From contig NZ_LVYV01000001.1 in the NCBI RefSeq assembly GCF_001618955.1, positions 1,061,501-1,125,500 on the forward strand: a DNA stretch of 64,000 bases, read 5' to 3'. Positions 1-64,000 of the stretch are shown here, piece after piece. The number at the start of each line of letters is the position of its first letter. The first letter of the stretch is position 1. The DNA comes from Tardiphaga robiniae. GTDB taxonomy: Bacteria; Pseudomonadota; Alphaproteobacteria; Rhizobiales; Xanthobacteraceae. The position numbers and the translations under genes are program-made. The notes below the pieces were generated by a model. It saw nothing but the letters and a program-made list of their open reading frames with translations, was not told the origin of the DNA and did not search any database.

Positions 1-419
1 GGGGCTTGCGTCACTCGCAGCGCTTCGCGCAGGAATGCCGCCTTCTTGGCGTTACGCTCGACGAGATGAACACGTCCGCCTGCGACATCACCCATGGCAC
101 AGGCCAGAACCACGCCGGGGAAACCTCCACCACTGCCGAAGTCGAGCCAGGTCTTCGCTGAAGGCGCGAGGTTCAGAAGCTGCAGCGAATCCGAGATGTG
201 ACGCGTCCAGAGATTTGGAAGCGTGGCCGGCGAAATCAGATTTGTCTTGGCCTGCCACTGGAGCAGGAGATCCACATAGCGATCGAGCCTGCCCTCCGTT
301 TCACGTGAAACAGGTGTCAGCCGCAGGGCCGCAGCCTTGTCGGCATCGAGCCGGGGTGCGGGAGCAGCTTGCTGGGATCGTTGGGCCATTGGATTGTCTG
401 AAAAGCTGTTGGGACCCAT
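1..419 (-). CDS. rsmG: 16S rRNA (guanine-N7) methyltransferase RsmG, partial (C-terminus beyond window)
   Basis: N-terminal about 139 codons of RsmG (GidB), which methylates N7 of G527 of 16S rRNA using SAM. The translation carries the family's SAM-binding glycine loop (LDFGSGGGFPG), followed by VHLVERNAKKAAFLRE, characteristic of GidB. ATG at 419 is the first start; an in-frame ATG at 389 is an alternative. The gene runs off the left edge. It lies downstream of mnmG on the same strand, the usual mnmE-mnmG-rsmG-parAB order. A parS-like site (297-312) lies inside the coding sequence and is read as VSRET near residue 36, just before the conserved part, where the protein tolerates variation. Confidence 0.93.
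   Translation of the reverse strand, partial: MGPNSFSDNPMAQRSQQAAPAPRLDADKAAALRLTPVSRETEGRLDRYVDLLLQWQAKTNLISPATLPNLWTRHISDSLQLLNLAPSAKTWLDFGSGGGFPGVVLACAMGDVAGGRVHLVERNAKKAAFLREALRVTQA
297..312. promoter_or_regulatory. parS-like ParB binding site 1 (15/16 match)
   Basis: Seen: cgTTTCACGTGAAACA, which differs from the 16-bp bacterial parS consensus TGTTTCACGTGAAACA only at the first base. It lies inside rsmG. ParB is known to nucleate on such sites to build the segregation complex. Three perfect copies lie within the next 3 kb, which makes chance very unlikely. Confidence 0.88.
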
Positions 420-491
420 CCATACTCTGAGTCCATTGCTGCCGCTATCAAATTGCCGGATTGAGGCGACGAATCCGGGCGGGGATTGCCG

Positions 492-940
492 ATGAATGAG
501 CGACCGACCTATCAGGAGGCCCTTCGACGCATCGGCCTGCTCGGCATCCTTGAACCGTTTGACCCGCATGTGGTCGGCACGCTGCCGCTCGACGTCGCCC
601 GATCCAACAGTGACATCGATATCGTCTGTTGCGCCGCCAATCTATCCGCGGCTGCCGGGCTGATCTGGAAGCACTTCGGCGAAACCGAGAGCTTCGCCAT
701 CTATCAATGGTCGGCCAAAGGCCGACCGGTGATCGCGACATTTGAAGCGTATGGATGGCCGTTCGAGATCTTCGTCAGCTCGACTCCCGTACAGGATCAA
801 CCCGGCTGGCGGCACTTCGAGGTCGAGAAGCGACTGCTGATCCTTATGCTGTCCTGTACAACTTGTTCGGCGCCTCTGATGACCAGCTGAATGCAGCTGA
901 GAGCGCAGGGGTTTGCAATCTAGAGGATTCAGGACAGTGA
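492..940 (+). pseudogene. DUF4269-family gene, inactivated by internal deletion/frameshift
   Basis: The first reading frame (ATG 492, stop at 890) matches the DUF4269 family: VVGTLPLDVARSNSDIDIVC is the nucleotidyltransferase-like GT..DSDLDI core, and the match runs to FEVEKRLL. The reading then falls into a meaningless tail. The expected C-terminal segment (DPYAVLYNLFGASDDQL, which family members show as GDPYxxLLxLxxxSDxxL) is present in the +1-shifted frame ending at 940. The roughly 30 residues normally separating the two parts are missing, so a deletion of about 80-100 bp joined the ends out of frame. Judged a decayed gene; function of the family is unknown. A sequencing error alone would not explain the missing segment. 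Confidence 0.75.
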
Positions 941-1002
941 GTTGACCAGGATCAATGCGAGCGGGACGAGTCCGGCCTCCAATAAATCATCGTTGGAGGC
1001 AG

Positions 1003-1197
1003 ATGACCATGAATGTGATCGTACGGCTTTTCCTGATGCTGGCAGCACCTATCACTGCGCTATTCGTCTCGCGTGATGCACTCAATTTCGATGTGGTCCA
1101 GACAATCGTCGCCGTGATCCTCTTTACGGTGGCCGTCGCAGCTGTTGCCTTTTGGCCCCGCCGTCCAACGAAGCCATCTTCAACAGAGCCGCGTTGA
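1003..1197 (+). CDS. small membrane protein, 64 aa, unknown
   Basis: Not recognised as a named family. The chosen start ATG (1003) has a strong Shine-Dalgarno GGAGG at 995-999 with good spacing; a longer reading from 955 lacks one. The protein has two hydrophobic segments (about residues 3-18, IVRLFLMLAAPITALF, and 28-50, VVQTIVAVILFTVAVAAVAFW) and a basic/polar tail, so it probably sits in the inner membrane as a hairpin. It converges on mnmG, whose stop codon is only a few bases away. No partner genes suggest a role. Confidence 0.6.
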   Translation: MTMNVIVRLFLMLAAPITALFVSRDALNFDVVQTIVAVILFTVAVAAVAFWPRRPTKPSSTEPR

Positions 1198-1199
1198 TT

Positions 1200-3101
1200 T
1201 CAGCTTCCTGTTTCACGTGAAACAACCAGGTAGGCCCGGGCAGCCTTCGGCTTCCGCGCTTCGCGGCGAAGATAGGCCGCGAGAATGGCCAGCGCCGCCG
1301 GGGTCATACCATCCAGACGTCCCGCCTGCCCCACGGTATGTGGAAGCGCTGCCTTGAGCTTTGCCCGGGCCTCATTGGACAGTCCGGGGACCGCATCATA
1401 GTCGACATCCACCAGCGAGAGACCCTCGTCACGGCGGAAGGCCTCGACGTCAGCGGTCTGACGCTTCAGATAGACATCATATTTGGCATCGATCTCGATA
1501 TGAGTGCCGATCGCTGGGTCAATGGCCGACAATTCCGGCCAGATCCGGGTCACCGTGGCCCATTCGGTCTCTGGATAGGACAGGAGGTCGAAAGCAGTGC
1601 GACGCTGACCGTCGTGATTAAGCACCAGACCATGCTTCACCGCCCCGTTAGGAGTGATCGAAAGCGCCTGCGTGAGCGTCTTGCCGACGGCGAGGGCTTC
1701 CATCTTGGCGCCATGGCGGACCGAACGAGCGCTGCCGACACATCCCAAGCTGATACCCTTGTCGGTCAGGCGCTGATCGGCGTTGTCGGCACGCAGTGTG
1801 AGCCGGTATTCCGCCCGTGAGGTGAACATCCGATAGGGCTCGGTAATCCCGCGGGTGACCAGATCGTCGATCATCACGCCGAGATAGCCGTCAGCTCGGT
1901 CGAACACGGTCAACTGGCTACCGCTCGCTGCCAAAGCGGCATTCAGACCGGCGACGAGACCCTGGGCGGCGGCTTCTTCGTATCCTGTGGTGCCATTGAT
2001 CTGCCCGGCCAGAAACAGGCCCGCGATGCGCTTGGTCTGCAGGGTCGGATCGAGTTCGCGGGGATCGATATGGTCATATTCGATCGCATAGCCCGGGCGG
2101 ACCATTCGGACCCGCTCCAGACCGGGGATCGAGGCCAGGATCGCCACCTGAACCTCCTCGGGCAGTGAGGTCGAGATGCCGTTGGGATAGACCGTGGAGT
2201 CATCGAGGCCTTCCGGCTCCAGGAAGATCTGGTGGCCATCGCGATCGCCAAAGCGGACGATTTTGTCCTCGATAGACGGGCAATAACGGGGACCTGAACT
2301 CTTGATCTGACCGGAATACATCGGCGAACGATGCACATTGGCCCGGATCACCTCATGGGTCGCCGGTGTGGTGCGCGTAATGCCGCACTGGATCTGCGGA
2401 TTGGTGATCCGATCGGTCATGACCGAAAACGGCTCCGGCGGATCGTCGGCAGACTGCATCTCGACCCCGGCCCAGTCGATGGTGGTCCCATCGAGCCGCG
2501 GTGGCGTGCCGGTCTTGAGCCGTCCGAGGGTGAAGCCGACACCCTCGAAGGCCTTGGACAGGCCGAGTGCGGGAGCTTCATCGATCCGGCCGGCGGGCCA
2601 GTTCTTCTCGCCGAGATGGATCAACCCGCGCAGAAAGGTGCCAGTAGTGATGACCACTGATCCGGCAGAGAGTTCGCGGCCATCGGCAAGACGGATGCCG
2701 ATGACCCGGCCATTTGACATCAGCAGGTCGTCGGCCTCGCCCTCGATCACGCTCAGATTCTCGGTCGCCACGATCGCCGCCTGCATCGCTGCAGCATAAA
2801 GCTTGCGGTCCGCCTGGGTGCGCGGGCCACGAACGGCCGGGCCCTTCTTTCGGTTGAGCATGCGGAACTGGATGCCGCCGGCATCGGCCACGCGGCCCAT
2901 CAACCCGTCCAGCGCATCGACCTCGCGGACCAGATGGCCCTTGCCGAGACCGCCGATGGCAGGATTGCAGGACATCGCGCCAATGGTCGCGAACTCGTGC
3001 GTCACCAATGCAGTCCGCGCGCCCATGCGCGCAGCACCAGCTGCGGCCTCGCAGCCGGCATGACCTCCCCCGATTACGATAACGTCAAACTTGTCCTGCA
3101 T
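1200..3101 (-). CDS. mnmG: tRNA uridine-5-carboxymethylaminomethyl modification enzyme MnmG (GidA)
   Basis: FAD-dependent subunit of the MnmE-MnmG complex that builds the cmnm5 group on wobble U34 of several tRNAs. The N-terminus [20 protein letters not shown] is the classical GidA Rossmann dinucleotide site (GxGxxGxxxA), and the family signature [12 protein letters not shown] is present. At 633 aa from ATG 3101 it has normal family length. The open frame continues upstream to 3224, but only through two parS sites, so I reject the longer start. mnmE lies upstream on the same strand. The last codons (VSRETGS) contain a perfect parS site (1209-1224), so the C-terminal peptide is shaped by a DNA-binding site. 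Confidence 0.97.
1209..1224. promoter_or_regulatory. parS ParB binding site 2 (perfect)
   Basis: Perfect TGTTTCACGTGAAACA palindrome, located in the last codons of mnmG, where it is read on the minus strand as VSRET. Confidence 0.95.
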
Positions 3102-3155
3102 GGCCGCAGCTTTTAGCGCGGGTGCAGCCGGGATTGAAGAGAAATCCACAGGCAT

Positions 3156-3171
3156 TGTTTCACGTGAAACA
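3156..3171. promoter_or_regulatory. parS ParB binding site 3 (perfect)
   Basis: Perfect TGTTTCACGTGAAACA; the symmetry extends by one base pair on each side (ATTG...CAAT). It lies 55 bp upstream of the mnmG start codon. Confidence 0.96.
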
Positions 3172-3207
3172 ATGGATGCCCTCTGAAGAGGATCTGAGAG
3201 GCAGGAT

Positions 3208-3223
3208 TGTTTCACGTGAAACA
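3208..3223. promoter_or_regulatory. parS ParB binding site 4 (perfect)
   Basis: Perfect TGTTTCACGTGAAACA, 52 bp from site 3 measured start to start (about five helical turns, so both would face the same side of the DNA). Confidence 0.96.
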
Positions 3224-3419
3224 CAATCTGCTTTAGCCGTCATTGCGTGGCGCACGCCTGCAACGAATAGCCTGGTCTTTTGCGAGTCAGTCACCCGCAC
3301 TTGTGATCTTCTGGATTGCTTCGCCCCGGCCGCACTGACGACCGAAATTTCTCCGCATTTGCCATTCCGCACAAAAAATGATTTTATATTCATTATATTA
3401 AATAATGAATGAAGAAATA

Positions 3420-4754
3420 TTACTTACCTATACAAAAGTCCCGAAAGATGCTATCGAGGATATCTTCCACATCCACCCGCCCGAGCAAGCGCCCTAATTG
3501 CTGCGCTGCAGCACGCATATCCTCGGCAACGAATTCTTCGCCTTGCTCAGCCGACGCTGCAGCATGCTGCAGCAAATCCGACGTGCTGCGCAGCAAAAGA
3601 CGCTGCCGCTCCCGGGTAATCAGCCCGGCCTCGCCGCTCCCGAAGTATCGACCGGCAAAATCGACAAGCAGGGCCAACAGTTGTGCGAGGCCATCGCCGC
3701 GCTCTGCAGAGATGGCGATCAACAGGTCTGGCCCGGCCGAGGCAGTCTGGACCAGATCGACCTTGTTCCGGATCACCCAGACCGGTGTTTCAGATTCCGT
3801 CAGCCATTGTTCTGGATTGGACGCCTCTGCGCTGGAGTCGACCAGCCACAGGACCAGATCCGCTTCGGCCGCCCGAGCCCGCGCCCGGCGTACGCCCTCT
3901 TCCTCCACCGGATCTGCCGTCTCGCGAATGCCGGCCGTGTCGATGATCGTCACCGGATAACCGTCAAGATCGAGCTGCACCTCGATGACGTCCCGGGTGG
4001 TGCCGGCATGCGGTGATACAATTGCCACATCGCGCCGCGCCAACTGGTTCATCAACGTCGATTTCCCGACATTGGGCTGGCCGGCGATGGCCACCACCAG
4101 ACCGTCGCGCAACCGCTCGCTTCGACCCTGTGCCGCCAGCGCGTCCTCGATTTCCCGATGCAACGCCGATGCTTTCGCCAAAGCCGGCGCCAATAATTCG
4201 GCGGATACGTCGCCTTCGTCAGAAAAATCGATGCCGACTTCGACCAGGGCCAGCGCCTCGATGATCTGCTGTCGCCAATTCCGAGCCCTATCGCCAAGCA
4301 GTCCCTTGAGCTGCCGCAGCGCCTGGCGCCGCTGCCGGTCGGTATCGGCATGGATCAGATCATCAAGGCCTTCCGCCTCGGTCAGATCGAGCTTTCCGTT
4401 CTCGAACGCGCGACGGGTGAATTCGCCCGGCTCCGCCAGCCGCAAACCATCGATCGCCGCCAGCGCTCCAAACAAGGAAGCCAGTACAGCGCGTCCGCCA
4501 TGGATATGAAATTCGGCGACATCTTCCCCTGTCGCGCTCGCCGGCCCCGGAAACCACAGCACCACCGCATCGTCGATCGGGCCGAGCTTCTCGTCAAACA
4601 GCAGAACATGGGTCGCCAACCGCGGCGCCGGTAGTTTCTTCGCCAAACACTCCAAGACCTGTCCCGCCAGTGGACCCGACACGCGGACGATGGCGATCGC
4701 CGTCGGCGGACGGCCGGAGGACAATGCGTAGATCGTCTGGTCGCGTGGATGCAT
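3420..4754 (-). CDS. mnmE: tRNA modification GTPase MnmE (TrmE)
   Basis: GTPase partner of MnmG in wobble-uridine modification. The order is an N-terminal folate-binding TrmE domain (from [19 protein letters not shown]), a helical domain, and an inserted G domain near residue 220 with Walker [10 protein letters not shown], switch TTRD and DTAGIRE, then NKVD. It ends in the invariant FCIGK, whose cysteine is essential in the family. At 444 aa it is of normal length. Start ATG at 4754. It is separated from rho upstream by a terminator and a dispersed repeat, so it probably has its own promoter in the 4755-4900 stretch. Confidence 0.97.
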
Positions 4755-4911
4755 CGCCTATTTGCCGATGCGGATGACATGACGCAACGGGATTCTGAAG
4801 CTGACCATCCGTCCCCCGCTGCCATTCCGGGGCGAGCGCAGCGCCAGCTGCGAGCGAACCTTAGCCACTCCAATTGGGGTGGCTAAGAATCCCGGGATGT
4901 TCAAAACAGAT

Positions 4912-4970
4912 CGAGATTCCGGGTCTGCACTGCAGTCGGCTATGCCGACTTACGTGCATCCCGGAATGAC
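4912..4970 (-). repeat. 59-bp dispersed hairpin repeat, copy A
   Basis: The reverse complement matches 14370-14428 with about three mismatches. Each copy folds on itself: the outer arms ATTCCGGGaTGCAC and GTGCAgaCCCGGAAT pair, and an inner GTCGGC/GCCGAC hairpin closes the tip. This resembles the REP/BIME-type elements found between genes in rhizobial genomes. Here it lies between mnmE and rho. Confidence 0.8.
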
Positions 4971-4993
4971 AGTGAGTGGTGAACGACCGAAAC

Positions 4994-5024
4994 AAAAAAA
5001 CGCCGCTGCTTTCGCAACGGCGTT
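4994..5024 (-). terminator. factor-independent terminator of rho
   Basis: Read on the minus strand, AACGCCGTTGC pairs with GCAGCGGCGTT around a GAAA tetraloop, followed by a run of seven T. It starts 40 bp after the rho stop codon. Confidence 0.9.
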
Positions 5025-5063
5025 CTTGCAGTCCTGAAGCTGTTCGCTCGAACAGCCCGAACT

Positions 5064-6329
5064 TTACGTATTCATCGAATCGAAGAATTCCGAGTTGTTC
5101 TTGGTGTTGCGCAGCTTGTCGAGCAGGAAGTCGATGGCGTCCATGGTGCCCATCGGATTGAGGATGCGGCGCAGCACGTACATCTTCTTGAGCAGTTGCG
5201 GATCGGTGATGAGCTCTTCCTTGCGCGTGCCCGAACGGGAGATGTCGATCGCCGGGAAGGTCCGCTTGTCCGAGACCTTGCGGTCCAGAATGAGTTCCGA
5301 GTTACCGGTGCCCTTGAATTCTTCGAAGATGACTTCGTCCATGCGCGAGCCGGTATCGACCAGCGCGGTGGCGATGATGGTCAGCGAACCACCTTCTTCC
5401 ACGTTACGGGCCGCACCGAAGAAACGCTTCGGACGCTGCAGCGCATTGGCATCAACGCCACCGGTCAGCACCTTGCCGGACGACGGGACCACCGTGTTGT
5501 AGGCACGGCCGAGACGGGTGATCGAATCCAGCAGGATGACCACGTCGCGACCGTGTTCGACCAGACGCTTGGCCTTCTCGATGACCATTTCAGCGACCTG
5601 GACGTGACGCACAGCCGGTTCGTCGAAGGTCGACGAGACGACTTCGCCCTTCACCGAACGCTGCATGTCGGTGACTTCTTCCGGACGTTCGTCGATCAAA
5701 AGAACGATCAGATAGCATTCCGGATGATTCGCCGTGATCGAATGCGCGATGTTCTGCATCAGCACGGTCTTACCCGTACGCGGCGGCGCGACGATCAGTG
5801 CGCGCTGGCCCTTGCCGATCGGCGCGACGATGTCGATGACACGCGCGGAGAGATCGCGGCGGGTCGAATCTTCCAGCTCGAGGCGGAAGCGCTGATCCGG
5901 GAATAGCGGGGTGAGGTTGTCGAAATTGACCTTGTGCTTCGACTTCTCGGGATCCTCGAAGTTGAGCGTATTGACCTTCAGCAGCGCAAAATAGCGTTCG
6001 CCTTCCTTCGGGCTGCGAATGTGGCCTTCGACGGTGTCGCCGGTGCGCAAGCCGAAGCGGCGGATCTGCGACGGCGAGACGTAGATGTCGTCCGGGCCCG
6101 GCAGGTAGTTCGCATCGGGCGACCGCAAGAAGCCGAAGCCGTCGGAGAGAACCTCGACGACGCCTTCGCCGATGATGTCGGTTTCCTTGATCGCCAGCTG
6201 CTTCAAGCTTGCGAACATCAGCTCCTGCTTGCGCATGGTGCTGGCATTTTCGACCCCGAGCTCTTCCGCAAACGAGACAAGCTCGGCTGGCGTCTTGGCC
6301 TTGAGGTCCTGGAGTTTCATTTCCCGCAT
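5064..6329 (-). CDS. rho: transcription termination factor Rho
   Basis: Hexameric RNA-dependent ATPase/helicase that ends transcription. An N-terminal Rho helical domain ([34 protein letters not shown]) precedes the RNA-binding cold-shock domain ([35 protein letters not shown]). The ATPase core has Walker A near residue 180 (PPRTGKT), Walker B ([16 protein letters not shown]) and the Q/R loops. At 421 aa it is full length. ATG 6329 (MREMKLQ) is taken because the MRE- start is usual in related rhizobia; ATG 6320 (MKLQ) is possible. hemJ lies upstream with a 274-bp leader that could hold a rho promoter and autoregulatory leader. Confidence 0.97.
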
Positions 6330-6603
6330 TGGGAGGTGTCCTGTGGAAAGTCGGGGAGGGAGCGCGAGGTGGCCGAGACGGATGCGGACGCTGCAAAAGA
6401 TCAGGAAAGTCCGCAGGTCTCTGGTCAGGAAGTCTTGAGCGAGGAAGGTGCTGAAGGGGCTTCAAACCTGATGCGGTGGCCGGTTCAAAAAGAAAAACCG
6501 GTGCAAACCACATCCGCCTGCGTGGGGTGGGATGACGCGAATATAGAAAATCGCAGGGTGTCGCGCAAGGAGCCGAAACGGCGGTTGTGATGAGAAATTT
6601 GGC

Positions 6604-7026
6604 CTAGAACGGCTTCACGATCACCAAAATCACGATCAGGATCATCAAAACGGTCGGTACCTCGTTGATAATTCGATAGAATTTCGAATTCCGCGTATTT
6701 TTGTCCTGAGCAAAATCACGGACCCGGGCACTCAGGAAGCCATGAACGCCGGACATCAGCAGCACCAGCGTCAGTTTGGCGTGAAACCATCCTGAACTGA
6801 ACCAGTGACCGGCCCAGGCGAGATACAGGCCGAGGATCCAGGTGGCGATCATCGCCGGATTGATGATCGCCTTGAGCAGGCGACGCTCCATCACCTTGAA
6901 GGTTTCGGATTGCTTCGAGCCGATCTCCGCATCGCAGTGATAGACGAACAGTCGCGGCAGATAGAGCATGCCCGCCATCCACGAGATGACGGCGATCACA
7001 TGCAACGCCTTGGCCCATTCATACAT
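6604..7026 (-). CDS. hemJ: protoporphyrinogen IX oxidase HemJ (UPF0093 membrane protein)
   Basis: 140-aa inner-membrane protein of the HemJ family, which oxidises protoporphyrinogen IX in haem synthesis in alphaproteobacteria that lack HemG/HemY. Visible: the N-terminal conserved His in WAKALHVIAVISWMAGMLYLPRLFVYH, basic KVMERRLLKAI, and four hydrophobic segments (about residues 8-26, 58-75, 82-98 and 120-139). Conserved histidines and the LKAIINPAM segment fit the family. It is the first gene left of the presumed origin and is transcribed away from it toward rho. In many relatives hemE sits here; it is absent from this window. Confidence 0.93.
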   Translation of the reverse strand: MYEWAKALHVIAVISWMAGMLYLPRLFVYHCDAEIGSKQSETFKVMERRLLKAIINPAMIATWILGLYLAWAGHWFSSGWFHAKLTLVLLMSGVHGFLSARVRDFAQDKNTRNSKFYRIINEVPTVLMILIVILVIVKPF

Positions 7027-7495
7027 TCGAAAGTTCTTTCCAGCATCACTGCGTCACATCGCACTTGCTGAGACCGGAACATTTCACCGGAAAGCCGCGT
7101 TGCAGGACACGCCGATACAGAGCGGATCACCGCACTATCCGCAAGCCATCCTTCTCTTAAATAATATTTATAGAATCTTAGGTTTGAGTCTAAGTGACAG
7201 TGGATTTCAGCCGCCCAAAACAATCCCGGAACTGTCCCACGCTTATGCACATCCCCGCGTGATTTTCCGACAGCCGATCGCATGCAAGTTCGATATGCAG
7301 CGCAAAGGCTTACCGTCGCCGTGCACTGGATTATCCCAAGACAAACCTGGATAACCCCATTATCATTCCAGGCAGCCTCAGAGTTTTTCCTCTTCATGAG
7401 GCCTGTGAAGAAAAAACCGAGTTATCCCGGGCCCGCAGCGGTGGTGGTCGATATCCCGGAAAAGCTCCACAGAGATTCACAGGACATACACGACC
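7027..7495. other. oriC: probable chromosomal replication origin (oriC)
   Basis: 469 bp without a gene between hemJ and ppsR, both transcribed outward. Seen: an AT-rich stretch at 7152-7197 (unwinding candidate); DnaA-box-like sequences TTATGCACA (7243-7251, +), TTATCCCAA (7331-7339, +), TTATCCAGG (7346-7354, -) and TTATCCCGG (7422-7430, +); GANTC methylation sites at 7173, 7186 and 7474; and TTAA-N7-TTAT at 7157-7171, one base from a CtrA site. Known: the Caulobacter origin lies upstream of the homologous run ppsR (CC0001)-maf-aroE-coaE-dnaQ, next to hemE. parS sites 4-7 kb away fit as well. Not proven: no box is a perfect TTATCCACA. Confidence 0.78.
7157..7171 (+). promoter_or_regulatory. 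CtrA-like motif in the presumed origin
   Basis: TTAA-ATAATAT-TTAT matches the CtrA consensus TTAA-N7-TTAA in 7 of 8 defined bases, inside the AT-rich part of the presumed origin. CtrA is known to repress the Caulobacter origin. AT-rich sequence makes a chance match plausible. Confidence 0.4.
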
Positions 7496-8338
7496 ATGGT
7501 GCCCACCACCGGCAGCTATTTTCATCTTCATCTGGTCTCCGATTCGACTGGTGAGACATTGATCACCGTGGCCCGCGCCGTCGCTGCGCAATATGCGAAT
7601 GTCACGCCGGTCGAGCATGTCTATCCTCTGGTCCGCAGCCAGAAACAACTCGATCGCGTGCTCTCCGAAATAGAGGAAGCGCCCGGCATTGTTCTCTTTA
7701 CGCTGCTGGAAAAAGATCTCGTCGGCCGACTGGAAGCCAAGTGCCAGGAGATCAACAGCCCGAGCCTGTCGATCATCGGGCCGGTGATGCAGCTCTTTCA
7801 GGCCTATCTCGGTGCGTCGACCACCGGTCGCGTCGGCGCGCAGCACACGCTCAATGCCGAATATTTCAAACGTATCGACGCGCTGAATTATTCGATGATG
7901 CATGACGATGGCCAGCATGTGGAAGGCCTCGAAGAAGCGGACGTGGTTCTCGTCGGCGTATCGCGCACGTCGAAGACGCCAACCTCGATCTATCTTGCCA
8001 ATCGTGGTGTGCGCACGGCCAATGTGCCGCTCGTCCCCGGCATCCCCATTCCCCATCAGCTTGAGACGTTGAAAAATCCGCTGGTGGTCAGCCTGCACGC
8101 GACGCCGGAGCGCTTGATTCAGATCCGCCAGAACCGGCTTCTGAGCATTGGCAGCGATACGACTAATGACGAATACATCGATCGCCAGTCAGTCACCGAT
8201 GAAGTGACATATGCGCGCAAGCTCAGCGCCAGATATGGCTGGGCCCTGCTGGAAGTGACACGTCGCTCCATCGAGGAAACCGCGGCAGCCATCATGAAAC
8301 TGCTGGCCGATCGCCAGCGTCAGAGGATGTCCGAATGA
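7496..8338 (+). CDS. ppsR: pyruvate,phosphate dikinase regulatory protein (DUF299 kinase/pyrophosphorylase)
   Basis: Bifunctional serine/threonine kinase and Pi-dependent pyrophosphorylase that switches PPDK or PEP synthetase off and on. The 280-aa protein begins with the family's [13 protein letters not shown] and has its P-loop-like [18 protein letters not shown] at residues 154-171. Start ATG 7496. This is the homologue of Caulobacter CC0001 (Rickettsia RP001), the gene that flanks the origin there, which is the main reason for calling the adjacent gap oriC. No PPDK gene is in the window. It overlaps maf by four bases (ATGA), so the two are translationally coupled. Confidence 0.92.
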
Positions 8339-8943
8339 CCATTTGGTGCGGCGTGCAACCGCTGATCCTGGCGTCGCAGAGTTTGGCGCGTCGTGAGTTG
8401 CTGGCGAATGCTGGCATTACGTTTGATGCGGTGCCTGCAGATATCGACGAGCGCGGCATCCAGCAGAAATCCGGGTTGAAGGCGCCGGGCGAGATCGCAG
8501 CCTTGCTCGCCGAGCGGAAGGCAGCCTTTATCTCGCTGCGTCATCCCGGTCGCTATGTTCTTGGCGCCGATCAAATCCTGGCGCTGGGCGACCGGATGTT
8601 CAGCAAACCCGTCGGACGCGAACAGGCGGCCGAACAACTTGCGATCCTCGCCGGCCGGACCCACGAATTGCACTCAGCGCTTGCCGTCGTTTGCGATGGC
8701 GCGACGTTGTTCTCTAATGTTTCCGTGGCGCATATGACCATGCGCAAGCTGGATGATGTGGCGATCAACGCCTATCTGGACGCTGCGGGCGACAAGGTGA
8801 TGACGAGTGTTGGCGCCTATCAGCTCGAAGGTCTGGGTGTGCATCTGTTCGAGCTGATCGAAGGCGATCACTTCACCATTCTAGGTCTGCCACTACTGCC
8901 GCTGCTGAGTTTCCTGCGCGGCGAAGAGATGATCGCGATCTGA
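8335..8943 (+). CDS. maf: Maf-like nucleoside triphosphate pyrophosphatase
   Basis: 202-aa Maf/HAM1-superfamily enzyme that hydrolyses non-canonical or modified NTPs to NMP plus pyrophosphate. Seen: the start motif [14 protein letters not shown] (family SxSxxR), GADQIL in place of the more common ADTxV with the conserved aspartate kept, the KP motif SKPVGREQA and the C-terminal [28 protein letters not shown]. Start ATG 8335 overlaps the ppsR stop. Many alphaproteobacteria have aroE next; here coaE follows directly after 16 bp. Confidence 0.9.
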
Positions 8944-8959
8944 TTTTTATGAGGACTTG

Positions 8960-9559
8960 ATGCGCGTATTGGGGCTGACCGGTTCGATCGGAATGGGGAA
9001 ATCCACCACGGCGAAGTTGTTCATGGAAGCCGGCGTGCCGGTCTATGACGCCGACGCCACCGTGCACATGATTTATGAGGGCGAAGCTGCACCGCTGATC
9101 GAGGCGGCGTTTCCCGGAACCACCGTGAATGGCAAGGTCGATCGTGCGAAGCTATCGCCGCTGGTAGTGCACGATGCTGCCGCGATGAAGAGGCTCGAGC
9201 AGATCGTGCATCCGCTGCTCGGCGCCTATCACAGGAAATTCCTGGATGATGCAGAGAAGTCGGGTACGCCGGTGGCAGTGGTCGATGTGCCCCTGCTCTA
9301 TGAAACCGGTGGCGAAAAACGCGTCGATGCCGTGGTCGTGGTGTCGACCAATCCCGAACAGCAACGTGAGCGTATCCTGGCGCGCGAGGGTATGACGGCC
9401 GAGAAGCTTGACGCCATCTTGGCCCGGCAACTGCCTGACGCAGAAAAGCGCAAGCGCGCCGACTTCGTGGTGGATACATCGAACGGATTGGACCCCGTGC
9501 GGGAGCAGATCCGTGAAATTCTCGCCGAGGCTGTTAAGATGCCACAACGGCGGTCCTGA
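8960..9559 (+). CDS. coaE: dephospho-CoA kinase
   Basis: Last step of coenzyme A synthesis: phosphorylates the 3'-OH of dephospho-CoA. P-loop [13 protein letters not shown] at residues 5-17, then [14 protein letters not shown] and the lid-side [11 protein letters not shown] typical of CoaE; 199 aa. ATG 8960 is used because GAGGA at 8951-8955 has proper spacing; a TTG one codon upstream is less likely. Part of the ppsR-maf-coaE-dnaQ run. The first CoA-pathway kinase, coaA, also lies in this window (20946). Confidence 0.95.
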
Positions 9560-9591
9560 CCGTCTCCTGATTCGACAACCGGTCTACTTCG

Positions 9592-10293
9592 ATGCGCGAA
9601 ATTGTCATGGATACCGAAACCACCGGCCTCGATCCCCTCCGGGGCGATCGGCTGGTGGAAATCGGTTGCCTCGAAATCTTCAACCGGATGCCGACCGGCC
9701 AGACTTTTCACGTTTACGTCAATCCCGAGCGCGACATGCCTCAGGAAGCGTTCAACGTGCACGGGCTGTCGGCCGAGTTCCTGTCGACCAAGCCGCTGTT
9801 TCACGAAGTGGTCGACGACTTCATGGCCTTCATCGGCGATTCGCCGCTGGTGATTCATAACGGCATGTTCGACCTCGGCTTCATCAATGCCGAACTCGAT
9901 CGCATCAAGCGCCCGCCGGTGCCGCGCGAGCGTCTCGTTGACACGCTGCTGCTGGCGCGCCGCAAGCATCCCGGTGTGTCGAACAAGCTCGACGATCTCT
10001 GCGCCCGCTATGCGATCGACAATTCCCGCCGCACCAAGCATGGCGCGCTGCTCGACTCCGAATTGCTGGCGGAAGTCTATATCGACCTCATTGGCGCCCG
10101 GCAGTCGCAACTGATCCTGGCAGACGAGGCGCCTGCGCAGCGCACCGGCAGCATCAATGATGCGCCGCGCCGCCAGCGCGAGATCGCACTTGCGCTGCGC
10201 GTGACCGAAGCCGATCGCGCCGAGCACCGCGCCTTTGTCGCAACGATGGGCGAGAAGGCAATCTGGAACGAGTTTCTGGGAACGCCGTCGTAA
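9592..10293 (+). CDS. dnaQ: DNA polymerase III epsilon subunit (3'-5' proofreading exonuclease)
   Basis: Proofreading exonuclease of the replicative polymerase. DEDDh motifs are visible: ExoI with D7 and E9 (VMDTETTGLDP), ExoII HNGMFDLGFINAEL, and ExoIII H..D in KHGALLDSELLAEVY. At 233 aa it has the size of DnaQ without long extensions. Start ATG 9592, 32 bp after coaE, same operon. It ends convergently with secB across a small GC hairpin (10301-10323). The early position right of the origin is conserved in alphaproteobacteria. Confidence 0.95.
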   Translation: MREIVMDTETTGLDPLRGDRLVEIGCLEIFNRMPTGQTFHVYVNPERDMPQEAFNVHGLSAEFLSTKPLFHEVVDDFMAFIGDSPLVIHNGMFDLGFINAELDRIKRPPVPRERLVDTLLLARRKHPGVSNKLDDLCARYAIDNSRRTKHGALLDSELLAEVYIDLIGARQSQLILADEAPAQRTGSINDAPRRQREIALALRVTEADRAEHRAFVATMGEKAIWNEFLGTPS

Positions 10294-10300
10294 AACGACA

Positions 10301-10323
10301 ATGGCCGGGACAAGCCCGGCCAT
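10301..10323. repeat. short REP-like hairpin between convergent dnaQ and secB
   Basis: ATGGCCGGG-ACAAG-CCCGGCCAT, a perfect 9-bp stem, then GACG. It shares its layout (GG-N-CAAG-CC core followed by ATGAC) with the hairpin at 38300-38322, also between convergent genes. No T run, so it is more a dispersed hairpin element than a classical terminator, although it may block transcription or protect mRNA ends. Confidence 0.6.
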
Positions 10324-10354
10324 GACGTAAGCTTATTGTTTGGAGCACCCGAAC

Positions 10355-10834
10355 TTAGTTTGCCGGACCAGCGTCGGCCTGAGCCTGACGTTCCAGGTTC
10401 TGCCGGTACAGACCGACGAAATCCACGGGATCGAGCATCAGCGGCGGGAAGCCGCCATCGCGCACCGCGGTGGCGATGATTTCGCGCGCGAACGGGAACA
10501 GCAGGCGCGGGCATTCGATCATGACCAGCGGGTGCAGGTTTTCCTGTGGCACGTTGACGATGCGGAATACGCCGGCATAGGCCAGTTCGAACGAGAACAG
10601 CACCGAGCCGGCGTTCTCGGCCTTGCCCTCGACCGACAGCGTCACTTCATATTCGCTCTCGGAGAGATTGTTGGCGCCGACATTGATCTGGATATTGATG
10701 TTCGGCTGCTGGGCCTGCGGTGCCAGCGAGGCCGGGGCGTTTGGATTCTCGAAGGAAAGATCCTTGGTGTATTGCGCCAGCACATTAAGCTGGGGGGGGG
10801 ACTGCTCCGGAGGGGTGCCGTTGCCGTTTGCCAT
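10355..10834 (-). CDS. secB: protein-export chaperone SecB
   Basis: Tetrameric cytoplasmic chaperone that keeps precursors unfolded and delivers them to SecA. The 159-aa protein has the SecB core ([103 protein letters not shown]). ATG 10834 is preceded by AGGAGA. The first codons are alphaproteobacteria-like ([17 protein letters not shown]). They include an uninterrupted run of nine C on the coding strand (10792-10800), a slippage-prone site near codons 13-15. Monocistronic, convergent with dnaQ. Confidence 0.97.
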
Positions 10835-11338
10835 CGAAAATTCTCCTGAAGCGCTGCCGGGCGGGTGGAACCGGTTCGTCGCGGGCGTCCGCGCGAACGG
10901 TCGAATGAGGTGATCGCGGCGAGTGGCTATCATAGGCCTGCGGCACTCGACAAGGATGCCACGCCACAACCTGGACGCTAGAAAAACGCTGGTTTGACCC
11001 ACCGCTTGGGCATCCAGGTGCAAAACCGGTCATATTCGCCCCGAATTCACGTTAAATGACTGAAAGTGCGGGTTTTCCTCGTTCGATCCGATTTCCTCTG
11101 CCGGACAAACGCGCTAGAATTTATCGAAACGATTGCGGTCGAGGCTGCCGGTGCGAAGGCCGCTTTGCCGCAGCCGGACACGATGGCGCGCCATTGGCTG
11201 GGCTTAGTTTCATGTCTACATGAAGCAGGTTCGCCCATGACGCGATCTCCCGACCTTGCGGGAGCCGATTTCAGAACCGCGATGGGCGGCATAGTCTTCC
11301 GCCGGGCATGCCCGGCACCGATCAGAAAGCAATAAGAC
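10835..11338. other. secB / TIM44-gene divergent intergenic region
   Basis: 504 bp between the divergent secB and TIM44-domain genes. No supported gene: a 89-codon open frame at 11066-11335 (+) has no recognisable family and ends against the next gene's ribosome site. The region must hold the promoters of both genes. A 16-bp palindrome with 7-bp arms is at 11209-11224. Confidence 0.55.
11209..11224. promoter_or_regulatory. palindrome TTCATGT-CT-ACATGAA upstream of the TIM44 gene
   Basis: Perfect inverted repeat, 7-bp arms and 2-bp centre, 115 bp upstream of the TIM44-gene start. The form suits a dimeric regulator but the regulator is unknown; it could also be chance. Confidence 0.35.
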
Positions 11339-12034
11339 GTGGACATTTACACCATCATCTTCCTGGCACTGGCGGTCTTTATTTTCATCCGCCTGCGCAA
11401 CGTGCTCGGACAGCGCACCGGCGAGGAGCGTCCGCCCTTCGACCGCGCCGCGCGTGATGCTCTTCCGCCCGAAGGCAATGTCGTGCCGATGCCTGGCGGT
11501 CCCATCGATCAGGCTGCGCCGGCACCGGCCGCCGACGTCTCTCCCGCCGAGCGCTGGAAGGGCATCACCGAACCGGGCACGCCGCTCGCCGCCGGTCTCG
11601 ATGCCATCGTCGACCAGGATTCGTCGTTCGATCCGCGCCATTTCATCACCGGCGCGAAGGGCGCCTATGAGATGATCGTGTTGGCCTTTGCCAATGGCGA
11701 TCGTCGGTCGCTGAAGGACCTGCTGTCATCGGAAGTGTTCGACTCGTTCGACGCCGTCATCAAGGATCGCGAGAAGAACGAGCAGAAGACCGAGACCCGC
11801 TTCGTTTCGATCGACAAGGCTGAACTCGTCGGCGCCGAAGTGCGCGATCGCGCGGCGCAGCTCACCGTGCGTTTCGTGTCGCAGATGATCTCGGTGACGC
11901 GCGACAAGACCGGCGCTGTGGTCGACGGCAATGCCGACAAGGTCAGCGACATCACCGACGTCTGGACCTTTGCCCGCGACATCACTTCGCGCGATCCGAA
12001 CTGGAAGCTGGTTGGCACTGGCAGCGTGCAATAA
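11339..12034 (+). CDS. TIM44/MRPL45-like domain protein, membrane anchored
   Basis: 231-aa protein with one N-terminal membrane segment (residues 3-20, IYTIIFLALAVFIFIRLR), a proline/alanine-rich linker, and a C-terminal TIM44-like domain (from about residue 95, DPRHFITGAKGAYEMIVLAFANGDRRSLKDLLSSEVFDSFDAVI to the end). Relatives of mitochondrial Tim44 are common next to secB in Rhizobiales. A link to protein export or membrane insertion is suspected from this context but unproven. Start GTG 11339; the ribosome site is weak. Its end overlaps the proposed mltA start, so the two genes probably form one transcript with the Smr gene. Confidence 0.85.
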   Translation: MDIYTIIFLALAVFIFIRLRNVLGQRTGEERPPFDRAARDALPPEGNVVPMPGGPIDQAAPAPAADVSPAERWKGITEPGTPLAAGLDAIVDQDSSFDPRHFITGAKGAYEMIVLAFANGDRRSLKDLLSSEVFDSFDAVIKDREKNEQKTETRFVSIDKAELVGAEVRDRAAQLTVRFVSQMISVTRDKTGAVVDGNADKVSDITDVWTFARDITSRDPNWKLVGTGSVQ

Positions 12035-13769
12035 CGCTGCCAGGCTCGGCCGGCTTGCCGCGCTGTGCGTGATCGCTGCTGCGTTGATCCCTGCCCCTGC
12101 AGACGCACGGGCTCGGCGCTATACCAAGCACGTCAAGAATGAACCCGCACAATTTGTCTATGTCCCGCGGCACAATCCGCCGCGGGAATGGCCGTTCGAA
12201 TTCACAGGCAGCCAATATGCGCCGGTGAATTGGACCGATATCGCCGGCTGGAGCGAGGACGATCACCTCCTCGCCTTCCAAGCGTTTCGCACCAGCTGCA
12301 AGCCGATCGTTGCTCAACGCAACCCACCAACTGATTCGAAGGCGCTCGGCACCACGCTCCGCGATCCCTGCCGGGCTGCGAGAACTGCCGAGATTTCCGA
12401 TGGCGCCAAGGCCCGCGCCTTCTTTGAAGATCATTTTCTGCCGCTGCGTATCTCACGGCTCGGCGAGCCTGAAGGTTTCGTCACCGGCTACTATGAGCCG
12501 GTGATCGACGGCTCGCGCACGAAGACAGACGTCTACACCGTGCCGGTCTATCGCCGCCCGTCGAATCTGTTTGTGCGCGGCTATCGCCAGTCATCTGCCA
12601 GTATGCCGAATGGCGGCGATGTGTTTCGCAAGATCGGCCGCCGCAAACTCGTGCCTTACTATGATCGCGGTGAGATCGAGGATGGCGCGATTGCCGGGCG
12701 TGGACTCGAAATCGTCTGGCTGAAGAGCCAGACCGATCTGCTGTTCACGCAGATTCAGGGCTCGGCACGCGTGCGCCTCGAAGACGGCGGCACGGTGCGG
12801 ATCAATTACGATGCGCATAATGGTTACCGCTACACGCCGGTCGGCCGCGTGCTGATCGATCGCGGCATTATTCCGCGTGAGCAGATGTCGATGCAGCGTA
12901 TCCGGCAATATATGGAAGAGAATCCGGATGCTGCGAGCGAACTGCGTCGGCAGAATCGTTCCTACGTTTTCTTCCGCGAGGTGCAGTTGTCCGACAAGGA
13001 TGAAGCTGTCGGCGCGCAGGGCGTGCCGCTGACGCCGGGCCGATCCATCGCCGTCGACAAGTCGCTGCATGTCTATGGCACACCGTTCTTCATCGAAGGC
13101 GATCTGCCGGTGGATTCCGAGACAGCAAAGACGCCGTTCCGTCGCCTGATGGTGGCGCAGGATACGGGCTCGGCCATTGTCGGTCCGGCCCGCGCCGATC
13201 TGTATTTTGGGGCCGGCGCCGAGGCCGGCCGTGTCGCCGGCCGGATGCGCCATCCTGCGCGCTTCGTGATGCTGGTGCCGACGAGTCTCGATCCCTCTGC
13301 GCGCGGCCATCACATGCCGCTGCCCGATGCGCGGCCGTCGGCAGTAATAGCAAAACTGTTTCCGCAGACCGAGCCCAAGCCTGCGGAAGCATCGAAGATC
13401 GAAAATTCCGCGATCGATAACAAGGCTGCAGCAAAGCCCGATACGTCCAGGTCTGAGACATCGGTCGCGTCGAAATCCGCAGCGCCAGCCGTGACAACGA
13501 CGACACCATTGCCAGCTGCAAAACCGGCTGCGGCTGCAGTCGCGCCCGCTCCGGCATCCCCGCCAGCCGCGGCTACGACAGTGCCATTGCTGGAGGCACG
13601 GCCTGCGGTCGCGCCTCAAGTCGCAGCCGAGGCCAAGTCGCAGAAAAAACCCGAAGTAAAATCTGAAGTGAAGCGGGAAGTTAAACCGAAACGTGCCAAA
13701 GTCAGGCACCGCGTGTATCGTCGCGCAGCGAAGCAGCCGCAGTCCCTCTTCCGTTTCCCCTGGCAATGA
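12012..13769 (+). CDS. mltA: membrane-bound lytic murein transglycosylase A (MltA)
   Basis: Cleaves the MurNAc-GlcNAc bond of peptidoglycan in the periplasm, forming anhydro ends. Seen: MltA domain (HFLPLRIS...GFVTGYYEPVIDGSRTK), then the 3D domain with KSLHVYGTPFFIEG and VAQDTGSAIVGPARADLYFGAGAEAG, whose aspartates include the catalytic one. The start is uncertain: no ATG fits. TTG 12012, with GGAAG upstream, gives a Sec-type signal peptide (ALCVIAAALIPAPADARA) and overlaps the previous gene. After about residue 455 follows a long Ala/Pro/Lys-rich low-complexity tail ending KVRHRVYRRAAKQPQSLFRFPWQ, probably a cell-wall contact; this makes it longer than E. coli MltA. Confidence 0.88.
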   Translation: MALAACNNAARLGRLAALCVIAAALIPAPADARARRYTKHVKNEPAQFVYVPRHNPPREWPFEFTGSQYAPVNWTDIAGWSEDDHLLAFQAFRTSCKPIVAQRNPPTDSKALGTTLRDPCRAARTAEISDGAKARAFFEDHFLPLRISRLGEPEGFVTGYYEPVIDGSRTKTDVYTVPVYRRPSNLFVRGYRQSSASMPNGGDVFRKIGRRKLVPYYDRGEIEDGAIAGRGLEIVWLKSQTDLLFTQIQGSARVRLEDGGTVRINYDAHNGYRYTPVGRVLIDRGIIPREQMSMQRIRQYMEENPDAASELRRQNRSYVFFREVQLSDKDEAVGAQGVPLTPGRSIAVDKSLHVYGTPFFIEGDLPVDSETAKTPFRRLMVAQDTGSAIVGPARADLYFGAGAEAGRVAGRMRHPARFVMLVPTSLDPSARGHHMPLPDARPSAVIAKLFPQTEPKPAEASKIENSAIDNKAAAKPDTSRSETSVASKSAAPAVTTTTPLPAAKPAAAAVAPAPASPPAAATTVPLLEARPAVAPQVAAEAKSQKKPEVKSEVKREVKPKRAKVRHRVYRRAAKQPQSLFRFPWQ

Positions 13770-14359
13770 AGCGTTCACGTCCACCGCAACTCATCGATCC
13801 CGTGGCGTCGCGCCGTCGCCGCGCACTGAGCGAAGAGGAGCGCGCGCTCTGGGAGCTGGTGGCCAAACAGGTCAAGCCGCTGCGCAAGAAGCGCGTGGTG
13901 AAGTCGGAGCCCGCGGAAGACGTACCGGCGCCTGTCAAAGTGGCGGCGCCCAGGAAGATGACCTCGGCACCGCCGGCAGTCCTCAAACCCGCAAAGCCCG
14001 CGCCGCCGCCTGTGCCACCTCTGGCGCCGCTCGGCCGTCGCGAACGTTCGCAGCTTTCGCGCGGTCGCAAGGACATCGACGCGCGGATCGATCTGCACGG
14101 GATGACACAGACGCGCGCGCATCACGCGCTGTCGGCATTCCTGCATCGCGCCAGCCATGACGGCATGACTTTCGTGCTGGTCATCACCGGCAAGGGCCGC
14201 ACCACCGGTCCGGAATCCGAGCGGGGCATCCTGCGCCGTCAGGTGCCGCTCTGGCTGGGGCTGCCCGAGTTTCGTTCGCTGGTGGTGGGATTCGAGGAAG
14301 CGCATATCGGGCACGGCGGCGCCGGTGCGCTCTATGTGCGGATTAGGCGGGCGCGGTAG
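13766..14359 (+). CDS. Smr (small MutS-related) domain protein
   Basis: 197 aa. The N-terminal half is basic and Pro/Ala-rich (residues 1-90); the C-terminal half is an Smr domain with DARIDLHGMTQTRAHHAL (the DLHG signature) and VLVITGKGRTTGPESERGILRRQVPLWL (the TGKG signature). Smr domains bind and often nick branched DNA or RNA; the substrate here is unknown. It overlaps the mltA stop by four bases (ATGA), so it is translated as part of that operon. A dispersed repeat follows downstream. Confidence 0.9.
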   Translation: MKRSRPPQLIDPVASRRRRALSEEERALWELVAKQVKPLRKKRVVKSEPAEDVPAPVKVAAPRKMTSAPPAVLKPAKPAPPPVPPLAPLGRRERSQLSRGRKDIDARIDLHGMTQTRAHHALSAFLHRASHDGMTFVLVITGKGRTTGPESERGILRRQVPLWLGLPEFRSLVVGFEEAHIGHGGAGALYVRIRRAR

Positions 14360-14369
14360 GCCCAAACTC

Positions 14370-14428
14370 GTCATTCCGGGATGCACGTAAGTCGGCGAAG
14401 CCGGCTGCAGTGCAGACCCGGAATCTCG
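14370..14428 (+). repeat. 59-bp dispersed hairpin repeat, copy B
   Basis: Inverted relative to copy A (4912-4970), about 56/59 identical. It is followed about 60 bp later by CACTCCAATTGGAGTGG (14490-14506), the same palindromic companion piece seen beside copy A, so the mobile or amplified unit may be about 140 bp. Lies between the convergent Smr and hslU genes. Confidence 0.8.
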
Positions 14429-14520
14429 CAGTGATAGGGCCGCACGAGGTTCCGGGTTCGCGCAAGAGCGCGCCCTCAGTCACTCCAATTGGAGTGGCGG
14501 GGAACGACGAGATTGGCGAA

Positions 14521-15822
14521 CTACAAAATAAACCGGCTCAGATCCGAATTCTTCGCCAGATCCCCCACATGCTTCTGCACATAGGCGGCATCGATTCGGA
14601 TGGTCTCGCCGTTGCGATCGGGCGCAGCGAAGGAAATCTCGTCGAGCACGCGCTCCATCACCGTCTGCAATCGTCGTGCGCCGATATTCTCGACGGTTGA
14701 ATTCACGGCAACGGCCACATCGGCCAGTGCATCGATGGCATCGTCGGCGAATTCCAGCGTCACGCCTTCGGTCTGCAATAGTGCCACATACTGCTTGATC
14801 AGCGAAGCCTCTGGCTCGGTGAGAATGCGGCGCATGTCATCGCGGGTCAGCGCATTGAGCTCGACACGGATCGGCAGACGGCCCTGCAATTCCGGCAGCA
14901 GATCGCTCGGCTTGGCAATATGGAATGCACCGGATGCGATGAACAGGATGTGGTCGGTCTTCACCGCACCGTGCTTCGTGGAGACGGTGGTGCCTTCGAT
15001 CAGCGGCAGCAGGTCGCGCTGAACGCCTTCGCGCGAGACTTCGCCTCCGCTGCGGCCGTCGCGCACGCAGATCTTGTCGATCTCGTCGAGAAACACGATG
15101 CCGTTGTTCTCGACCACTGAAATCGCTTCCTGCACGAGTGCATCGCTGTCGAGCAGCTTGTCGGCTTCCTCATTCACCAACGGCTCATGCGCATCTTCCA
15201 CACGCAGGCGGCGCGTCTTGGTGCCCTTGCCCATCTTGCCGAAGATATCGCCAATCGAGATCGCGCCCATCTGCGCGCCGGGCATGCCCGGGATTTCGAA
15301 CATCGAGGGGCCGCCGGAGGACTGAACCTCGATCTCGATCTCCTTGTCGTTGAGCTCGCCGGTGCGGAGCTTCTTGCGGAAGGACTCTTTCGTTGCTGCG
15401 CTCGCGGTGGCGCCGACCAGCGCGTCGACCACACGATCCTCGGCGGCGAGCTGCGCACGCGCCTGGACGTCCTTGCGCTTGCGCTCGCGGGTCAGCGAGA
15501 TCGCGACTTCGACAAGATCTCTGATGATCTGCTCGACGTCGCGGCCGACGTAACCGACTTCGGTGAACTTGGTGGCCTCGACCTTGATGAAAGGCGCGCC
15601 GGCGAGCTTCGCCAGCCGGCGTGCGATCTCGGTCTTGCCGACGCCGGTGGGCCCGATCATCAGGATGTTCTTTGGCAGCACTTCCTCGCGGAGCGATCCG
15701 GTCAGTTGCAGGCGCCGCCAGCGATTGCGCAGCGCGATCGATACCGCGCGTTTGGCATCGTGCTGGCCAACAATGAACCGGTCGAGTTCGCTTACGATTT
15801 CGCGGGGAGAAAAGTCGGTCAT
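14521..15822 (-). CDS. hslU: ATP-dependent protease ATPase subunit HslU (ClpY)
   Basis: AAA+ unfoldase that feeds substrates to HslV. Seen: N-terminal [33 protein letters not shown], Walker [14 protein letters not shown] near residue 57, the pore motif GYVGRDVEQ, Walker [12 protein letters not shown], sensor region ASGAFH and the C-terminal DLSRFIL tail that docks into HslV. 433 aa, full length. Start ATG 15822. The operon on the minus strand is hslV, DUF2585, hslU. Confidence 0.97.
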
Positions 15823-15863
15823 GTCACTCTACGTAGGTTGAGAAAGGCGTGGGGACAAGCGGA

Positions 15864-16475
15864 TCAGATAATAGGTGGCCCGGCCTGCCAGGTTCGGATC
15901 GCTTCGAATGGATGAATCAGCATGATCACGTTCAAAGTGAGATTGTCGCGAATGTGCAGGCCGACCAGAACCTCGAACAGAAGCGCGATCGCGACGGTCG
16001 CGGCGACCGGCAGCTTCCGCGCCAGGATGAAGCCGGCGATCATCGACAGCGTGTCTGCCAGCGAATTGACAATGCTGTCGCCAAAATAGTCGAGCGACAT
16101 CGTTCCGGCGCGATAGCGCTCGATGATCCAGCTCGAATTTTCCAGCAGCTCCCAACCGCCTTCGACGAGCATTGCAACGATTAGCCGCGCGATCCAGGAC
16201 AGTCGCGGAAACAGCAGCCAGGTGGCGCCGTAGAACAGGAAGCCATGGATGATGTGGGAGAAGGTGTACCAATCGGTGAGGTGCTGTGAATTCTCCGAGC
16301 TCAGCACTACGCCATGCCAGAGCTTCACATAGCCGCAGGCACAGATCGGCAGCCGCCCCATCGCATAGAGAAGTGCCGCCTGCAGAGCGAGCAGACCGAG
16401 CGCGATCAGCACACCCTGCTGGACCGAAAGACCGGTGACAGACGGCGCGCGGGTATTGTGACCCACGACGGTCAT
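15864..16475 (-). CDS. DUF2585 (UPF0314) membrane protein
   Basis: 203-aa polytopic protein with about five hydrophobic segments (residues 19-40, 72-90, 92-107, 134-152 and 155-172). [31 protein letters not shown] is the family's conserved stretch with paired histidines, followed by [18 protein letters not shown]. Function unknown. It lies between hslV and hslU; its start overlaps the hslV stop by four bases, so it is expressed with the protease. This arrangement is typical for Bradyrhizobium relatives. Confidence 0.85.
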
Positions 16476-17044
16476 GCCTCCAGCATTTCCAGCGTCACGT
16501 TGCGGTTGGTGTAGACGCAGATATCGGCAGCGATATCGAGCGACTTGCGCACGATGGTCTCGGCATCCTGATCGGTATCGACCAGCGCCCTCGCCGCTGC
16601 CAGCGCGTAATTGCCGCCCGAGCCAATGGCCATGACGCCGGCTTCCGGCTCCAGCACGTCGCCGGTGCCGGTCAGCACCAGCGAGACGTCCTTGTCGGCG
16701 ACGATCATCATGGCTTCCAGCCGGCGCAGATACCGGTCGGTGCGCCAGTCCTTGGCGAGCTCGACGGCGGCCCGGGTCAATTGGCCGGGATACTGCTCCA
16801 GTTTGGCTTCCAGCCGCTCGAACAGGGTGAAGGCGTCCGCCGTGGCGCCGGCAAAGCCGCCGATCACGTCGCCCTTGCCCAGTTTACGGACCTTTTTGGC
16901 GTTGGATTTGATGACCGTCTGGCCGATCGAGACCTGGCCGTCGCCACCGATCACGACTTTACCGCCCTTGCGGACGGTCAGGATCGTGGTGCCGTGCCAG
17001 ACCGGAGACGATCCGTCATGGGAGGCCGAATAAGATGCGTTCAT
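16472..17044 (-). CDS. hslV: ATP-dependent protease subunit HslV (ClpQ)
   Basis: Proteasome-beta-like threonine peptidase. [24 protein letters not shown] holds the Thr expected to become the mature N-terminus, so this 190-aa form has an 18-residue propeptide, as in other alphaproteobacteria. [18 protein letters not shown] and [16 protein letters not shown] are further family blocks. ATG 17044, with AAGAGGG upstream; an upstream in-frame extension to 17110 has no ribosome site. Divergent from hisB. Confidence 0.96.
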
Positions 17045-17245
17045 GGAAACCCTCTTGAGCGCCTGATCTAGGCACGGATACCGGCCGTTGCAAATCCGGC
17101 GAGGAAGCATAGGCCAGCGGCCGATGAGCGCGGATTCCGGTCACCATAGGCGCAAAGATCGACCCGGGATCGGCTCTTCCGCGGTAGCGAAGGTGTCATC
17201 TCCCTGTTAAAAGGGCGCGTTTTCAGCAGGCGGAGAGGCGTTTTC

Positions 17246-17839
17246 ATGCGCACGGCGACGATCAAGCGCAAGACCAAGGAAACCGACATCGAGGTCTCCG
17301 TGAACCTCGACGGTACCGGCGTATCCAAATCGACCACCGGAATCGGCTTCTTCGACCATATGCTCGATCTGCTCGCCCGCCATTCCCGCATCGACGTCAC
17401 CGTGAAGGCGGTCGGCGACCTCCATGTCGATTTCCATCACACGGTAGAGGATGTCGGCATCGCGCTCGGCCAGGCGGTCAAGCAGGCGCTCGGCGACATG
17501 GCTGGGATCACCCGCTATGCCTCGGTCTATATGCCGATGGACGAGACCCTGACCCGGGTGGCGCTGGATATTTCCGGCCGGCCGGTGCTGGTGTTCAAGT
17601 CCACCTTCCCGACCCACAAGATCGGCGAATTCGACACCGAACTGGTGCGCGAGTGGTTCAATGCCTTTGCCGGCAATGCGGGCGTGACTTTGCACGTCGA
17701 AACCCTATATGGCGAGAACAGCCATCACATTGCCGAATCCTGCTTCAAGGGTCTGGCGCGGGCACTGCGGACGGGTGTTGCGATCGATCCGCGCAATGCC
17801 GGCGAAGTGCCATCCACCAAGGGTCAGCTCGGCGGCTGA
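17246..17839 (+). CDS. hisB: imidazoleglycerol-phosphate dehydratase
   Basis: Sixth enzyme of histidine synthesis, dehydrates IGP to imidazole-acetol phosphate. 197 aa, monofunctional (no phosphatase domain). Metal-binding histidine motifs: [35 protein letters not shown], and [20 protein letters not shown]. Start ATG 17246. First gene of hisB-DUF2628-hisH-hisA-hisF-hisE. Confidence 0.97.
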
Positions 17840-17870
17840 TCGGCCTCTACGGTTTCGGGCGGAGTTTGCC

Positions 17871-18401
17871 ATGCCGGTCTACACAGTTCACGCACCTCGC
17901 GGTGCCGGCCCTGAGCCGTTTGCGGCAACGGACAAGTTCGAGTTCGTGCGCGATGGATTCCATTTCTGGGCGTTCGTGGCCGGCCTGATCTGGCTGATCT
18001 ATCATCGGCTGTGGTGGGCGTTGCTCGGCTATGTCGTGCTGTCGATCGCAGGCGAAGTCGCGCTGTCGATGTTGAAGGTCGATATCGGCGCGCGTTTCGT
18101 CGTGATGCTGTTGTTCGCACTGCTGATGGGCTTCGAGGCTGCCAGCCTGCGCCGCTGGACCCTGTCGCGCGGCAAGTGGCGTCAGCTCGATGTGGTCGTT
18201 GCAGACAACAAGGATGCTGCCGAACGTCGCTTCTTTGATCGCTGGACCGCTCAACACAACGCCGTCAACGACCAGTGGGCGAGCGATCGCGGCGGTCCGC
18301 CGCCGACCCGTCACGTTCCCAGCCAGCCTTTCTCACGTCCGCCGTCTCCGGCGCAAAACGACATTATCGGGTTATTCCCGCAACCGGGAGTGACACGGTG
18401 A
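17871..18401 (+). CDS. DUF2628 membrane protein inside the his operon
   Basis: 176 aa. Opens MPVYTVHAP, then [30 protein letters not shown], the DUF2628 signature, with hydrophobic segments at about residues 35-52, 54-72 and 77-92. The C-terminal half is charged and ends in a proline-rich tail. ATG 17871 chosen; an earlier open stretch overlaps hisB. Function unknown. Between hisB and hisH, overlapping hisH by four bases, so cotranscribed; the same insertion is common in Bradyrhizobiaceae, which argues for a stable but not necessarily histidine-related role. Confidence 0.85.
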
Positions 18402-19048
18402 GCGTTGCCATTATCGATTACGGCTCCGGCAACCTGCACTCGGCGGCGAAGGCATTCGAGCGTGCTGCCCGCAGCATGGATGTGCCGGAGAAAATCATCG
18501 TCACGCGCGATCCCGAAGCGGTGTTTCGCGCCGATCGCATCGTGCTGCCCGGCGTCGGCGCCTTTGCGGATTGCCGCAAGGGATTGGATTCGCTGGACGG
18601 CATGGTCGAGGCGATGACCGAAGCGGTGCGCGACAAGGCGCGGCCCTTCTTCGGTATCTGCGTCGGCATGCAGCTGATGGCGACCAAGGGCAAGGAGCAC
18701 GTCACGACCGACGGGCTGGGCTGGATCGCCGGCGATGTCGAGAAGATCACGCCGCGCGAAGAGAATCTGAAGATCCCGCATATGGGCTGGAACACGCTCG
18801 ACATGGTGCGTGAGCACGCGGTGTTGGAGCGCCTGCCGCTCGGGCCGAAGGGCCGCCATGCCTATTTTGTACACTCCTATCACCTGAACGCGGTCAACGA
18901 GGCCGATGTATTGGCGCGCGCCGATTACGGCGGTCCCATCACCGCCATCGTCGGCAAGGACACCGCGATCGGTACGCAATTTCATCCCGAAAAGAGCCAG
19001 CGTTTCGGACTGGCTCTGATTTCGAACTTTCTGAAGTGGAAGCCGTGA
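18398..19048 (+). CDS. hisH: imidazole glycerol phosphate synthase subunit HisH (glutamine amidotransferase)
   Basis: Glutaminase subunit that feeds ammonia to HisF. Triad: Cys in [11 protein letters not shown], His and Glu in [10 protein letters not shown]. Opens [16 protein letters not shown] 18398 overlaps the preceding stop (GTGA), with GGGAG upstream; 216 aa. It overlaps the start of hisA by four bases. Confidence 0.97.
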
Positions 19049-19776
19049 TTCTCTTTCCCGCCATCGATCTGAAAAACGGCCAGTGCGTTCGCCTCGAGCA
19101 GGGCGACATGGCGCGTGCGACTGTGTTCAACCTCGATCCCGCAGCACAGGCGCGCGACTTCGAAACCCAGGGCTTCGAATATCTGCATGTCGTCGATCTC
19201 GATGGCGCCTTTGCCGGTAAGCCGGTGAATGCGCAGGCTGTGGAGTCGATGCTCGCTACCATCAAGATGCCAGTGCAGCTAGGCGGCGGCATTCGTGATC
19301 TCAAGACGGTGGAAGCCTGGCTTTCCAAAGGTATCACCCGCGTCATCATCGGCACGGCTGCGGTGCGCGATCCAGCTCTGGTGAAGGAAGCCGCGAAGAA
19401 ATTCCCCGGCAAGGTCGCCGTCGGCCTCGATGCGCGCGACGGCAAGGTCGCCGTTGAAGGCTGGGCCGAGACTTCGACCGTCACCGCGCTCGAAATCGCG
19501 CAGCGTTTCGAGGATGCCGGTGTTGCCGCCATCATCTTCACCGATATCGCGCGCGATGGCCTGCTCAAGGGTATCAATTGGGATGCGACGATTGCGCTGG
19601 CCGATTCGATTTCAATTCCGGTGATCGCCTCGGGCGGCCTCGCCTCCATCGATGATATCAAGGCCATGCTTGAGCCACGCGCTGCGAAGCTCGAAGGCGC
19701 GATCTCCGGCCGTGCGCTGTATGACGGGCGGATTGATCCGGCCGAGGCGCTGAAGCTCATCAAGCAGGCGGCATAA
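19045..19776 (+). CDS. hisA: phosphoribosylformimino-5-aminoimidazole carboxamide ribotide isomerase
   Basis: (beta/alpha)8-barrel isomerase converting ProFAR to PRFAR. Seen: [19 protein letters not shown] with the catalytic Asp, [32 protein letters not shown] with the second catalytic Asp, and [16 protein letters not shown]. Start GTG 19045 gives the usual MILFPAID-; GTG 19036 would add three residues. 243 aa. Coupled to hisH by overlap. Confidence 0.96.
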
Positions 19777-19786
19777 GGACCGAACC

Positions 19787-20548
19787 ATGTTCAAAGTCCG
19801 CGTCATCCCCTGCCTCGATGTCAAGGATGGACGCGTGGTGAAGGGCGTCAATTTCGTCGACCTGCGCGATGCCGGCGATCCCGTAGAGGCTGCGATCGCC
19901 TATGACGCCGCTGGTGCCGACGAGCTCACTTTCCTCGATATCAACGCTACCCACGAAAACCGCGGCACCATGATGGACGTAGTCCGTCGTACCGCCGAAG
20001 CCTGCTTCATGCCGCTCACCGTCGGCGGTGGCGTGCGTACGGTGGACGATATCAAGACGCTGCTGCGCGCCGGTGCCGACAAGGTCTCGATCAATTCGGC
20101 CGCAGTAGCCAATCGCCAGTTCGTCAAGGAAGCCGCCGAGAAGTTCGGCGACCAGTGCATCGTAGTGGCGATCGACGCCAAACGGTCCGGCTCGCGCTGG
20201 GAGATATTTACCCATGGCGGCCGCAAGTCGACCGGCATCGATGCCATCGAATTCGCCCAGGAAGTCGTTTCATTGGGCGCCGGTGAAATCCTGCTGACGT
20301 CGATGGATCGCGACGGCACCCGCTCCGGCTTCGATATCGAACTGACCCGGGCCATCGCCGACAGCGTCGGCGTACCGGTGATCGCCTCGGGCGGCGTCGG
20401 TAATCTCGATCATCTGGTCGAAGGTATCAGGAGCGGCCACGCCACCGCGGTGCTGGCGGCCTCGATTTTTCACTTCGGGGAATTTACCATTCGCGAGGCC
20501 AAGGAGCATATGGTCCGGGCCGGACTGCCGATGCGGCTCGACCCCTAG
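19787..20548 (+). CDS. hisF: imidazole glycerol phosphate synthase subunit HisF (cyclase)
   Basis: Cyclase subunit that makes IGP and AICAR from PRFAR and ammonia. Opens [22 protein letters not shown] with the catalytic Asp; [43 protein letters not shown] with the second Asp; [12 protein letters not shown]. 253 aa. Start ATG 19787, ten bases after hisA. Confidence 0.98.
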
Positions 20549-20596
20549 GTCAATCTCTGGCAGGAGTCCGCGCTGCCCAGCCAACAAGGCGCCGAA

Positions 20597-20917
20597 ATGG
20601 CTTTTACGCTTCACGATCTCGCCGACACCATCGACGCCCGCGCGGCGGCGGGTGGCGACGCGTCCTATACCCGCAAGCTGCTCGATAAAGGCGCCGAGCA
20701 TTGCGCCAAGAAATTCGGCGAGGAAGCGGTCGAGACCGTGATTGCGGCGGTCGAGAACGATCGCACCAATCTGATCAATGAAAGTGCTGACCTGCTGTTT
20801 CATCTGCTGGTGCTACTGAAGGCGCGCGGCGTGACGATTCAGGAAGTTGAGATGGCGCTCGGTCAGCGCACGTCGCAATCCGGACTGCAAGAGAAAGCTT
20901 CGCGCAAGAGCGAGTAA
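20597..20917 (+). CDS. hisE: phosphoribosyl-ATP pyrophosphatase
   Basis: Second step of histidine synthesis. 106 aa, monofunctional HisE of the MazG-like all-alpha class: [55 protein letters not shown] includes the E-EE-xx-D metal site. Start ATG 20597, weak ribosome site, 48 bp after hisF. coaA follows 28 bp later and is probably cotranscribed. Confidence 0.94.
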
Positions 20918-20945
20918 CAGCGTCGATCACAACGGGGACCGCTTC

Positions 20946-21899
20946 ATGGATATGCGGGCAGACCAACAATACAATCCCTATCGGAATTTCTCGCGGGAAC
21001 AGTGGGCCAAGCTGCGCGACGATACGCCGATGACGCTGGAGGCCGGCGAGATCGCCGCCCTGCGCTCGATGTATGATCGCCTCGACCTGCGCGAGGTGGA
21101 AGAGATTTATCTGCCACTGTCGCGCCTGCTCTCGATCTATGTCACGGCGACACAACGTCTGTATTACGCGCAGCGCAAATTCCTCGGCATCGAGGATCGC
21201 AAGATGCCCTATATCATCGGCGTCGCCGGGTCGGTGGCGGTCGGCAAGTCGACCACCGCCCGCGTGCTGCAGGCACTGCTCGCAAGATGGTCGCCGCGGC
21301 CCAAGGTCGATCTCGTCACCACCGACGGTTTTCTGTATCCGAATGCGGTGCTCGAGCGCGACGGCATCATGCAGAAGAAGGGCTTTCCCGAAAGCTACGA
21401 TCTGCCGACACTGCTACAGTTTCTCAGTGACATCAAAGCCGGCCGCAATGCCGTCCGCGCGCCTGTGTATTCGCATCTCACTTACGACGTGGTTCCAAAC
21501 AAGTGGGTCGAGGTCGATCAGCCCGACATCCTGATCGTCGAAGGCGTCAATGTGCTACAGACCGGCCGCCTGCCGCGCGACGGCAAGGCGGTGCCTGTGG
21601 TCTCCGACTTCTTTGACTTCTCCGTCTATATCGACGCCGATGAGCCGGTACTGCGCGACTGGTATGTGAGACGATTTCTGGCGCTGCGCGACACGGCATT
21701 CCACGATCCGCGATCGTATTTCAATCGCTACGCATTGCTGTCGGATGAAGAAGCCACGGCGACGGCGCTGGCGATCTGGGAGCGTACCAATCTCGCCAAT
21801 CTCGAAGACAATATCCTGCCGACGCGGCCACGTGCCACGCTGATCCTGAAGAAGGGTGCGGATCACGTGGTGGAAAACGTCGCGTTGCGTCGCCTCTAA
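20946..21899 (+). CDS. coaA: pantothenate kinase, type I
   Basis: First step of CoA synthesis, phosphorylates pantothenate. 317 aa, same length as E. coli CoaA. P-loop [18 protein letters not shown] near residue 98; [61 protein letters not shown]...[20 protein letters not shown]. Start ATG 20946 with GGGGA upstream. Last gene of the his transcript; convergent with the OlsB-like gene with only 4 bp between the stops. Confidence 0.96.
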
Positions 21900-21903
21900 G
21901 CGA

Positions 21904-22866
21904 TTACGCCGCGTGGCGTGAGGCGTCCGTGCTGAAATGCTCGATATAGCGTGCGCCGATCGAGGTCACCGGCATCACGATCAGAACGTCGGTGGTGCCG
22001 AACTGATGATCGATCACGGCGCCGTCGCCGATCATGGCGCCGATCCGTAGATAGCCTTTGATCAGCGGCGGTAGCGCACGAAGCGCCGCCTTGGTGTCGA
22101 TGGCATCCGCGGCCATCCGGTTCATCTCGACATAGCGCGACGGATGCGCGCGGGCGCGCCAGGCCTCGGGGGCACGCGCATTGTGGTGCAGGAACGACAG
22201 CGGCAGCGCGAGGCGATCCGGATCGGTGCCTTCAAAGCTGGCGCAGCCGATCATGACGTCGAACTTGTTCTGCCGCACGTAGCTCCAGATGCCCTGCCAC
22301 AGCAATTCGACGGTACGCTTGTTGCGGTAGCGCGGCAGCACGCAGGAGCGACCGAGTTCGAGAAACCGCAGACCCTCATGGCGCTCGATCATCCCCGACA
22401 GATCGAATTCGCTGTCGGTATAGAATCCGCCATTCTGCATGGCCGCCTCATGGCGTAGCAGGCGATAGGTGCCGACCACCGGCTGTTTCCCGGACAACGT
22501 AGGCTTGGCATCGTGATCGACGACGAGAAGGTGATCGCAGATCTTGTCGAATGCATCCTTGTCGCGGCGTGCCAGCATGGTGGCGGCGTCGGCGATCGCG
22601 GTGCCGTTCTTGTAGAATACCTTGTAGCGCAGACGCTGCGCGCGCTTCACGTCGCGCTTGTCCTGCGCGAGGCGAACTTCGAGCGGACCCATCCGGCCCA
22701 GAGAAGTCGTGGCGACCGGAATGCCGTTGGCGGGATGGAGATGCAGCGGCGGCTTGAACCAGGTGATCGCCGTTTGCGCAGCGGCGCTCATGTTCTGGGG
22801 CCGCAACATCTGCATGAAACCCTGCTTCGGTCGCACCAGTTCGTTGCCGTGCATGGCCATCCCCAA
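21904..22866 (-). CDS. olsB: OlsB-like GNAT acyltransferase (ornithine lipid synthesis candidate)
   Basis: 320-aa member of the acetyltransferase family that includes OlsB, which moves a 3-hydroxyacyl chain from ACP onto ornithine to form lyso-ornithine lipid. Family landmarks: EVRLAQDKRDVKRAQRLRYKVFY, DKICDHLLVVD, VVGTYRLLRHEAA, GGFYTDSEFDLSGM, LELGRSCVLPRYRNKRTVELLWQGI and VMIGCASFEGTDP. OlsA, the second enzyme, is not in the window, and rhizobia often have more than one protein of this family, so the substrate is an inference. Start ATG 22866. No obvious operon partner. Confidence 0.7.
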   Translation of the reverse strand: MGMAMHGNELVRPKQGFMQMLRPQNMSAAAQTAITWFKPPLHLHPANGIPVATTSLGRMGPLEVRLAQDKRDVKRAQRLRYKVFYKNGTAIADAATMLARRDKDAFDKICDHLLVVDHDAKPTLSGKQPVVGTYRLLRHEAAMQNGGFYTDSEFDLSGMIERHEGLRFLELGRSCVLPRYRNKRTVELLWQGIWSYVRQNKFDVMIGCASFEGTDPDRLALPLSFLHHNARAPEAWRARAHPSRYVEMNRMAADAIDTKAALRALPPLIKGYLRIGAMIGDGAVIDHQFGTTDVLIVMPVTSIGARYIEHFSTDASRHAA

Positions 22867-22992
22867 CTCAATCGCCTTGTGCCGCAGGCATTACGCGAAT
22901 CATCGATGCGGCTTATCCGCACCAGACATCACGGGCGCTCAACAGCCGTGTGACGGGCGTGTTGCGGGGGTGTGACAGCGAAGGTGGAGCTG

Positions 22993-25239
22993 CTAGGCGG
23001 CGACGTGCCGAGTCTTGGCGAGTCCCTTGAGGGCTTCGGCGAGCTTGTCGCGGTCCAGCGGCTTCATCAGGAAGCCGTCCATGCCGGCTTCGAAACAGGC
23101 GTAGCGATCTTCGACCAGTGCATTCGCTGTGAGGGCCAGGATCGGGGTGCGCCTGACGCGTTGGCCGGCCTCGCGTGCGCGAATGCGTTTGGTGACCTCG
23201 ATGCCGTCGAGCTTCGGCATCTGGATGTCCATCAGGACGAGGTCATAGGGCGTGCCGGCGGAGTCGGAGGTGAGCCAGGATTCCAGCGCCTCATCGCCAT
23301 TGGTGGTCACGACGGGCTTGTGGCCCAGTCGCGTCAGCAGCGAGCGCATCAGTAGCGCGTTGATCTCATTGTCTTCGGCGACCAGGATCGAGAGGCTGGA
23401 TGCCATCGCCTCCGTTGGTTCAGGTGTGGCCGGATCGCGATCCAACGGATCATCGGCGGCGATCGTCGGTGAATCCGTCTGCAATGTCAGGCGCGCGGCG
23501 AGCGAGGTCGCACGCAGCGGCTTCACCAGATAGCCGGTGAACGCACTCGGCGTTGCGGGCTGCAGCTCATGACGCATCGCCGGCGTGAACAGCACGATCC
23601 GTCGCAGCGCGTGCGGAATTGCAGCGTTCGCAAGCTGCTCGGCAGCGTCAGCACCAAGGGCGCGATCGATCATGACGGCATGCCACGACCGTTCGGGTAG
23701 CAGTGCTTGCGCGACGGCAATATCGGACACGGTGCAAGTCTGTGCCCCCCAGCGCCCGAGCCGCAGGGCCATCAGCGAGGCTTCGATGGTCTGCGGCGCC
23801 ACCAGCATCACCGAAAGGCTGGTGAGATCGGGTGCCATGAAAGTCGCGGTGCCGCTGTCGGATGCGGCGAGCGGGACTGACACTTCGAATGTCGAGCCGG
23901 CACCAAGCTCGCTCTGCAGCGTGATGCGGCCGTTCATGCGCTTGATGATGCGCTCGCTGATGCTGAGGCCGAGGCCAGTTCCGCCATAGTGGCGCGCAGT
24001 GCCCTCGTCTGCCTGTTCGAACTCGCGGAAGATGCGCTGCTGCGCATCCGGCGCGATGCCGATACCGGTGTCGCGTACCAGGAAAGAGATTTCGTTCGGC
24101 CAGATGCCGGGCTCGACGATCAGCGCTACGCCGCCTGCCGCCGTGAACTTGATGGCATTGCCGGCGAGATTGAGCAGCACCTGGCGCAGGCGCGCCGCAT
24201 CGCCCATCACTGTCAGCGGCAGTCGCTCGTCGACATAGGCCGCGATTTCGAGATTGCGGGCCTGCGCACGCGGCGCCAGCAATTCGGTGATGTCCTCGAT
24301 CAATCCGGCTAGTGCAAAGGGGCGATGTTCCAGATCGATCTTGCCGGCCTCAATCTTGGAGTAATCCAGCAGCTCCTCGATCAGCGACAGCAGCGCATCG
24401 CCGGAGGTCTTCACGGCCTTGGCGTAAGTGGTCTGTTCGGGTGTCAGCGGCGTATCGAGCAGCAAGCCGCTCATGCCGAGAATGCCGTTCAGTGGCGTGC
24501 GGATTTCATGCGACGCCATCGCAAGGAACCGCGACTTGGCGCGGTTGGCGGCATTGGCGTGGTCGCGCGCTTCACCGAGGGCGCGCTCGGTCTGGGTGCG
24601 GTCGGTGACATCGCGGCCGACGCATTGCAATTCGGCGGGCTGGCCGGCATCGATCCGCACCAGACCTTCGCGCCAGGCAATCCAGCGCGGGCCGGTGGCG
24701 GTCGCAATCTTCTGATCGTGCATGCTGGTGCCGTTGGGCTCGTTGGCGATGTCGCCCTGCTCCAACAGCGTGAGTTCGAAGCGGCTGCCGATCAATGCTT
24801 CGCGCGATTGTTCCGCCAGTGCGCAATAGGCATCGTTGACGAAGGTGATGCAGCCTTCGCTGTTGCGGATCACGATCAGGTCGCCTTGCGCTTCGAACAG
24901 GCTGCGCGCGCGTTCTTCGGCTTCCTTCAACTCCCAGTTCCGGTCGACCAGAGCTTCGTTATGCGCAGCCAGTTTGCGCATCCGCCTGCCCATGAAGCGC
25001 ATACGGATGCTCATGGTGGCCAAGGCGACGCAGGCCAGCGCGAACAGGAAGCTGGCACCGATCGCAAAAGCATGCGGATCGTAACCGGAGTCTTTGGAGG
25101 TCGAACCGGAGATGAAGCCATAGGCGCCACCGAAGGCAGCCGAGAACATCACGAAGGAGCGGATGACGAAAGCAAACCACGGAAAACGGCGCGCGAAGCG
25201 GCGGAAGTAGACCTTGATCCGGAAAACGCCCTTCGCCAC
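22993..25239 (-). CDS. membrane hybrid histidine kinase with PAS domain and two receiver domains
   Basis: 748 aa. Order: two membrane segments (about residues 25-45 and 55-75), a PAS domain (about 105-215), HisKA with phospho-His in MASHEIRTPLNGILGMSGLLLD (near 245), HATPase with N box NLAGNAIKF, G1 DTGIGIAPD and G2 GGTGLGLS. Then comes a degenerate receiver (about 475-600; keeps MIDRAL and YLVKPL but has VAP instead of the acidic pair) and a canonical C-terminal receiver (SILVAEDNEIN, LVLMDIQMPKLDG, MKPLDRDKL). It lacks a separate Hpt domain, so a phosphotransfer partner must be elsewhere. The signal is unknown: almost no periplasmic loop. It stands alone, with a small secreted protein upstream on the same strand. 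Confidence 0.9.
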   Translation of the reverse strand: MAKGVFRIKVYFRRFARRFPWFAFVIRSFVMFSAAFGGAYGFISGSTSKDSGYDPHAFAIGASFLFALACVALATMSIRMRFMGRRMRKLAAHNEALVDRNWELKEAEERARSLFEAQGDLIVIRNSEGCITFVNDAYCALAEQSREALIGSRFELTLLEQGDIANEPNGTSMHDQKIATATGPRWIAWREGLVRIDAGQPAELQCVGRDVTDRTQTERALGEARDHANAANRAKSRFLAMASHEIRTPLNGILGMSGLLLDTPLTPEQTTYAKAVKTSGDALLSLIEELLDYSKIEAGKIDLEHRPFALAGLIEDITELLAPRAQARNLEIAAYVDERLPLTVMGDAARLRQVLLNLAGNAIKFTAAGGVALIVEPGIWPNEISFLVRDTGIGIAPDAQQRIFREFEQADEGTARHYGGTGLGLSISERIIKRMNGRITLQSELGAGSTFEVSVPLAASDSGTATFMAPDLTSLSVMLVAPQTIEASLMALRLGRWGAQTCTVSDIAVAQALLPERSWHAVMIDRALGADAAEQLANAAIPHALRRIVLFTPAMRHELQPATPSAFTGYLVKPLRATSLAARLTLQTDSPTIAADDPLDRDPATPEPTEAMASSLSILVAEDNEINALLMRSLLTRLGHKPVVTTNGDEALESWLTSDSAGTPYDLVLMDIQMPKLDGIEVTKRIRAREAGQRVRRTPILALTANALVEDRYACFEAGMDGFLMKPLDRDKLAEALKGLAKTRHVAA

Positions 25240-25414
25240 AGATCAGCACTCCGGCTTGGTCACATCATGGCTCGCGCTTGCACGCGAATACAGGCCGCGA
25301 TCAGGCGATCGCAGATGTTGGAGACAATGCGGGTATGTTGTTGCCAAGTGCTTGCACGGTGGCAGTTTTGAGTTTGCCCGCGCAGACATGGTTGATGAAG
25401 CGTTAATCCTCTTT

Positions 25415-25885
25415 TTAGAGGCTGGCCGCCGCCATCCGTGCCGGGCTGCGGCTGTGGGCGCTGACGATCAGCGCTGCGGCATCGCGCGGCGTGAAGCTGC
25501 GTGACTTCACGAAGATCCGGTAGTCGGCGCCGCCCTGTTCCGACAGATAGATGATGGGCTCTGACGTTGCCGATGTGTCGGCAATGCCGATGAAACGCGT
25601 CGCAGCGGTGACGGGACAGGCATCGGGTTCCGCTGCATCGACATCATCGAGCACGACAAAGTCGGCACTCTCGGCGTTGTCGACGATCTGCACACGGACG
25701 GTCGCCTGCAGGGGATCGTTGGTGAAGCTGACATGCGATTGCGCCTGCCAGAGCATGGTGGCGATCTGCACGGTGGTCTCACCGGTGGAGATGCAGGGAT
25801 GCGTGCCGACCACGAGATCGCCACGGGCGAGAAAGGCTGCCAGCGCCAGGGGAATCGTCGAGGCTAAGATCTTGAAACGCAGCAT
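25415..25885 (-). CDS. small secreted protein, unknown
   Basis: 156 aa, not recognised. The N-terminus MLRFKILASTIPLALAAFLA looks like a Sec signal peptide, leaving a mature domain of about 130 aa with two cysteines (C31 and one near residue 88) that could form a disulfide. Alternating hydrophobic stretches suggest a beta-rich periplasmic fold. It lies 175 bp upstream of the hybrid kinase on the same strand, so a role as a periplasmic partner of that kinase is possible but speculative. Confidence 0.65.
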   Translation of the reverse strand: MLRFKILASTIPLALAAFLARGDLVVGTHPCISTGETTVQIATMLWQAQSHVSFTNDPLQATVRVQIVDNAESADFVVLDDVDAAEPDACPVTAATRFIGIADTSATSEPIIYLSEQGGADYRIFVKSRSFTPRDAAALIVSAHSRSPARMAAASL

Positions 25886-25992
25886 GACACGGTACTCGCC
25901 CTGGCCCCGTAACGCGGGGTTATGGTGAGCAGAGCGTAAACAAAACTCGTTACTATCACGTTGACGTTCACATCAGGGGCGTTGCCGGAAAT

Positions 25993-27531
25993 TCACGCCG
26001 CGCGGCGAACGTCCTCCGCCAGCGCGCGGTAAGACAACGCCTCGGCCAGATGCAGCCGCCCGATTTTCTCGGCGCCGTCGAGATCCGCCAGCGTCCGCGC
26101 CACGCGCAGCACGCGGTGATAGCCGCGCGCGGTCAGCCGCATGGTCTCGGCGGCATCGCGCAACAATGTCAGCCCCTGCGCATCCGGCTGCGCAACCGTT
26201 TCCAGCACAGAGGCGGGCGCGGAGGCATTGGTATGTGTGCCCGGCAATCCCGCCGCAGCATAACGCATGGTCTGCAGATCGCGCGCGGCGGCGACACGCG
26301 CCGCGACCTCGGCAGAGCCCTCGGAAGGTGGCGGCAGAATGAGATCCGCTGCGGTCACCGCGGGCACTTCGATGCGCAGATCGATGCGATCCATCAAGGG
26401 GCCCGAGATACGCGCCTGATAATCGGAGGTGCAGCGATCGATACGGCCACGCTTGCAGGAGAAGCCCGGCTCGAAAGCGTGACCGCAGCGGCATGGATTC
26501 ATCGCGGCAACCAGCATGAAGCGCGCCGGATAGGTAACGCGATGATTGGCACGCGACACCGCCACCTCGCCATTCTCCAGCGGCGCGCGCAGCGAATCCA
26601 GCACGCGCGGATCGAACTCGGGCAGTTCATCGAGAAACAGAACGCCCTGATGCGCCAGCGAAATCTCGCCCGGCCGCGCGCGCAAACCGCCGCCGGTGAG
26701 GGCTGCCATGCTTGCCGAATGATGCGGGGCGCGGAACGGCCGGCGTGCGGTGAGCGCACCGTCCTTGATCTCGCCGGCCACCGACGCGATCATCGAGACT
26801 TCGAGGAGTTCCGCCGGCGACAGCGGCGGCAGGATCGATGGCAGCCGTGCCGCCAGCATCGATTTGCCGGAACCTGGCGATCCCGCCATCAATAGATGAT
26901 GGCCGCCGGCGGCAGCGATCTCCAGCGCACGCTTGGCGCTTTCCTGTCCCTTGATGTCGCGCAGATCCAGCAGCGTTTCCTCACGTGCATGTATCTTCGG
27001 CTGCGGCCGCGACAGAACCTGCGTGCCCTTGAAGTGATTGGCGATCTGGATCAGCGATGTTGCGGCAATGATCTGAATATCGGGACTGGCCCAGGCCGCC
27101 TCTGCCCCGCAAGCTGCCGGACAGATCAATCCCTCGTCGCGTGCATTGGCACCGATGGCAGCGGGCAGCACGCCGGCGACTGCAGCGATCGAGCCATCGA
27201 GACCGAGTTCGCCGAGCACGGTGAAGCCCGTCAATGCATCCGGCGGAATCGCGCCGATCGCGGCCATCAATCCGAGCGCGATCGGCAGATCGTAATGGCT
27301 GCCTTCCTTCGGTAAGTCAGCCGGCGCGAGATTGACGATGATGCGCCGCGCCGGCAGCGCCAGACCCGAGGCGACCAGCGCCGCACGGACCCGTTCGCGC
27401 GCTTCGGACACCGCCTTGTCGGGAAGGCCGACGATCAGGAAATTCGGTAGGCCGGGCACGACCTGGACCTGCACGTCGACCGCGCGGGCCTCGATCCCCT
27501 CAAAGGCTACGGTGGAAACGCGTTGAACCAT
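25993..27531 (-). CDS. comM: YifB/ComM family Mg-chelatase-like AAA+ ATPase
   Basis: 512 aa. N-terminal ChlI-type domain (STVAFEGIEARAVDVQVQVVPGLPNFLIVGLPDKAVSEARERVRAAL), AAA+ module with Walker A LMAGSPGSGKSMLAARL near residue 217 and Walker B GVLFLDELPEF, then the C-terminal chelatase-like domain with a zinc-type cysteine cluster (AAMNPCRCGHAFEPGFSCKRG). In Vibrio and Acinetobacter ComM is a hexameric helicase aiding branch migration in natural transformation; whether this organism is competent is unknown. Start ATG 27531. Upstream is the divergent GGDEF gene. Confidence 0.92.
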   Translation of the reverse strand: MVQRVSTVAFEGIEARAVDVQVQVVPGLPNFLIVGLPDKAVSEARERVRAALVASGLALPARRIIVNLAPADLPKEGSHYDLPIALGLMAAIGAIPPDALTGFTVLGELGLDGSIAAVAGVLPAAIGANARDEGLICPAACGAEAAWASPDIQIIAATSLIQIANHFKGTQVLSRPQPKIHAREETLLDLRDIKGQESAKRALEIAAAGGHHLLMAGSPGSGKSMLAARLPSILPPLSPAELLEVSMIASVAGEIKDGALTARRPFRAPHHSASMAALTGGGLRARPGEISLAHQGVLFLDELPEFDPRVLDSLRAPLENGEVAVSRANHRVTYPARFMLVAAMNPCRCGHAFEPGFSCKRGRIDRCTSDYQARISGPLMDRIDLRIEVPAVTAADLILPPPSEGSAEVAARVAAARDLQTMRYAAAGLPGTHTNASAPASVLETVAQPDAQGLTLLRDAAETMRLTARGYHRVLRVARTLADLDGAEKIGRLHLAEALSYRALAEDVRRAA

Positions 27532-27716
27532 GCCGCCCTCATTCGGGATGGGAGCGTAACTTAAGGTTGCTTCTAAGGCAAGAACAATCAGTGAACGAAT
27601 GTAGTGGTAAAGCGCGTTGGTTTTGGCTGAAGTCGGCCACCGGCGTAGGAAATCTTAAACACGTCATGCAAAACATCCTATCAAGAGCTCCGAGACGAAG
27701 ACCGGGTGCCCGCAGA

Positions 27717-28751
27717 ATGTCAGATCGCTTGTCGATGCCGCCAGACGCTCCGGATGACGCCGACCTGATCGCCGCGCTGAAGGCGCAGATCGAAGCCCAG
27801 CAAGCCATCATCGACGAACAGGCTGCTTTGCTGGCACATAGCCGGAAGATCTTCGATCGCTCCTCGGCCGTCGCGCGAATCGGCGTCTGGGAATGTGACC
27901 TATCCGATGAATCGCTGATCTGGACCGATGTTGTCTATGACATCTTCGATCTGCCGCGGGGCTCGACGCCAATTCGCGGACAGGCGCTCGCTTGCTATCC
28001 CGAGGAATCCGTCAGGGAACTGACGAAGCGGCGCAACAAGGCCATCGAGGATCGCACGGGCTTCAGTCTCGATGCGGAGATCATCACCTTCAAGGGCAAC
28101 CGGCGCTGGATCAGGATCACGGCCACAGTCGAGTCGGTCGATGGCGTTGCCGTCCGCATCTTCGGGATGAAGCAGGACATTACCGAGGAAAAGATTCTCG
28201 CTGACCGCAACCGCTATCTCGCCGAATTCGATACGCTGACCGGGCTCGCCAATCGCGGCCAGTTTCAAACCAAGCTGTCGCTGTTCGATGCGGCATCGAC
28301 CAGCAAGGCAAAGCCGTTCGGCGCGCTGCTATTGATCGACCTCGATGAATTCAAGCCGGTCAATGACTGCTTCGGCCATGCCGCCGGCGACGCCTGCCTG
28401 ACCGTCGTCGCAAATCGAATCCGCAACATCTGCGCCGGCGCGGAACTGGTGGCGCGCCTTGGCGGTGATGAGTTCGCCGTTCTGCTGGGGCCTCACGCGC
28501 AATTCGAGGAAGCCTCCGAAACCGCGCGGGCCATCGTCACGCAGCTAGGCCTGCCGATCGATCATCGCGGGCAACAGTTATGGGTTGGCGCATCGGTCGG
28601 CATCGCACTGGCCGATAACTGCACGTCATCGCAATTGGCAGCCATGGCCGACTCGGCGCTCTATGCGGCGAAGGATGCCGGACGTGGCACGTTCCGGATC
28701 TATAAACGCGGCGTGGAAAAGCGCACAAGAGACAGCTCATCTGCGGCGTGA
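27717..28751 (+). CDS. PAS-GGDEF diguanylate cyclase, soluble
   Basis: Makes c-di-GMP from two GTP. A short coiled coil (about residues 15-45, AALKAQIEAQQAIIDEQAALLAHSRKIF) leads to a PAS/PAC domain (about 50-165) and a GGDEF domain (about 180-335) with ARLGGDEFAVLLG intact, preceded by LTGLANRGQF and LLLIDLDEFKPVND. The inhibitory I-site RxxD expected just before the signature is absent (AGAE there), so product inhibition at that site is unlikely. No membrane segment. Start uncertain: ATG 27717 used; ATG 27666 and an earlier TTG are in frame, none with a clear ribosome site. Confidence 0.9.
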   Translation: MSDRLSMPPDAPDDADLIAALKAQIEAQQAIIDEQAALLAHSRKIFDRSSAVARIGVWECDLSDESLIWTDVVYDIFDLPRGSTPIRGQALACYPEESVRELTKRRNKAIEDRTGFSLDAEIITFKGNRRWIRITATVESVDGVAVRIFGMKQDITEEKILADRNRYLAEFDTLTGLANRGQFQTKLSLFDAASTSKAKPFGALLLIDLDEFKPVNDCFGHAAGDACLTVVANRIRNICAGAELVARLGGDEFAVLLGPHAQFEEASETARAIVTQLGLPIDHRGQQLWVGASVGIALADNCTSSQLAAMADSALYAAKDAGRGTFRIYKRGVEKRTRDSSSAA

Positions 28752-28824
28752 CGATAGATTCGCTGCGGAATTCCTGTGGCGGCTGCTGTCTCAAGCTCGC
28801 CGCAGGAAAGTCGCAGGATTTCCG

Positions 28825-29805
28825 CTAGAGATTCATCACCATCGGCTCGGCGATATAGCGGAAGCCGTCGCCTGATTTCACCACATGGCCATAGCCTGGC
28901 CAGGCAAAGTGATAGGACATCACTGCGGTCTTATTGGCCGCGAGCATGTCGAGCATCTTTACCCGCGTCGCCGCCGCCATCTTCGGATCGGAGTCATAGG
29001 CGAACTCCATGCGTGGCTTCTCCAGCAACAGCACCTGATGATGGGTGAGGTCGCCGAGGAACGCGAAGGACTTTCCGTCCGACTGGATCATGAACATGTG
29101 GTGGCCGAACGTATGGCCGGGCGCATGCATGGCGGTGACACCGGGCAGGAACTCCTGGCCGTCCTTGAAGAATACCAGGCGATCCTTCACCGGCATCAGG
29201 TTCTTGCGGGCATGAACGATGAAGTCCTTGAGCGGCGAGCCGAGCTTGCCTTCGTCGGTCCAGAACTTGAAGTCTTCCTCGCTGAGATAGACCTGCGCAT
29301 TGGGAAACAGCGGCTTGTCATTGGCATCGACGATGCCGCCGATATGATCGATATGGGCGTGCGAACACACCACGGCATCGATGTCGCCCGGCTTGATGCC
29401 GGCCTCGGCCATGCTCTTCTGCAGGCGACCTGCGGTGTTGCCGAATAGCTGCGATGTGCCCATGCCGGTGTCGAACAGGATCAGTCTGTCGCCCATGTTG
29501 ACGATTGGCGCGTTCTGTTCGAGCACAACATTGCTGCTGCTGAGGAAATTATCCGTCAGCATCTTCTGCACGTCTTCCTTGGGTACGCCGACGAATGTGC
29601 CGGAGGGATCGCCGAGCGGCAAAGGTCCGTCGGAGACAACGGTGACTTCCGCGCTGCCCAGCATGAAACGGTGGAAGTAGGGCGCTTGTGTGCCGAGCTT
29701 TGGTGCCTTGGCCGATGCGCTGCCGATGAGGCCGGGAGCGAGGAGATTAGCGCCCAACCCTGCACCGAGCGAGAGCAGGGACCTTCGCGAAACTTCTGAA
29801 GTCAT
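28825..29805 (-). CDS. exported metallo-beta-lactamase-fold hydrolase
   Basis: 326 aa. N-terminal SRRSLLSLGAGLGANLLAPG resembles a Tat signal (twin arginine followed by a hydrophobic stretch) ending at SASA. The fold's metal motif is complete: SHAHIDHIGG (HxHxDH), HAPGHTFGHH, FLGDLTHH and a C-terminal SYHFAWPGYGH. Similar to periplasmic members of the family with N-acyl-homoserine lactonase or general hydrolase annotations; the substrate cannot be read from sequence. ATG 29805 chosen; the frame is open to 29841. Convergent with the GGDEF gene. Confidence 0.85.
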   Translation of the reverse strand: MTSEVSRRSLLSLGAGLGANLLAPGLIGSASAKAPKLGTQAPYFHRFMLGSAEVTVVSDGPLPLGDPSGTFVGVPKEDVQKMLTDNFLSSSNVVLEQNAPIVNMGDRLILFDTGMGTSQLFGNTAGRLQKSMAEAGIKPGDIDAVVCSHAHIDHIGGIVDANDKPLFPNAQVYLSEEDFKFWTDEGKLGSPLKDFIVHARKNLMPVKDRLVFFKDGQEFLPGVTAMHAPGHTFGHHMFMIQSDGKSFAFLGDLTHHQVLLLEKPRMEFAYDSDPKMAAATRVKMLDMLAANKTAVMSYHFAWPGYGHVVKSGDGFRYIAEPMVMNL

Positions 29806-29953
29806 GCGTTTCTCCACTGATATGCTTTTGCTTGCCGCCAAATGTGGCGGGCCGTCCGATTGGTCGGGCGTGCATCAACATGCTGCCCTTGCCCTCAATG
29901 ACTGGCAAGCAAAAGCAGCGGGTGAAGAATTGCGATGAATGGAATTCAAACTG

Positions 29954-29974
29954 CTGCGTCAAGTATTGACGCAG
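29954..29974. repeat. perfect inverted repeat CTGCGTCAA-GTA-TTGACGCAG
   Basis: 9-bp arms, 3-bp centre, between the gshB stop (right) and the upstream side of the exported hydrolase gene (left), both on the minus strand. No T run, so it is not a typical terminator; it could be an operator for the hydrolase gene about 150 bp away or an mRNA 3'-end hairpin of gshB. Confidence 0.5.
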
Positions 29975-29998
29975 CGCAGCGAGTGAAGCGAGCGGAGT

Positions 29999-30940
29999 TT
30001 ACTTCCGCTTCGCTTCGATCACGTCCCAGACGCGCGCCGCGACATCCGGTCCGCCAAGCTTGGCGATGGCGCGAATGCCCGTGGGCGACGTCACGTTGAT
30101 CTCGGTGAGATTGCCATCGATCACGTCGATGCCGACGAACAGCAAACCGAGATCACGCAGCGCCGGTCCGACACGTTCGCAGATTTCGCGCTCACGCGGC
30201 GAGAGTTCGGTGGCCTTGGCGGCGCCGCCACGCACCATGTTGGAGCGCAGGTCATCTTCTGCCGGCACGCGGTTCACGGCACCGGCGAATTCGCCGTCTA
30301 TCAGGATGATGCGCTTGTCGCCATGTTTCACTTCGGGAAGAAAACGCTGGATGACCCACTGCTCCTTGAAGGTCACGGAGAACAGATCGTAGAGCGAACC
30401 GAAATTCATGTCCTGCGGCAGCACGCGAAACACGGCTGCGCCGCCATGGCCATGCAGCGGCTTCATCACCACCGCGCCATGTTCGGCACGAAATGCATTG
30501 ATCTCGTCTTTGTCGCGCGAGATCAGCGTCGGCGGCATTAGATCCGAGAAGCCCATCACGAAAATCTTCTCCGGCGCGTTGCGCACGGAAGCCGGGTCAT
30601 TGATCACCAGCGTCTTCGGATGGATGCGCTCCAGAAGATGCGTCGAGGTGATGTAAGCGAGATCGAATGGCGGGTCCTGGCGCAGCAGCACCACGTCAAA
30701 GGATTCCATATTGGTGCGGGTGGGTTCGCCGAGGGTGAAATAATCGCCCTCGATATCGCGCACTGACAGCGATTGCACCGGCGCCACCACGTAATTGCCG
30801 CGCAGTGAGAGCTTGTCTGGCGTGTAATAGGACAGTTTGTGGCCACGCTTCTGGGCTTCCAGCAGCATCGCGAAGGTCGAGTCGCCCTTGTGATTGATGC
30901 GCGCAATGGGGTCCATCTGGACGGCGACGTTCAAGGTCAT
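29999..30940 (-). CDS. gshB: glutathione synthetase
   Basis: ATP-grasp ligase joining gamma-glutamylcysteine and glycine. 313 aa, normal size. Seen: [53 protein letters not shown]-binding [17 protein letters not shown], and the metal-site [18 protein letters not shown]. Start ATG 30940. Last gene of rsmI-yraN-gshB. gshA is not in the window. Confidence 0.97.
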
Positions 30941-30976
30941 GCTGGGGTCCGGAATTGTGGTCGGGAAGGCGAAAAC

Positions 30977-31390
30977 TCAGGTACTGGCGTCGAATGCCGC
31001 TAACAGATGGCGTGGCAAATGTCTTGGCGCAATCAGCACGACGTCGAAACGCAGGTCGAATTCCGCATGTTCGGGATGCGCCATCAGCCAGGCCTGGGCG
31101 GCATCCATGATCCGGGCCTGCTGGCGTGGCGTCACCGCATAGGCGGCCTCGTCCAGGCTGGCGCGGGCCTTCACTTCGATAAAGGCGATCAGGCTGCGCT
31201 TCCTGGCAACGATGTCGATCTCGCCGTGGGGCGTGCGAAAGCGGCGGGCGAGGATACGGTAGCCCTTGGCCAGTAACAAAGCGGCAGCGCGGCTTTCGGC
31301 GGAGAGGCCGGTATTGAACGCGGCGACGCGCTCCGGCGCAGCCGGTCTGGCTGCGAGCTTCGATGCGGAGACTTTCTCAGTCTTCGCCAT
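30977..31390 (-). CDS. yraN: UPF0102 (YraN) family nuclease-like protein
   Basis: 137 aa with a restriction-endonuclease-like fold expected: [48 protein letters not shown] carries the GEIDIVA...FIEVK active-site pattern. The biological role is unknown, perhaps DNA repair or processing. ATG 31390 lies 14 bases inside the 3' end of rsmI, so the two are coupled. In E. coli the neighbours are likewise rsmI, lpoA and yraN; all three are present here in rearranged orientation. Confidence 0.9.
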
Positions 31391-32333
31391 CGCCGGAGTC
31401 CCTGTGAATCTCCTTGGCCAGCTCCAGTGCGCGGGCATAGACGGCGCGGCGCGGGCGGCCGGACAGCTCAACGGCATGCGCCACGGCGTCCTTGACGCTG
31501 TCGCGCTGCAGCGAGCTGCGCAGCAGTGCATCGAGATCGCCTTCGGTCATGGCCTGCGCATCCGCAGCCGGTGGCCCGATCACCAGCACGAATTCGCCGC
31601 GGGTCTCCAGCCCATCGGCCTCTTTGGCCAGGTCGGCAATCGCTCCGCGATTGACCTCTTCATGCATCTTGGTGAGTTCGCGGCAGATCGCCGCATCGCG
31701 GTTGCCCATGATGTCTGCGAGATCGGCCAACGTGTCCTGCACGCGGTTGCCGGACTCGAACATCACCAGCGTGGCATCGATGGCAGCCAACTCCGTCAGG
31801 CGTGACCGGCGCGCCATCTGCCGCGATGGCAGAAAACCCTCGAAGAAGAAACGGTCAGTGGGTAAGGCTGACACGGCCAAAGCAGCGAGCACCGAGGATG
31901 GGCCTGGCAGAGAGATCACACCAAAGCCGGCGGCAGTCACTTCGCGCACCAGCTTGAAGCCGGGATCGGAAATCAACGGCGTGCCCGCATCCGACACCAG
32001 CGCGATGGACGCGCCCTGTGCCAGCTTTTCGAGAATCTTCGGTCGCGCCTGTTCGGCGTTGTGCTCGTGATACTGCTTGAGCGTACCGGAGATCCCGTAG
32101 CGCTCGGTCAGCCGGCGCGTAATGCGCGTGTCTTCACAGGCGATGATATCGACCCCCGCCAGGGTCTCCAGCGCGCGCAGGGTGATGTCGCCGAGGTTGC
32201 CGATCGGCGTGGCCACAAGATGCAGCCCCGGGACAGCTTTCGGTGCCATGAGCAAATGGCCCGAGACCGTGAAGGTCCGGGCCGATGGCGCCGCGGCGTC
32301 CGCAGGCGATGAGGAAAGGGGTGTTGCGCGCAT
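31377..32333 (-). CDS. rsmI: 16S rRNA (cytidine-2'-O)-methyltransferase RsmI
   Basis: Methylates the 2'-O of C1402 in the ribosomal decoding centre. 318 aa tetrapyrrole-methylase fold: [36 protein letters not shown], then [22 protein letters not shown] and [32 protein letters not shown] 32333 kept because close relatives carry a similar poorly conserved N-terminal extension; ATG near the MAPKAVPG segment is an alternative. Divergent from the LpoA-like gene; a 225-bp gap holds both promoters. Confidence 0.95.
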
Positions 32334-32558
32334 GGCGACAATGTAGAGCGAATTGCGCCAAAGGGGGACAGCCGTTTTTCAGACGTTTGGCTGTGGTTCA
32401 TTCCCGTCATGCTAATCCGGCCGCGGTGACGGGGTATGCCCAACATAAAGCTTTTGTTTTGGTTAACTTATCGCCGACAATATGTCTGAATCCGCGCCTC
32501 ACACTATATAGCGGGTGACGAGGCGGGCCGATGTGATGCGGCCGAAAGAAGAGAAGTG

Positions 32559-33785
32559 ATGGCGGATCCGTTCGACCCCAAATCCGGGACCAAGGGCGCG
32601 ACTTCGGGCGCAACACGGCGGACGGCTGTCGGCCTGCTGCTGGGTACGCCGCTGCTCGGGGCCTGCGCGGGTGTGCAATCGACGCTGACCAACGCCTTCG
32701 GCACCGGACCGGCGGCGCCGTCGGGACCTCCCGCGGGGCCGGCGCAGCAGTCGCAAGCCATCGGCACCGGCGGCACGAAAGTCGGACTGATCCTGCCGCT
32801 GTCGGCTTCGGGCAATGCCGGCGTCGCCGCGCAGTCGATGAAGAACGCCGCCGAAATGGCGCTCGCCGAATTCCAGAATCCCAGCATTCAACTGCTGATC
32901 AAGGACGACAATGGCAGCGCGCAGGGCGCGCAGCAGGCCGCCCAACAGGCGCTCGATGAAGGATCCGAAATCATTCTCGGACCGTTGTTCGCGCTGTCAG
33001 TGCCGGCCACCGCGCAGCTCACGCGCGCCCGCAATGTGCCGGTGATTGCGTTCTCGACCGATTCGAGTGTCGCGGGCCGCGGTGTGTATCTGCTCAGCTT
33101 CCTGCCTGAGTCAGACGTCAATCGCATCGTCGATTACGCCGCGGGCACGGGCAAACGCTCCTTTGCGGCGATGCTGCCCGAGAATGCCTATGGCAATGTC
33201 GTTGAGGTCGCTTTCAAGCAGGCCGTCGCGCGCAAGGGCGGCCGCGTCGTCGCTTTTGAGCGCTATGGCGCGGATCGCTCCAGCGCAGCACGCAACATTG
33301 CCGCATCGCTCACCGGCGCCGACGCGTTGTTCATTGCTGATGATGGCGACGCGGTTGTCGCAACGGCCGATGCCTTGACTGCGGCGGGTGCCAATCTGCG
33401 CAATGTGCAATTGCTCGGCACGGGCCTGTGGGACAATCCGCGCGTCTTCAACAGCGCGGCCTTGCAGGGCGGGCTCTATGCCGCGCCGGATCCTGCAGGG
33501 TTTCGTGCCTTTGCGGGCCGTTATCGCGCGAAATATGGCGGCGATCCCGTGCGTACCGCGACGCTTGCTTACGATGCAGTGGCGCTGGTCGCCGCTTTGG
33601 CGCGCACCCAGGGCGGACAGCGCTTCGCACCTGAAACGCTCACCAATCCATCCGGCTTTGCCGGCATCGATGGCCTGTTCCGTTTCCGCAGCGATGGCGG
33701 CAACGATCGCGGCCTCGCCGTGATGAAGGTCGCGTCGGGTGGCGGTCAGCCGGTGGCGGGCTCGCCGAAGAGTTTTGGGGCGTAG
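32559..33785 (+). CDS. penicillin-binding protein activator (LpoA-like) lipoprotein
   Basis: 408 aa. After a short cytoplasmic stretch the segment RRTAVGLLLGTPLLGACAG has a lipobox (LLGAC), so it is likely an outer-membrane or periplasm-facing lipoprotein. The rest is a periplasmic-binding-protein type 1 fold (KVGLILPLSASGNAGVAAQSMKNAAEMALAEF; ILGPLFALSVPATAQLTRARNVPVIAFSTDSSVAGRGVYLLSF), as in the C-terminal half of LpoA, which stimulates PBP1A. The N-terminal TPR half of E. coli LpoA is missing, as usual in alphaproteobacteria. ATG 32559 preceded by AAGAAGAGAAG; the preceding GTG is less likely. Confidence 0.85.
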   Translation: MADPFDPKSGTKGATSGATRRTAVGLLLGTPLLGACAGVQSTLTNAFGTGPAAPSGPPAGPAQQSQAIGTGGTKVGLILPLSASGNAGVAAQSMKNAAEMALAEFQNPSIQLLIKDDNGSAQGAQQAAQQALDEGSEIILGPLFALSVPATAQLTRARNVPVIAFSTDSSVAGRGVYLLSFLPESDVNRIVDYAAGTGKRSFAAMLPENAYGNVVEVAFKQAVARKGGRVVAFERYGADRSSAARNIAASLTGADALFIADDGDAVVATADALTAAGANLRNVQLLGTGLWDNPRVFNSAALQGGLYAAPDPAGFRAFAGRYRAKYGGDPVRTATLAYDAVALVAALARTQGGQRFAPETLTNPSGFAGIDGLFRFRSDGGNDRGLAVMKVASGGGQPVAGSPKSFGA

Positions 33786-33788
33786 CGC

Positions 33789-34952
33789 TTAAGCCGCCAG
33801 ATCGGCCACGACCGCATCGAGCACCGGGAAGCCCTCCTGCGTCACGCGCAGGCGGCCATTCGCTTCGACGACGATCGCGCCTTCTTCGCGTAGAATGGCG
33901 ATACGGTTCTCATCCAGCGCGCGGCCGGACAGCATCTGATAGCGCACGGGATCGATGCCTTCGGCGAGGCGCAGGCCCATCAGCAGATATTCGTCGGCGC
34001 GTTCTTCGCTGTTGAGCAGTTCATCGGATATCACGCCGTGGCCGTTGTCTTCCACGCGCATCACCCAGGCTTCCGGCCGCTTTTCGGTGGCGATGGCATG
34101 TCTGACACCGTCGATATCGAGGCGGCCATGGGCGCCCGGGCCGATGCCGGCATATTCCTGGCCGCGCCAATAGACGAGGTTGTGTTTGCACTCCGCGCCG
34201 GGGCGGGCGTGATTTGAAATCTCGTAGAACGGCAGACCCTGCTGCGCGCAGACCTCCTGCGTCACATCATAAAGCGTTCGCGCAAGGCTTTCGTCGGGTG
34301 TCTTGAGTTTGCCAGCGGCGTGCAATCCGAAGAACGGGGTGCCTTCCTCGATGGTCAACTGATACAGTGACAGATGTTCTGCGGCTTCCGAGATCGCGAG
34401 CTTGAGTTCGTCGGTCCACATCTGCGGGGTCTGGTCGGGGCGCGCATAGATCAGATCGAATGAATAGCGATCGAACGCGCTGCGTGCGATGGCGACGGCA
34501 TCGAGCGCCTCGCGCGCGCTATGCAACCGCCCCAGTGATTTCAGCGACGCATCGTCGAGCGCCTGCACGCCGAGCGATACGCGGTTGACGCCGGCCTCGC
34601 GATAGCCGTGAAAGCGTGTCGCATCGACGGAGGTCGGATTGGCTTCGAGGGAGACTTCGACGTCGGAGGCGACGTTCCAGTATTTGCCGATCGAATCCAG
34701 AATTGCGCCGACGGTCTGCGGCTGCATCAGCGACGGCGTGCCGCCGCCGAGAAAGATCGACGTCACAGTGCGGCCCGGGGTGCGGGCTGCCGTGGTTTCG
34801 ATCTCGCGCGCGAAAGCGCGCGCGAAACGCACTTCATCGACGGCGTGATGACGGACATGGCTGTTGAAGTCGCAATACGGGCACTTCGACAGGCAGAACG
34901 GCCAGTGCACATAGACGCCGAACGCGTCCTGCCGTGCGTCAGCGGGGTTCAA
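33789..34952 (-). CDS. hemW: radical SAM haem chaperone HemW
   Basis: 387 aa, previously annotated as coproporphyrinogen III oxidase-like. The [4Fe-4S] motif is C20, C24, C27 (CLSKCPYCDF), preceded by YVHWPF and followed by SIFLGGGTPSLM, EANPTSVD and GVNRVSLGVQ. It has the HemW C-terminal domain and lacks the extra cysteine found in true HemN. Haem delivery is the known role of the family. It overlaps rdgB by 14 bases. The stop is 3 bp from the convergent LpoA-like gene. Confidence 0.94.
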   Translation of the reverse strand: MNPADARQDAFGVYVHWPFCLSKCPYCDFNSHVRHHAVDEVRFARAFAREIETTAARTPGRTVTSIFLGGGTPSLMQPQTVGAILDSIGKYWNVASDVEVSLEANPTSVDATRFHGYREAGVNRVSLGVQALDDASLKSLGRLHSAREALDAVAIARSAFDRYSFDLIYARPDQTPQMWTDELKLAISEAAEHLSLYQLTIEEGTPFFGLHAAGKLKTPDESLARTLYDVTQEVCAQQGLPFYEISNHARPGAECKHNLVYWRGQEYAGIGPGAHGRLDIDGVRHAIATEKRPEAWVMRVEDNGHGVISDELLNSEERADEYLLMGLRLAEGIDPVRYQMLSGRALDENRIAILREEGAIVVEANGRLRVTQEGFPVLDAVVADLAA

Positions 34953-35574
34953 GGCAGATCTCCGCGAGCTTCACGAATGCCCTGGCGCGATGCGACAAGC
35001 CTTCGCCGAGTGGCGGCAGGCCATGCTTCTCGACCGCGGTCATCTCGCCATATGTGCGAGCGTGACCATCGGGCAGAAACGTCGGATCGTAGCCGAAGCC
35101 GGCGGTGCCGCGGGGTGGCCAGACCAGCGTGCCATGGGCATGGGCTTCGACTTCCTCGAGATGACCGTCGGGCCACGCCACGCACAGCGCCGAGACGAAA
35201 TGCGCGGTGCGCTTGTCAGGCGAGGTCGCGCCGCGCTCTTGCAACAAACGCTCGATGCGCGTCATTGCGCCGGTGAAGTCCTTGGACTCGCCGGCCCAGC
35301 GCGCCGAGAGGATGCCGGGCGCGCCGTCGAGGGCATCGACGACGAGGCCGGAATCATCTGCGAAAGCTGGTAATTGTGCGACATTGGCTGCGGCAATCGC
35401 CTTGATCGCGGCATTGGCCTTGAATGTGTTGCCGGTCTCGTCGGGTTCGGCGAGACCGAGCTCGCCGGCCGATACTGCTTCGATGCCGTAGGCGGCCAGG
35501 AGATCGCGCATCTCGGCAAGCTTGCCGGGATTGTGGGTGGCGATGACGAGCTTCCCAGTGATTCGACGGTGCAT
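34939..35574 (-). CDS. rdgB: XTP/dITP (non-canonical purine NTP) pyrophosphatase
   Basis: House-cleaning enzyme hydrolysing ITP/XTP. 211 aa Ham1 fold: KLVIATHNPGKLAEMRDLL (SHNxGKxxE type), AFADDSGLVVDALDGAPGILSARWAG, GFGYDPTFLPDGHARTYGEM and LSHRARAF. ATG 35574. In the operon rph-rdgB-hemW on the minus strand, a conserved combination with hrcA-grpE on the other side. Confidence 0.97.
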   Translation of the reverse strand: MHRRITGKLVIATHNPGKLAEMRDLLAAYGIEAVSAGELGLAEPDETGNTFKANAAIKAIAAANVAQLPAFADDSGLVVDALDGAPGILSARWAGESKDFTGAMTRIERLLQERGATSPDKRTAHFVSALCVAWPDGHLEEVEAHAHGTLVWPPRGTAGFGYDPTFLPDGHARTYGEMTAVEKHGLPPLGEGLSHRARAFVKLAEICLEPR

Positions 35575-35609
35575 GGTGGGAGTCTACGCCTGCTTGATGA
35601 CTTGCGGAA

Positions 35610-36332
35610 TCACGCGATGGCCATTTTCTGCAGTTCGACGAGGCGTCCGACGCCCTTCTGCGCCAAGGCCATCAGCTTCAGGAACTCGTCTTGCGTGAAT
35701 GGCGTCTTCTCGGCGGTGCCCTGCACCTCGATGATGCGGCCGTCGCCGGTCATCACGAAATTGGCGTCGGTGTCGGCTTCGGAATCTTCGGCATAATCGA
35801 GATCGAGCACTGGGGTGTCCTGATAGATGCCGCAGGAAATCGCCGCGATATTGTCGCGCAGCACATTGCCGCCGCCGTTCTTGAACATGTTGCGGTTCTT
35901 CATCCACGAGATGCAGTCGGCCAGCGCAACCCATGCGCCGGTGATCGACGCCGTGCGGGTGCCGCCATCGGCCTGGATCACGTCGCAGTCGATGGTGATC
36001 TGACGTTCGCCGAGGGCTTCCAAATCGACGGCAGCGCGGAGCGAGCGGCCGATCAGGCGCTGGATCTCGACGGTGCGGCCGCCCTGTTTGCCGGATGCGG
36101 CTTCGCGGCGGGTGCGTTCCAGCGTGGCGCGTGGCAGCATGCCGTATTCGGCGGTGACCCAGCCGCGGCCCTGGCCCTTGAGCCATGGCGGCAGGCGCTC
36201 TTCCAGCGTGGCGGTCACGAGCACGTGGGTGTCGCCGAATTTCACCATGCAGGAGCCTTCGGCATACTTGACCACACCGCGTTCCAGCGACACGGCGCGC
36301 AGTTCATCGGGCGCACGACGGCTTGGCCGCAT
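35610..36332 (-). CDS. rph: ribonuclease PH
   Basis: Phosphorolytic 3' exoribonuclease that trims tRNA 3' ends. 240 aa: [64 protein letters not shown], and [24 protein letters not shown] 36332 is preceded by GGAAGGA; the frame extends upstream without family similarity. Full length, unlike the truncated copy of E. coli K-12. Divergent from hrcA. Confidence 0.97.
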
Positions 36333-36485
36333 GAGAAAATCCTTCCAAATGTCCAGAGAAAGCCTGTTCGCGGTGCTTTTAGGGGGCACGGAGCGCAGCG
36401 GCAAGGGCAGGGCAGGTTCCACGCACGCAATGGTGCTTGTATCCGGGGGCTCGGGGCGACAGATTAGGTCCTCAAGGAGTACCCT

Positions 36486-37574
36486 GTGGCCCACCACGAT
36501 CCGATCGGCCTGATTTCGCCGCATGCCGGGCTCGCCCAGCTCAATGAGCGATCGCGTGAGATCTTCCGGCAGATCGTCGAGAGCTATCTCGCCACCGGCG
36601 AACCGGTTGGTTCGCGCAATATTTCGCGCCTAATCACGGTTCCGCTGTCGCCGGCCTCGGTCCGCAACGTCATGTCGGACCTGGAGCAGCTCGGCCTGAT
36701 CTATGCACCGCATACGTCTGCAGGACGGCTGCCAACCGAACTCGGACTGCGGTTTTTTGTCGATGCCTTGATGCAGGTCGGTGATCTCACTGAGCCGGAG
36801 CGGCAGTCGATCCAGCAGCAACTGTCTTCGGTGGGGCGCTCGCAGACGGTGGAGGCGGCGCTCGGCGAGGCGCTTACGCAGCTGTCCGGGCTGACCCGCG
36901 CGGCGGCGGTGGTTCTGACCGCCAAGTCCAATGTGCGGCTGAAACACATCGAATTCGTCCGTCTGGAGCCCGAAAAGGCGCTGGTCGTGCTGGTCGCCGA
37001 GGATGGCCAGGTCGAAAACCGCGTGCTGACCTTGCCGCCCGGCGTGCCGTCGTCGGCGCTGAACGAGGCGTCGAACTTCCTCAATGCCCGGATACGCGGC
37101 CGTACGCTGGCCGAGGCCCGGCTGGAGCTGGAAACGGCGCTGACCCAGAACCAGATCGAGCTCGATCAGCTGACCCAGAAGGTGATTGCCGCCGGCATTG
37201 CCAGCTGGTCGGGTGGCGAGAAGGATGATCGGCAGCTGATCGTGCGCGGCCAGGCCAATCTGCTCGAGGATCTCCATGCGCTGGAGGACCTGGAGCGCGT
37301 TCGCCTCCTGTTCGACGATCTCGAAGCCAAGCGCGAGGTGATCGACCTTCTCGGTCGGGCGGAGACGGCCGAAGGTGTCCGCATCTTCATCGGCTCGGAA
37401 AACAAACTGTTCTCGCTGTCCGGCTCGTCCACGATCATTGCGCCTTATAGCGATGGCGCCGGCCATATTGTCGGCGTTCTCGGTGTCATCGGCCCGACCC
37501 GACTGAACTATGCGCGGGTGATCCCGATGGTAGATTACGCGGCGCGCATCGTCAGCCGCATGCTCGGTGGCTGA
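36486..37574 (+). CDS. hrcA: heat-inducible transcription repressor HrcA
   Basis: 362-aa repressor of CIRCE-controlled chaperone genes (usually groESL in alphaproteobacteria). N-terminal winged helix ([75 protein letters not shown]) is very well conserved; the C-terminal GAF-like domain ends [28 protein letters not shown]. Start GTG 36486 with AAGGAG eight bases upstream. I found no CIRCE element (TTAGCACTC-N9-GAGTGCTAA) in the window, so its targets are elsewhere. grpE follows 105 bp downstream. Confidence 0.97.
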
Positions 37575-37601
37575 CAGATCGGTCGAATCCGGCCGGTTGC
37601 G

Positions 37602-37630
37602 CTTGATTTTCGGCGCTCAAACCCCGATAT
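37602..37630 (+). promoter_or_regulatory. possible RpoH-type promoter of grpE
   Basis: CTTG-N18-CCGATAT, one base off the alphaproteobacterial heat-shock pattern CTTG-N17/18-CYTATNT, 50 bp upstream of grpE. Weaker than the dnaK promoter; could be chance. Confidence 0.35.
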
Positions 37631-37679
37631 CCCGCTCAGCAATCCCACCATTTTGGCGTGTTTTTGAGAAGGCAGCGTG

Positions 37680-38279
37680 ATGACTAATTCCAATGGGCAG
37701 AACGACAATCAGGACAAGACGGCAGCGGCCGCCGATCCGGTGGTCTCCAAGCCCTACATCATGCCGGACGATCCGGAACCGAATTCGGTCGAGGCCCTTA
37801 CCAAGGAAGCAGCGGAATCGCGCGACAAGATGCTGCGCACGCTGGCGGAGATGGAAAATCTGCGCAAGCGGACCCAGAAGGAAGTCGCCGACGGCCGTAC
37901 TTATGCGATCGCCAATTTCGCGCGCGAGGTGCTCGATATCGCCGACAGTCTGCAGCGCGCCCTCGATGCCGTGCCTGCCGACACCAAAGCCGCCGCCGAT
38001 CCGGGCCTGAAGGCGCTGCTCGAAGGCGTGGAACTCACCGAGCGCTCGCTGCTCAACACGCTGGAAAAGAACGGCGTGAAGAAGTTCGACCCGTCGGGCG
38101 AGAAATTCGATCCGAATTTCCAGCAGGCGATGTACGAAGTGCCCGATGCTTCCGTGCCTGCGGGCACCGTCGTTCAGGTCGTGCAGGCCGGTTATACCAT
38201 TGGCGAGCGCGTGTTGCGCCCGGCGCTGGTCGGTGTCTCGAAGGGCGGCGCCAAGGCTGCACCTGTAGCGTCGGAGTAA
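37680..38279 (+). CDS. grpE: nucleotide exchange factor GrpE
   Basis: Releases ADP from DnaK. 199 aa with an acidic, disordered N-terminus, a long coiled coil (about residues 40-85, [33 protein letters not shown]) and the compact beta domain ([47 protein letters not shown]). ATG 37680 preceded by GAGAAGG; GTG one codon before is less likely. Follows hrcA; dnaK-dnaJ lie 4 kb downstream on the same strand. Confidence 0.96.
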
Positions 38280-38299
38280 AGCTGCGTAGTAAGAGCTGA

Positions 38300-38322
38300 A
38301 TCGCCCGGTCAAGCCGGGCGAT
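38300..38322. repeat. short REP-like hairpin between convergent grpE and nicotinamidase genes
   Basis: ATCGCCCGG-TCAAG-CCGGGCGAT, perfect 9-bp stem, followed by GACAGCGAG. Same layout as the hairpin at 10301-10323 and the same kind of position (between convergent genes). Such CAAG-loop hairpins followed by ATGAC recur in Bradyrhizobium-group genomes. Confidence 0.6.
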
Positions 38323-38333
38323 GACAGCGAGAG

Positions 38334-39050
38334 TTAAGCTGCCAGATCGCCCGACTGGATCCGCTTCACGCCGGCCTTGTTCATGTCGGCCCAGGCCTTG
38401 GCCAGTGAGCCCTGCGTATCGATGCCGCGGCAGGCATCTTCGATCACATAGACATCGAAACCTGCTTTTCGCGCATCGAGGGCGGACCACGCGACACAGA
38501 AATCTGTGGCGAGACCGGCGATGAACACGCGCTGCAATTTACGGGCTTTCAGATAGGCGGCAAGACCGGTCGTGGTCTTCCCGTCAGCCTCGGTAAACGC
38601 CGAATAGCTGTCGACGTCCTTGTTGAAGCCTTTGCGCAGGATCAGCTCGGTATGCGGGATAGCGAGATCCTTCGAGAGGGCGGCTCCGTCAGTGCCCTGC
38701 ACGCAGTGATCCGGCCACAGCACCTGCTTGCCGTATTTCACCTCAAGGGTCTCAAACGGCTTCTTGCCGCTATGGCTGGACGCGAATGAGATATGGCCCG
38801 GTGTGTGCCAGTCCTGCGTCATCACCACGTCGGCGAATTTCTTGGCGATGCCGTTGATGACCGGGACGACCTTGTCGCCGTCCTTCACCGCGAGACTACC
38901 GCCCGGCAGGAAGCAGTTCTGCACATCGATCACCAGCAGTACCGATGTGCGATCGAGGCTGACCTTGCCGGCGGCCGATAGCGCTTTGGGAGCTAAACTT
39001 GCCATGGCGATGGTCCCCAGTCCCGTGAGAATCTGACGTCTGTCGAGCAT
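38334..39050 (-). CDS. pncA: nicotinamidase-like cysteine hydrolase with export signal
   Basis: 238 aa. The isochorismatase-fold core has the nicotinamidase triad D42 (VIDVQNCF), K140 (LILRKG) and C185 (ATDFCV), the metal residues D80 and H82 (TQDWHTPGH), and WPDHCVQGT. Converts nicotinamide to nicotinate for NAD salvage. Odd: an N-terminal extension MLDRRQILTGLGTIAMASLA with twin arginine and a hydrophobic stretch, followed by PKALSAAG, looks like a Tat-type signal, implying a periplasmic enzyme, while textbook PncA is cytoplasmic. The core begins at about residue 33, so the extension is truly extra. Monocistronic. Confidence 0.85.
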   Translation of the reverse strand: MLDRRQILTGLGTIAMASLAPKALSAAGKVSLDRTSVLLVIDVQNCFLPGGSLAVKDGDKVVPVINGIAKKFADVVMTQDWHTPGHISFASSHSGKKPFETLEVKYGKQVLWPDHCVQGTDGAALSKDLAIPHTELILRKGFNKDVDSYSAFTEADGKTTTGLAAYLKARKLQRVFIAGLATDFCVAWSALDARKAGFDVYVIEDACRGIDTQGSLAKAWADMNKAGVKRIQSGDLAA

Positions 39051-39198
39051 CGCGAAATCTCCCGTATCGATCCAGCCAGCAAATCAGGTCGGTGGCCGAA
39101 GGTAAAGACGGATCGCGCGTCGCAACAACCTGCGGAATTGCGCAACAGCTTGTTAAAGGATGGCATTTTAGTCTCGCGGCGCGCAGCGGACCAATATC

Positions 39199-40722
39199 AT
39201 GACCGTAAACACTGCCGGATCCCGCCCCATGCAGGGACATCCGGCGATTGCCGTTTCGACGCTCACAAGGCTGTTGCCATGGCTCGCGATGGCGGCACTC
39301 TTTGCCGTGGCGATCGTGTTACGGCACGTGCTGGCTGCGAATACGGATATTAGCTGGCTGCTGACCGCAGGCGAGCGTGTGCGCGATGGCCAGCGCCTCT
39401 ATGTCGATGTCATCGAGACCAATCCGCCGATTTCCGTGCTGGCCTATATGCCGGGAATCGTCATTGCCCGGGCGCTCGGACTGGCTGCGGAAACCGTCGT
39501 CGATGCCCTGGTCTTCACGGGAATTTTCGTCTCGCTGTTATTGAGCGCCCGCATCCTGACGCAGGCTTCGGTCGTGGATCGTGCGCATCGCTGGCCGCTA
39601 GCGCTGCTGGCATTTTCCGTATTGGCCATCCTGCCGACCGAAACATTCGGCCAGCGCGAGCATATCGCGGTGATGGCGCTGTTGCCGTTTCTGGCGGTGA
39701 CGGCGGCACGGATGAAGGGCAATGCACCGTCATCGACCATGGCTGTCATCTCAGGCATCGGCGTGGCCATCGCGCTATCGTTCAAACCGTATTTCGCCAT
39801 TGCCTTACTAGGCGCGCTGCAGGTGATGGCTATCTTTACGCGCGGCTCATGGCGCGTGGTGCTGACGTTGGAATGCCTCTCCGGAGCGATTGCGCTGGTG
39901 CTCTACGTGGCCGTCATCGCGGTGGTGTTTCCGGAATTCCTGATGGTGATCGGCCCGCTCGTTCGCGACGTCTATCTTCAGGTTCAGCAACCTTTCATGA
40001 CGCTGCTGGAAAAGCCGGCTGTGGTGCTGTGGGCCACCGGCCTGCTCGCGGCTGTCGTGCTCAAGCGACGCAGCGTCGATGGTCCATTCGTTCTGCTGCT
40101 GGCCACATCGGCCGGCTTTGCCGCCGGATTCATTCTGCAGGGCAAAGGCTGGCCCTATCATTCATACCCCATGATCGCACTGGCATTGCTGACACTTGGC
40201 TATGCGCGGATGGCTTATGTTCCCATCACCGGAGCGGATCGTCTGCTCGGCATCGGTGCAGTCGTTCTGCTCGCGATGCTGTTCATGCGCTCCATGCTGT
40301 GGTTCGACACGGCGTTCGATGCCCGCCCGTTGCAGGAGCGAGTCGAGCAACTGGGGCAGCGTCCCGTCATTCTCGCCATTTCGGCCGAGCCGGGGATCGG
40401 GCATCCGCTCGTGCGTGCGGTTGGCGGCACATGGGTGTCACGGCAACAGGGATTGTGGGTCGCTGCCTATCAGAATGTCTTGCGCTCAAGGGGTGGGGTG
40501 ACACCTGCGCAGGACCGACTGCTAGATGATTACGCGGCACGCGAGCGCGCGATGCTGGTCGAGGATATCAAAAAACGGCCGCCGACTTTGGTGCTTGTGG
40601 ACGACCTCACCGGCAATGGGTCGGAATGGTTGAAAGCGCACCCCGACATTGCTGATTTGTTGAAGGATTTCCGCCCCATGGAGACCATCAACAAGGTCAC
40701 GCTGATGACGCGAAATCCTTGA
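39199..40722 (+). CDS. polytopic membrane protein, possible GT-C glycosyltransferase
   Basis: 507 aa, about ten hydrophobic segments (first at residues 22-45), then a soluble C-terminal domain from about residue 390. After the first segment comes a loop NTDISWLLTAGERVRDGQRLYVDVIETNPPISVLAYMPG, whose acidic residue and RLYVDVIETNPP resemble the first extracytoplasmic loop of ArnT/PMT-like GT-C enzymes that use polyprenyl-phosphate sugars. The match is by pattern only; I do not recognise a named family. Start ATG 39199 assumed. No other sugar genes nearby. Confidence 0.65.
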   Translation: MTVNTAGSRPMQGHPAIAVSTLTRLLPWLAMAALFAVAIVLRHVLAANTDISWLLTAGERVRDGQRLYVDVIETNPPISVLAYMPGIVIARALGLAAETVVDALVFTGIFVSLLLSARILTQASVVDRAHRWPLALLAFSVLAILPTETFGQREHIAVMALLPFLAVTAARMKGNAPSSTMAVISGIGVAIALSFKPYFAIALLGALQVMAIFTRGSWRVVLTLECLSGAIALVLYVAVIAVVFPEFLMVIGPLVRDVYLQVQQPFMTLLEKPAVVLWATGLLAAVVLKRRSVDGPFVLLLATSAGFAAGFILQGKGWPYHSYPMIALALLTLGYARMAYVPITGADRLLGIGAVVLLAMLFMRSMLWFDTAFDARPLQERVEQLGQRPVILAISAEPGIGHPLVRAVGGTWVSRQQGLWVAAYQNVLRSRGGVTPAQDRLLDDYAARERAMLVEDIKKRPPTLVLVDDLTGNGSEWLKAHPDIADLLKDFRPMETINKVTLMTRNP

Positions 40723-40739
40723 GACCGTGACAGCTGGCG

Positions 40740-41687
40740 TCAGCGCGGCTCGATACCGTCGCGCACGGCACGGAAGCGCGGAAATGCCTTGGCCCAATCG
40801 TCGCGCGGTGCGCTGGCAATAATGCGCATGGTGACCTTGCCACCGCCAAAGCGCAGCCACTGCACCACGCTGACCGGCGTGTTGTTCTTGCCGCTGACGG
40901 CATCGATGCGGGTCTCCCAGCCGGCCATGCCGTCGATCCGCTGCGGCTCCGACATGGTGATGCGGCCCTCGCGCAAACCTGGAATCGCGCCTGCGGCCTG
41001 CTGGGCAAACCGGCCGCGGTCGTCGGGTTTTTCCGGCGCCGAGGCGAGGCTGCCGATCACCATGAAAGGACTTGTCTCGATGCTGTTCTCGTCAGTCGAG
41101 TCGGCCAGCAGCAAGGCCGCGCCAGGCGCCAGCGTGCGGACGGTCTTGAAATTGCTCATTTCGGCGACCTTGAACGGCATCAGGCCGAGCTGTTCGTCGA
41201 GCGGCACTTCCTTGCGCACGACGACGGACGAGAACATCTGGCGCACCGCGTCGTCGGTGTAGATCTTCTGGGCATTTTCAGGGACCTGCACGGCCACATA
41301 GCCGGAGAAAGTCCCGCCGCCGCCGACGATCATCGAATAACGTCTGACATTGCCTGTAGCATCCTTGGCATTCTCGATCGTGTAGAAGGCTTTCCCGGCT
41401 GTGGTCTCGATGCTCTCCGGCTTCGCTACCATGCCCGCCGGATTGGCCTTGAACGCAGTCTCGACCTCGTTGAAGGCCGCGGCCGGCAGTTCGGTCATGA
41501 GCACTTTGACGCCCTGATCGGAGGTCTCGAAGCCGACAAAGGTCTTTGCCGGGGCGAGGCCGACCAGCGGGGCGAGACCCACGCGGACACCCGGCGCGAA
41601 GATGGGGTCAGCCGCGAAAGCGGGGCGGTGGGCGACCGAAATGGCCGTCAGCATGGTCAAAGCGAACAGGGGCGCAGCATGTTTCAT
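40740..41687 (-). CDS. secreted protein of unknown function
   Basis: 315 aa. Begins with a clear Sec signal peptide (KHAAPLFALTMLTAISVAHR, cleavage near AFA-AD). The mature part has two similar-sized halves with beta-rich pattern (GVRVGLAPLVGLAPAKTFVGFETSDQGVKVLM; ITMSEPQRIDGMAGWETRIDAVSG...VQWLRFGGGKVTMRIIASAP). I do not recognise the family; similar-looking proteins are common in Bradyrhizobium. ATG 41687; an in-frame extension upstream has no signal-peptide logic. Divergent from dnaK. Confidence 0.65.
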   Translation of the reverse strand: MKHAAPLFALTMLTAISVAHRPAFAADPIFAPGVRVGLAPLVGLAPAKTFVGFETSDQGVKVLMTELPAAAFNEVETAFKANPAGMVAKPESIETTAGKAFYTIENAKDATGNVRRYSMIVGGGGTFSGYVAVQVPENAQKIYTDDAVRQMFSSVVVRKEVPLDEQLGLMPFKVAEMSNFKTVRTLAPGAALLLADSTDENSIETSPFMVIGSLASAPEKPDDRGRFAQQAAGAIPGLREGRITMSEPQRIDGMAGWETRIDAVSGKNNTPVSVVQWLRFGGGKVTMRIIASAPRDDWAKAFPRFRAVRDGIEPR

Positions 41688-42067
41688 GAAAAATCTACTG
41701 GGTTTGCATTGAGGCTGTTCGATGGTGCGGGGCTCCGGGCTTGGCCGCCGCGCGGCCGACCGGAAAGGGCTTTCACGGTTGCCCTGTTCCGCCAACAGAT
41801 CAAGCCATAAATCCGTTCCCGGCGCCGTCCGCGCCCATCCGTCGCGTATTGGCGAAACAACCGCCAAGGGTCTGTTTCACCAAATATTAATTTCGCGCAC
41901 CGGTCGTGTTTTCATGGGTCCGGAGTGTGCCAGATGCCTTGCGGCCACCACCCCCCCTCCTATATGAGGCCTACCGTCGCAATATCGCGAATAGTTGATG
42001 TTTGGGGGTTGGGAGCGGGGTGCCGTCAGGGCCCAGCCAACCTGCCGCAGAAAAAGGATATGAGAGC
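41688..42067. other. dnaK upstream region
   Basis: 380 bp between the secreted-protein gene (minus) and dnaK (plus). Contains the RpoH-type promoter (41938-41968), a seven-C run within its spacer, and an about 100-nt dnaK leader. A short AT-rich patch at about 41880-41893 may belong to the promoter on the opposite strand. No CIRCE element and no credible gene. Confidence 0.65.
41938..41968 (+). promoter_or_regulatory. RpoH (sigma-32) promoter of dnaK
   Basis: CTTG (41938-41941), 17-bp spacer, CCTATAT (41959-41965) then GAG: this fits every defined base of the alphaproteobacterial heat-shock consensus CTTG-N17/18-CYTATNTNNG. The dnaK start is 100 bp downstream. Confidence 0.85.
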
Positions 42068-43966
<1,899 letters not shown>

Positions 43967-43984
43967 TAGGCGAGCGGAACGATG

Positions 43985-44037
43985 ACCCTCATCCTGAGTA
44001 GCGCGGTGCGCGTCTCGAAGGATGAGGGTTGTTTTTT
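43985..44037 (+). terminator. dnaK terminator, also a CCTCATCC-type dispersed repeat
   Basis: ACCCTCATCCT (43985-43995) and AGGATGAGGGT (44019-44029) form an 11-bp perfect stem, and the strand then reads TTGTTTTTT. The loop (GAGTAGCGCGGTGCGCGTCTCGAA) holds its own GCGCGG/TGCGCG inner palindrome, the layout of a repeat abundant in Bradyrhizobium-group genomes; a further related scrap (ATGCTCCTCGGGATGAGGA) follows at about 44108-44127. Confidence 0.8.
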
Positions 44038-44149
44038 GTCAGGCGGGCCTTGTTAGGCAAGTTTTGTTAGTGCGGGAGTAGCATCTTCATCGATGCGTTC
44101 TTCTGGGATGCTCCTCGGGATGAGGACCAATTTCGGGCGGATCTGACTG

Positions 44150-45292
44150 ATGTCCACCAAGCAATGTTACTACGAAACGCTGGAAGTCGAGCGCACCGCC
44201 AATGAAGCGGTTCTTAAGACGTCGTTTCGCAAGCTTGCGATGAAATGGCATCCGGACAAGAATCCAGGCGATGCCGCCGCTGAAGTGAAGTTCAAGGAAA
44301 TTGCCGAGGCCTACGACGTCCTCAAGGACGGCGACAAGCGCGCGGCCTATGACCGCTATGGCCATGCGGCCTTCGAACAGGGCAATGGCGGCGGCGGCGG
44401 TCCGGGCTTCGGATCCGGCTTCGCCTCCTCCTTCTCCGACATTTTCGAAGACCTGTTCGGCATGGCCGGGCAGCGCGGCGGTGGCCGCAGCGGCGGCCGC
44501 GAGCGCGGGGCCGATCTTCGCTACAACATGGAAATCACGCTGGAGGAAGCTTACTCCGGGAAGACCGCACAGATCGAGATCCCGGTCGCGGTAACCTGCG
44601 AAGCCTGCTCCGGCACCGGCGCCAAGGCCGGCACCAAGCCGAAGGCTTGTTCGACCTGTGGCGGCGCCGGCCGCGTCCGCCAGGCCCAGGGCTTCTTCAC
44701 GCTGGAAAGAACCTGCCCGAGCTGTCAGGGCCGCGGTCAGATGATCGAGGATCCATGCCCGAGCTGTTCCGGCGCCGGCCGCGTCGAGCGCGAGCGCACA
44801 CTCTCGGTCAACATTCCGGCGGGCGTCGAGGACGGCACCCGCATTCGTCTTGCCAATGAAGGCGAGGCCGGCGCGCGCGGTGGCCCGTCGGGTGATCTCT
44901 ATATCTTCCTGTCGCTGGCCTCGCACGACTTCTTCCAGCGCGATGGCGCGGACCTGCATTGCCGCGTGCCGATCTCGATGGTGACCGCGGCGCTGGGCGG
45001 CGAATTCGAAGTGCCGACCATCGAAGGCGGGCGCAACAAGGTCAAGGTTCCCTCGGGCACCCAGTCCGGGCGCCGCTTCCGCGTTTCATCGAAAGGCATG
45101 CCGGTGCTGCGCTCGCGCCAGACCGGCGACATGTATGTCCAGGTCGTCGTGGAAACGCCGCAGAACCTGACGAAAAAGCAGCAGGAGCTGCTGGCCGAAT
45201 TCGAGAAACTATCTTCGGGTGCAACGCAACCTGAAGCCGCGGGTTTCTTCACTAAGGTCAAGGACTTCTTCGGAACGCGGACAGGCTCCTGA
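44150..45292 (+). CDS. dnaJ: chaperone protein DnaJ (Hsp40)
   Basis: Co-chaperone that delivers substrates to DnaK and stimulates its ATPase. 380 aa: J domain with HPD (WHPDKNPGD), a Gly/Phe region ([18 protein letters not shown]), four zinc repeats [24 protein letters not shown] and CPSCSGAG, then the substrate-binding C-terminal domains. The opening [20 protein letters not shown] differs slightly from the usual DYY(E/D)xLxV, and the segment [12 protein letters not shown] has an F. ATG 44150. It is separated from dnaK by a terminator-like hairpin and 183 bp, so its expression may need read-through or its own promoter. Confidence 0.96.
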
Positions 45293-45384
45293 CGTTGGAA
45301 GCTTGACCGTTTCTATTGTTGCCTATACCTCTTTATGACGAAATTCTGACGTTCCGCACGTTCCGCGGTCTGCCTGGAAGCGAC

Positions 45385-45987
45385 ATGCCTCTGCACTCGT
45401 CCGCGCGTACGTTGAAGAAGCCGCTCCGTCTCGACGACGAGGTTCGCTTCCTCCGTTCATGGATCGATAAGCCGCTGCATATGGGTGCCGTGATGCCGTC
45501 GGGCAAAGCTCTTGCCCGCACCATGGCGCAATATGTCGACAATGACGCGACTGGTCCGGTCATCGAACTTGGACCCGGCACCGGCGCGATCACCTCTGCG
45601 CTGGTTGCGCATGGGGTGGACCAGAAACGTCTGGTGCTCGTCGAATTCAATCCCACCTTCTGCGCACTGTTGCGGGAGCGCTATCCGCAGGCGACGATCG
45701 TTCAGGGTGACGCCTACACATTGCGCGATACACTGTGGGATGTGCTGAAAGAGCCCGCCTCCGCCGTTGTTTCCGGCCTGCCACTGGTCACCAAGCCGAT
45801 GCTGACGCGCCTCAAGCTGATCCGCGATGCCTTCGCGGCGATGTCGCCGAACGCGCCCTTCGTACAGTTCACCTATTCGGTGGCGCCGCCGATCCCCAAA
45901 TCGCTGCCCGGCGTGTCCACAGAGGCCTCCGACCGGATCTGGATGAACCTTCCGCCGGCGCGCGTCTGGGTGTATCGCAAACGCTAG
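45385..45987 (+). CDS. pmtA: phosphatidylethanolamine N-methyltransferase, rhizobial PmtA type
   Basis: 200-aa SAM-dependent methyltransferase resembling the Sinorhizobium-type PmtA and KsgA-like folds: FLRSWIDKPLHMGAVMPSGKALARTMA, glycine motif VIELGPGTGAITSAL, VLVEFNPTFCALLRERYPQATIVQGDAY and SGLPLVTKPML. Converts PE stepwise to phosphatidylcholine, important for membranes of plant-associated alphaproteobacteria. ATG 45385 with GGAAG upstream; the longer frame from 45316 lacks support. Next to dnaJ by position only. Confidence 0.8.
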   Translation: MPLHSSARTLKKPLRLDDEVRFLRSWIDKPLHMGAVMPSGKALARTMAQYVDNDATGPVIELGPGTGAITSALVAHGVDQKRLVLVEFNPTFCALLRERYPQATIVQGDAYTLRDTLWDVLKEPASAVVSGLPLVTKPMLTRLKLIRDAFAAMSPNAPFVQFTYSVAPPIPKSLPGVSTEASDRIWMNLPPARVWVYRKR

Positions 45988-46032
45988 TGCCGGCCGCGAT
46001 CGCGCGGTGGCTTCGCCCCGACGATCGGAATC

Positions 46033-46611
46033 ATGGCTGCGATCAAGATCCTCGTTATTCCAGGCTCGCTGCGCACAGGGTCGCTGAATGCGAAACTCGC
46101 GGCTGTGGCCGTTGACGCGCTGGTTCGCGCCGATGTCGATGCCACCAGGATTTCGCTCGGCGACTTTCCGCTGCCGATCTATGACGGCGACCTCGAGAGC
46201 AATTCCGGCGTACCGAAACATGCGCTCGATCTGAAGCGTATGATATCGGCGCATCATGGTGTGCTGATCGTGACGCCTGAATACAACGCGTCGCTGCCGC
46301 CGCTGGTGAAGAATACGATCGACTGGATCTCGCGCGTGGAAGACACGCATGAGAGCAAGGGCCAGGTGTTTCGCGAGCGGCCGTTTGCGATTGCGGCGGC
46401 TTCGAATGGGCGGCTTGGCGGTGCGCGCTGTTTGCAGGCCTTGCGGCTGGTGCTGTCGGCGTGTCGCGCGATGGTGATCCCGAACCAGCTGACGCTGGCG
46501 TTCGCCGGTGAGGCCTATGACGATATGGACCGGCTGAAACACGCCGCCGACAAGGATGCGATGACGGCGATGGTACGCCAGCTTATCGATGTCGCGCAGC
46601 AGATGAAGTGA
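46033..46611 (+). CDS. NADPH-dependent FMN reductase (flavodoxin-fold)
   Basis: 192 aa of the ChrR/azoreductase-type FMN_red family: IKILVIPGSLRTGSLNAKLAAVAVDAL (phosphate-binding loop GSLRxxSxN), FPLPIYDGDLE, and ISAHHGVLIVTPEYNASLPPLVKNTIDWISR (TPEYNxxxPxxLKNxIDW). Reduces quinones, azo dyes or chromate in known relatives; physiological substrate not deducible. ATG 46033, cytoplasmic, six bases before pyrF, probably cotranscribed. Confidence 0.9.
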   Translation: MAAIKILVIPGSLRTGSLNAKLAAVAVDALVRADVDATRISLGDFPLPIYDGDLESNSGVPKHALDLKRMISAHHGVLIVTPEYNASLPPLVKNTIDWISRVEDTHESKGQVFRERPFAIAAASNGRLGGARCLQALRLVLSACRAMVIPNQLTLAFAGEAYDDMDRLKHAADKDAMTAMVRQLIDVAQQMK

Positions 46612-46617
46612 GATGAG

Positions 46618-47334
46618 ATGACGTTGCAACCCATTGATCCCCGCGACCGCCTGATCGTCGCGCTTGATTTGCCCGATGTTGACGCGGCCGAAGCGATGAT
46701 CGCGCGGCTCGGCGACAGCGTGACTTTCTACAAGATCGGCTATCAGCTCGGCTATGCCGGCGGCCTGCCGCTGGTGCGCAAGCTCGCCGATGCCGGCAAG
46801 AAGGTATTCGCCGACCTGAAGATGCACGACATCGGCAACACCGTCGCGCGCGGCGTGGAGAGCGTGGCGAAGCTCGGCGCGACCTTCCTCACCGTGCATG
46901 CCTATCCGCAGACCATGCAGGCCGCGGCCAATGCCAGCAAGGGCTCCGGCCTGAAGATCCTCGCGGTGACAGTACTGACCTCTTACGACAACGAGGATCT
47001 GAAAGCCGCGGGCTATCAGCTCGGTGTCAGCGATCTCGTCGCCGCGCGTGCGCAGCAGGCTCAGGCGCTCGGTATCGATGGTCTCGTCTGCTCGCCGGAA
47101 GAGGCGGCGAACCTGCGCAAGTATATCAAGCCTGAGATGTGTCTGGTCACGCCCGGTGTGCGCCCTGCGGGCAGTGACGTGGGCGATCAGAAGCGGATCA
47201 TGACCCCGGCACGCGCGATTGCCGAAGGTTCGGACTATCTGGTAGTCGGCCGTCCGGTAATGGAAGCTGCTGATCCGAAGGCTGCGGCCGAGGCGATCGT
47301 GGCCGAAATCACGCAGGCACTGGCGAACAAGTAA
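46618..47334 (+). CDS. pyrF: orotidine 5'-phosphate decarboxylase
   Basis: Last step of UMP synthesis. 238 aa: [31 protein letters not shown], catalytic [19 protein letters not shown] (DxKxxD) and [39 protein letters not shown]. The active-site pattern is complete. ATG 46618. In the FMN reductase-pyrF-DUF1330 cluster. Confidence 0.97.
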
Positions 47335-47357
47335 GAACGGGACAGGGAGAGAGACAG

Positions 47358-47660
47358 ATGGCCAAGGCTTACTGGATCGCACGTGTCGACGTGCACAATA
47401 TGGACGGTTACAAGCAATACGTGGCCGAGAACGGCCCGGTCTTCAATAAATTCGGCGCCAAATTCCTGGTGCGCGGCGGCCAGTTCGAGGCCAAGGAAGG
47501 CACCTCGCGTTCGCGCAATGTAGTGCTCGAATTCAAGGACTATGCGACCGCCCTGGCCTGTTACAATTCGCCGGAATACCAGCGACTGGTGGCGATGCGC
47601 AGCCCGCACGGCGAGAGCGACCTCGTGATCATCGAAGGGTATGACGGTCCGCAGCCTTGA
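47358..47660 (+). CDS. DUF1330 domain protein
   Basis: 100 aa, dimeric alpha-beta barrel (ferredoxin-like) expected: AKAYWIARVDVHNMDGYKQYVAENGPVFNKFGAKFLVRGGQFEAKEGTSRSRNVVLEFKDYATALACYNSPEYQRL is the complete DUF1330 signature. Function unknown; the family resembles small monooxygenase or stress-response proteins. ATG 47358, preceded by GGGAGAGAGA. 23 bp after pyrF. Confidence 0.92.
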   Translation: MAKAYWIARVDVHNMDGYKQYVAENGPVFNKFGAKFLVRGGQFEAKEGTSRSRNVVLEFKDYATALACYNSPEYQRLVAMRSPHGESDLVIIEGYDGPQP

Positions 47661-47719
47661 GCCGCAGGGCCTTAAGCATGTGTCTGATCTGATTGGTATC
47701 TAAGGACTTTAGGTACCGT

Positions 47720-47746
47720 GGCGTGTTGCCGCCGCGGCAGCACGCC
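47720..47746 (+). repeat. strong GC hairpin upstream of dapB
   Basis: GGCGTG-T-TGCCGC / GCGGCA-G-CACGCC around a single central base, only a U-G wobble interrupting 13 pairs. It lies 33 bp before the dapB start, with no T run. Could be the end of the DUF1330 transcript or a structure in the dapB leader. Confidence 0.5.
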
Positions 47747-47779
47747 GCTATACCGCCTTGAGATACTGAGGATCGTTCA

Positions 47780-48595
47780 ATGTCTGATATGAGACTGATC
47801 GTTGCTGGCGCCGGCGGCCGAATGGGCCGCGCGCTGATCCGCACCATTTCCGAAACCCCCGGCGCAGTTCTCGCCGGCGCTCTGGAAGCGCCGGGTTCGG
47901 AGCTGCTCGGACAGGATGCCGGCGTGCTCGCCGGTCTGCCGGAGAACGGCGTTAAACTCTCGGCGGATCTCTGGACGCTGTCGAAGGATGCCGACGGCAT
48001 TCTCGATTTCACCGTTCCTGCCGCGACTATCGCCAATGTCGCCATCGCCGCCCAACGCGGTCTCGTCCATGTGATCGGCACCACCGGCCTGTCGTCGTCG
48101 GACAACGCCGTGATCAAGAGCGTGACCGGTCAGGCCATCGTCGTGCAGTCGGGCAATATGAGCCTCGGCGTCAATCTGCTGGCGGCGCTGGTGAAGCGCG
48201 TCGCGCAGTCGCTCGATGATGGCTTCGATATCGAAGTATTGGAGATGCACCACAAGGCCAAGATCGACGCGCCGTCGGGCACGGCTTTCATGCTGGGGCA
48301 GGCTGCTGCCGAGGGTCGCAAGATTCCGCTCGAGCAACATTCGGCGCGTGGCCGCGATGGTCTCACAGGCGCGCGGAATACCGGCGATATCGGCTTTGCC
48401 TCGTTGCGCGGGGGCACTGTCGCTGGCGATCATACGGTGATCTTCGCCGGTCCCTATGAACGCATTGAGCTGTCGCACAAGGCCGAGGATCGCATGATCT
48501 TCGCCCATGGTGCGCTGAAGGCAGCGATGTGGGCGCATGGAAAAAAGCCCGGTTTGTATTCGATGGCTGACGTGCTCGGCCTTGGTGATATGTAA
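47780..48595 (+). CDS. dapB: 4-hydroxy-tetrahydrodipicolinate reductase
   Basis: Second committed step to diaminopimelate and lysine. 271 aa: [20 protein letters not shown] (dinucleotide loop), [46 protein letters not shown] with the catalytic HH..K and [25 protein letters not shown] 47780. gpmA follows after 22 bp. Confidence 0.97.
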
Positions 48596-48617
48596 GAAGA
48601 ACGAAACGGAATTTTCG

Positions 48618-49241
48618 ATGAACGAACGTCTTCTCGTCCTCGTCCGGCACGGACAGAGCGAATGGAATCTGAAGAACCTTTTCACCGGCTGGAAAGATCC
48701 TGATCTCACCGAGAAGGGCGTCGCAGAGGCCAAGGAAGCGGGCCGCAAGCTGAAGGCGCAGGGTCTAACGTTTGACATTGCCTTCACCTCGGCGCTGACC
48801 CGCGCGCAGCACACGCTCGACCTCGCGCTGGCCGAGATGGGCCAGACCGGTCTGCCGATCACCAGAAATCTGGCGCTGAACGAGCGTGACTATGGTGATC
48901 TCTCCGGCCTCAACAAGGACGATGCTCGCGCCAAATGGGGCGAGGAGCAGGTCCATGCCTGGCGCCGCTCCTATGACGTGCCGCCGCCCGGCGGCGAAAG
49001 CCTGAAAGATACGCTGGCGCGTACGCTGCCGTACTTCGTGCAAGAGATCCTGCCCTGCGTGCTGCGCGGCGAGCGCACGCTCGTTGCCGCGCATGGCAAT
49101 TCGCTGCGCGCACTGATCATGGTTCTGGAGAAGCTGACGCCGGAAGGCATTCTGGCCCGCGAACTCGCGACCGGCGTGCCGGTGATCTACCGGCTCAATG
49201 CCGACGCTACGGTGGCGTCGAAACTCGATCTGGCGGGTTGA
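48618..49241 (+). CDS. gpmA: 2,3-bisphosphoglycerate-dependent phosphoglycerate mutase
   Basis: 207 aa, the shorter alphaproteobacterial form. Catalytic His in [74 protein letters not shown], and second His in [14 protein letters not shown]. Glycolysis/gluconeogenesis. ATG 48618; the open frame before it overlaps dapB out of frame. The dapB-gpmA pairing is common in the group. Confidence 0.96.
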
Positions 49242-49267
49242 TTGACGCGCTCGGTTGCGTGGCGCGG

Positions 49268-50059
49268 CTAGCGCGCCATCGCAGCCGACACGAAATCCGA
49301 GATCGCGTCGAGGAAGACGTCCGGCTTTTGCAGCTGTGGGACATGCGCGCAGCCCGGAAGCACGACCAGCCGTGCATCAGGTAATCCGGCAGCGAGTTCT
49401 TTCGACATGGCAGGCGGCGTGGCTTCGTCATGTTCGCCGACCAGCACCAGGACCGGAACATTGACGCCGCCGATGGCGGGCCGCAGGTCCAGCGTTGCCA
49501 GTGCTTCGCAAGCAATCCGGAACACCACAGGATCCGTGCGCAAAAAGGCCTCGCGGCGATCGCGCATCAGCTCCGGGTTCTGCTCCTGAAATTCAGCGGC
49601 GAACAAGCGTCGCATCGCGACATCGGTGACCGCAGGCAATCCCTTGGTCGATGCTGCCATCGCCATGTTGCGAAACGCCTCGCGGCCGGGTTCGGAAAAC
49701 GCGGCGCCGCAATCGGCGAGAACCAGCCGGCCTGCGATGCCAGGGTGGCGGATCGCCATCTGCAGGGCAACGAAACCACCATAGCCGTTGCCGAGCACGA
49801 TCGTTTCCGCGCCGTCGCCGCATTCCCTGACGGCCTCCGCCATGCGGTCCGCAACCGCCGCCAGTCCGCCGCTTACGGCGTCTGATCCCCCAAAGCCCGG
49901 CAATTCGGGAACAATGACACGGTGGGTTTTGGCCAGCGACGGCACGATCCGATCGAAGCTTGCCCGGTCAGACAGCAGCGAGTGAAGCAGCACGATGGCC
50001 GGTCCTTCGCCGAATTGCGCTGCATTGACGGTGCCGTTTACCAAGCGCCGATCTGCCAT
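49268..50059 (-). CDS. alpha/beta-hydrolase-fold protein lacking the nucleophilic serine
   Basis: 263 aa. Overall pattern of the 3-oxoadipate enol-lactonase-like subfamily: PAIVLLHSLLSDRASFDRIVPSLAKTHRVIVPELPGFGGS, acid D211 in LVLVGEHDEATPP and base H239 in LPGCAHVPQLQKP. The nucleophile elbow, normally GxSxGG, reads LGNGYGG: Gly92 replaces Ser; the oxyanion HG is HS. The bases at 49786-49800 read clearly, with no frameshift. So it is either a pseudo-enzyme or one using another mechanism. ATG 50059 with GAGAGG upstream. Divergent from the GntR-ALDH-MFS operon, likely co-regulated. Confidence 0.8.
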   Translation of the reverse strand: MADRRLVNGTVNAAQFGEGPAIVLLHSLLSDRASFDRIVPSLAKTHRVIVPELPGFGGSDAVSGGLAAVADRMAEAVRECGDGAETIVLGNGYGGFVALQMAIRHPGIAGRLVLADCGAAFSEPGREAFRNMAMAASTKGLPAVTDVAMRRLFAAEFQEQNPELMRDRREAFLRTDPVVFRIACEALATLDLRPAIGGVNVPVLVLVGEHDEATPPAMSKELAAGLPDARLVVLPGCAHVPQLQKPDVFLDAISDFVSAAMAR

Positions 50060-50160
50060 TTCGCCTCTCCCATCAAAAGCTTCCAGCCCGCAGCCTGATC
50101 GGCTGTCGCATCTGCCTGCCCTGTTGTGTCCCGGACCGGAGGCCAAAAGCAAGTCTCCAA

Positions 50161-50196
50161 TCTCGTAAATCTGACTTGACGTGATATTTCACGAGA
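50161..50196. promoter_or_regulatory. operator/promoter candidate between the hydrolase and gntR genes
   Basis: Inner perfect repeat CGTGA-TATT-TCACG (50180-50193) overlaps TTGACG, which looks like a -35 element for gntR. An outer pair TCTCGT (50161-50166) and ACGAGA (50191-50196) adds symmetry. FCD-type GntR regulators commonly bind such short palindromes in their own divergent promoter; this is inference. Confidence 0.55.
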
Positions 50197-50229
50197 TGCA
50201 TCTTGAGCGGAGAATCGGAGGAAATATCC

Positions 50230-50880
50230 GTGCTTCTTCGAGATAATGTCTACAATAGCCTCAGGTCTGATATCCTGATGTGCCGCTTTCTGCCAGGCGA
50301 TGATATGCGGGAGCAGGAGCTGGCGGAGCGCTACGCGGTCAGCCGCCAGCCCGTACGTGAGGCTTTGCTGCGGCTGGAGCGCGAGCATCTCGTGACGGTG
50401 CAGCCGCGCCAGGGTTATCGGGTCAATCCGATCTCGATCTCGGACGCCCGGGACCTGTTGCGGTTTCGCTATGCGGTCGAGCCGGCCTGTGTGTCGGAAG
50501 CGATCGAGCATGCCTCGGACAACATCCTGCGCGGATTGGACCAGTACAGGTCGTTCGACGGCTCGGGAGAAGATTTCATCGATTACAACCGCGCCTTCCA
50601 CATCGCGCTGGCACAGGCATCCGGCAACCGGCGCATGGCGTCGGCCGCGCGCGATCTGATCGAACAGGCCGATCGGCTGGTGCGTATCAGCATCGCCAAC
50701 GTCAAGGGCCGCGATCACATGCAGCTCGTGGGTGAGCACGTCAGCCTGATCGACGCCATGCAGCGCCGCGACCAGCGCGGCGCGGCGCGCATCATCAAGG
50801 CCCACATCGAGAAAACAGAAAAGCGCGTGCTGCCTGCCCTGGCGCGTAACGCGATCATCGTCGAAGGAAGAGATCTATGA
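50230..50880 (+). CDS. GntR-family (FCD/FadR-type) transcription regulator
   Basis: 216 aa. N-terminal winged helix (VYNSLRSDILMCRFLPGDDMREQELAERYAVSRQPVREALLRLEREHLVTVQPRQGYRVN) and an FCD ligand domain with metal-site pattern (DYNRAFHIALAQASGN ... HVSLIDAMQRRDQRGAARIIKAHIEKTE). GTG 50230 chosen because GGAGG (50217-50221) lies eight bases upstream; a TTG at 50203 would be the alternative. Overlaps the ALDH start by four bases. Probably a repressor relieved by a carboxylate substrate of the neighbouring genes. Confidence 0.92.
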   Translation: MLLRDNVYNSLRSDILMCRFLPGDDMREQELAERYAVSRQPVREALLRLEREHLVTVQPRQGYRVNPISISDARDLLRFRYAVEPACVSEAIEHASDNILRGLDQYRSFDGSGEDFIDYNRAFHIALAQASGNRRMASAARDLIEQADRLVRISIANVKGRDHMQLVGEHVSLIDAMQRRDQRGAARIIKAHIEKTEKRVLPALARNAIIVEGRDL

Positions 50881-52406
50881 ACATTCCAGCAAAAACCGGC
50901 TCCATCGATGTCGAGATTCACGGCAACTTCGTAGACGGCCGCGAAGTCGAGGCCGGCAACGGCGAGATGATTGACGTGCGCAACCCGGCCACGGGCGACG
51001 TCATCGCGCGAATTCCCAATTCGACCGCAGCCGATATCGATCATGCCATGAAGAGCGCCCGCGCGGCGTTCGAGGGACGTGCATGGGGCGGCATGGATAC
51101 GCGTGCCCGTGCGCGCCTGATCAATAAGCTCGCCGATGCGTTCGAGGCCAACCTCGACACGCTGTATCGGCTGGAAACGTTGAACAACGGCCGTCCGGTC
51201 AACGAGACACGTGCGCAGCTCTCGCGCCTCCCGGACTTCTTCCGCTACTTCGCGGGCGTCGCCCTAGCGCGGCGCGATTCCGTCATTCCGGTTGAAGGCG
51301 CCTATCTCAACTATACGCTGCGCACGCCGATCGGGATCGTGGCGAACTGTACGCCGTTCAATCATCCGCTGATGATCCTGTGCAAGTCGCTGGCTGCCGT
51401 TCTGGCCACCGGTTGCGTCACCGTCGTCAAGCCGTCGGAATATACGCCCCTGACCACGTTGAAGCTCGCGCAGATCTTCACCGAAGCCGGCCTGCCGTCG
51501 GGCGTATTTAATATCGTGCTCGGCTACGGCCCGAGCGCCGGCAGGATGCTGTCCGAACACCCTGACATCAACAAGCTGGTGCTGACCGGTGGCACCGAAG
51601 CCGGGCGCATCGCCGGATCGTCCGCGGCGAAAGTGTTCGCGCATCAGACCATGGAGCTCGGCGGCAAGACGCCTGTCATGGTGTTCGACGATTTCGATGT
51701 CGAGCAGGCGGTCAATTATGCCGCTTTCGGCGCCTTCATCGGTGCTGGCCAGACTTGCGTCTGCGCTTCCAGGCATATCGTGCAGGCCTCGATCTATGAC
51801 GAGTTTGTCGCCAAGCTGCAGGCCAAGACGAAGTCTATTCGTATCGGCGATCCGTTCGATCCCAACACGCAGCTCGGCCCGGTGATCTCGGCGCGCCAGC
51901 GTGACCGCGTGCTGTCCTATGCGCGTTTCGGTCACGAAGACGGTGCCCGGCTGGTTGCTGGCGGCGTTGCGGCAAAGATAGCCGGTCACGAAAACGGGTT
52001 CTTCGTGGAGCCCACGGTATTCGCTGATGTTCGGTCGGACATGCGCATCTTCCAGGAAGAGGTGTTCGGTCCATTCACATCTGTCACACCGTTCAAGGAC
52101 GAGGCCGATGCGTTGCGTCTGGCCAATGATTCCCCATTCGGACTTGCAGCGGCCATTCGCACCCGTGATGTCGCGCGCGCGCATCGCGTCGCTGGCCGCG
52201 TCAAGGCGGGGATCGTCTGGATCAATGATCATCATCGCCTCGATCCCGCATCGCCCTGGGGCGGCGTGGACGACAGTGGCATCGGCCGTGAATGCGGCAC
52301 CGAAAGCTTCGATGATCACTTCAACACCAAGAGCGTGATGGTGGCGACAGGCGATGGCCCGTTCGACTGGTATCGCGACACGGCGGGGCAGAAGCGACTG
52401 AACTAG
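50877..52406 (+). CDS. NAD(P)-dependent aldehyde dehydrogenase
   Basis: 509 aa. Complete catalytic set: N162 (TPFNHP), E260 (TMELGGKTP), C294 (GAGQTCVCASR); cofactor segments VVKPSEYTPLTT and LTGGTEAGRIAG; EEVFGPFTSVTPF. Oxidises an aldehyde to the acid; specificity is not deducible, though the subfamily is close to betaine-aldehyde/semialdehyde dehydrogenases. Overlaps gntR; an MFS transporter for an organic acid follows 76 bp downstream, which suggests a peripheral catabolic pathway. Confidence 0.93.
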   Translation: MNIPAKTGSIDVEIHGNFVDGREVEAGNGEMIDVRNPATGDVIARIPNSTAADIDHAMKSARAAFEGRAWGGMDTRARARLINKLADAFEANLDTLYRLETLNNGRPVNETRAQLSRLPDFFRYFAGVALARRDSVIPVEGAYLNYTLRTPIGIVANCTPFNHPLMILCKSLAAVLATGCVTVVKPSEYTPLTTLKLAQIFTEAGLPSGVFNIVLGYGPSAGRMLSEHPDINKLVLTGGTEAGRIAGSSAAKVFAHQTMELGGKTPVMVFDDFDVEQAVNYAAFGAFIGAGQTCVCASRHIVQASIYDEFVAKLQAKTKSIRIGDPFDPNTQLGPVISARQRDRVLSYARFGHEDGARLVAGGVAAKIAGHENGFFVEPTVFADVRSDMRIFQEEVFGPFTSVTPFKDEADALRLANDSPFGLAAAIRTRDVARAHRVAGRVKAGIVWINDHHRLDPASPWGGVDDSGIGRECGTESFDDHFNTKSVMVATGDGPFDWYRDTAGQKRLN

Positions 52407-52482
52407 AGCAAAGCGATCGCCAACAGATCCCCCACAGAGGGACGGCGCTAATCGACATGGAAATACACAGGGAGAGACGACG

Positions 52483-53850
52483 ATGCCGACATCAGTAAAT
52501 GCGGGCGGCCGGTTGGACCGGCTGCCGATCGGGCCGTTCCACTACCGCATCATGACGTTGATCGGGATTGGAATGTTCTTCGACGGCTTTGACATCTACA
52601 TCGCAGGAACAGTGCTGGGCGTGACGCTCAAGAGCGGCTTCTCGACACTCGCCGAGAATGCGCTGTTCATTTCGGCGACGTTCTTCGGAATGATGCTCGG
52701 CTCGTTCGGCACCGGCTTTCTCGGTGATCGCTACGGCCGTCGGTTCTCCTACCAGTTCAATCTGTTGCTGTTCGGCGTGGCATCGCTTGCGGCGGCATTC
52801 GCACCAAACATGACCATCCTGATCCTGTGCCGCTTCGTGATGGGTCTCGGACTCGGTGCCGAAAACGTGGTCGGCTACTCGACGATGACCGAGTTCGTTC
52901 CCGCGCGTTCGCGCGGCAAGTATCTGGGGCTGATGGCCGTCTGCGTCGTCAGTGGCCTGCCGGTGGCGCTACTGGTGGCCTCGTTCGTGGTGCCGATGTT
53001 CGGATGGCGCGCCATGTTCGTGCTGGGCGGCGTCGGTGCGCTGGTGGTCTGGTACATGCGCAAGAACCTGCCGGAGTCGCCGCGCTGGCTCGAGGCCGTC
53101 GGCCGCCACAAGGAGGCAGAGGCGCTCATGCAGAAGATCGAGAGTGAGGCCGCCCAAGGCAAGCCGCTGCCGCCGGTGACCACGGTCCCGACCGTGCAGG
53201 CGTCCGGCCAGCTGTCGTCGCTATTCGCGCCCCCGCTGCTGTCGCGCATGATCGTCGGTTCGGTCTGCCTGATCACCATTAATACATTGCTGTATGGCTT
53301 TGTGACCTGGCTGCCGGTGTTCTTCATCAAGCAAGGATTGAGCGTCGCGACGTCGTTCAGCTATTCGCTGCTGATGGCGTTGGGCGCTCCGGTCGGCTCG
53401 GCCATCGGTGCGCTGACGGCGGACCGTTGGGGCCGCAAGCCCACCATCATTGGCGCGTCGATGGTTGCTGTGGTGCTCGGCGCCATCTATCCGATGATTT
53501 CCGATCCTCTCCTGTTGCCAGCCGTCGGCTTCGCTCTGACGATCCCGATCTACGTGCTAGTCGCCCTGCTGTTCGGAATCTACATCCCCGAACTCTTCCC
53601 GACTGAAGTGCGCCTGCGGGCATCGGGCATCGTTAACACGCTGGGTCGTGGTGCAACTATTGTGACGCCGTTCCTGGTCGTGACGTTGTTCGAAGCGCGT
53701 GGGGTTGCGGGCGTGATGGCGCTGATGATCGGATTGCTGATGCTGCAGATCATCACGGTCTGGGCGTTCGGCATCGAGCCACGGAACCGCAGCCTCGAAG
53801 AGATGAAGACCGACGAGTCTGCGGCGCCCGTGCTGAAGGAAGCGTCCTGA
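52483..53850 (+). CDS. MFS transporter, aromatic-acid/sugar-type
   Basis: 455 aa, twelve membrane segments. Signature between helices 2 and 3, GDRYGRRFSYQ, with the second half's GALTADRWGRKPTI; N-terminal IMTLIGIGMFFDGFDIYIAGTVLGV matches the AAHS/SP-type opening with DGFD. Typical substrates are aromatic or other organic acids carried with H+. ATG 52483, preceded by GGGAGAGACGACG. Last gene of the GntR-ALDH-MFS operon, ended by the hairpin at 53861. Confidence 0.9.
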   Translation: MPTSVNAGGRLDRLPIGPFHYRIMTLIGIGMFFDGFDIYIAGTVLGVTLKSGFSTLAENALFISATFFGMMLGSFGTGFLGDRYGRRFSYQFNLLLFGVASLAAAFAPNMTILILCRFVMGLGLGAENVVGYSTMTEFVPARSRGKYLGLMAVCVVSGLPVALLVASFVVPMFGWRAMFVLGGVGALVVWYMRKNLPESPRWLEAVGRHKEAEALMQKIESEAAQGKPLPPVTTVPTVQASGQLSSLFAPPLLSRMIVGSVCLITINTLLYGFVTWLPVFFIKQGLSVATSFSYSLLMALGAPVGSAIGALTADRWGRKPTIIGASMVAVVLGAIYPMISDPLLLPAVGFALTIPIYVLVALLFGIYIPELFPTEVRLRASGIVNTLGRGATIVTPFLVVTLFEARGVAGVMALMIGLLMLQIITVWAFGIEPRNRSLEEMKTDESAAPVLKEAS

Positions 53851-53860
53851 TCGTTCAATT

Positions 53861-53892
53861 CCGACAGGCCGCAGCAAACTGCGGCCTGTCGG
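53861..53892. terminator. bidirectional hairpin terminator between MFS and ada-like genes
   Basis: CCGACAGGCCGCAG and CTGCGGCCTGTCGG form a perfect 14-bp stem with a CAAA loop between two convergent genes. No long T run on either side (AATT on the left), so efficiency is uncertain. Confidence 0.65.
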
Positions 53893-53894
53893 AG

Positions 53895-54776
53895 CTAGTT
53901 CGCCCCGACGTGCCCGGCTTCCCAGCCGATCATCGCCTGCTTCCGCGTGATGCCCCAGTGATAACCCGTCAGCGCGCCGGACTTGCCGAGCGCGCGGTGG
54001 CACGGCACCACGAAGGAAATCGGATTCTTGCCGACGGCGGCGCCGACGGCGCGTGCGGCCTTCGGGTTCTCGATCTTGCAGGCGATGTCTGAATAGCTGA
54101 CGGCGCGGCCCATCGGGATTTTCAGCAGCGTTTCCCAGACACGGACTTCGAAGTCGGTGCCAATCAGCACCACCCGCAACGGCTGGTCCGGGCGCCATAG
54201 CTTGCTGTCGAAGATGCGCTGCGCCAGTCCGGCCGTGCCGGGAGTGTCCTCGGTCAATGTGGCGGCCGGCCAGCGCCGGCTCATGTCGGCGAAAGCGCGC
54301 TGTTCGTCGCCGGGATCGGAGAAAGCGAGACCCGCAAGCCCGCGGTCACTGGCGATCACGATCGCTGTGCCGAACGGCGAGGGATGGAAGCCGTAGCGCA
54401 ACTCCATGCCGGCGCCGCCGGTTTTCCATTCTCCGGGCGACATCGCTTCATGGGTTACGAACAGATCGTGCAGCCGGCCCGGGCCGGAAAGGCCGGAGTC
54501 GAGCGCGGCGTCGAGGACGCTGGCGGAATCGCGCAGCAGGTGCTTGGCGTGATCGAGCGTCAGCGCCTGCATGAACGCTTTCGGTGTCAGTCCGGCCCAG
54601 CGGCGGAACAGGTGGTACAGCTCGTCCGGCGTCACGCTCGCGGCGTCCGCCACGGCCTCGATGTTCGGCTGGTCCCGCCACTGTGAGTGCATGAAACCGA
54701 TGGCACGGCGTACGGAATCGTAATCGCGCAGGGCCGCGTCGCGCTGGCCCGGCTTGATCGGGCGATGCTCAGTCAT
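53895..54776 (-). CDS. AraC-HTH / methylated-DNA-protein-cysteine methyltransferase fusion (Ada-like)
   Basis: 293 aa. N-terminal AraC-type HTH domain (about residues 20-115; IEAVADAASVTPDELYHLFRRWAGLTPKAFMQALTLDHAKHLL), then an Ogt domain (about 125-290) with the alkyl acceptor C259 in FVVPCHRALGKSGALTGYHWG and RVVLIGTDFEVRVWETLLKIPMGRAVSYSDIA. It repairs O6-methylguanine directly. The zinc/phosphotriester-acceptor domain that turns E. coli Ada into an activator is missing, so how the AraC part would sense damage is open. Start ATG 54776; ATG 54803 and an earlier start are in frame. Confidence 0.9.
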   Translation of the reverse strand: MTEHRPIKPGQRDAALRDYDSVRRAIGFMHSQWRDQPNIEAVADAASVTPDELYHLFRRWAGLTPKAFMQALTLDHAKHLLRDSASVLDAALDSGLSGPGRLHDLFVTHEAMSPGEWKTGGAGMELRYGFHPSPFGTAIVIASDRGLAGLAFSDPGDEQRAFADMSRRWPAATLTEDTPGTAGLAQRIFDSKLWRPDQPLRVVLIGTDFEVRVWETLLKIPMGRAVSYSDIACKIENPKAARAVGAAVGKNPISFVVPCHRALGKSGALTGYHWGITRKQAMIGWEAGHVGAN

Positions 54777-54857
54777 CGCTAGGTCTCTGGCAAGATTCAT
54801 CATGATATCGATGTAGGCCTGCTCTGGCGCGCAAACCACCCGTTTCCCGATCGGTCA

Positions 54858-55376
54858 TCAGCTCACCGGATTATAGGTCGGGCCGCGTTTGGCGGCCTGG
54901 AGCGCTTCCATCAAGGCTTTGATGAAGCTTGCCTTTTCCTCCGCACCGAGGAACCGTGCGATCGACACCCGACGGCCGCGCGACACCAGAAAAAGCTGCT
55001 CGATGCCGAATTCGGCGTGGCACACCTGATCGATCTGCACCCAGAGCGGATTGAATGCCCATTCCACGACGTCGCCTGATGGGCTGACCCGGCGGACACG
55101 GATTTCCGACGGCGTGACCGTGATCTCTTCGGTGGCCCTGGCGCGTCTGTCGTAGATCTTGAAGGCGATATAGATCGCCAGCAGGTCGAGGCCGAAAAAG
55201 CCGAGCACCGGCCAGGCGCCCATCAGCAGGAAGGCCATCCCCGCGCCGAACGAGACCGCGCTGATGAAACCCATGAGCACGAGGAAGCCCTTGCGACCCA
55301 GCGCGCGATGCGGACGCAGCAGCGCGCTGAACAGCATCGGTTCCTGCAGGACGTCAAAGTCGTTGCCTGATGTCAT
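54858..55376 (-). CDS. DUF2244 membrane protein
   Basis: 172 aa with two adjacent membrane segments (about residues 33-50 and 53-71) followed by a beta-rich C-terminal part (EITVTPSEIRVRRVSPSGDVVEWAFNPLWVQI), the DUF2244 pattern. Function unknown. Its ATG overlaps the upstream-most possible ATG of nth on the other strand, so the two share a very short promoter region. Confidence 0.85.
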   Translation of the reverse strand: MTSGNDFDVLQEPMLFSALLRPHRALGRKGFLVLMGFISAVSFGAGMAFLLMGAWPVLGFFGLDLLAIYIAFKIYDRRARATEEITVTPSEIRVRRVSPSGDVVEWAFNPLWVQIDQVCHAEFGIEQLFLVSRGRRVSIARFLGAEEKASFIKALMEALQAAKRGPTYNPVS

Positions 55377-55398
55377 GGTCCCTCAGTATATCCCTTTG

Positions 55399-56160
55399 AT
55401 GCCGAAAATCACCCGCAAGCTCCCCGCCAGCACGAAATCCAGTCCTGCAAAGAAGGTTGTAGCGAAAGCGGTCAAGGCGCCTGCGAAGAAGATAGCCAAG
55501 TCGAAGCCCATTAAGTTGAAGCCTTGGACCAAAGCCCAGGTCCATGAAGCCTTCTCACGCTTCCGCAAGGCCAATCCGGAGCCCAAGGGCGAGCTCGAAC
55601 ATCTCAACTCCTACACATTGCTGGTTGCAGTGGTGTTGTCCGCGCAGGCGACTGACGCCGGCGTCAACAAGGCAACGCGTGCGCTGTTTCCCATCGCCGA
55701 TACGCCGCAAAAGATGATCGATCTCGGCGAAGAGACGGTGCGGGAATATATCAAGACCATCGGCCTCTATCGCACCAAGGCGAAGAACGTTATCGCGCTG
55801 TCGGAAAAGCTGATCCGCGAATTCGGCGGCGTCGTGCCGCGCACCCGCGCCGAAATCGAGTCACTGCCGGGCGCCGGGCGCAAGACCGCCAATGTCGTGC
55901 TCAACATGGCGTTTGGCGAGCACACGATGGCTGTGGACACCCATGTCTTCCGCGTCGGCAATCGCACCAACATGGCGCCGGGCAAGAACGTGCTGGACGT
56001 CGAACTCGAATTGGAGCGCGTGATCCCGCATGAGTTCATGCTGCATGCCCATCATTGGTTGATCCTGCACGGCCGCTATACGTGCCTGGCGCGCAAGCCG
56101 CGCTGCGAGGTATGTCTGATCAACGATCTATGCCAGTGGCCGGAGAAGACGGTGGTCTAA
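55399..56160 (+). CDS. nth: endonuclease III (DNA glycosylase/AP lyase)
   Basis: Removes oxidised pyrimidines and cleaves the abasic strand. 253 aa. Helix-hairpin-helix SLPGAGRKTANVVLNMAFGEHTMAVDTHVFRVGNR, which includes the catalytic Lys and Asp, and the [4Fe-4S] cluster CLARKPRCEVCLINDLC (C-X7-C-X2-C-X5-C pattern). A lysine-rich N-terminal extension (about residues 1-40, repeats of KKVVAKAVKAPAKKIAK) precedes the core, typical of bradyrhizobial Nth. ATG 55399 assumed; ATG 55375 possible. Convergent overlap of four bases with the EI24 gene. Confidence 0.95.
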   Translation: MPKITRKLPASTKSSPAKKVVAKAVKAPAKKIAKSKPIKLKPWTKAQVHEAFSRFRKANPEPKGELEHLNSYTLLVAVVLSAQATDAGVNKATRALFPIADTPQKMIDLGEETVREYIKTIGLYRTKAKNVIALSEKLIREFGGVVPRTRAEIESLPGAGRKTANVVLNMAFGEHTMAVDTHVFRVGNRTNMAPGKNVLDVELELERVIPHEFMLHAHHWLILHGRYTCLARKPRCEVCLINDLCQWPEKTVV

Positions 56161-56909
56161 GCGACCGGCATCTTCGTCACGCGACCCGGCTCGATCAGCT
56201 CCGGTCGTGGTCCGCTCAATCGCTTGTGCATATGGACCATGAAGGCCATGCCAAACAGCGGCGTGGCCAGGTTGACGATCGGGATAGAGACGAAGGCCGC
56301 GATGAACAGCCCGGCGGTGAACACCGTCGCCGCATGCTGCTTGCGCATCGCCTTGGCGTCCGCCGGCGAGCGGAACCGCATGGCGGCCAGCTCGAAATAT
56401 TCGCGGCCGAGCAACCATGCTGTGGCGATGAAGAAGACAACGAAACCAATGCCGGCGAAGAATACGAAGGGTAGCGCGATCAGATAGACCGCAATGGTCA
56501 GCAGCGCGGTCTTGCCGCCTTCGGTGATGGCGAGCCCGAATGGCAATGCGACGCCGATCCGCTCCGCGGGATAGTGCTCGCGCTCGACGATATCGGCAAC
56601 ATCATCGACGAACACGCTGGCGACCAGTGACGTAATCGCTGGCATTAGAAAGATTGCGCCGACGACGACGCCGAGACCAGCGGCAATCGACAAGATCCAG
56701 GACAGCACATTGATCATCATGTGGTAGTCCGACCCGATAGCACGTTCGGCCCAGACGCCGCCCGAAGTGGCGGCCCAATTCAATAGCCGCTGCATGCCGA
56801 CCGCCAGGACGGTGATTAAAACCAGGGCAAGTCCGATCGACTTCCACAGGATGCTGCGCATCTGCGGTGAAAGAATTTGCGATAGCGCCTTGGCGACAGC
56901 GACGAGCAT
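56157..56909 (-). CDS. EI24/CysZ-like membrane protein
   Basis: 250 aa with about six hydrophobic segments (first at residues 25-42). Contains the family pattern FLMPAITSLVASVFVDDVADIVEREHYPAE and a cytoplasmic HMHKRLSG tail. CysZ in E. coli takes up sulfate; EI24 is the eukaryotic relative, and in alphaproteobacteria the function is untested. ATG 56909 has AAGGAG upstream; an extension to 56927 has none. Nothing nearby links it to sulfate metabolism apart from the TauE-type permease 6 kb away. Confidence 0.82.
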   Translation of the reverse strand: MLVAVAKALSQILSPQMRSILWKSIGLALVLITVLAVGMQRLLNWAATSGGVWAERAIGSDYHMMINVLSWILSIAAGLGVVVGAIFLMPAITSLVASVFVDDVADIVEREHYPAERIGVALPFGLAITEGGKTALLTIAVYLIALPFVFFAGIGFVVFFIATAWLLGREYFELAAMRFRSPADAKAMRKQHAATVFTAGLFIAAFVSIPIVNLATPLFGMAFMVHMHKRLSGPRPELIEPGRVTKMPVA

Positions 56910-57049
56910 CCGATTTTCTCCTTGCAATCACGAAGACGTAACCCTTGCGAAGTTGTCAGACAAGTGCAGCGCAGCATCGACTTCTTCACTGGACGGATAA
57001 ATAGAAAGGGGTAGTCTCAAGAAAAACAATCATCAGGGAGGACGACGTC

Positions 57050-58432
57050 TTGATCACCAAGGGTACCCGTGCGCTTGTTTTCGCCACTGCCGCTTCCGGC
57101 TTGTTTCTGACCGCAGCGCCCGCCTTCGCGCAGCAAAGCATCACCGTCTGGTTCAGCAAGGGGTTTTATAAATCCGAAGATGAATCGCTGCTGGCGGCGA
57201 TCAAGAAGTTCGAAGACAAAACCAAGATCAAGGTCGAACTCTCGCAATATGCCATTCAGGACATGATCCCGAAGACCGTGGCCGCGCTGGATTCCGGCAC
57301 GCCGCCAGATGTCGCCTATGCCGACACTTACGATGTGCAGGCATCCGGCAAATGGGCCTTCGAAGGCAAGCTGGAAGATATCACCGACATCCTAAAGCCG
57401 ATGATGGATAAATTCGCGCCGAATACGGTCGAGACGGCCTATCTGATGAACGGCCAGACCAAGAAGAAAGCCTATTACGGCTTTCCGCTGAAGCAGCAGT
57501 CGATGCATGTGGAGATCTGGAGCGATCTGCTCGAGCAGGCCGGCTTCAAGGTCAGCGATATTCCCAAGGACTGGAAGGGTTATTGGTCGTTCTGGTGCGA
57601 CAAGGTCCAGCCGGCCTATCGCAAGGCGTCAGGCAGCCGTGCCTATGGTGTCGGTCAGCCAATGGGCGTGGAGTCCACGGATTCGCTGCAGTCATTCTAC
57701 ACCTTCATGGATGCCTATAACGTCAAGCTGGTGGACGATGACGGCAAGCTTCTGGTCGATGACCCCAAGGTCAAGGAGGGCCTGATCGGCGCACTCAGGG
57801 ACTATACCGACACCTATATCAAGGGCTGTACGCCGCCGTCCTCGACGACGTGGAAGGACCCCGACAACAATGTCGCCTTCCACAACAAGAGCATCATCAT
57901 GACCCACAACTTCACGATTTCGATCGCGGCGAAGTGGTTTGAGGATTCGCAAAACCAGACGTTGACGCCGGAGCAGCGCGCGGCCGGAAAGAAGGCCTAT
58001 GAGGACACGATTGTCACGGCATCGTTCCCGCTGAAGCCGGACGGCACGCCGATCAAGTATCGCTCCGACGTGAAGACGGGCATGATCTTCTCGCAGTCGA
58101 AGAACAAGGCGGGCGCCAAGGAGTTCGTCAAGTTCCTGATGGAAGAAGAAAACCTCGGTCCGTATGTCGAGGGCGCGCTGGGGCGCTGGTTCCCGGTGAC
58201 CAAGGCCGGACAGGCAAGTCCGTTCTGGCAGGCCGACAAGCATCGCAAGGCAGTCTACACCCAGTTCACGGGTGGCACCTCGTCGTTCGATTTCGTGAAG
58301 AACTACAAGTTCACGATCCTCAATAACGAGAACGTCTGGGCCAAGGCGATGAACCGCGTGGTCAGCGAGAAGGTGCCGGTCGAGAAGGCCGTCGATGAGT
58401 TGATCGCCCGCATCAAGGAAATCGCGGGTTAA
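57050..58432 (+). CDS. ABC transporter periplasmic solute-binding protein (family 1, sugar-type)
   Basis: 460 aa. Signal peptide with an Ala-rich hydrophobic core ending AFA-QQ (about residue 27). Mature part: SITVWFSKGFYKSEDESLLAAIKKFEDKTKIKVELSQYA, PKTVAALDSGTPPDVAYADTYD, GFPLKQQSMHVEIWSDLLEQAGFK. This is the cluster B/family 1 pattern for sugars, sugar alcohols or glycerol derivatives. Start TTG 57050 is justified by GGAGG at the correct distance and by the signal peptide beginning there. First gene of the operon with two permeases; a strong hairpin separates it from the first permease. Confidence 0.92.
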   Translation: MITKGTRALVFATAASGLFLTAAPAFAQQSITVWFSKGFYKSEDESLLAAIKKFEDKTKIKVELSQYAIQDMIPKTVAALDSGTPPDVAYADTYDVQASGKWAFEGKLEDITDILKPMMDKFAPNTVETAYLMNGQTKKKAYYGFPLKQQSMHVEIWSDLLEQAGFKVSDIPKDWKGYWSFWCDKVQPAYRKASGSRAYGVGQPMGVESTDSLQSFYTFMDAYNVKLVDDDGKLLVDDPKVKEGLIGALRDYTDTYIKGCTPPSSTTWKDPDNNVAFHNKSIIMTHNFTISIAAKWFEDSQNQTLTPEQRAAGKKAYEDTIVTASFPLKPDGTPIKYRSDVKTGMIFSQSKNKAGAKEFVKFLMEEENLGPYVEGALGRWFPVTKAGQASPFWQADKHRKAVYTQFTGGTSSFDFVKNYKFTILNNENVWAKAMNRVVSEKVPVEKAVDELIARIKEIAG

Positions 58433-58440
58433 TCCGAGAC

Positions 58441-58470
58441 AAAGCCGGCCGCCCTTCGCGGCCGGCTTTT
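58441..58470 (+). terminator. intercistronic terminator-like hairpin between binding protein and permease genes
   Basis: AAAGCCGGCCGC and GCGGCCGGCTTT pair over 12 bp around CCTTC and end in TTTT, nine bases after the binding-protein stop and three before the permease ATG. This is the usual arrangement for over-producing the binding protein relative to membrane parts through partial termination and 3'-end protection. Confidence 0.88.
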
Positions 58471-58473
58471 GCA

Positions 58474-59364
58474 ATGGTGTACAGCATGGCCACGATCACC
58501 TATCCCGCTCCCGCCGATACGTTGCCACGCCGGCCGTGGTCGGCCCGCCTGACGACGCCGCAGGTCTGGGGCATCGTCATGCTGGCGCCCTATCTGCTCG
58601 TCTTCGCCGCTTTCGTGGTCTATCCGATCGGTTATGGCTTGTGGCTGGCGCGGCACCCGGCGAGTTACGTCGCGCTCTATAACGATCCGGTGTTTGCGCG
58701 AGCGGTCGTCAACACGCTGATCTTTCTGATCGTCGGCATCAATCTCAAGATGCTGGTGGCGCTGTTCCTGTCCGGATTCTTCGTGCAGTCGCGCACCTGG
58801 ATTCGTTGGCTGTCGGTGCTGTTCATCCTGCCCTGGGCGGTGCCGTCGATCCCGACCATCCTCTCGGTCCGCTTCATGTTCAATCCCGAATGGGGTGTGA
58901 TCAATAACCTGATCTTCAAGTTCACCGGCGAGGACGGGCCCAACTGGCTGAATGACCCTGCCATGGGCCTGACGCTGGCGATTCTGGTGCACATCTGGAA
59001 GTCGCTGCCGTTCTGGACGCTGATCCTGATGACAGGGCGTCTGGCGATCTCGACCGACATGTTCGAGGCCGCCGATGTCGACGGCGCCAGCTGGTGGCAG
59101 AAATTCCGCTTCATCACCTGGCCGTCGATGCAGACGCTGTATCTCACCTGCACGCTGCTTTCGATGATCTGGACGCTTGGCGACTTCAACAGCGTCTATC
59201 TGTTGACGGGAGGCGGGCCAGCGGATCTCACTCATGTTCTGTCCACATTGGGGATTCGCTATCTCCGTCTCGATCAGCTCGACATGTCGATGGCATCCAT
59301 CGTTTGTGCGATGCCGCTTGTGCTGCCGCTGGTCTATTTCATGATGAAACGGCTCTCTCGATGA
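58474..59364 (+). CDS. ABC transporter permease (MalF-type)
   Basis: 296 aa, about six membrane segments. Coupling EAA loop FEAADVDGASWWQKFRFITWPSM present; opening helix VWGIVMLAPYLLVFAAFVVYPIGYG. ATG 58474 (three bases after the terminator-like T run) or ATG 58486; neither has a free Shine-Dalgarno since the hairpin occupies the upstream bases, so translation may depend on read-through structure. Second permease follows 13 bp downstream. Confidence 0.93.
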   Translation: MVYSMATITYPAPADTLPRRPWSARLTTPQVWGIVMLAPYLLVFAAFVVYPIGYGLWLARHPASYVALYNDPVFARAVVNTLIFLIVGINLKMLVALFLSGFFVQSRTWIRWLSVLFILPWAVPSIPTILSVRFMFNPEWGVINNLIFKFTGEDGPNWLNDPAMGLTLAILVHIWKSLPFWTLILMTGRLAISTDMFEAADVDGASWWQKFRFITWPSMQTLYLTCTLLSMIWTLGDFNSVYLLTGGGPADLTHVLSTLGIRYLRLDQLDMSMASIVCAMPLVLPLVYFMMKRLSR

Positions 59365-59377
59365 AGAGGTTCACCCC

Positions 59378-60229
59378 ATGAGAGTGCCAACGCTACGAGA
59401 GGTCGGCACCGAAGCGCGGTTGCTGCTGATCGGCATTCCCGTGCTGATCTGGACGCTGATTCCGATCTATCACATGTTCTTGTTCGCGATCTCGCCGAAG
59501 CAGGATGCGTTCGCCGGCAAGTTGTGGCCCGACCATCCGACGCTGAACAATTTCAGAATCGTGTTCAATCAGCAGCACTATTTCCTGCGCGATTTCTGGG
59601 CGCAGTTCCTGAACTCGGTCGTCATTGCCGTGGCGGTTGGCGCGCTGACGCTGGTGATTGCGACATCGGCCGCCTTTGCGATCAGTCGCCTGCGCGTCCG
59701 CGGCGGCCGAACGGTGATGAACATGGCGCTGTTCACCTATTTCATTCCCGCCGCATTCCTCGCTGTGCCGATGTATCGCACCATGGGTAATTACGGCCTG
59801 CTCAACAATCACTGGTCGCTGATCCTCGCGATGGTGACCATTGCTTCGCCCTATGCGATCTGGGTGCTCAAGCAGGCGTCGGACAAGCTACCGCTCGAGC
59901 TTGACGAAGCCGCCATCATGGACGGCGCGACGCCGCTGCAACTGTTTCGCATGGTCTATGTGCCGCTGATGTTGCCGTCGCTGGTCGCGATCGGCACTTA
60001 TGCGCTGCTGCTCGCCTGGAACGAATATCTCTACGCCTTCCTGCTGCTGTCCAAGGATACCGAGATCACGCTACCCGTCGCGCTCGGCAATTTCCTGGCC
60101 GCTGATGACTCGCCTTGGGAATTGCTGATGACCACGGGCTTCATCTACGCACTTCCGCCGGCTGCGGTGTATTACGCATTCCGGCGCTACATGGTCGGCG
60201 GACTCACAGCGGGCGCGGTCAAGTCCTGA
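59378..60229 (+). CDS. ABC transporter permease (MalG-type)
   Basis: 283 aa, six membrane segments. MalG pattern: LLLIGIPVLIWTLIPIYHMFLFAISP, EAA loop LDEAAIMDGATPLQLFRMVYVPLMLPSL, and AWNEYLYAFLL. Partner of the MalF-type permease. No ATP-binding subunit follows: the next gene is on the opposite strand, so an ATPase shared with another transporter (MsmK/UgpC-like) is expected elsewhere. Confidence 0.94.
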   Translation: MRVPTLREVGTEARLLLIGIPVLIWTLIPIYHMFLFAISPKQDAFAGKLWPDHPTLNNFRIVFNQQHYFLRDFWAQFLNSVVIAVAVGALTLVIATSAAFAISRLRVRGGRTVMNMALFTYFIPAAFLAVPMYRTMGNYGLLNNHWSLILAMVTIASPYAIWVLKQASDKLPLELDEAAIMDGATPLQLFRMVYVPLMLPSLVAIGTYALLLAWNEYLYAFLLLSKDTEITLPVALGNFLAADDSPWELLMTTGFIYALPPAAVYYAFRRYMVGGLTAGAVKS

Positions 60230-60238
60230 AGTGGCGGA

Positions 60239-61126
60239 TCAGGCGATCAGCCTGATCCGAGGCCCGCTCACGTCTTCGTTAGCCACTTCCGCTTCCGTGT
60301 CAGTCGTTTCAGGAATGAGCGGCGACGTGCCGAAGGCGTCCGGAAATGGATCGAAAGTGCCCGCCACCTCCAGGAGCGGCTTCTGCTTGTCGGCCCAATG
60401 CAGCGCCGTGTAGTCGAATCCGAGTTCGATGTTAGGCTTCACCACTTCGAAATAGGGCGAGATATCGAAATCCCTGGGCATATACAGCGATGAATCGCGG
60501 ATATGTAGGATCTCGCGGCGGGCCAGGCGGCTGCCGGCGCGCGTAATTTTCGGCAAAATAGGATAGCGCACGGCATCGAAAGCCTGCGCGATCAGCGCCG
60601 AACAGATGATCTTGGTCGGATCGCCGGAGCCGAAAGCGATCATGCGCCGCCGCCAGCGCTGCGGCACCGGCAGCGGGATCAGGAAGCGCATCAGGTCGAG
60701 AATGTTCTTGGTGTCGTAACCAAAGCCAATCCGGTTGATGGCGTAACGACACACAGTGACGCGGTCCTCGTAGGACAGACCGACCGGGCGGCACAGCCGG
60801 GTGTGGAACGGATAATATTTCGACAGCGGTGCCGAGGTGACACCTTCGCCGATATTGGCCTCGATCAGCACATGGGGCTCGCCATTCGGCTCTGCAGCGC
60901 CGTCGATCGGCCCGACATAGAGCGCGGCATGCGACCAGGTCGATTGCGTGAGATATTTGATGATGCCGGAGACGCGATTGTTGCCTTCGACCAGCAACAC
61001 ATCACCTTCCTGGATGATACCGCGCAGGCGTTCGGGGTCGCTCGGCGTGAAGGGCTCGTAGCCGGGCAGCTCCTTCTGCAGATATTTGGCGATCAGTTTC
61101 CCGACCGTATCGAGCATGAGGCCCAT
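60239..61126 (-). CDS. YiiX/YebB-like permuted NlpC/P60 (papain-fold) hydrolase
   Basis: 295 aa. Pattern of the circularly permuted papain-like group: IIQEGDVLLVEGNNRVSGIIKYLTQSTWSHAALYVG with the His, then DRVTVCRYAINRIGFGYDTKNILDL and KIICSALIAQAFDAVRYPILP with the Cys. Such enzymes act on lipids or peptide amides; the substrate here is unknown. No signal peptide, so probably cytoplasmic or membrane-associated via the C-terminal part. ATG 61126 with GGGAG upstream; the open frame reaches 61198. Confidence 0.82.
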   Translation of the reverse strand: MGLMLDTVGKLIAKYLQKELPGYEPFTPSDPERLRGIIQEGDVLLVEGNNRVSGIIKYLTQSTWSHAALYVGPIDGAAEPNGEPHVLIEANIGEGVTSAPLSKYYPFHTRLCRPVGLSYEDRVTVCRYAINRIGFGYDTKNILDLMRFLIPLPVPQRWRRRMIAFGSGDPTKIICSALIAQAFDAVRYPILPKITRAGSRLARREILHIRDSSLYMPRDFDISPYFEVVKPNIELGFDYTALHWADKQKPLLEVAGTFDPFPDAFGTSPLIPETTDTEAEVANEDVSGPRIRLIA

Positions 61127-61320
61127 GATCGTGACTCCCCCAGCGCGGTTCATGTCGACCGCTTTCCCTGGCTCCATCATGGTCGAGAGCCATTGCAATT
61201 TGGTTCATGCCCACGCGGCGCTGGTGACGATTGATTCACCACGACGGTTGCCGCACACCCTCGAATACGACAAGGTTCGCTGGACGTTCTCATGCATCAT
61301 AAAATTTCGGAAACCATGTC

Positions 61321-62715
61321 ATGACAATTTCACGCCGGGATTTCCTGTCGGCGTCCGCAGCATTGACGCTTGCGCCGCTGTTCGGCGCAAGGGTATTGGC
61401 CGCGCCGCTGCCACGGGATGCTGACATTGTCGTGATCGGCGCGGGCGCCGCGGGCATTGCTGCGGCGCGTCGCATCCAGGCGGCCAATCGCAAGGTGATC
61501 GTGGTCGAGGCCTCCAGCCGGATTGGCGGACGCTGCATGACGGACGCGACAAGTTTTGACGTTCCGTTCGATCGTGGCGCGCGCTGGCTGCACACGCCTG
61601 AAACCAACGCAGTGGTGAAGCTTGCCCGGCCGGTGGGAATTGATGTCGCGCCATCGCCGCCGAGCCAGAAGCTGCGCATCGGCCGTCGCAATGCCCGTGC
61701 CGGCGAGACCGAGGAATTGCTCGCTGCGGTGGTGCGCGCCAATCGCGCGATCGACGAGGCAGCGCGCCGTGCGGACATCTCCTGCGCCGCGGTGCTGCCG
61801 AAGGACCTCGGGGACTGGGCGGGCACGATCGATTTCGTGCTCGGGGCCTATGCGACTGGCAAGGACCTCAAGGATCTCTCGACGCTGGATCTCTCGCGCG
61901 CGCAGGATCGTGCCATCGATGTTGCCACGCGACAGGGGCTCGGCGTGTTGATGGGCAAACTTGGCGAGGCCGTCCCGGTGGCGCTGTCGACGCCTGCGAC
62001 GCGCGTGACCTGGAGCGGACGTGATATTGGCGTTGAGACAGCGTCGGGGCGCATTGCGGCGCGGGCGTTGATCATCACTGCGTCGAGCAATGTGCTGTCG
62101 TCGGGGGCGATCAAGTTCACGCCGGAACTGCCAAAGCGGCAGCTCGACGCGGCGGCAAAACTCAGCCTCGGTAGCTATGACCGTATCGCGCTACAGTTTA
62201 CTGGCAATCCGCTCGGGCTGGGTCGCGATGAGCTGATGGTCGAGCAAAGCACGAGCACACGTACCGGTGCGCTGTTTGCGAATATTGGCGGGTCATCGCT
62301 GTGTACCGTCGATGTCGCCGGCGCATTCGGCCGCGACCTTGCAACTCAGGGCGAGGCCGCGATGGTGGCTTTCGCTGTTGAATGGCTGACGAAGCTGTTC
62401 GGCTCCGATATCAAGGCCGCGATCAAGCGCTCCGCAACGACGCGCTGGGACGCATCACCATTCGTGCTGGGGGCGATGTCGGGTGCGGCTCCGGGAGGAC
62501 AGGCGTCACGCCGCATTCTATCCGAGCCGATGGGCAATCTTTTTCTCGCCGGCGAAGCCACGCATGAAACATTGTGGGGCACCGTGGATGGTGCGTGGGA
62601 AAGCGGCGAGCGCGCTGCGGAGGCGGCGCTCAAGAGGATCGGCGCAATGAAAGAGCCGGAACCGGAGAAGCCCGTGCGCACGAAGCGTCGGCAGCGGTCG
62701 AGCGGAGCTGAGTAG
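61321..62715 (+). CDS. Tat-exported flavin amine oxidase
   Basis: 464 aa. Classical Tat signal at the very N-terminus (SRRDFLSASAALTLAPLFGA). FAD Rossmann motif DADIVVIGAGAAGIAAARRIQ, then VVEASSRIGGRCMTDA, RGARWLH and the C-terminal flavin contact NLFLAGEATHETLWGTVDGAWESG. Oxidises a primary or secondary amine in the periplasm; closest to monoamine oxidase/tryptophan-type flavoenzymes. The substrate is unknown. The C-terminus is Lys/Arg-rich. ATG 61321; an adjacent 194-bp gap to the left holds its promoter. Confidence 0.9.
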   Translation: MTISRRDFLSASAALTLAPLFGARVLAAPLPRDADIVVIGAGAAGIAAARRIQAANRKVIVVEASSRIGGRCMTDATSFDVPFDRGARWLHTPETNAVVKLARPVGIDVAPSPPSQKLRIGRRNARAGETEELLAAVVRANRAIDEAARRADISCAAVLPKDLGDWAGTIDFVLGAYATGKDLKDLSTLDLSRAQDRAIDVATRQGLGVLMGKLGEAVPVALSTPATRVTWSGRDIGVETASGRIAARALIITASSNVLSSGAIKFTPELPKRQLDAAAKLSLGSYDRIALQFTGNPLGLGRDELMVEQSTSTRTGALFANIGGSSLCTVDVAGAFGRDLATQGEAAMVAFAVEWLTKLFGSDIKAAIKRSATTRWDASPFVLGAMSGAAPGGQASRRILSEPMGNLFLAGEATHETLWGTVDGAWESGERAAEAALKRIGAMKEPEPEKPVRTKRRQRSSGAE

Positions 62716-62720
62716 GAACG

Positions 62721-63488
62721 CTAGCGGAATAGTCCGTCGAACAGCGGCAGACTAATCAGCGCCGAGACGGCGATCAGTGCGTAGCAGATCTTGCGGAAGA
62801 GCTCGTCGCTCGCCTTGCCGAACAGTTTCGAGCCAATCCACAGGCCGAGGCCAAACAGCGGACCAGTGATCACTGCAAGGCCGAGAATGGCCGTGCTCCA
62901 CAGTCCACCGACCGTGTAGCTGATGATGATCAGCACGTCGGCGACGGCGAAATACAGAATGATGTTTGCGCGCGTGACAGCAGCCACGGCTGCGTCTCGC
63001 AGCCAATACATCACTATGGGCGGGCCGCCGAGTTGCGCCAAGCCACCGAAAAAGCCGGCGACGCCGCCGACGCCGACCGTCACCGGTACGGTCGGCTTAC
63101 CGGGATAGCGCCAGCCGGAGATCAGTAGCGTCAGCATCGTGACGATCAGTGCGACGATGCCCCAGCGAACAGTCAGCGGATCGGCCCAAGCCAAGGCCAT
63201 CGTGCCAAGCGGCACGCCAACAAGTGCGCCCAGCGAAATGATGCTGACGTCGCGCCTGTCGGCTCGTCTTGCGGCGTTCGGGATCAGCGTCAGCGTGGTC
63301 GAGAAGTCGATCAGCAGCAGCAGGGGCGACGCGACCTGCGCGCCGGCGACGCTTGAGGCGAGCGGCATGAAGATCAGCGCCGAACCGAAGCCCGAAAACC
63401 CGCGGGCCAGTCCGGCGATGAAGGCGGTAACGGTGATAAAAACGAGCGACGTGGTCGAATACTGGACCAGGCCGAGTGATTCCATCAT
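62721..63488 (-). CDS. TauE/SafE family permease (sulfite/sulfonate exporter-type)
   Basis: 255 aa, about eight hydrophobic segments. Opening GLARGFSGFGSALIFMPLAS is the conserved GxxxGxGG-like repeat of the family, repeated as GVGGVAGFFGGLAQLGGPPIVMYWL in the second half (internal duplication). Such transporters export sulfite, sulfonates or other small anions. ATG 63488 overlaps the pheT stop by four bases (ATGA), so it may be cotranscribed with pheT. Confidence 0.9.
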   Translation of the reverse strand: MMESLGLVQYSTTSLVFITVTAFIAGLARGFSGFGSALIFMPLASSVAGAQVASPLLLLIDFSTTLTLIPNAARRADRRDVSIISLGALVGVPLGTMALAWADPLTVRWGIVALIVTMLTLLISGWRYPGKPTVPVTVGVGGVAGFFGGLAQLGGPPIVMYWLRDAAVAAVTRANIILYFAVADVLIIISYTVGGLWSTAILGLAVITGPLFGLGLWIGSKLFGKASDELFRKICYALIAVSALISLPLFDGLFR

Positions 63489-64000
63489 GCGCGCAACGTG
63501 CCGCCCGTCTTCTTCGCTACTTCCGCCACGATCTTCGTTGCCACCGCATCGATTTCCTGATCGGTCAGGGTCTTCTCGCGCGGCTGGATCGTGACCGCAA
63601 TTGCCACCGACTTCTTGTCGTCGTCGATGCCCTTGCCTTCATAGACGTCGAACACCGTCACATCGGTGACCAGCTTCTTGTCCACGCCGGCTGCGGCACG
63701 CACGATGTCGCCGGACATGACCTTGCGATCGACGATGAAGGCGAAATCGCGCGAGACCGGCTGGAATGCCGAAAGCTCCAGCGTCGGCTTGGCACGCGTC
63801 GCCTTCTGCTTGGCGTCGGGAATGCGATCGAGGATCACTTCGAAGGCCATCAACGGGCCGTCGGCACCGAGTGCTTCGAGCGTGCGTGGGTGCAGCTCGC
63901 CGAAATAACCGAGGACGTTCTGCGGACCGATCTGGATCGTACCCGAACGGCCGGGATGCAGCCAGTTCGCGCCACCAGCCACGATCTGCAGCGCCTGCAT
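63485..64000 (-). CDS. pheT: phenylalanine-tRNA ligase beta subunit, 3' end (partial)
   Basis: C-terminal 171 residues; the gene enters from the right edge. Contains the end of the catalytic-like core (WLHPGRSGTIQIGPQNVLGYFGELHPRTLEAL) and the anticodon-binding FDX-ACB domain (QPVSRDFAFIVDRKVMSGDIVRAAAG ... VFDVYEGKGIDDDKKSVAIAVTIQPREKTLTDQEIDAVATKIVAEV). pheS would lie further right. The overlap with the TauE-type gene is the only link between the two. Confidence 0.96.
   Translation of the reverse strand: MQALQIVAGGANWLHPGRSGTIQIGPQNVLGYFGELHPRTLEALGADGPLMAFEVILDRIPDAKQKATRAKPTLELSAFQPVSRDFAFIVDRKVMSGDIVRAAAGVDKKLVTDVTVFDVYEGKGIDDDKKSVAIAVTIQPREKTLTDQEIDAVATKIVAEVAKKTGGTLRA

Follow-up and report, generated by a model that had tools for sequence, protein, structure and literature searches.

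The closest described counterpart of the locus studied here is Cori of Caulobacter crescentus, which is a gap of ~400 bp between hemE and CC_0001 (ppsR/COG1806) with an AT-rich segment, mostly weak DnaA boxes and five CtrA sites, and with parS within about 8 kb. In Hyphomonas, marker frequency peaks near hemE, with parAB ~7 kb away (PMC6650430, excerpt). For ten Bradyrhizobiaceae genomes, Ori-Finder (2008) provided a different rule, in which the DnaA box is TGTTTCACG and the origins lie beside gidA together with the palindrome TGTTTCACGTGAAACA (PMC2275245, excerpt), and this rule was reused for Oligotropha OM5 (PMC3091675, excerpt). Ori-Finder was also applied in a Bradyrhizobium Lb8 paper, the examined text of which does not name the box (PMC7020250, excerpt), and the main text on Ori-Finder 2022 names neither the family nor the box (PMC10225481). 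The predictions are deposited in DoriC (PMC10225481, excerpt), and, according to a general remark in a 2026 paper, the true origin differs from the DoriC one in some cases (PMC13342612, excerpt).

The DNA analyzed here is a stretch of 64,000 nucleotides (hereafter the window; C1:1061501-1125500) from a 6.36-Mb draft genome in 56 contigs. The genome, that of a soil bacterium with Bradyrhizobium among its relatives, is Tardiphaga-like: the top PpsR matches among the best 80 of 359 relatives, each with 99% identity, were Tardiphaga sp. P9-11, Tardiphaga robiniae and Bradyrhizobium sp. NFR13, and the family of Tardiphaga is Nitrobacteraceae. As the preliminary description had correctly noted, hemJ (start at 7026, minus strand) and ppsR (start at 7496, plus strand) are transcribed outward from a gap, which is 469 bp long. 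We conclude that this gap is very probably the chromosomal oriC, a counterpart of the Caulobacter-type hemE-ppsR origin after relocation of hemE. The origin had already been proposed in the preliminary description, and this reading, drawn from sequence, is now supported by a skew switch in this genome and in that of Bradyrhizobium sp. BTAi1, the par cluster, synteny, conserved boxes and a position on the ppsR side equivalent to that of hemE-ppsR origins. The principal features are as follows.

7027..7495, no strand: hemJ-ppsR gap, predicted chromosomal oriC (skew, synteny, box excess, conservation)
6604..7026, minus strand: hemJ, left flank, with transcription directed outward (TIGR00701)
7496..8338, plus strand: ppsR (COG1806/DUF299 type), right flank (NCBIfam PpsR-type regulator; counterpart of Caulobacter CC_0001 by family)
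297..3223, no strand: four distinct parS palindromes, ParB centromere and site of the Ori-Finder rule (TGTTTCACGTGAAAC matches)

To the left of the gap, mnmG, mnmE, rho and hemJ are all encoded on the minus strand, whereas ppsR, maf, coaE and dnaQ follow on the plus strand to its right; parB and parA (named by eye from their sequences) lie just left of the window, beyond mnmG. HemJ, the PpsR-type regulator, CoaE, DnaQ, Rho, MnmG and MnmE all scored above the curated NCBIfam cut-offs, while the NCBIfam match of Maf scored under its own. Divergent hemJ and ppsR surround a gap of 411-603 bp in 79 of the 80 relatives kept, the exception being a contig that ends before hemJ. This relative was left out of the gap alignment, which has 80 rows including the window and in which the 469-bp origin candidate is aligned with equivalents from Bradyrhizobium, Rhodopseudomonas, Afipia and Nitrobacter records. 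The locus shares with Cori the position beside ppsR, the AT-rich segment, the mostly weak DnaA boxes and the nearby parS, but its other neighbor is hemJ, it has no conserved CtrA site and, unlike in Cori, a GANTC doublet is conserved in its AT-rich segment. On one side the boundary gene is thus ppsR, as in Caulobacter-type origins, whereas on the other side hemJ takes the place of hemE, which is located elsewhere.

Two surveys bear on the missing hemE. In the order-level one (ppsR match in 79 of 91 genomes, 30 loci read), hemE was the divergent neighbor of ppsR in 28 of 30 loci, over approximate distances of about 301-584 bp. In the family-level one (ppsR match in 48 of 48 genomes, 30 loci read, two of them common to both surveys), the nearest to ppsR among hemE, hemJ and rho was hemE in 25 loci, hemJ in three and rho in one. 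The remaining family locus belongs to a one-contig genome that begins 422 bp upstream of ppsR, as if the circle had been cut at the gap. In our genome hemE lies on contig C23. Its position is 2.27 Mb in BTAi1 and 3.95 Mb in R. palustris JSC-3b, where the gap is near 3.2 Mb. Most simply, the gap would be an ancestral hemE-ppsR origin from which hemE has since moved away. The hemE-ppsR gaps of other Hyphomicrobiales have the same position and divergent orientation beside ppsR, yet no sequence similarity to our group was detected with a family gap profile: it was searched against 30 order-level upstream regions, 17 samples of our genome, 40 samples of BTAi1 and the window, and it matched only the window, the BTAi1 origin sample and one further locus (L156), with no match in hemE-ppsR gaps of other families. 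In one locus, the relocated hemE faces away from a frame that by eye resembles coproporphyrinogen oxidase hemF, and hemE may thus have been relocated to a neighborhood of heme genes.

The large-scale position of the gap was assessed by GC skew. Among the unmasked 10-kb pieces sampled on the left side of the window, 27 of 28 had negative values (one piece half masked as N was omitted), and nine of ten 10-kb pieces from 1,071,501 rightwards had positive ones, while the 10 kb containing both the gap and the mnmG region had a skew of -0.011. The preliminary description expected the skew minimum at the gap; the negative-to-positive switch does fall here, but its resolution is several kb only, and the cumulative minimum (220 contiguous kb) lies at window position 4682 in a flat basin, between the gap and the parS cluster, so that skew is unable to choose between these two. 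For the complete 8.26-Mb chromosome of BTAi1 (40 samples of 20 kb), the best two-arm fit, with arms of +0.0168 and -0.0170, placed the origin between samples centered at 160,001 and 217,001 and the terminus almost opposite, at 4.14-4.35 Mb; the next-best fit placed the origin between 10,001 and 160,001. The hemJ-ppsR gap of BTAi1 is at 165,173-165,585 and its parS sites are at 169,308-171,408. When TGTTTCACGTGAAAC was searched with up to one mismatch, its sole matches in our draft genome were four parS sites in the window (~297, 1209, 3156 and 3208), 3.8-6.7 kb from the gap, in agreement with the 4-7 kb previously given. An origin at dnaA is a common arrangement outside alphaproteobacteria. 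Here it has a next to negligible probability, since the sole dnaA found (C1:824,035) is ~245 kb left of the gap, inside the negative-skew arm, and no parS was found at dnaA in the same genome search.

Within the gap, the following elements were recognized.

7148..7197, no strand: 50-bp segment of lowest stability in the gap, candidate DNA unwinding element (nearest-neighbor stability)
7173..7190, plus strand: GANTC doublet (GAATC, 8 bases, GAGTC) within the AT-rich segment, CcrM-type methylation sites (alignment)
7243..7251, plus strand: DnaA-box-like TTATGCACA, commonest in relatives as TTGTTCACA (alignment; TTNTNCACA in 56/80 rows, CACA core in 76)
7331..7336, plus strand: TTATCC core, partly conserved (TTAT in 69/80 rows, TTATCC in 16/80)
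7346..7354, minus strand: TTATCCAGG with the third TTATCC core (7349-7354), not conserved (4/80 rows)
7404..7412, minus strand: DnaA-box-like TTCTTCACA, conserved (plus-strand TGTGNANAA in 74/80 rows)
7422..7427, plus strand: TTATCC core, conserved (62/80 rows)
7462..7481, plus strand: weak CCACA and TCACA cores adjoining ppsR, conserved (alignment)

The AT-rich segment and the box at 7243 noted in the preliminary description are both present, the former coinciding with a 50-bp segment so unstable by computation that 0.016% of the positions sampled were equally or less stable, and the latter conserved in position. All three TTATCC cores that it listed exist as well, although only the one at 7422 is well conserved, and the conserved reverse box at 7404 had escaped it. 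Of 1682 windows, each 469 bp long and together covering 400 kb of sampled sequence, two contained at least three TTATCC cores, and both of these overlap the gap (Markov P = 0.001). The DnaA boxes form a cluster but are mostly imperfect, with only one exact TTATNCACA; allowing at most one mismatch, the 80 gaps contained on average 2.14 copies of TTATNCACA versus 0.26 in shuffles. Over the whole window such one-mismatch sites showed no excess (8 versus 14.9 expected), and the exact TTATNCACA count of the entire genome was uninformative (28 matches versus 44 for the reversed pattern). The motif TTNTNCACA, which was picked after inspection of the alignment, was repeated (two copies or more) in 64 of the 80 gaps versus one of 1522 other windows taken from these loci. 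A by-eye search for DnaA-trio elements returned nothing convincing. The DnaA protein of this genome retains the GGRDHTTV signature and its domain IV aligns with 1j1v, which we take to be the E. coli DnaA entry; it should therefore read TTATNCACA-like boxes.

The hemJ-ppsR gap is also conserved, with 70 of its 469 columns at least 95% identical across the 80 rows, whereas no column reached 95% in the mnmE-rho gap (0/309, 63 loci). The adjoining rho-hemJ gap is conserved at least as strongly (76/274 columns at 95%, 74 loci), and the origin cannot therefore be recognized by conservation alone. This fact, together with the need of divergent genes for promoters, would fit a purely regulatory region serving hemJ and ppsR, with the boxes acting as DnaA-controlled promoter sites. 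We consider such a reading highly improbable, because it leaves the skew switch, the nearby parS, the box excess and the order-level position beside ppsR unexplained.

The rule published with Ori-Finder would place the origin next to gidA/mnmG, ~4-7 kb to the left, with TGTTTCACG as a family-specific DnaA box and melting of the AT-rich DNA near 3350. It was published for ten Bradyrhizobiaceae genomes and, applied here, it points to the same neighborhood and the same skew switch, with the origin put at parS rather than 4-7 kb away in the hemJ-ppsR gap. Moreover, the skew basin spans the mnmG region, and the least stable DNA of the window, less stable than 7148-7197, is found near 3350 in the mnmG-mnmE gap (about 3225-3419). 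Nevertheless, we regard this placement as improbable. The palindrome TGTTTCACGTGAAACA was identified as a ParB site in Hyphomonas by EMSA (PMC6650430, excerpt), and a review lists it as parS for Hyphomonas and a near-identical one for Caulobacter (PMC7022226, excerpt). The DnaA of our genome keeps the usual box-reading signature, the mnmG-mnmE gap has no column at 95% (0/195; 40 usable of 81 loci), and no TTATNCACA within one mismatch was found in it. In addition, an origin between mnmG and mnmE would make mnmE, rho and hemJ lagging-strand genes, while a fourfold-site classifier, weak as it is (balanced accuracy of 0.76 in our genome and 0.71 in BTAi1), gave these three genes summed ln likelihood ratios for the leading strand of 6.5 and 1.8, respectively. 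Single genes disagree (mnmG of our genome gave -0.29), and the GC skew of BTAi1 rho (-0.174) and hemJ (-0.132) taken alone looks lagging, so strand composition modestly favors the hemJ-ppsR gap over the mnmG-mnmE gap. The parS cluster is linked to the origin but is probably not the origin itself, and these findings indicate that the published rule probably mistook a ParB centromere for an initiator site. Since Ori-Finder predictions are held in DoriC, such a misplacement would affect, within this group, ori-to-ter ratios, studies of strand bias and the numbering of genomes. No correction of the gidA placement was found in the literature searched, which omits most subscription journals, and one may exist elsewhere.

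What the preliminary description rightly recognized is thus an object of an ordinary kind, very probably a chromosomal origin, to which we add the argument against the published family placement, the account of the missing hemE and the conserved GANTC doublet. From the observed position, anatomy and conservation of the hemJ-ppsR gap, we infer that it could work as follows. DnaA would nucleate on the boxes at 7243 and 7404 and then spread over weak sites of the TTATCC and CACA types on the side of ppsR; the AT-rich segment at ~7148-7197 would melt, and helicase would be loaded for two forks, with the flanking genes running in the fork direction. The copied origin would be segregated by ParB acting on parS 4-7 kb to the left. 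The GANTC doublet would become hemimethylated on fork passage, which may couple initiation, or promoters close by, to the CcrM cycle.

GANTC sites are present in the gap at 7173, 7186 and 7474. The preliminary description counted these three as origin features; their number is not significant (as many are found in 10% of all windows and in 19% of those matched for AT content), but the pair at 7173 (GAATC) and 7186 (GAGTC) is conserved, with GANTC in the aligned position in 77 and 76 of the 80 rows, respectively. Nearly all relatives' gaps (78 of 79) contained a GANTC pair with a spacing of 6-9 bases (2.29 per kb), whereas elsewhere in the relatives' loci the same spacing was found at 13 sites (0.017 per kb). 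In the sampled genome GANTC is rarer than predicted from base composition (878 versus 1409). At 7173 the four bases that define the site hardly vary, whereas the free base does (A in 53 rows, T in 24), as expected if the methylation site itself were selected; at 7186 the free base is invariably G, and selection may therefore act there on the surrounding sequence too. A 17-mer around the second GANTC was found with at most two mismatches in 25 of 149 family genomes and in six of seven of the genus, a search too strict to measure its spread. Our genome has one match each to GcrA (PF07750) and to the RAMA domain (PF18755), the latter presumably the C-terminal domain of CcrM. The other motif put forward earlier, a near-CtrA site, does exist at 7157 as TTAA-N7-TTAA with one mismatch, but it is kept in only four of 80 aligned rows and is not supported as an origin feature; an exact CtrA site was present in none of the 80 gaps and a one-mismatch site in 22. 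In Caulobacter replication, CcrM acts only indirectly, according to a review (excerpt). The doublet may nevertheless control initiation, and its conservation makes such a link with CcrM methylation testable. A bolder version, in which Nitrobacteraceae origins have a lineage-specific GANTC-doublet switch in the melting segment and the CcrM state gates DnaA opening or re-initiation in place of Caulobacter's CtrA control, is conceivable, though we rather doubt it.

Finally, an Rfam scan of 4700-8500 yielded no match up to E = 1, so no family of that library explains the conservation in this region. The rho-hemJ intergenic stretch (window 6330-6603, minus strand, rho leader) contains a promoter-like block and a conserved leader, and its strong conservation possibly reflects Rho autoregulation.
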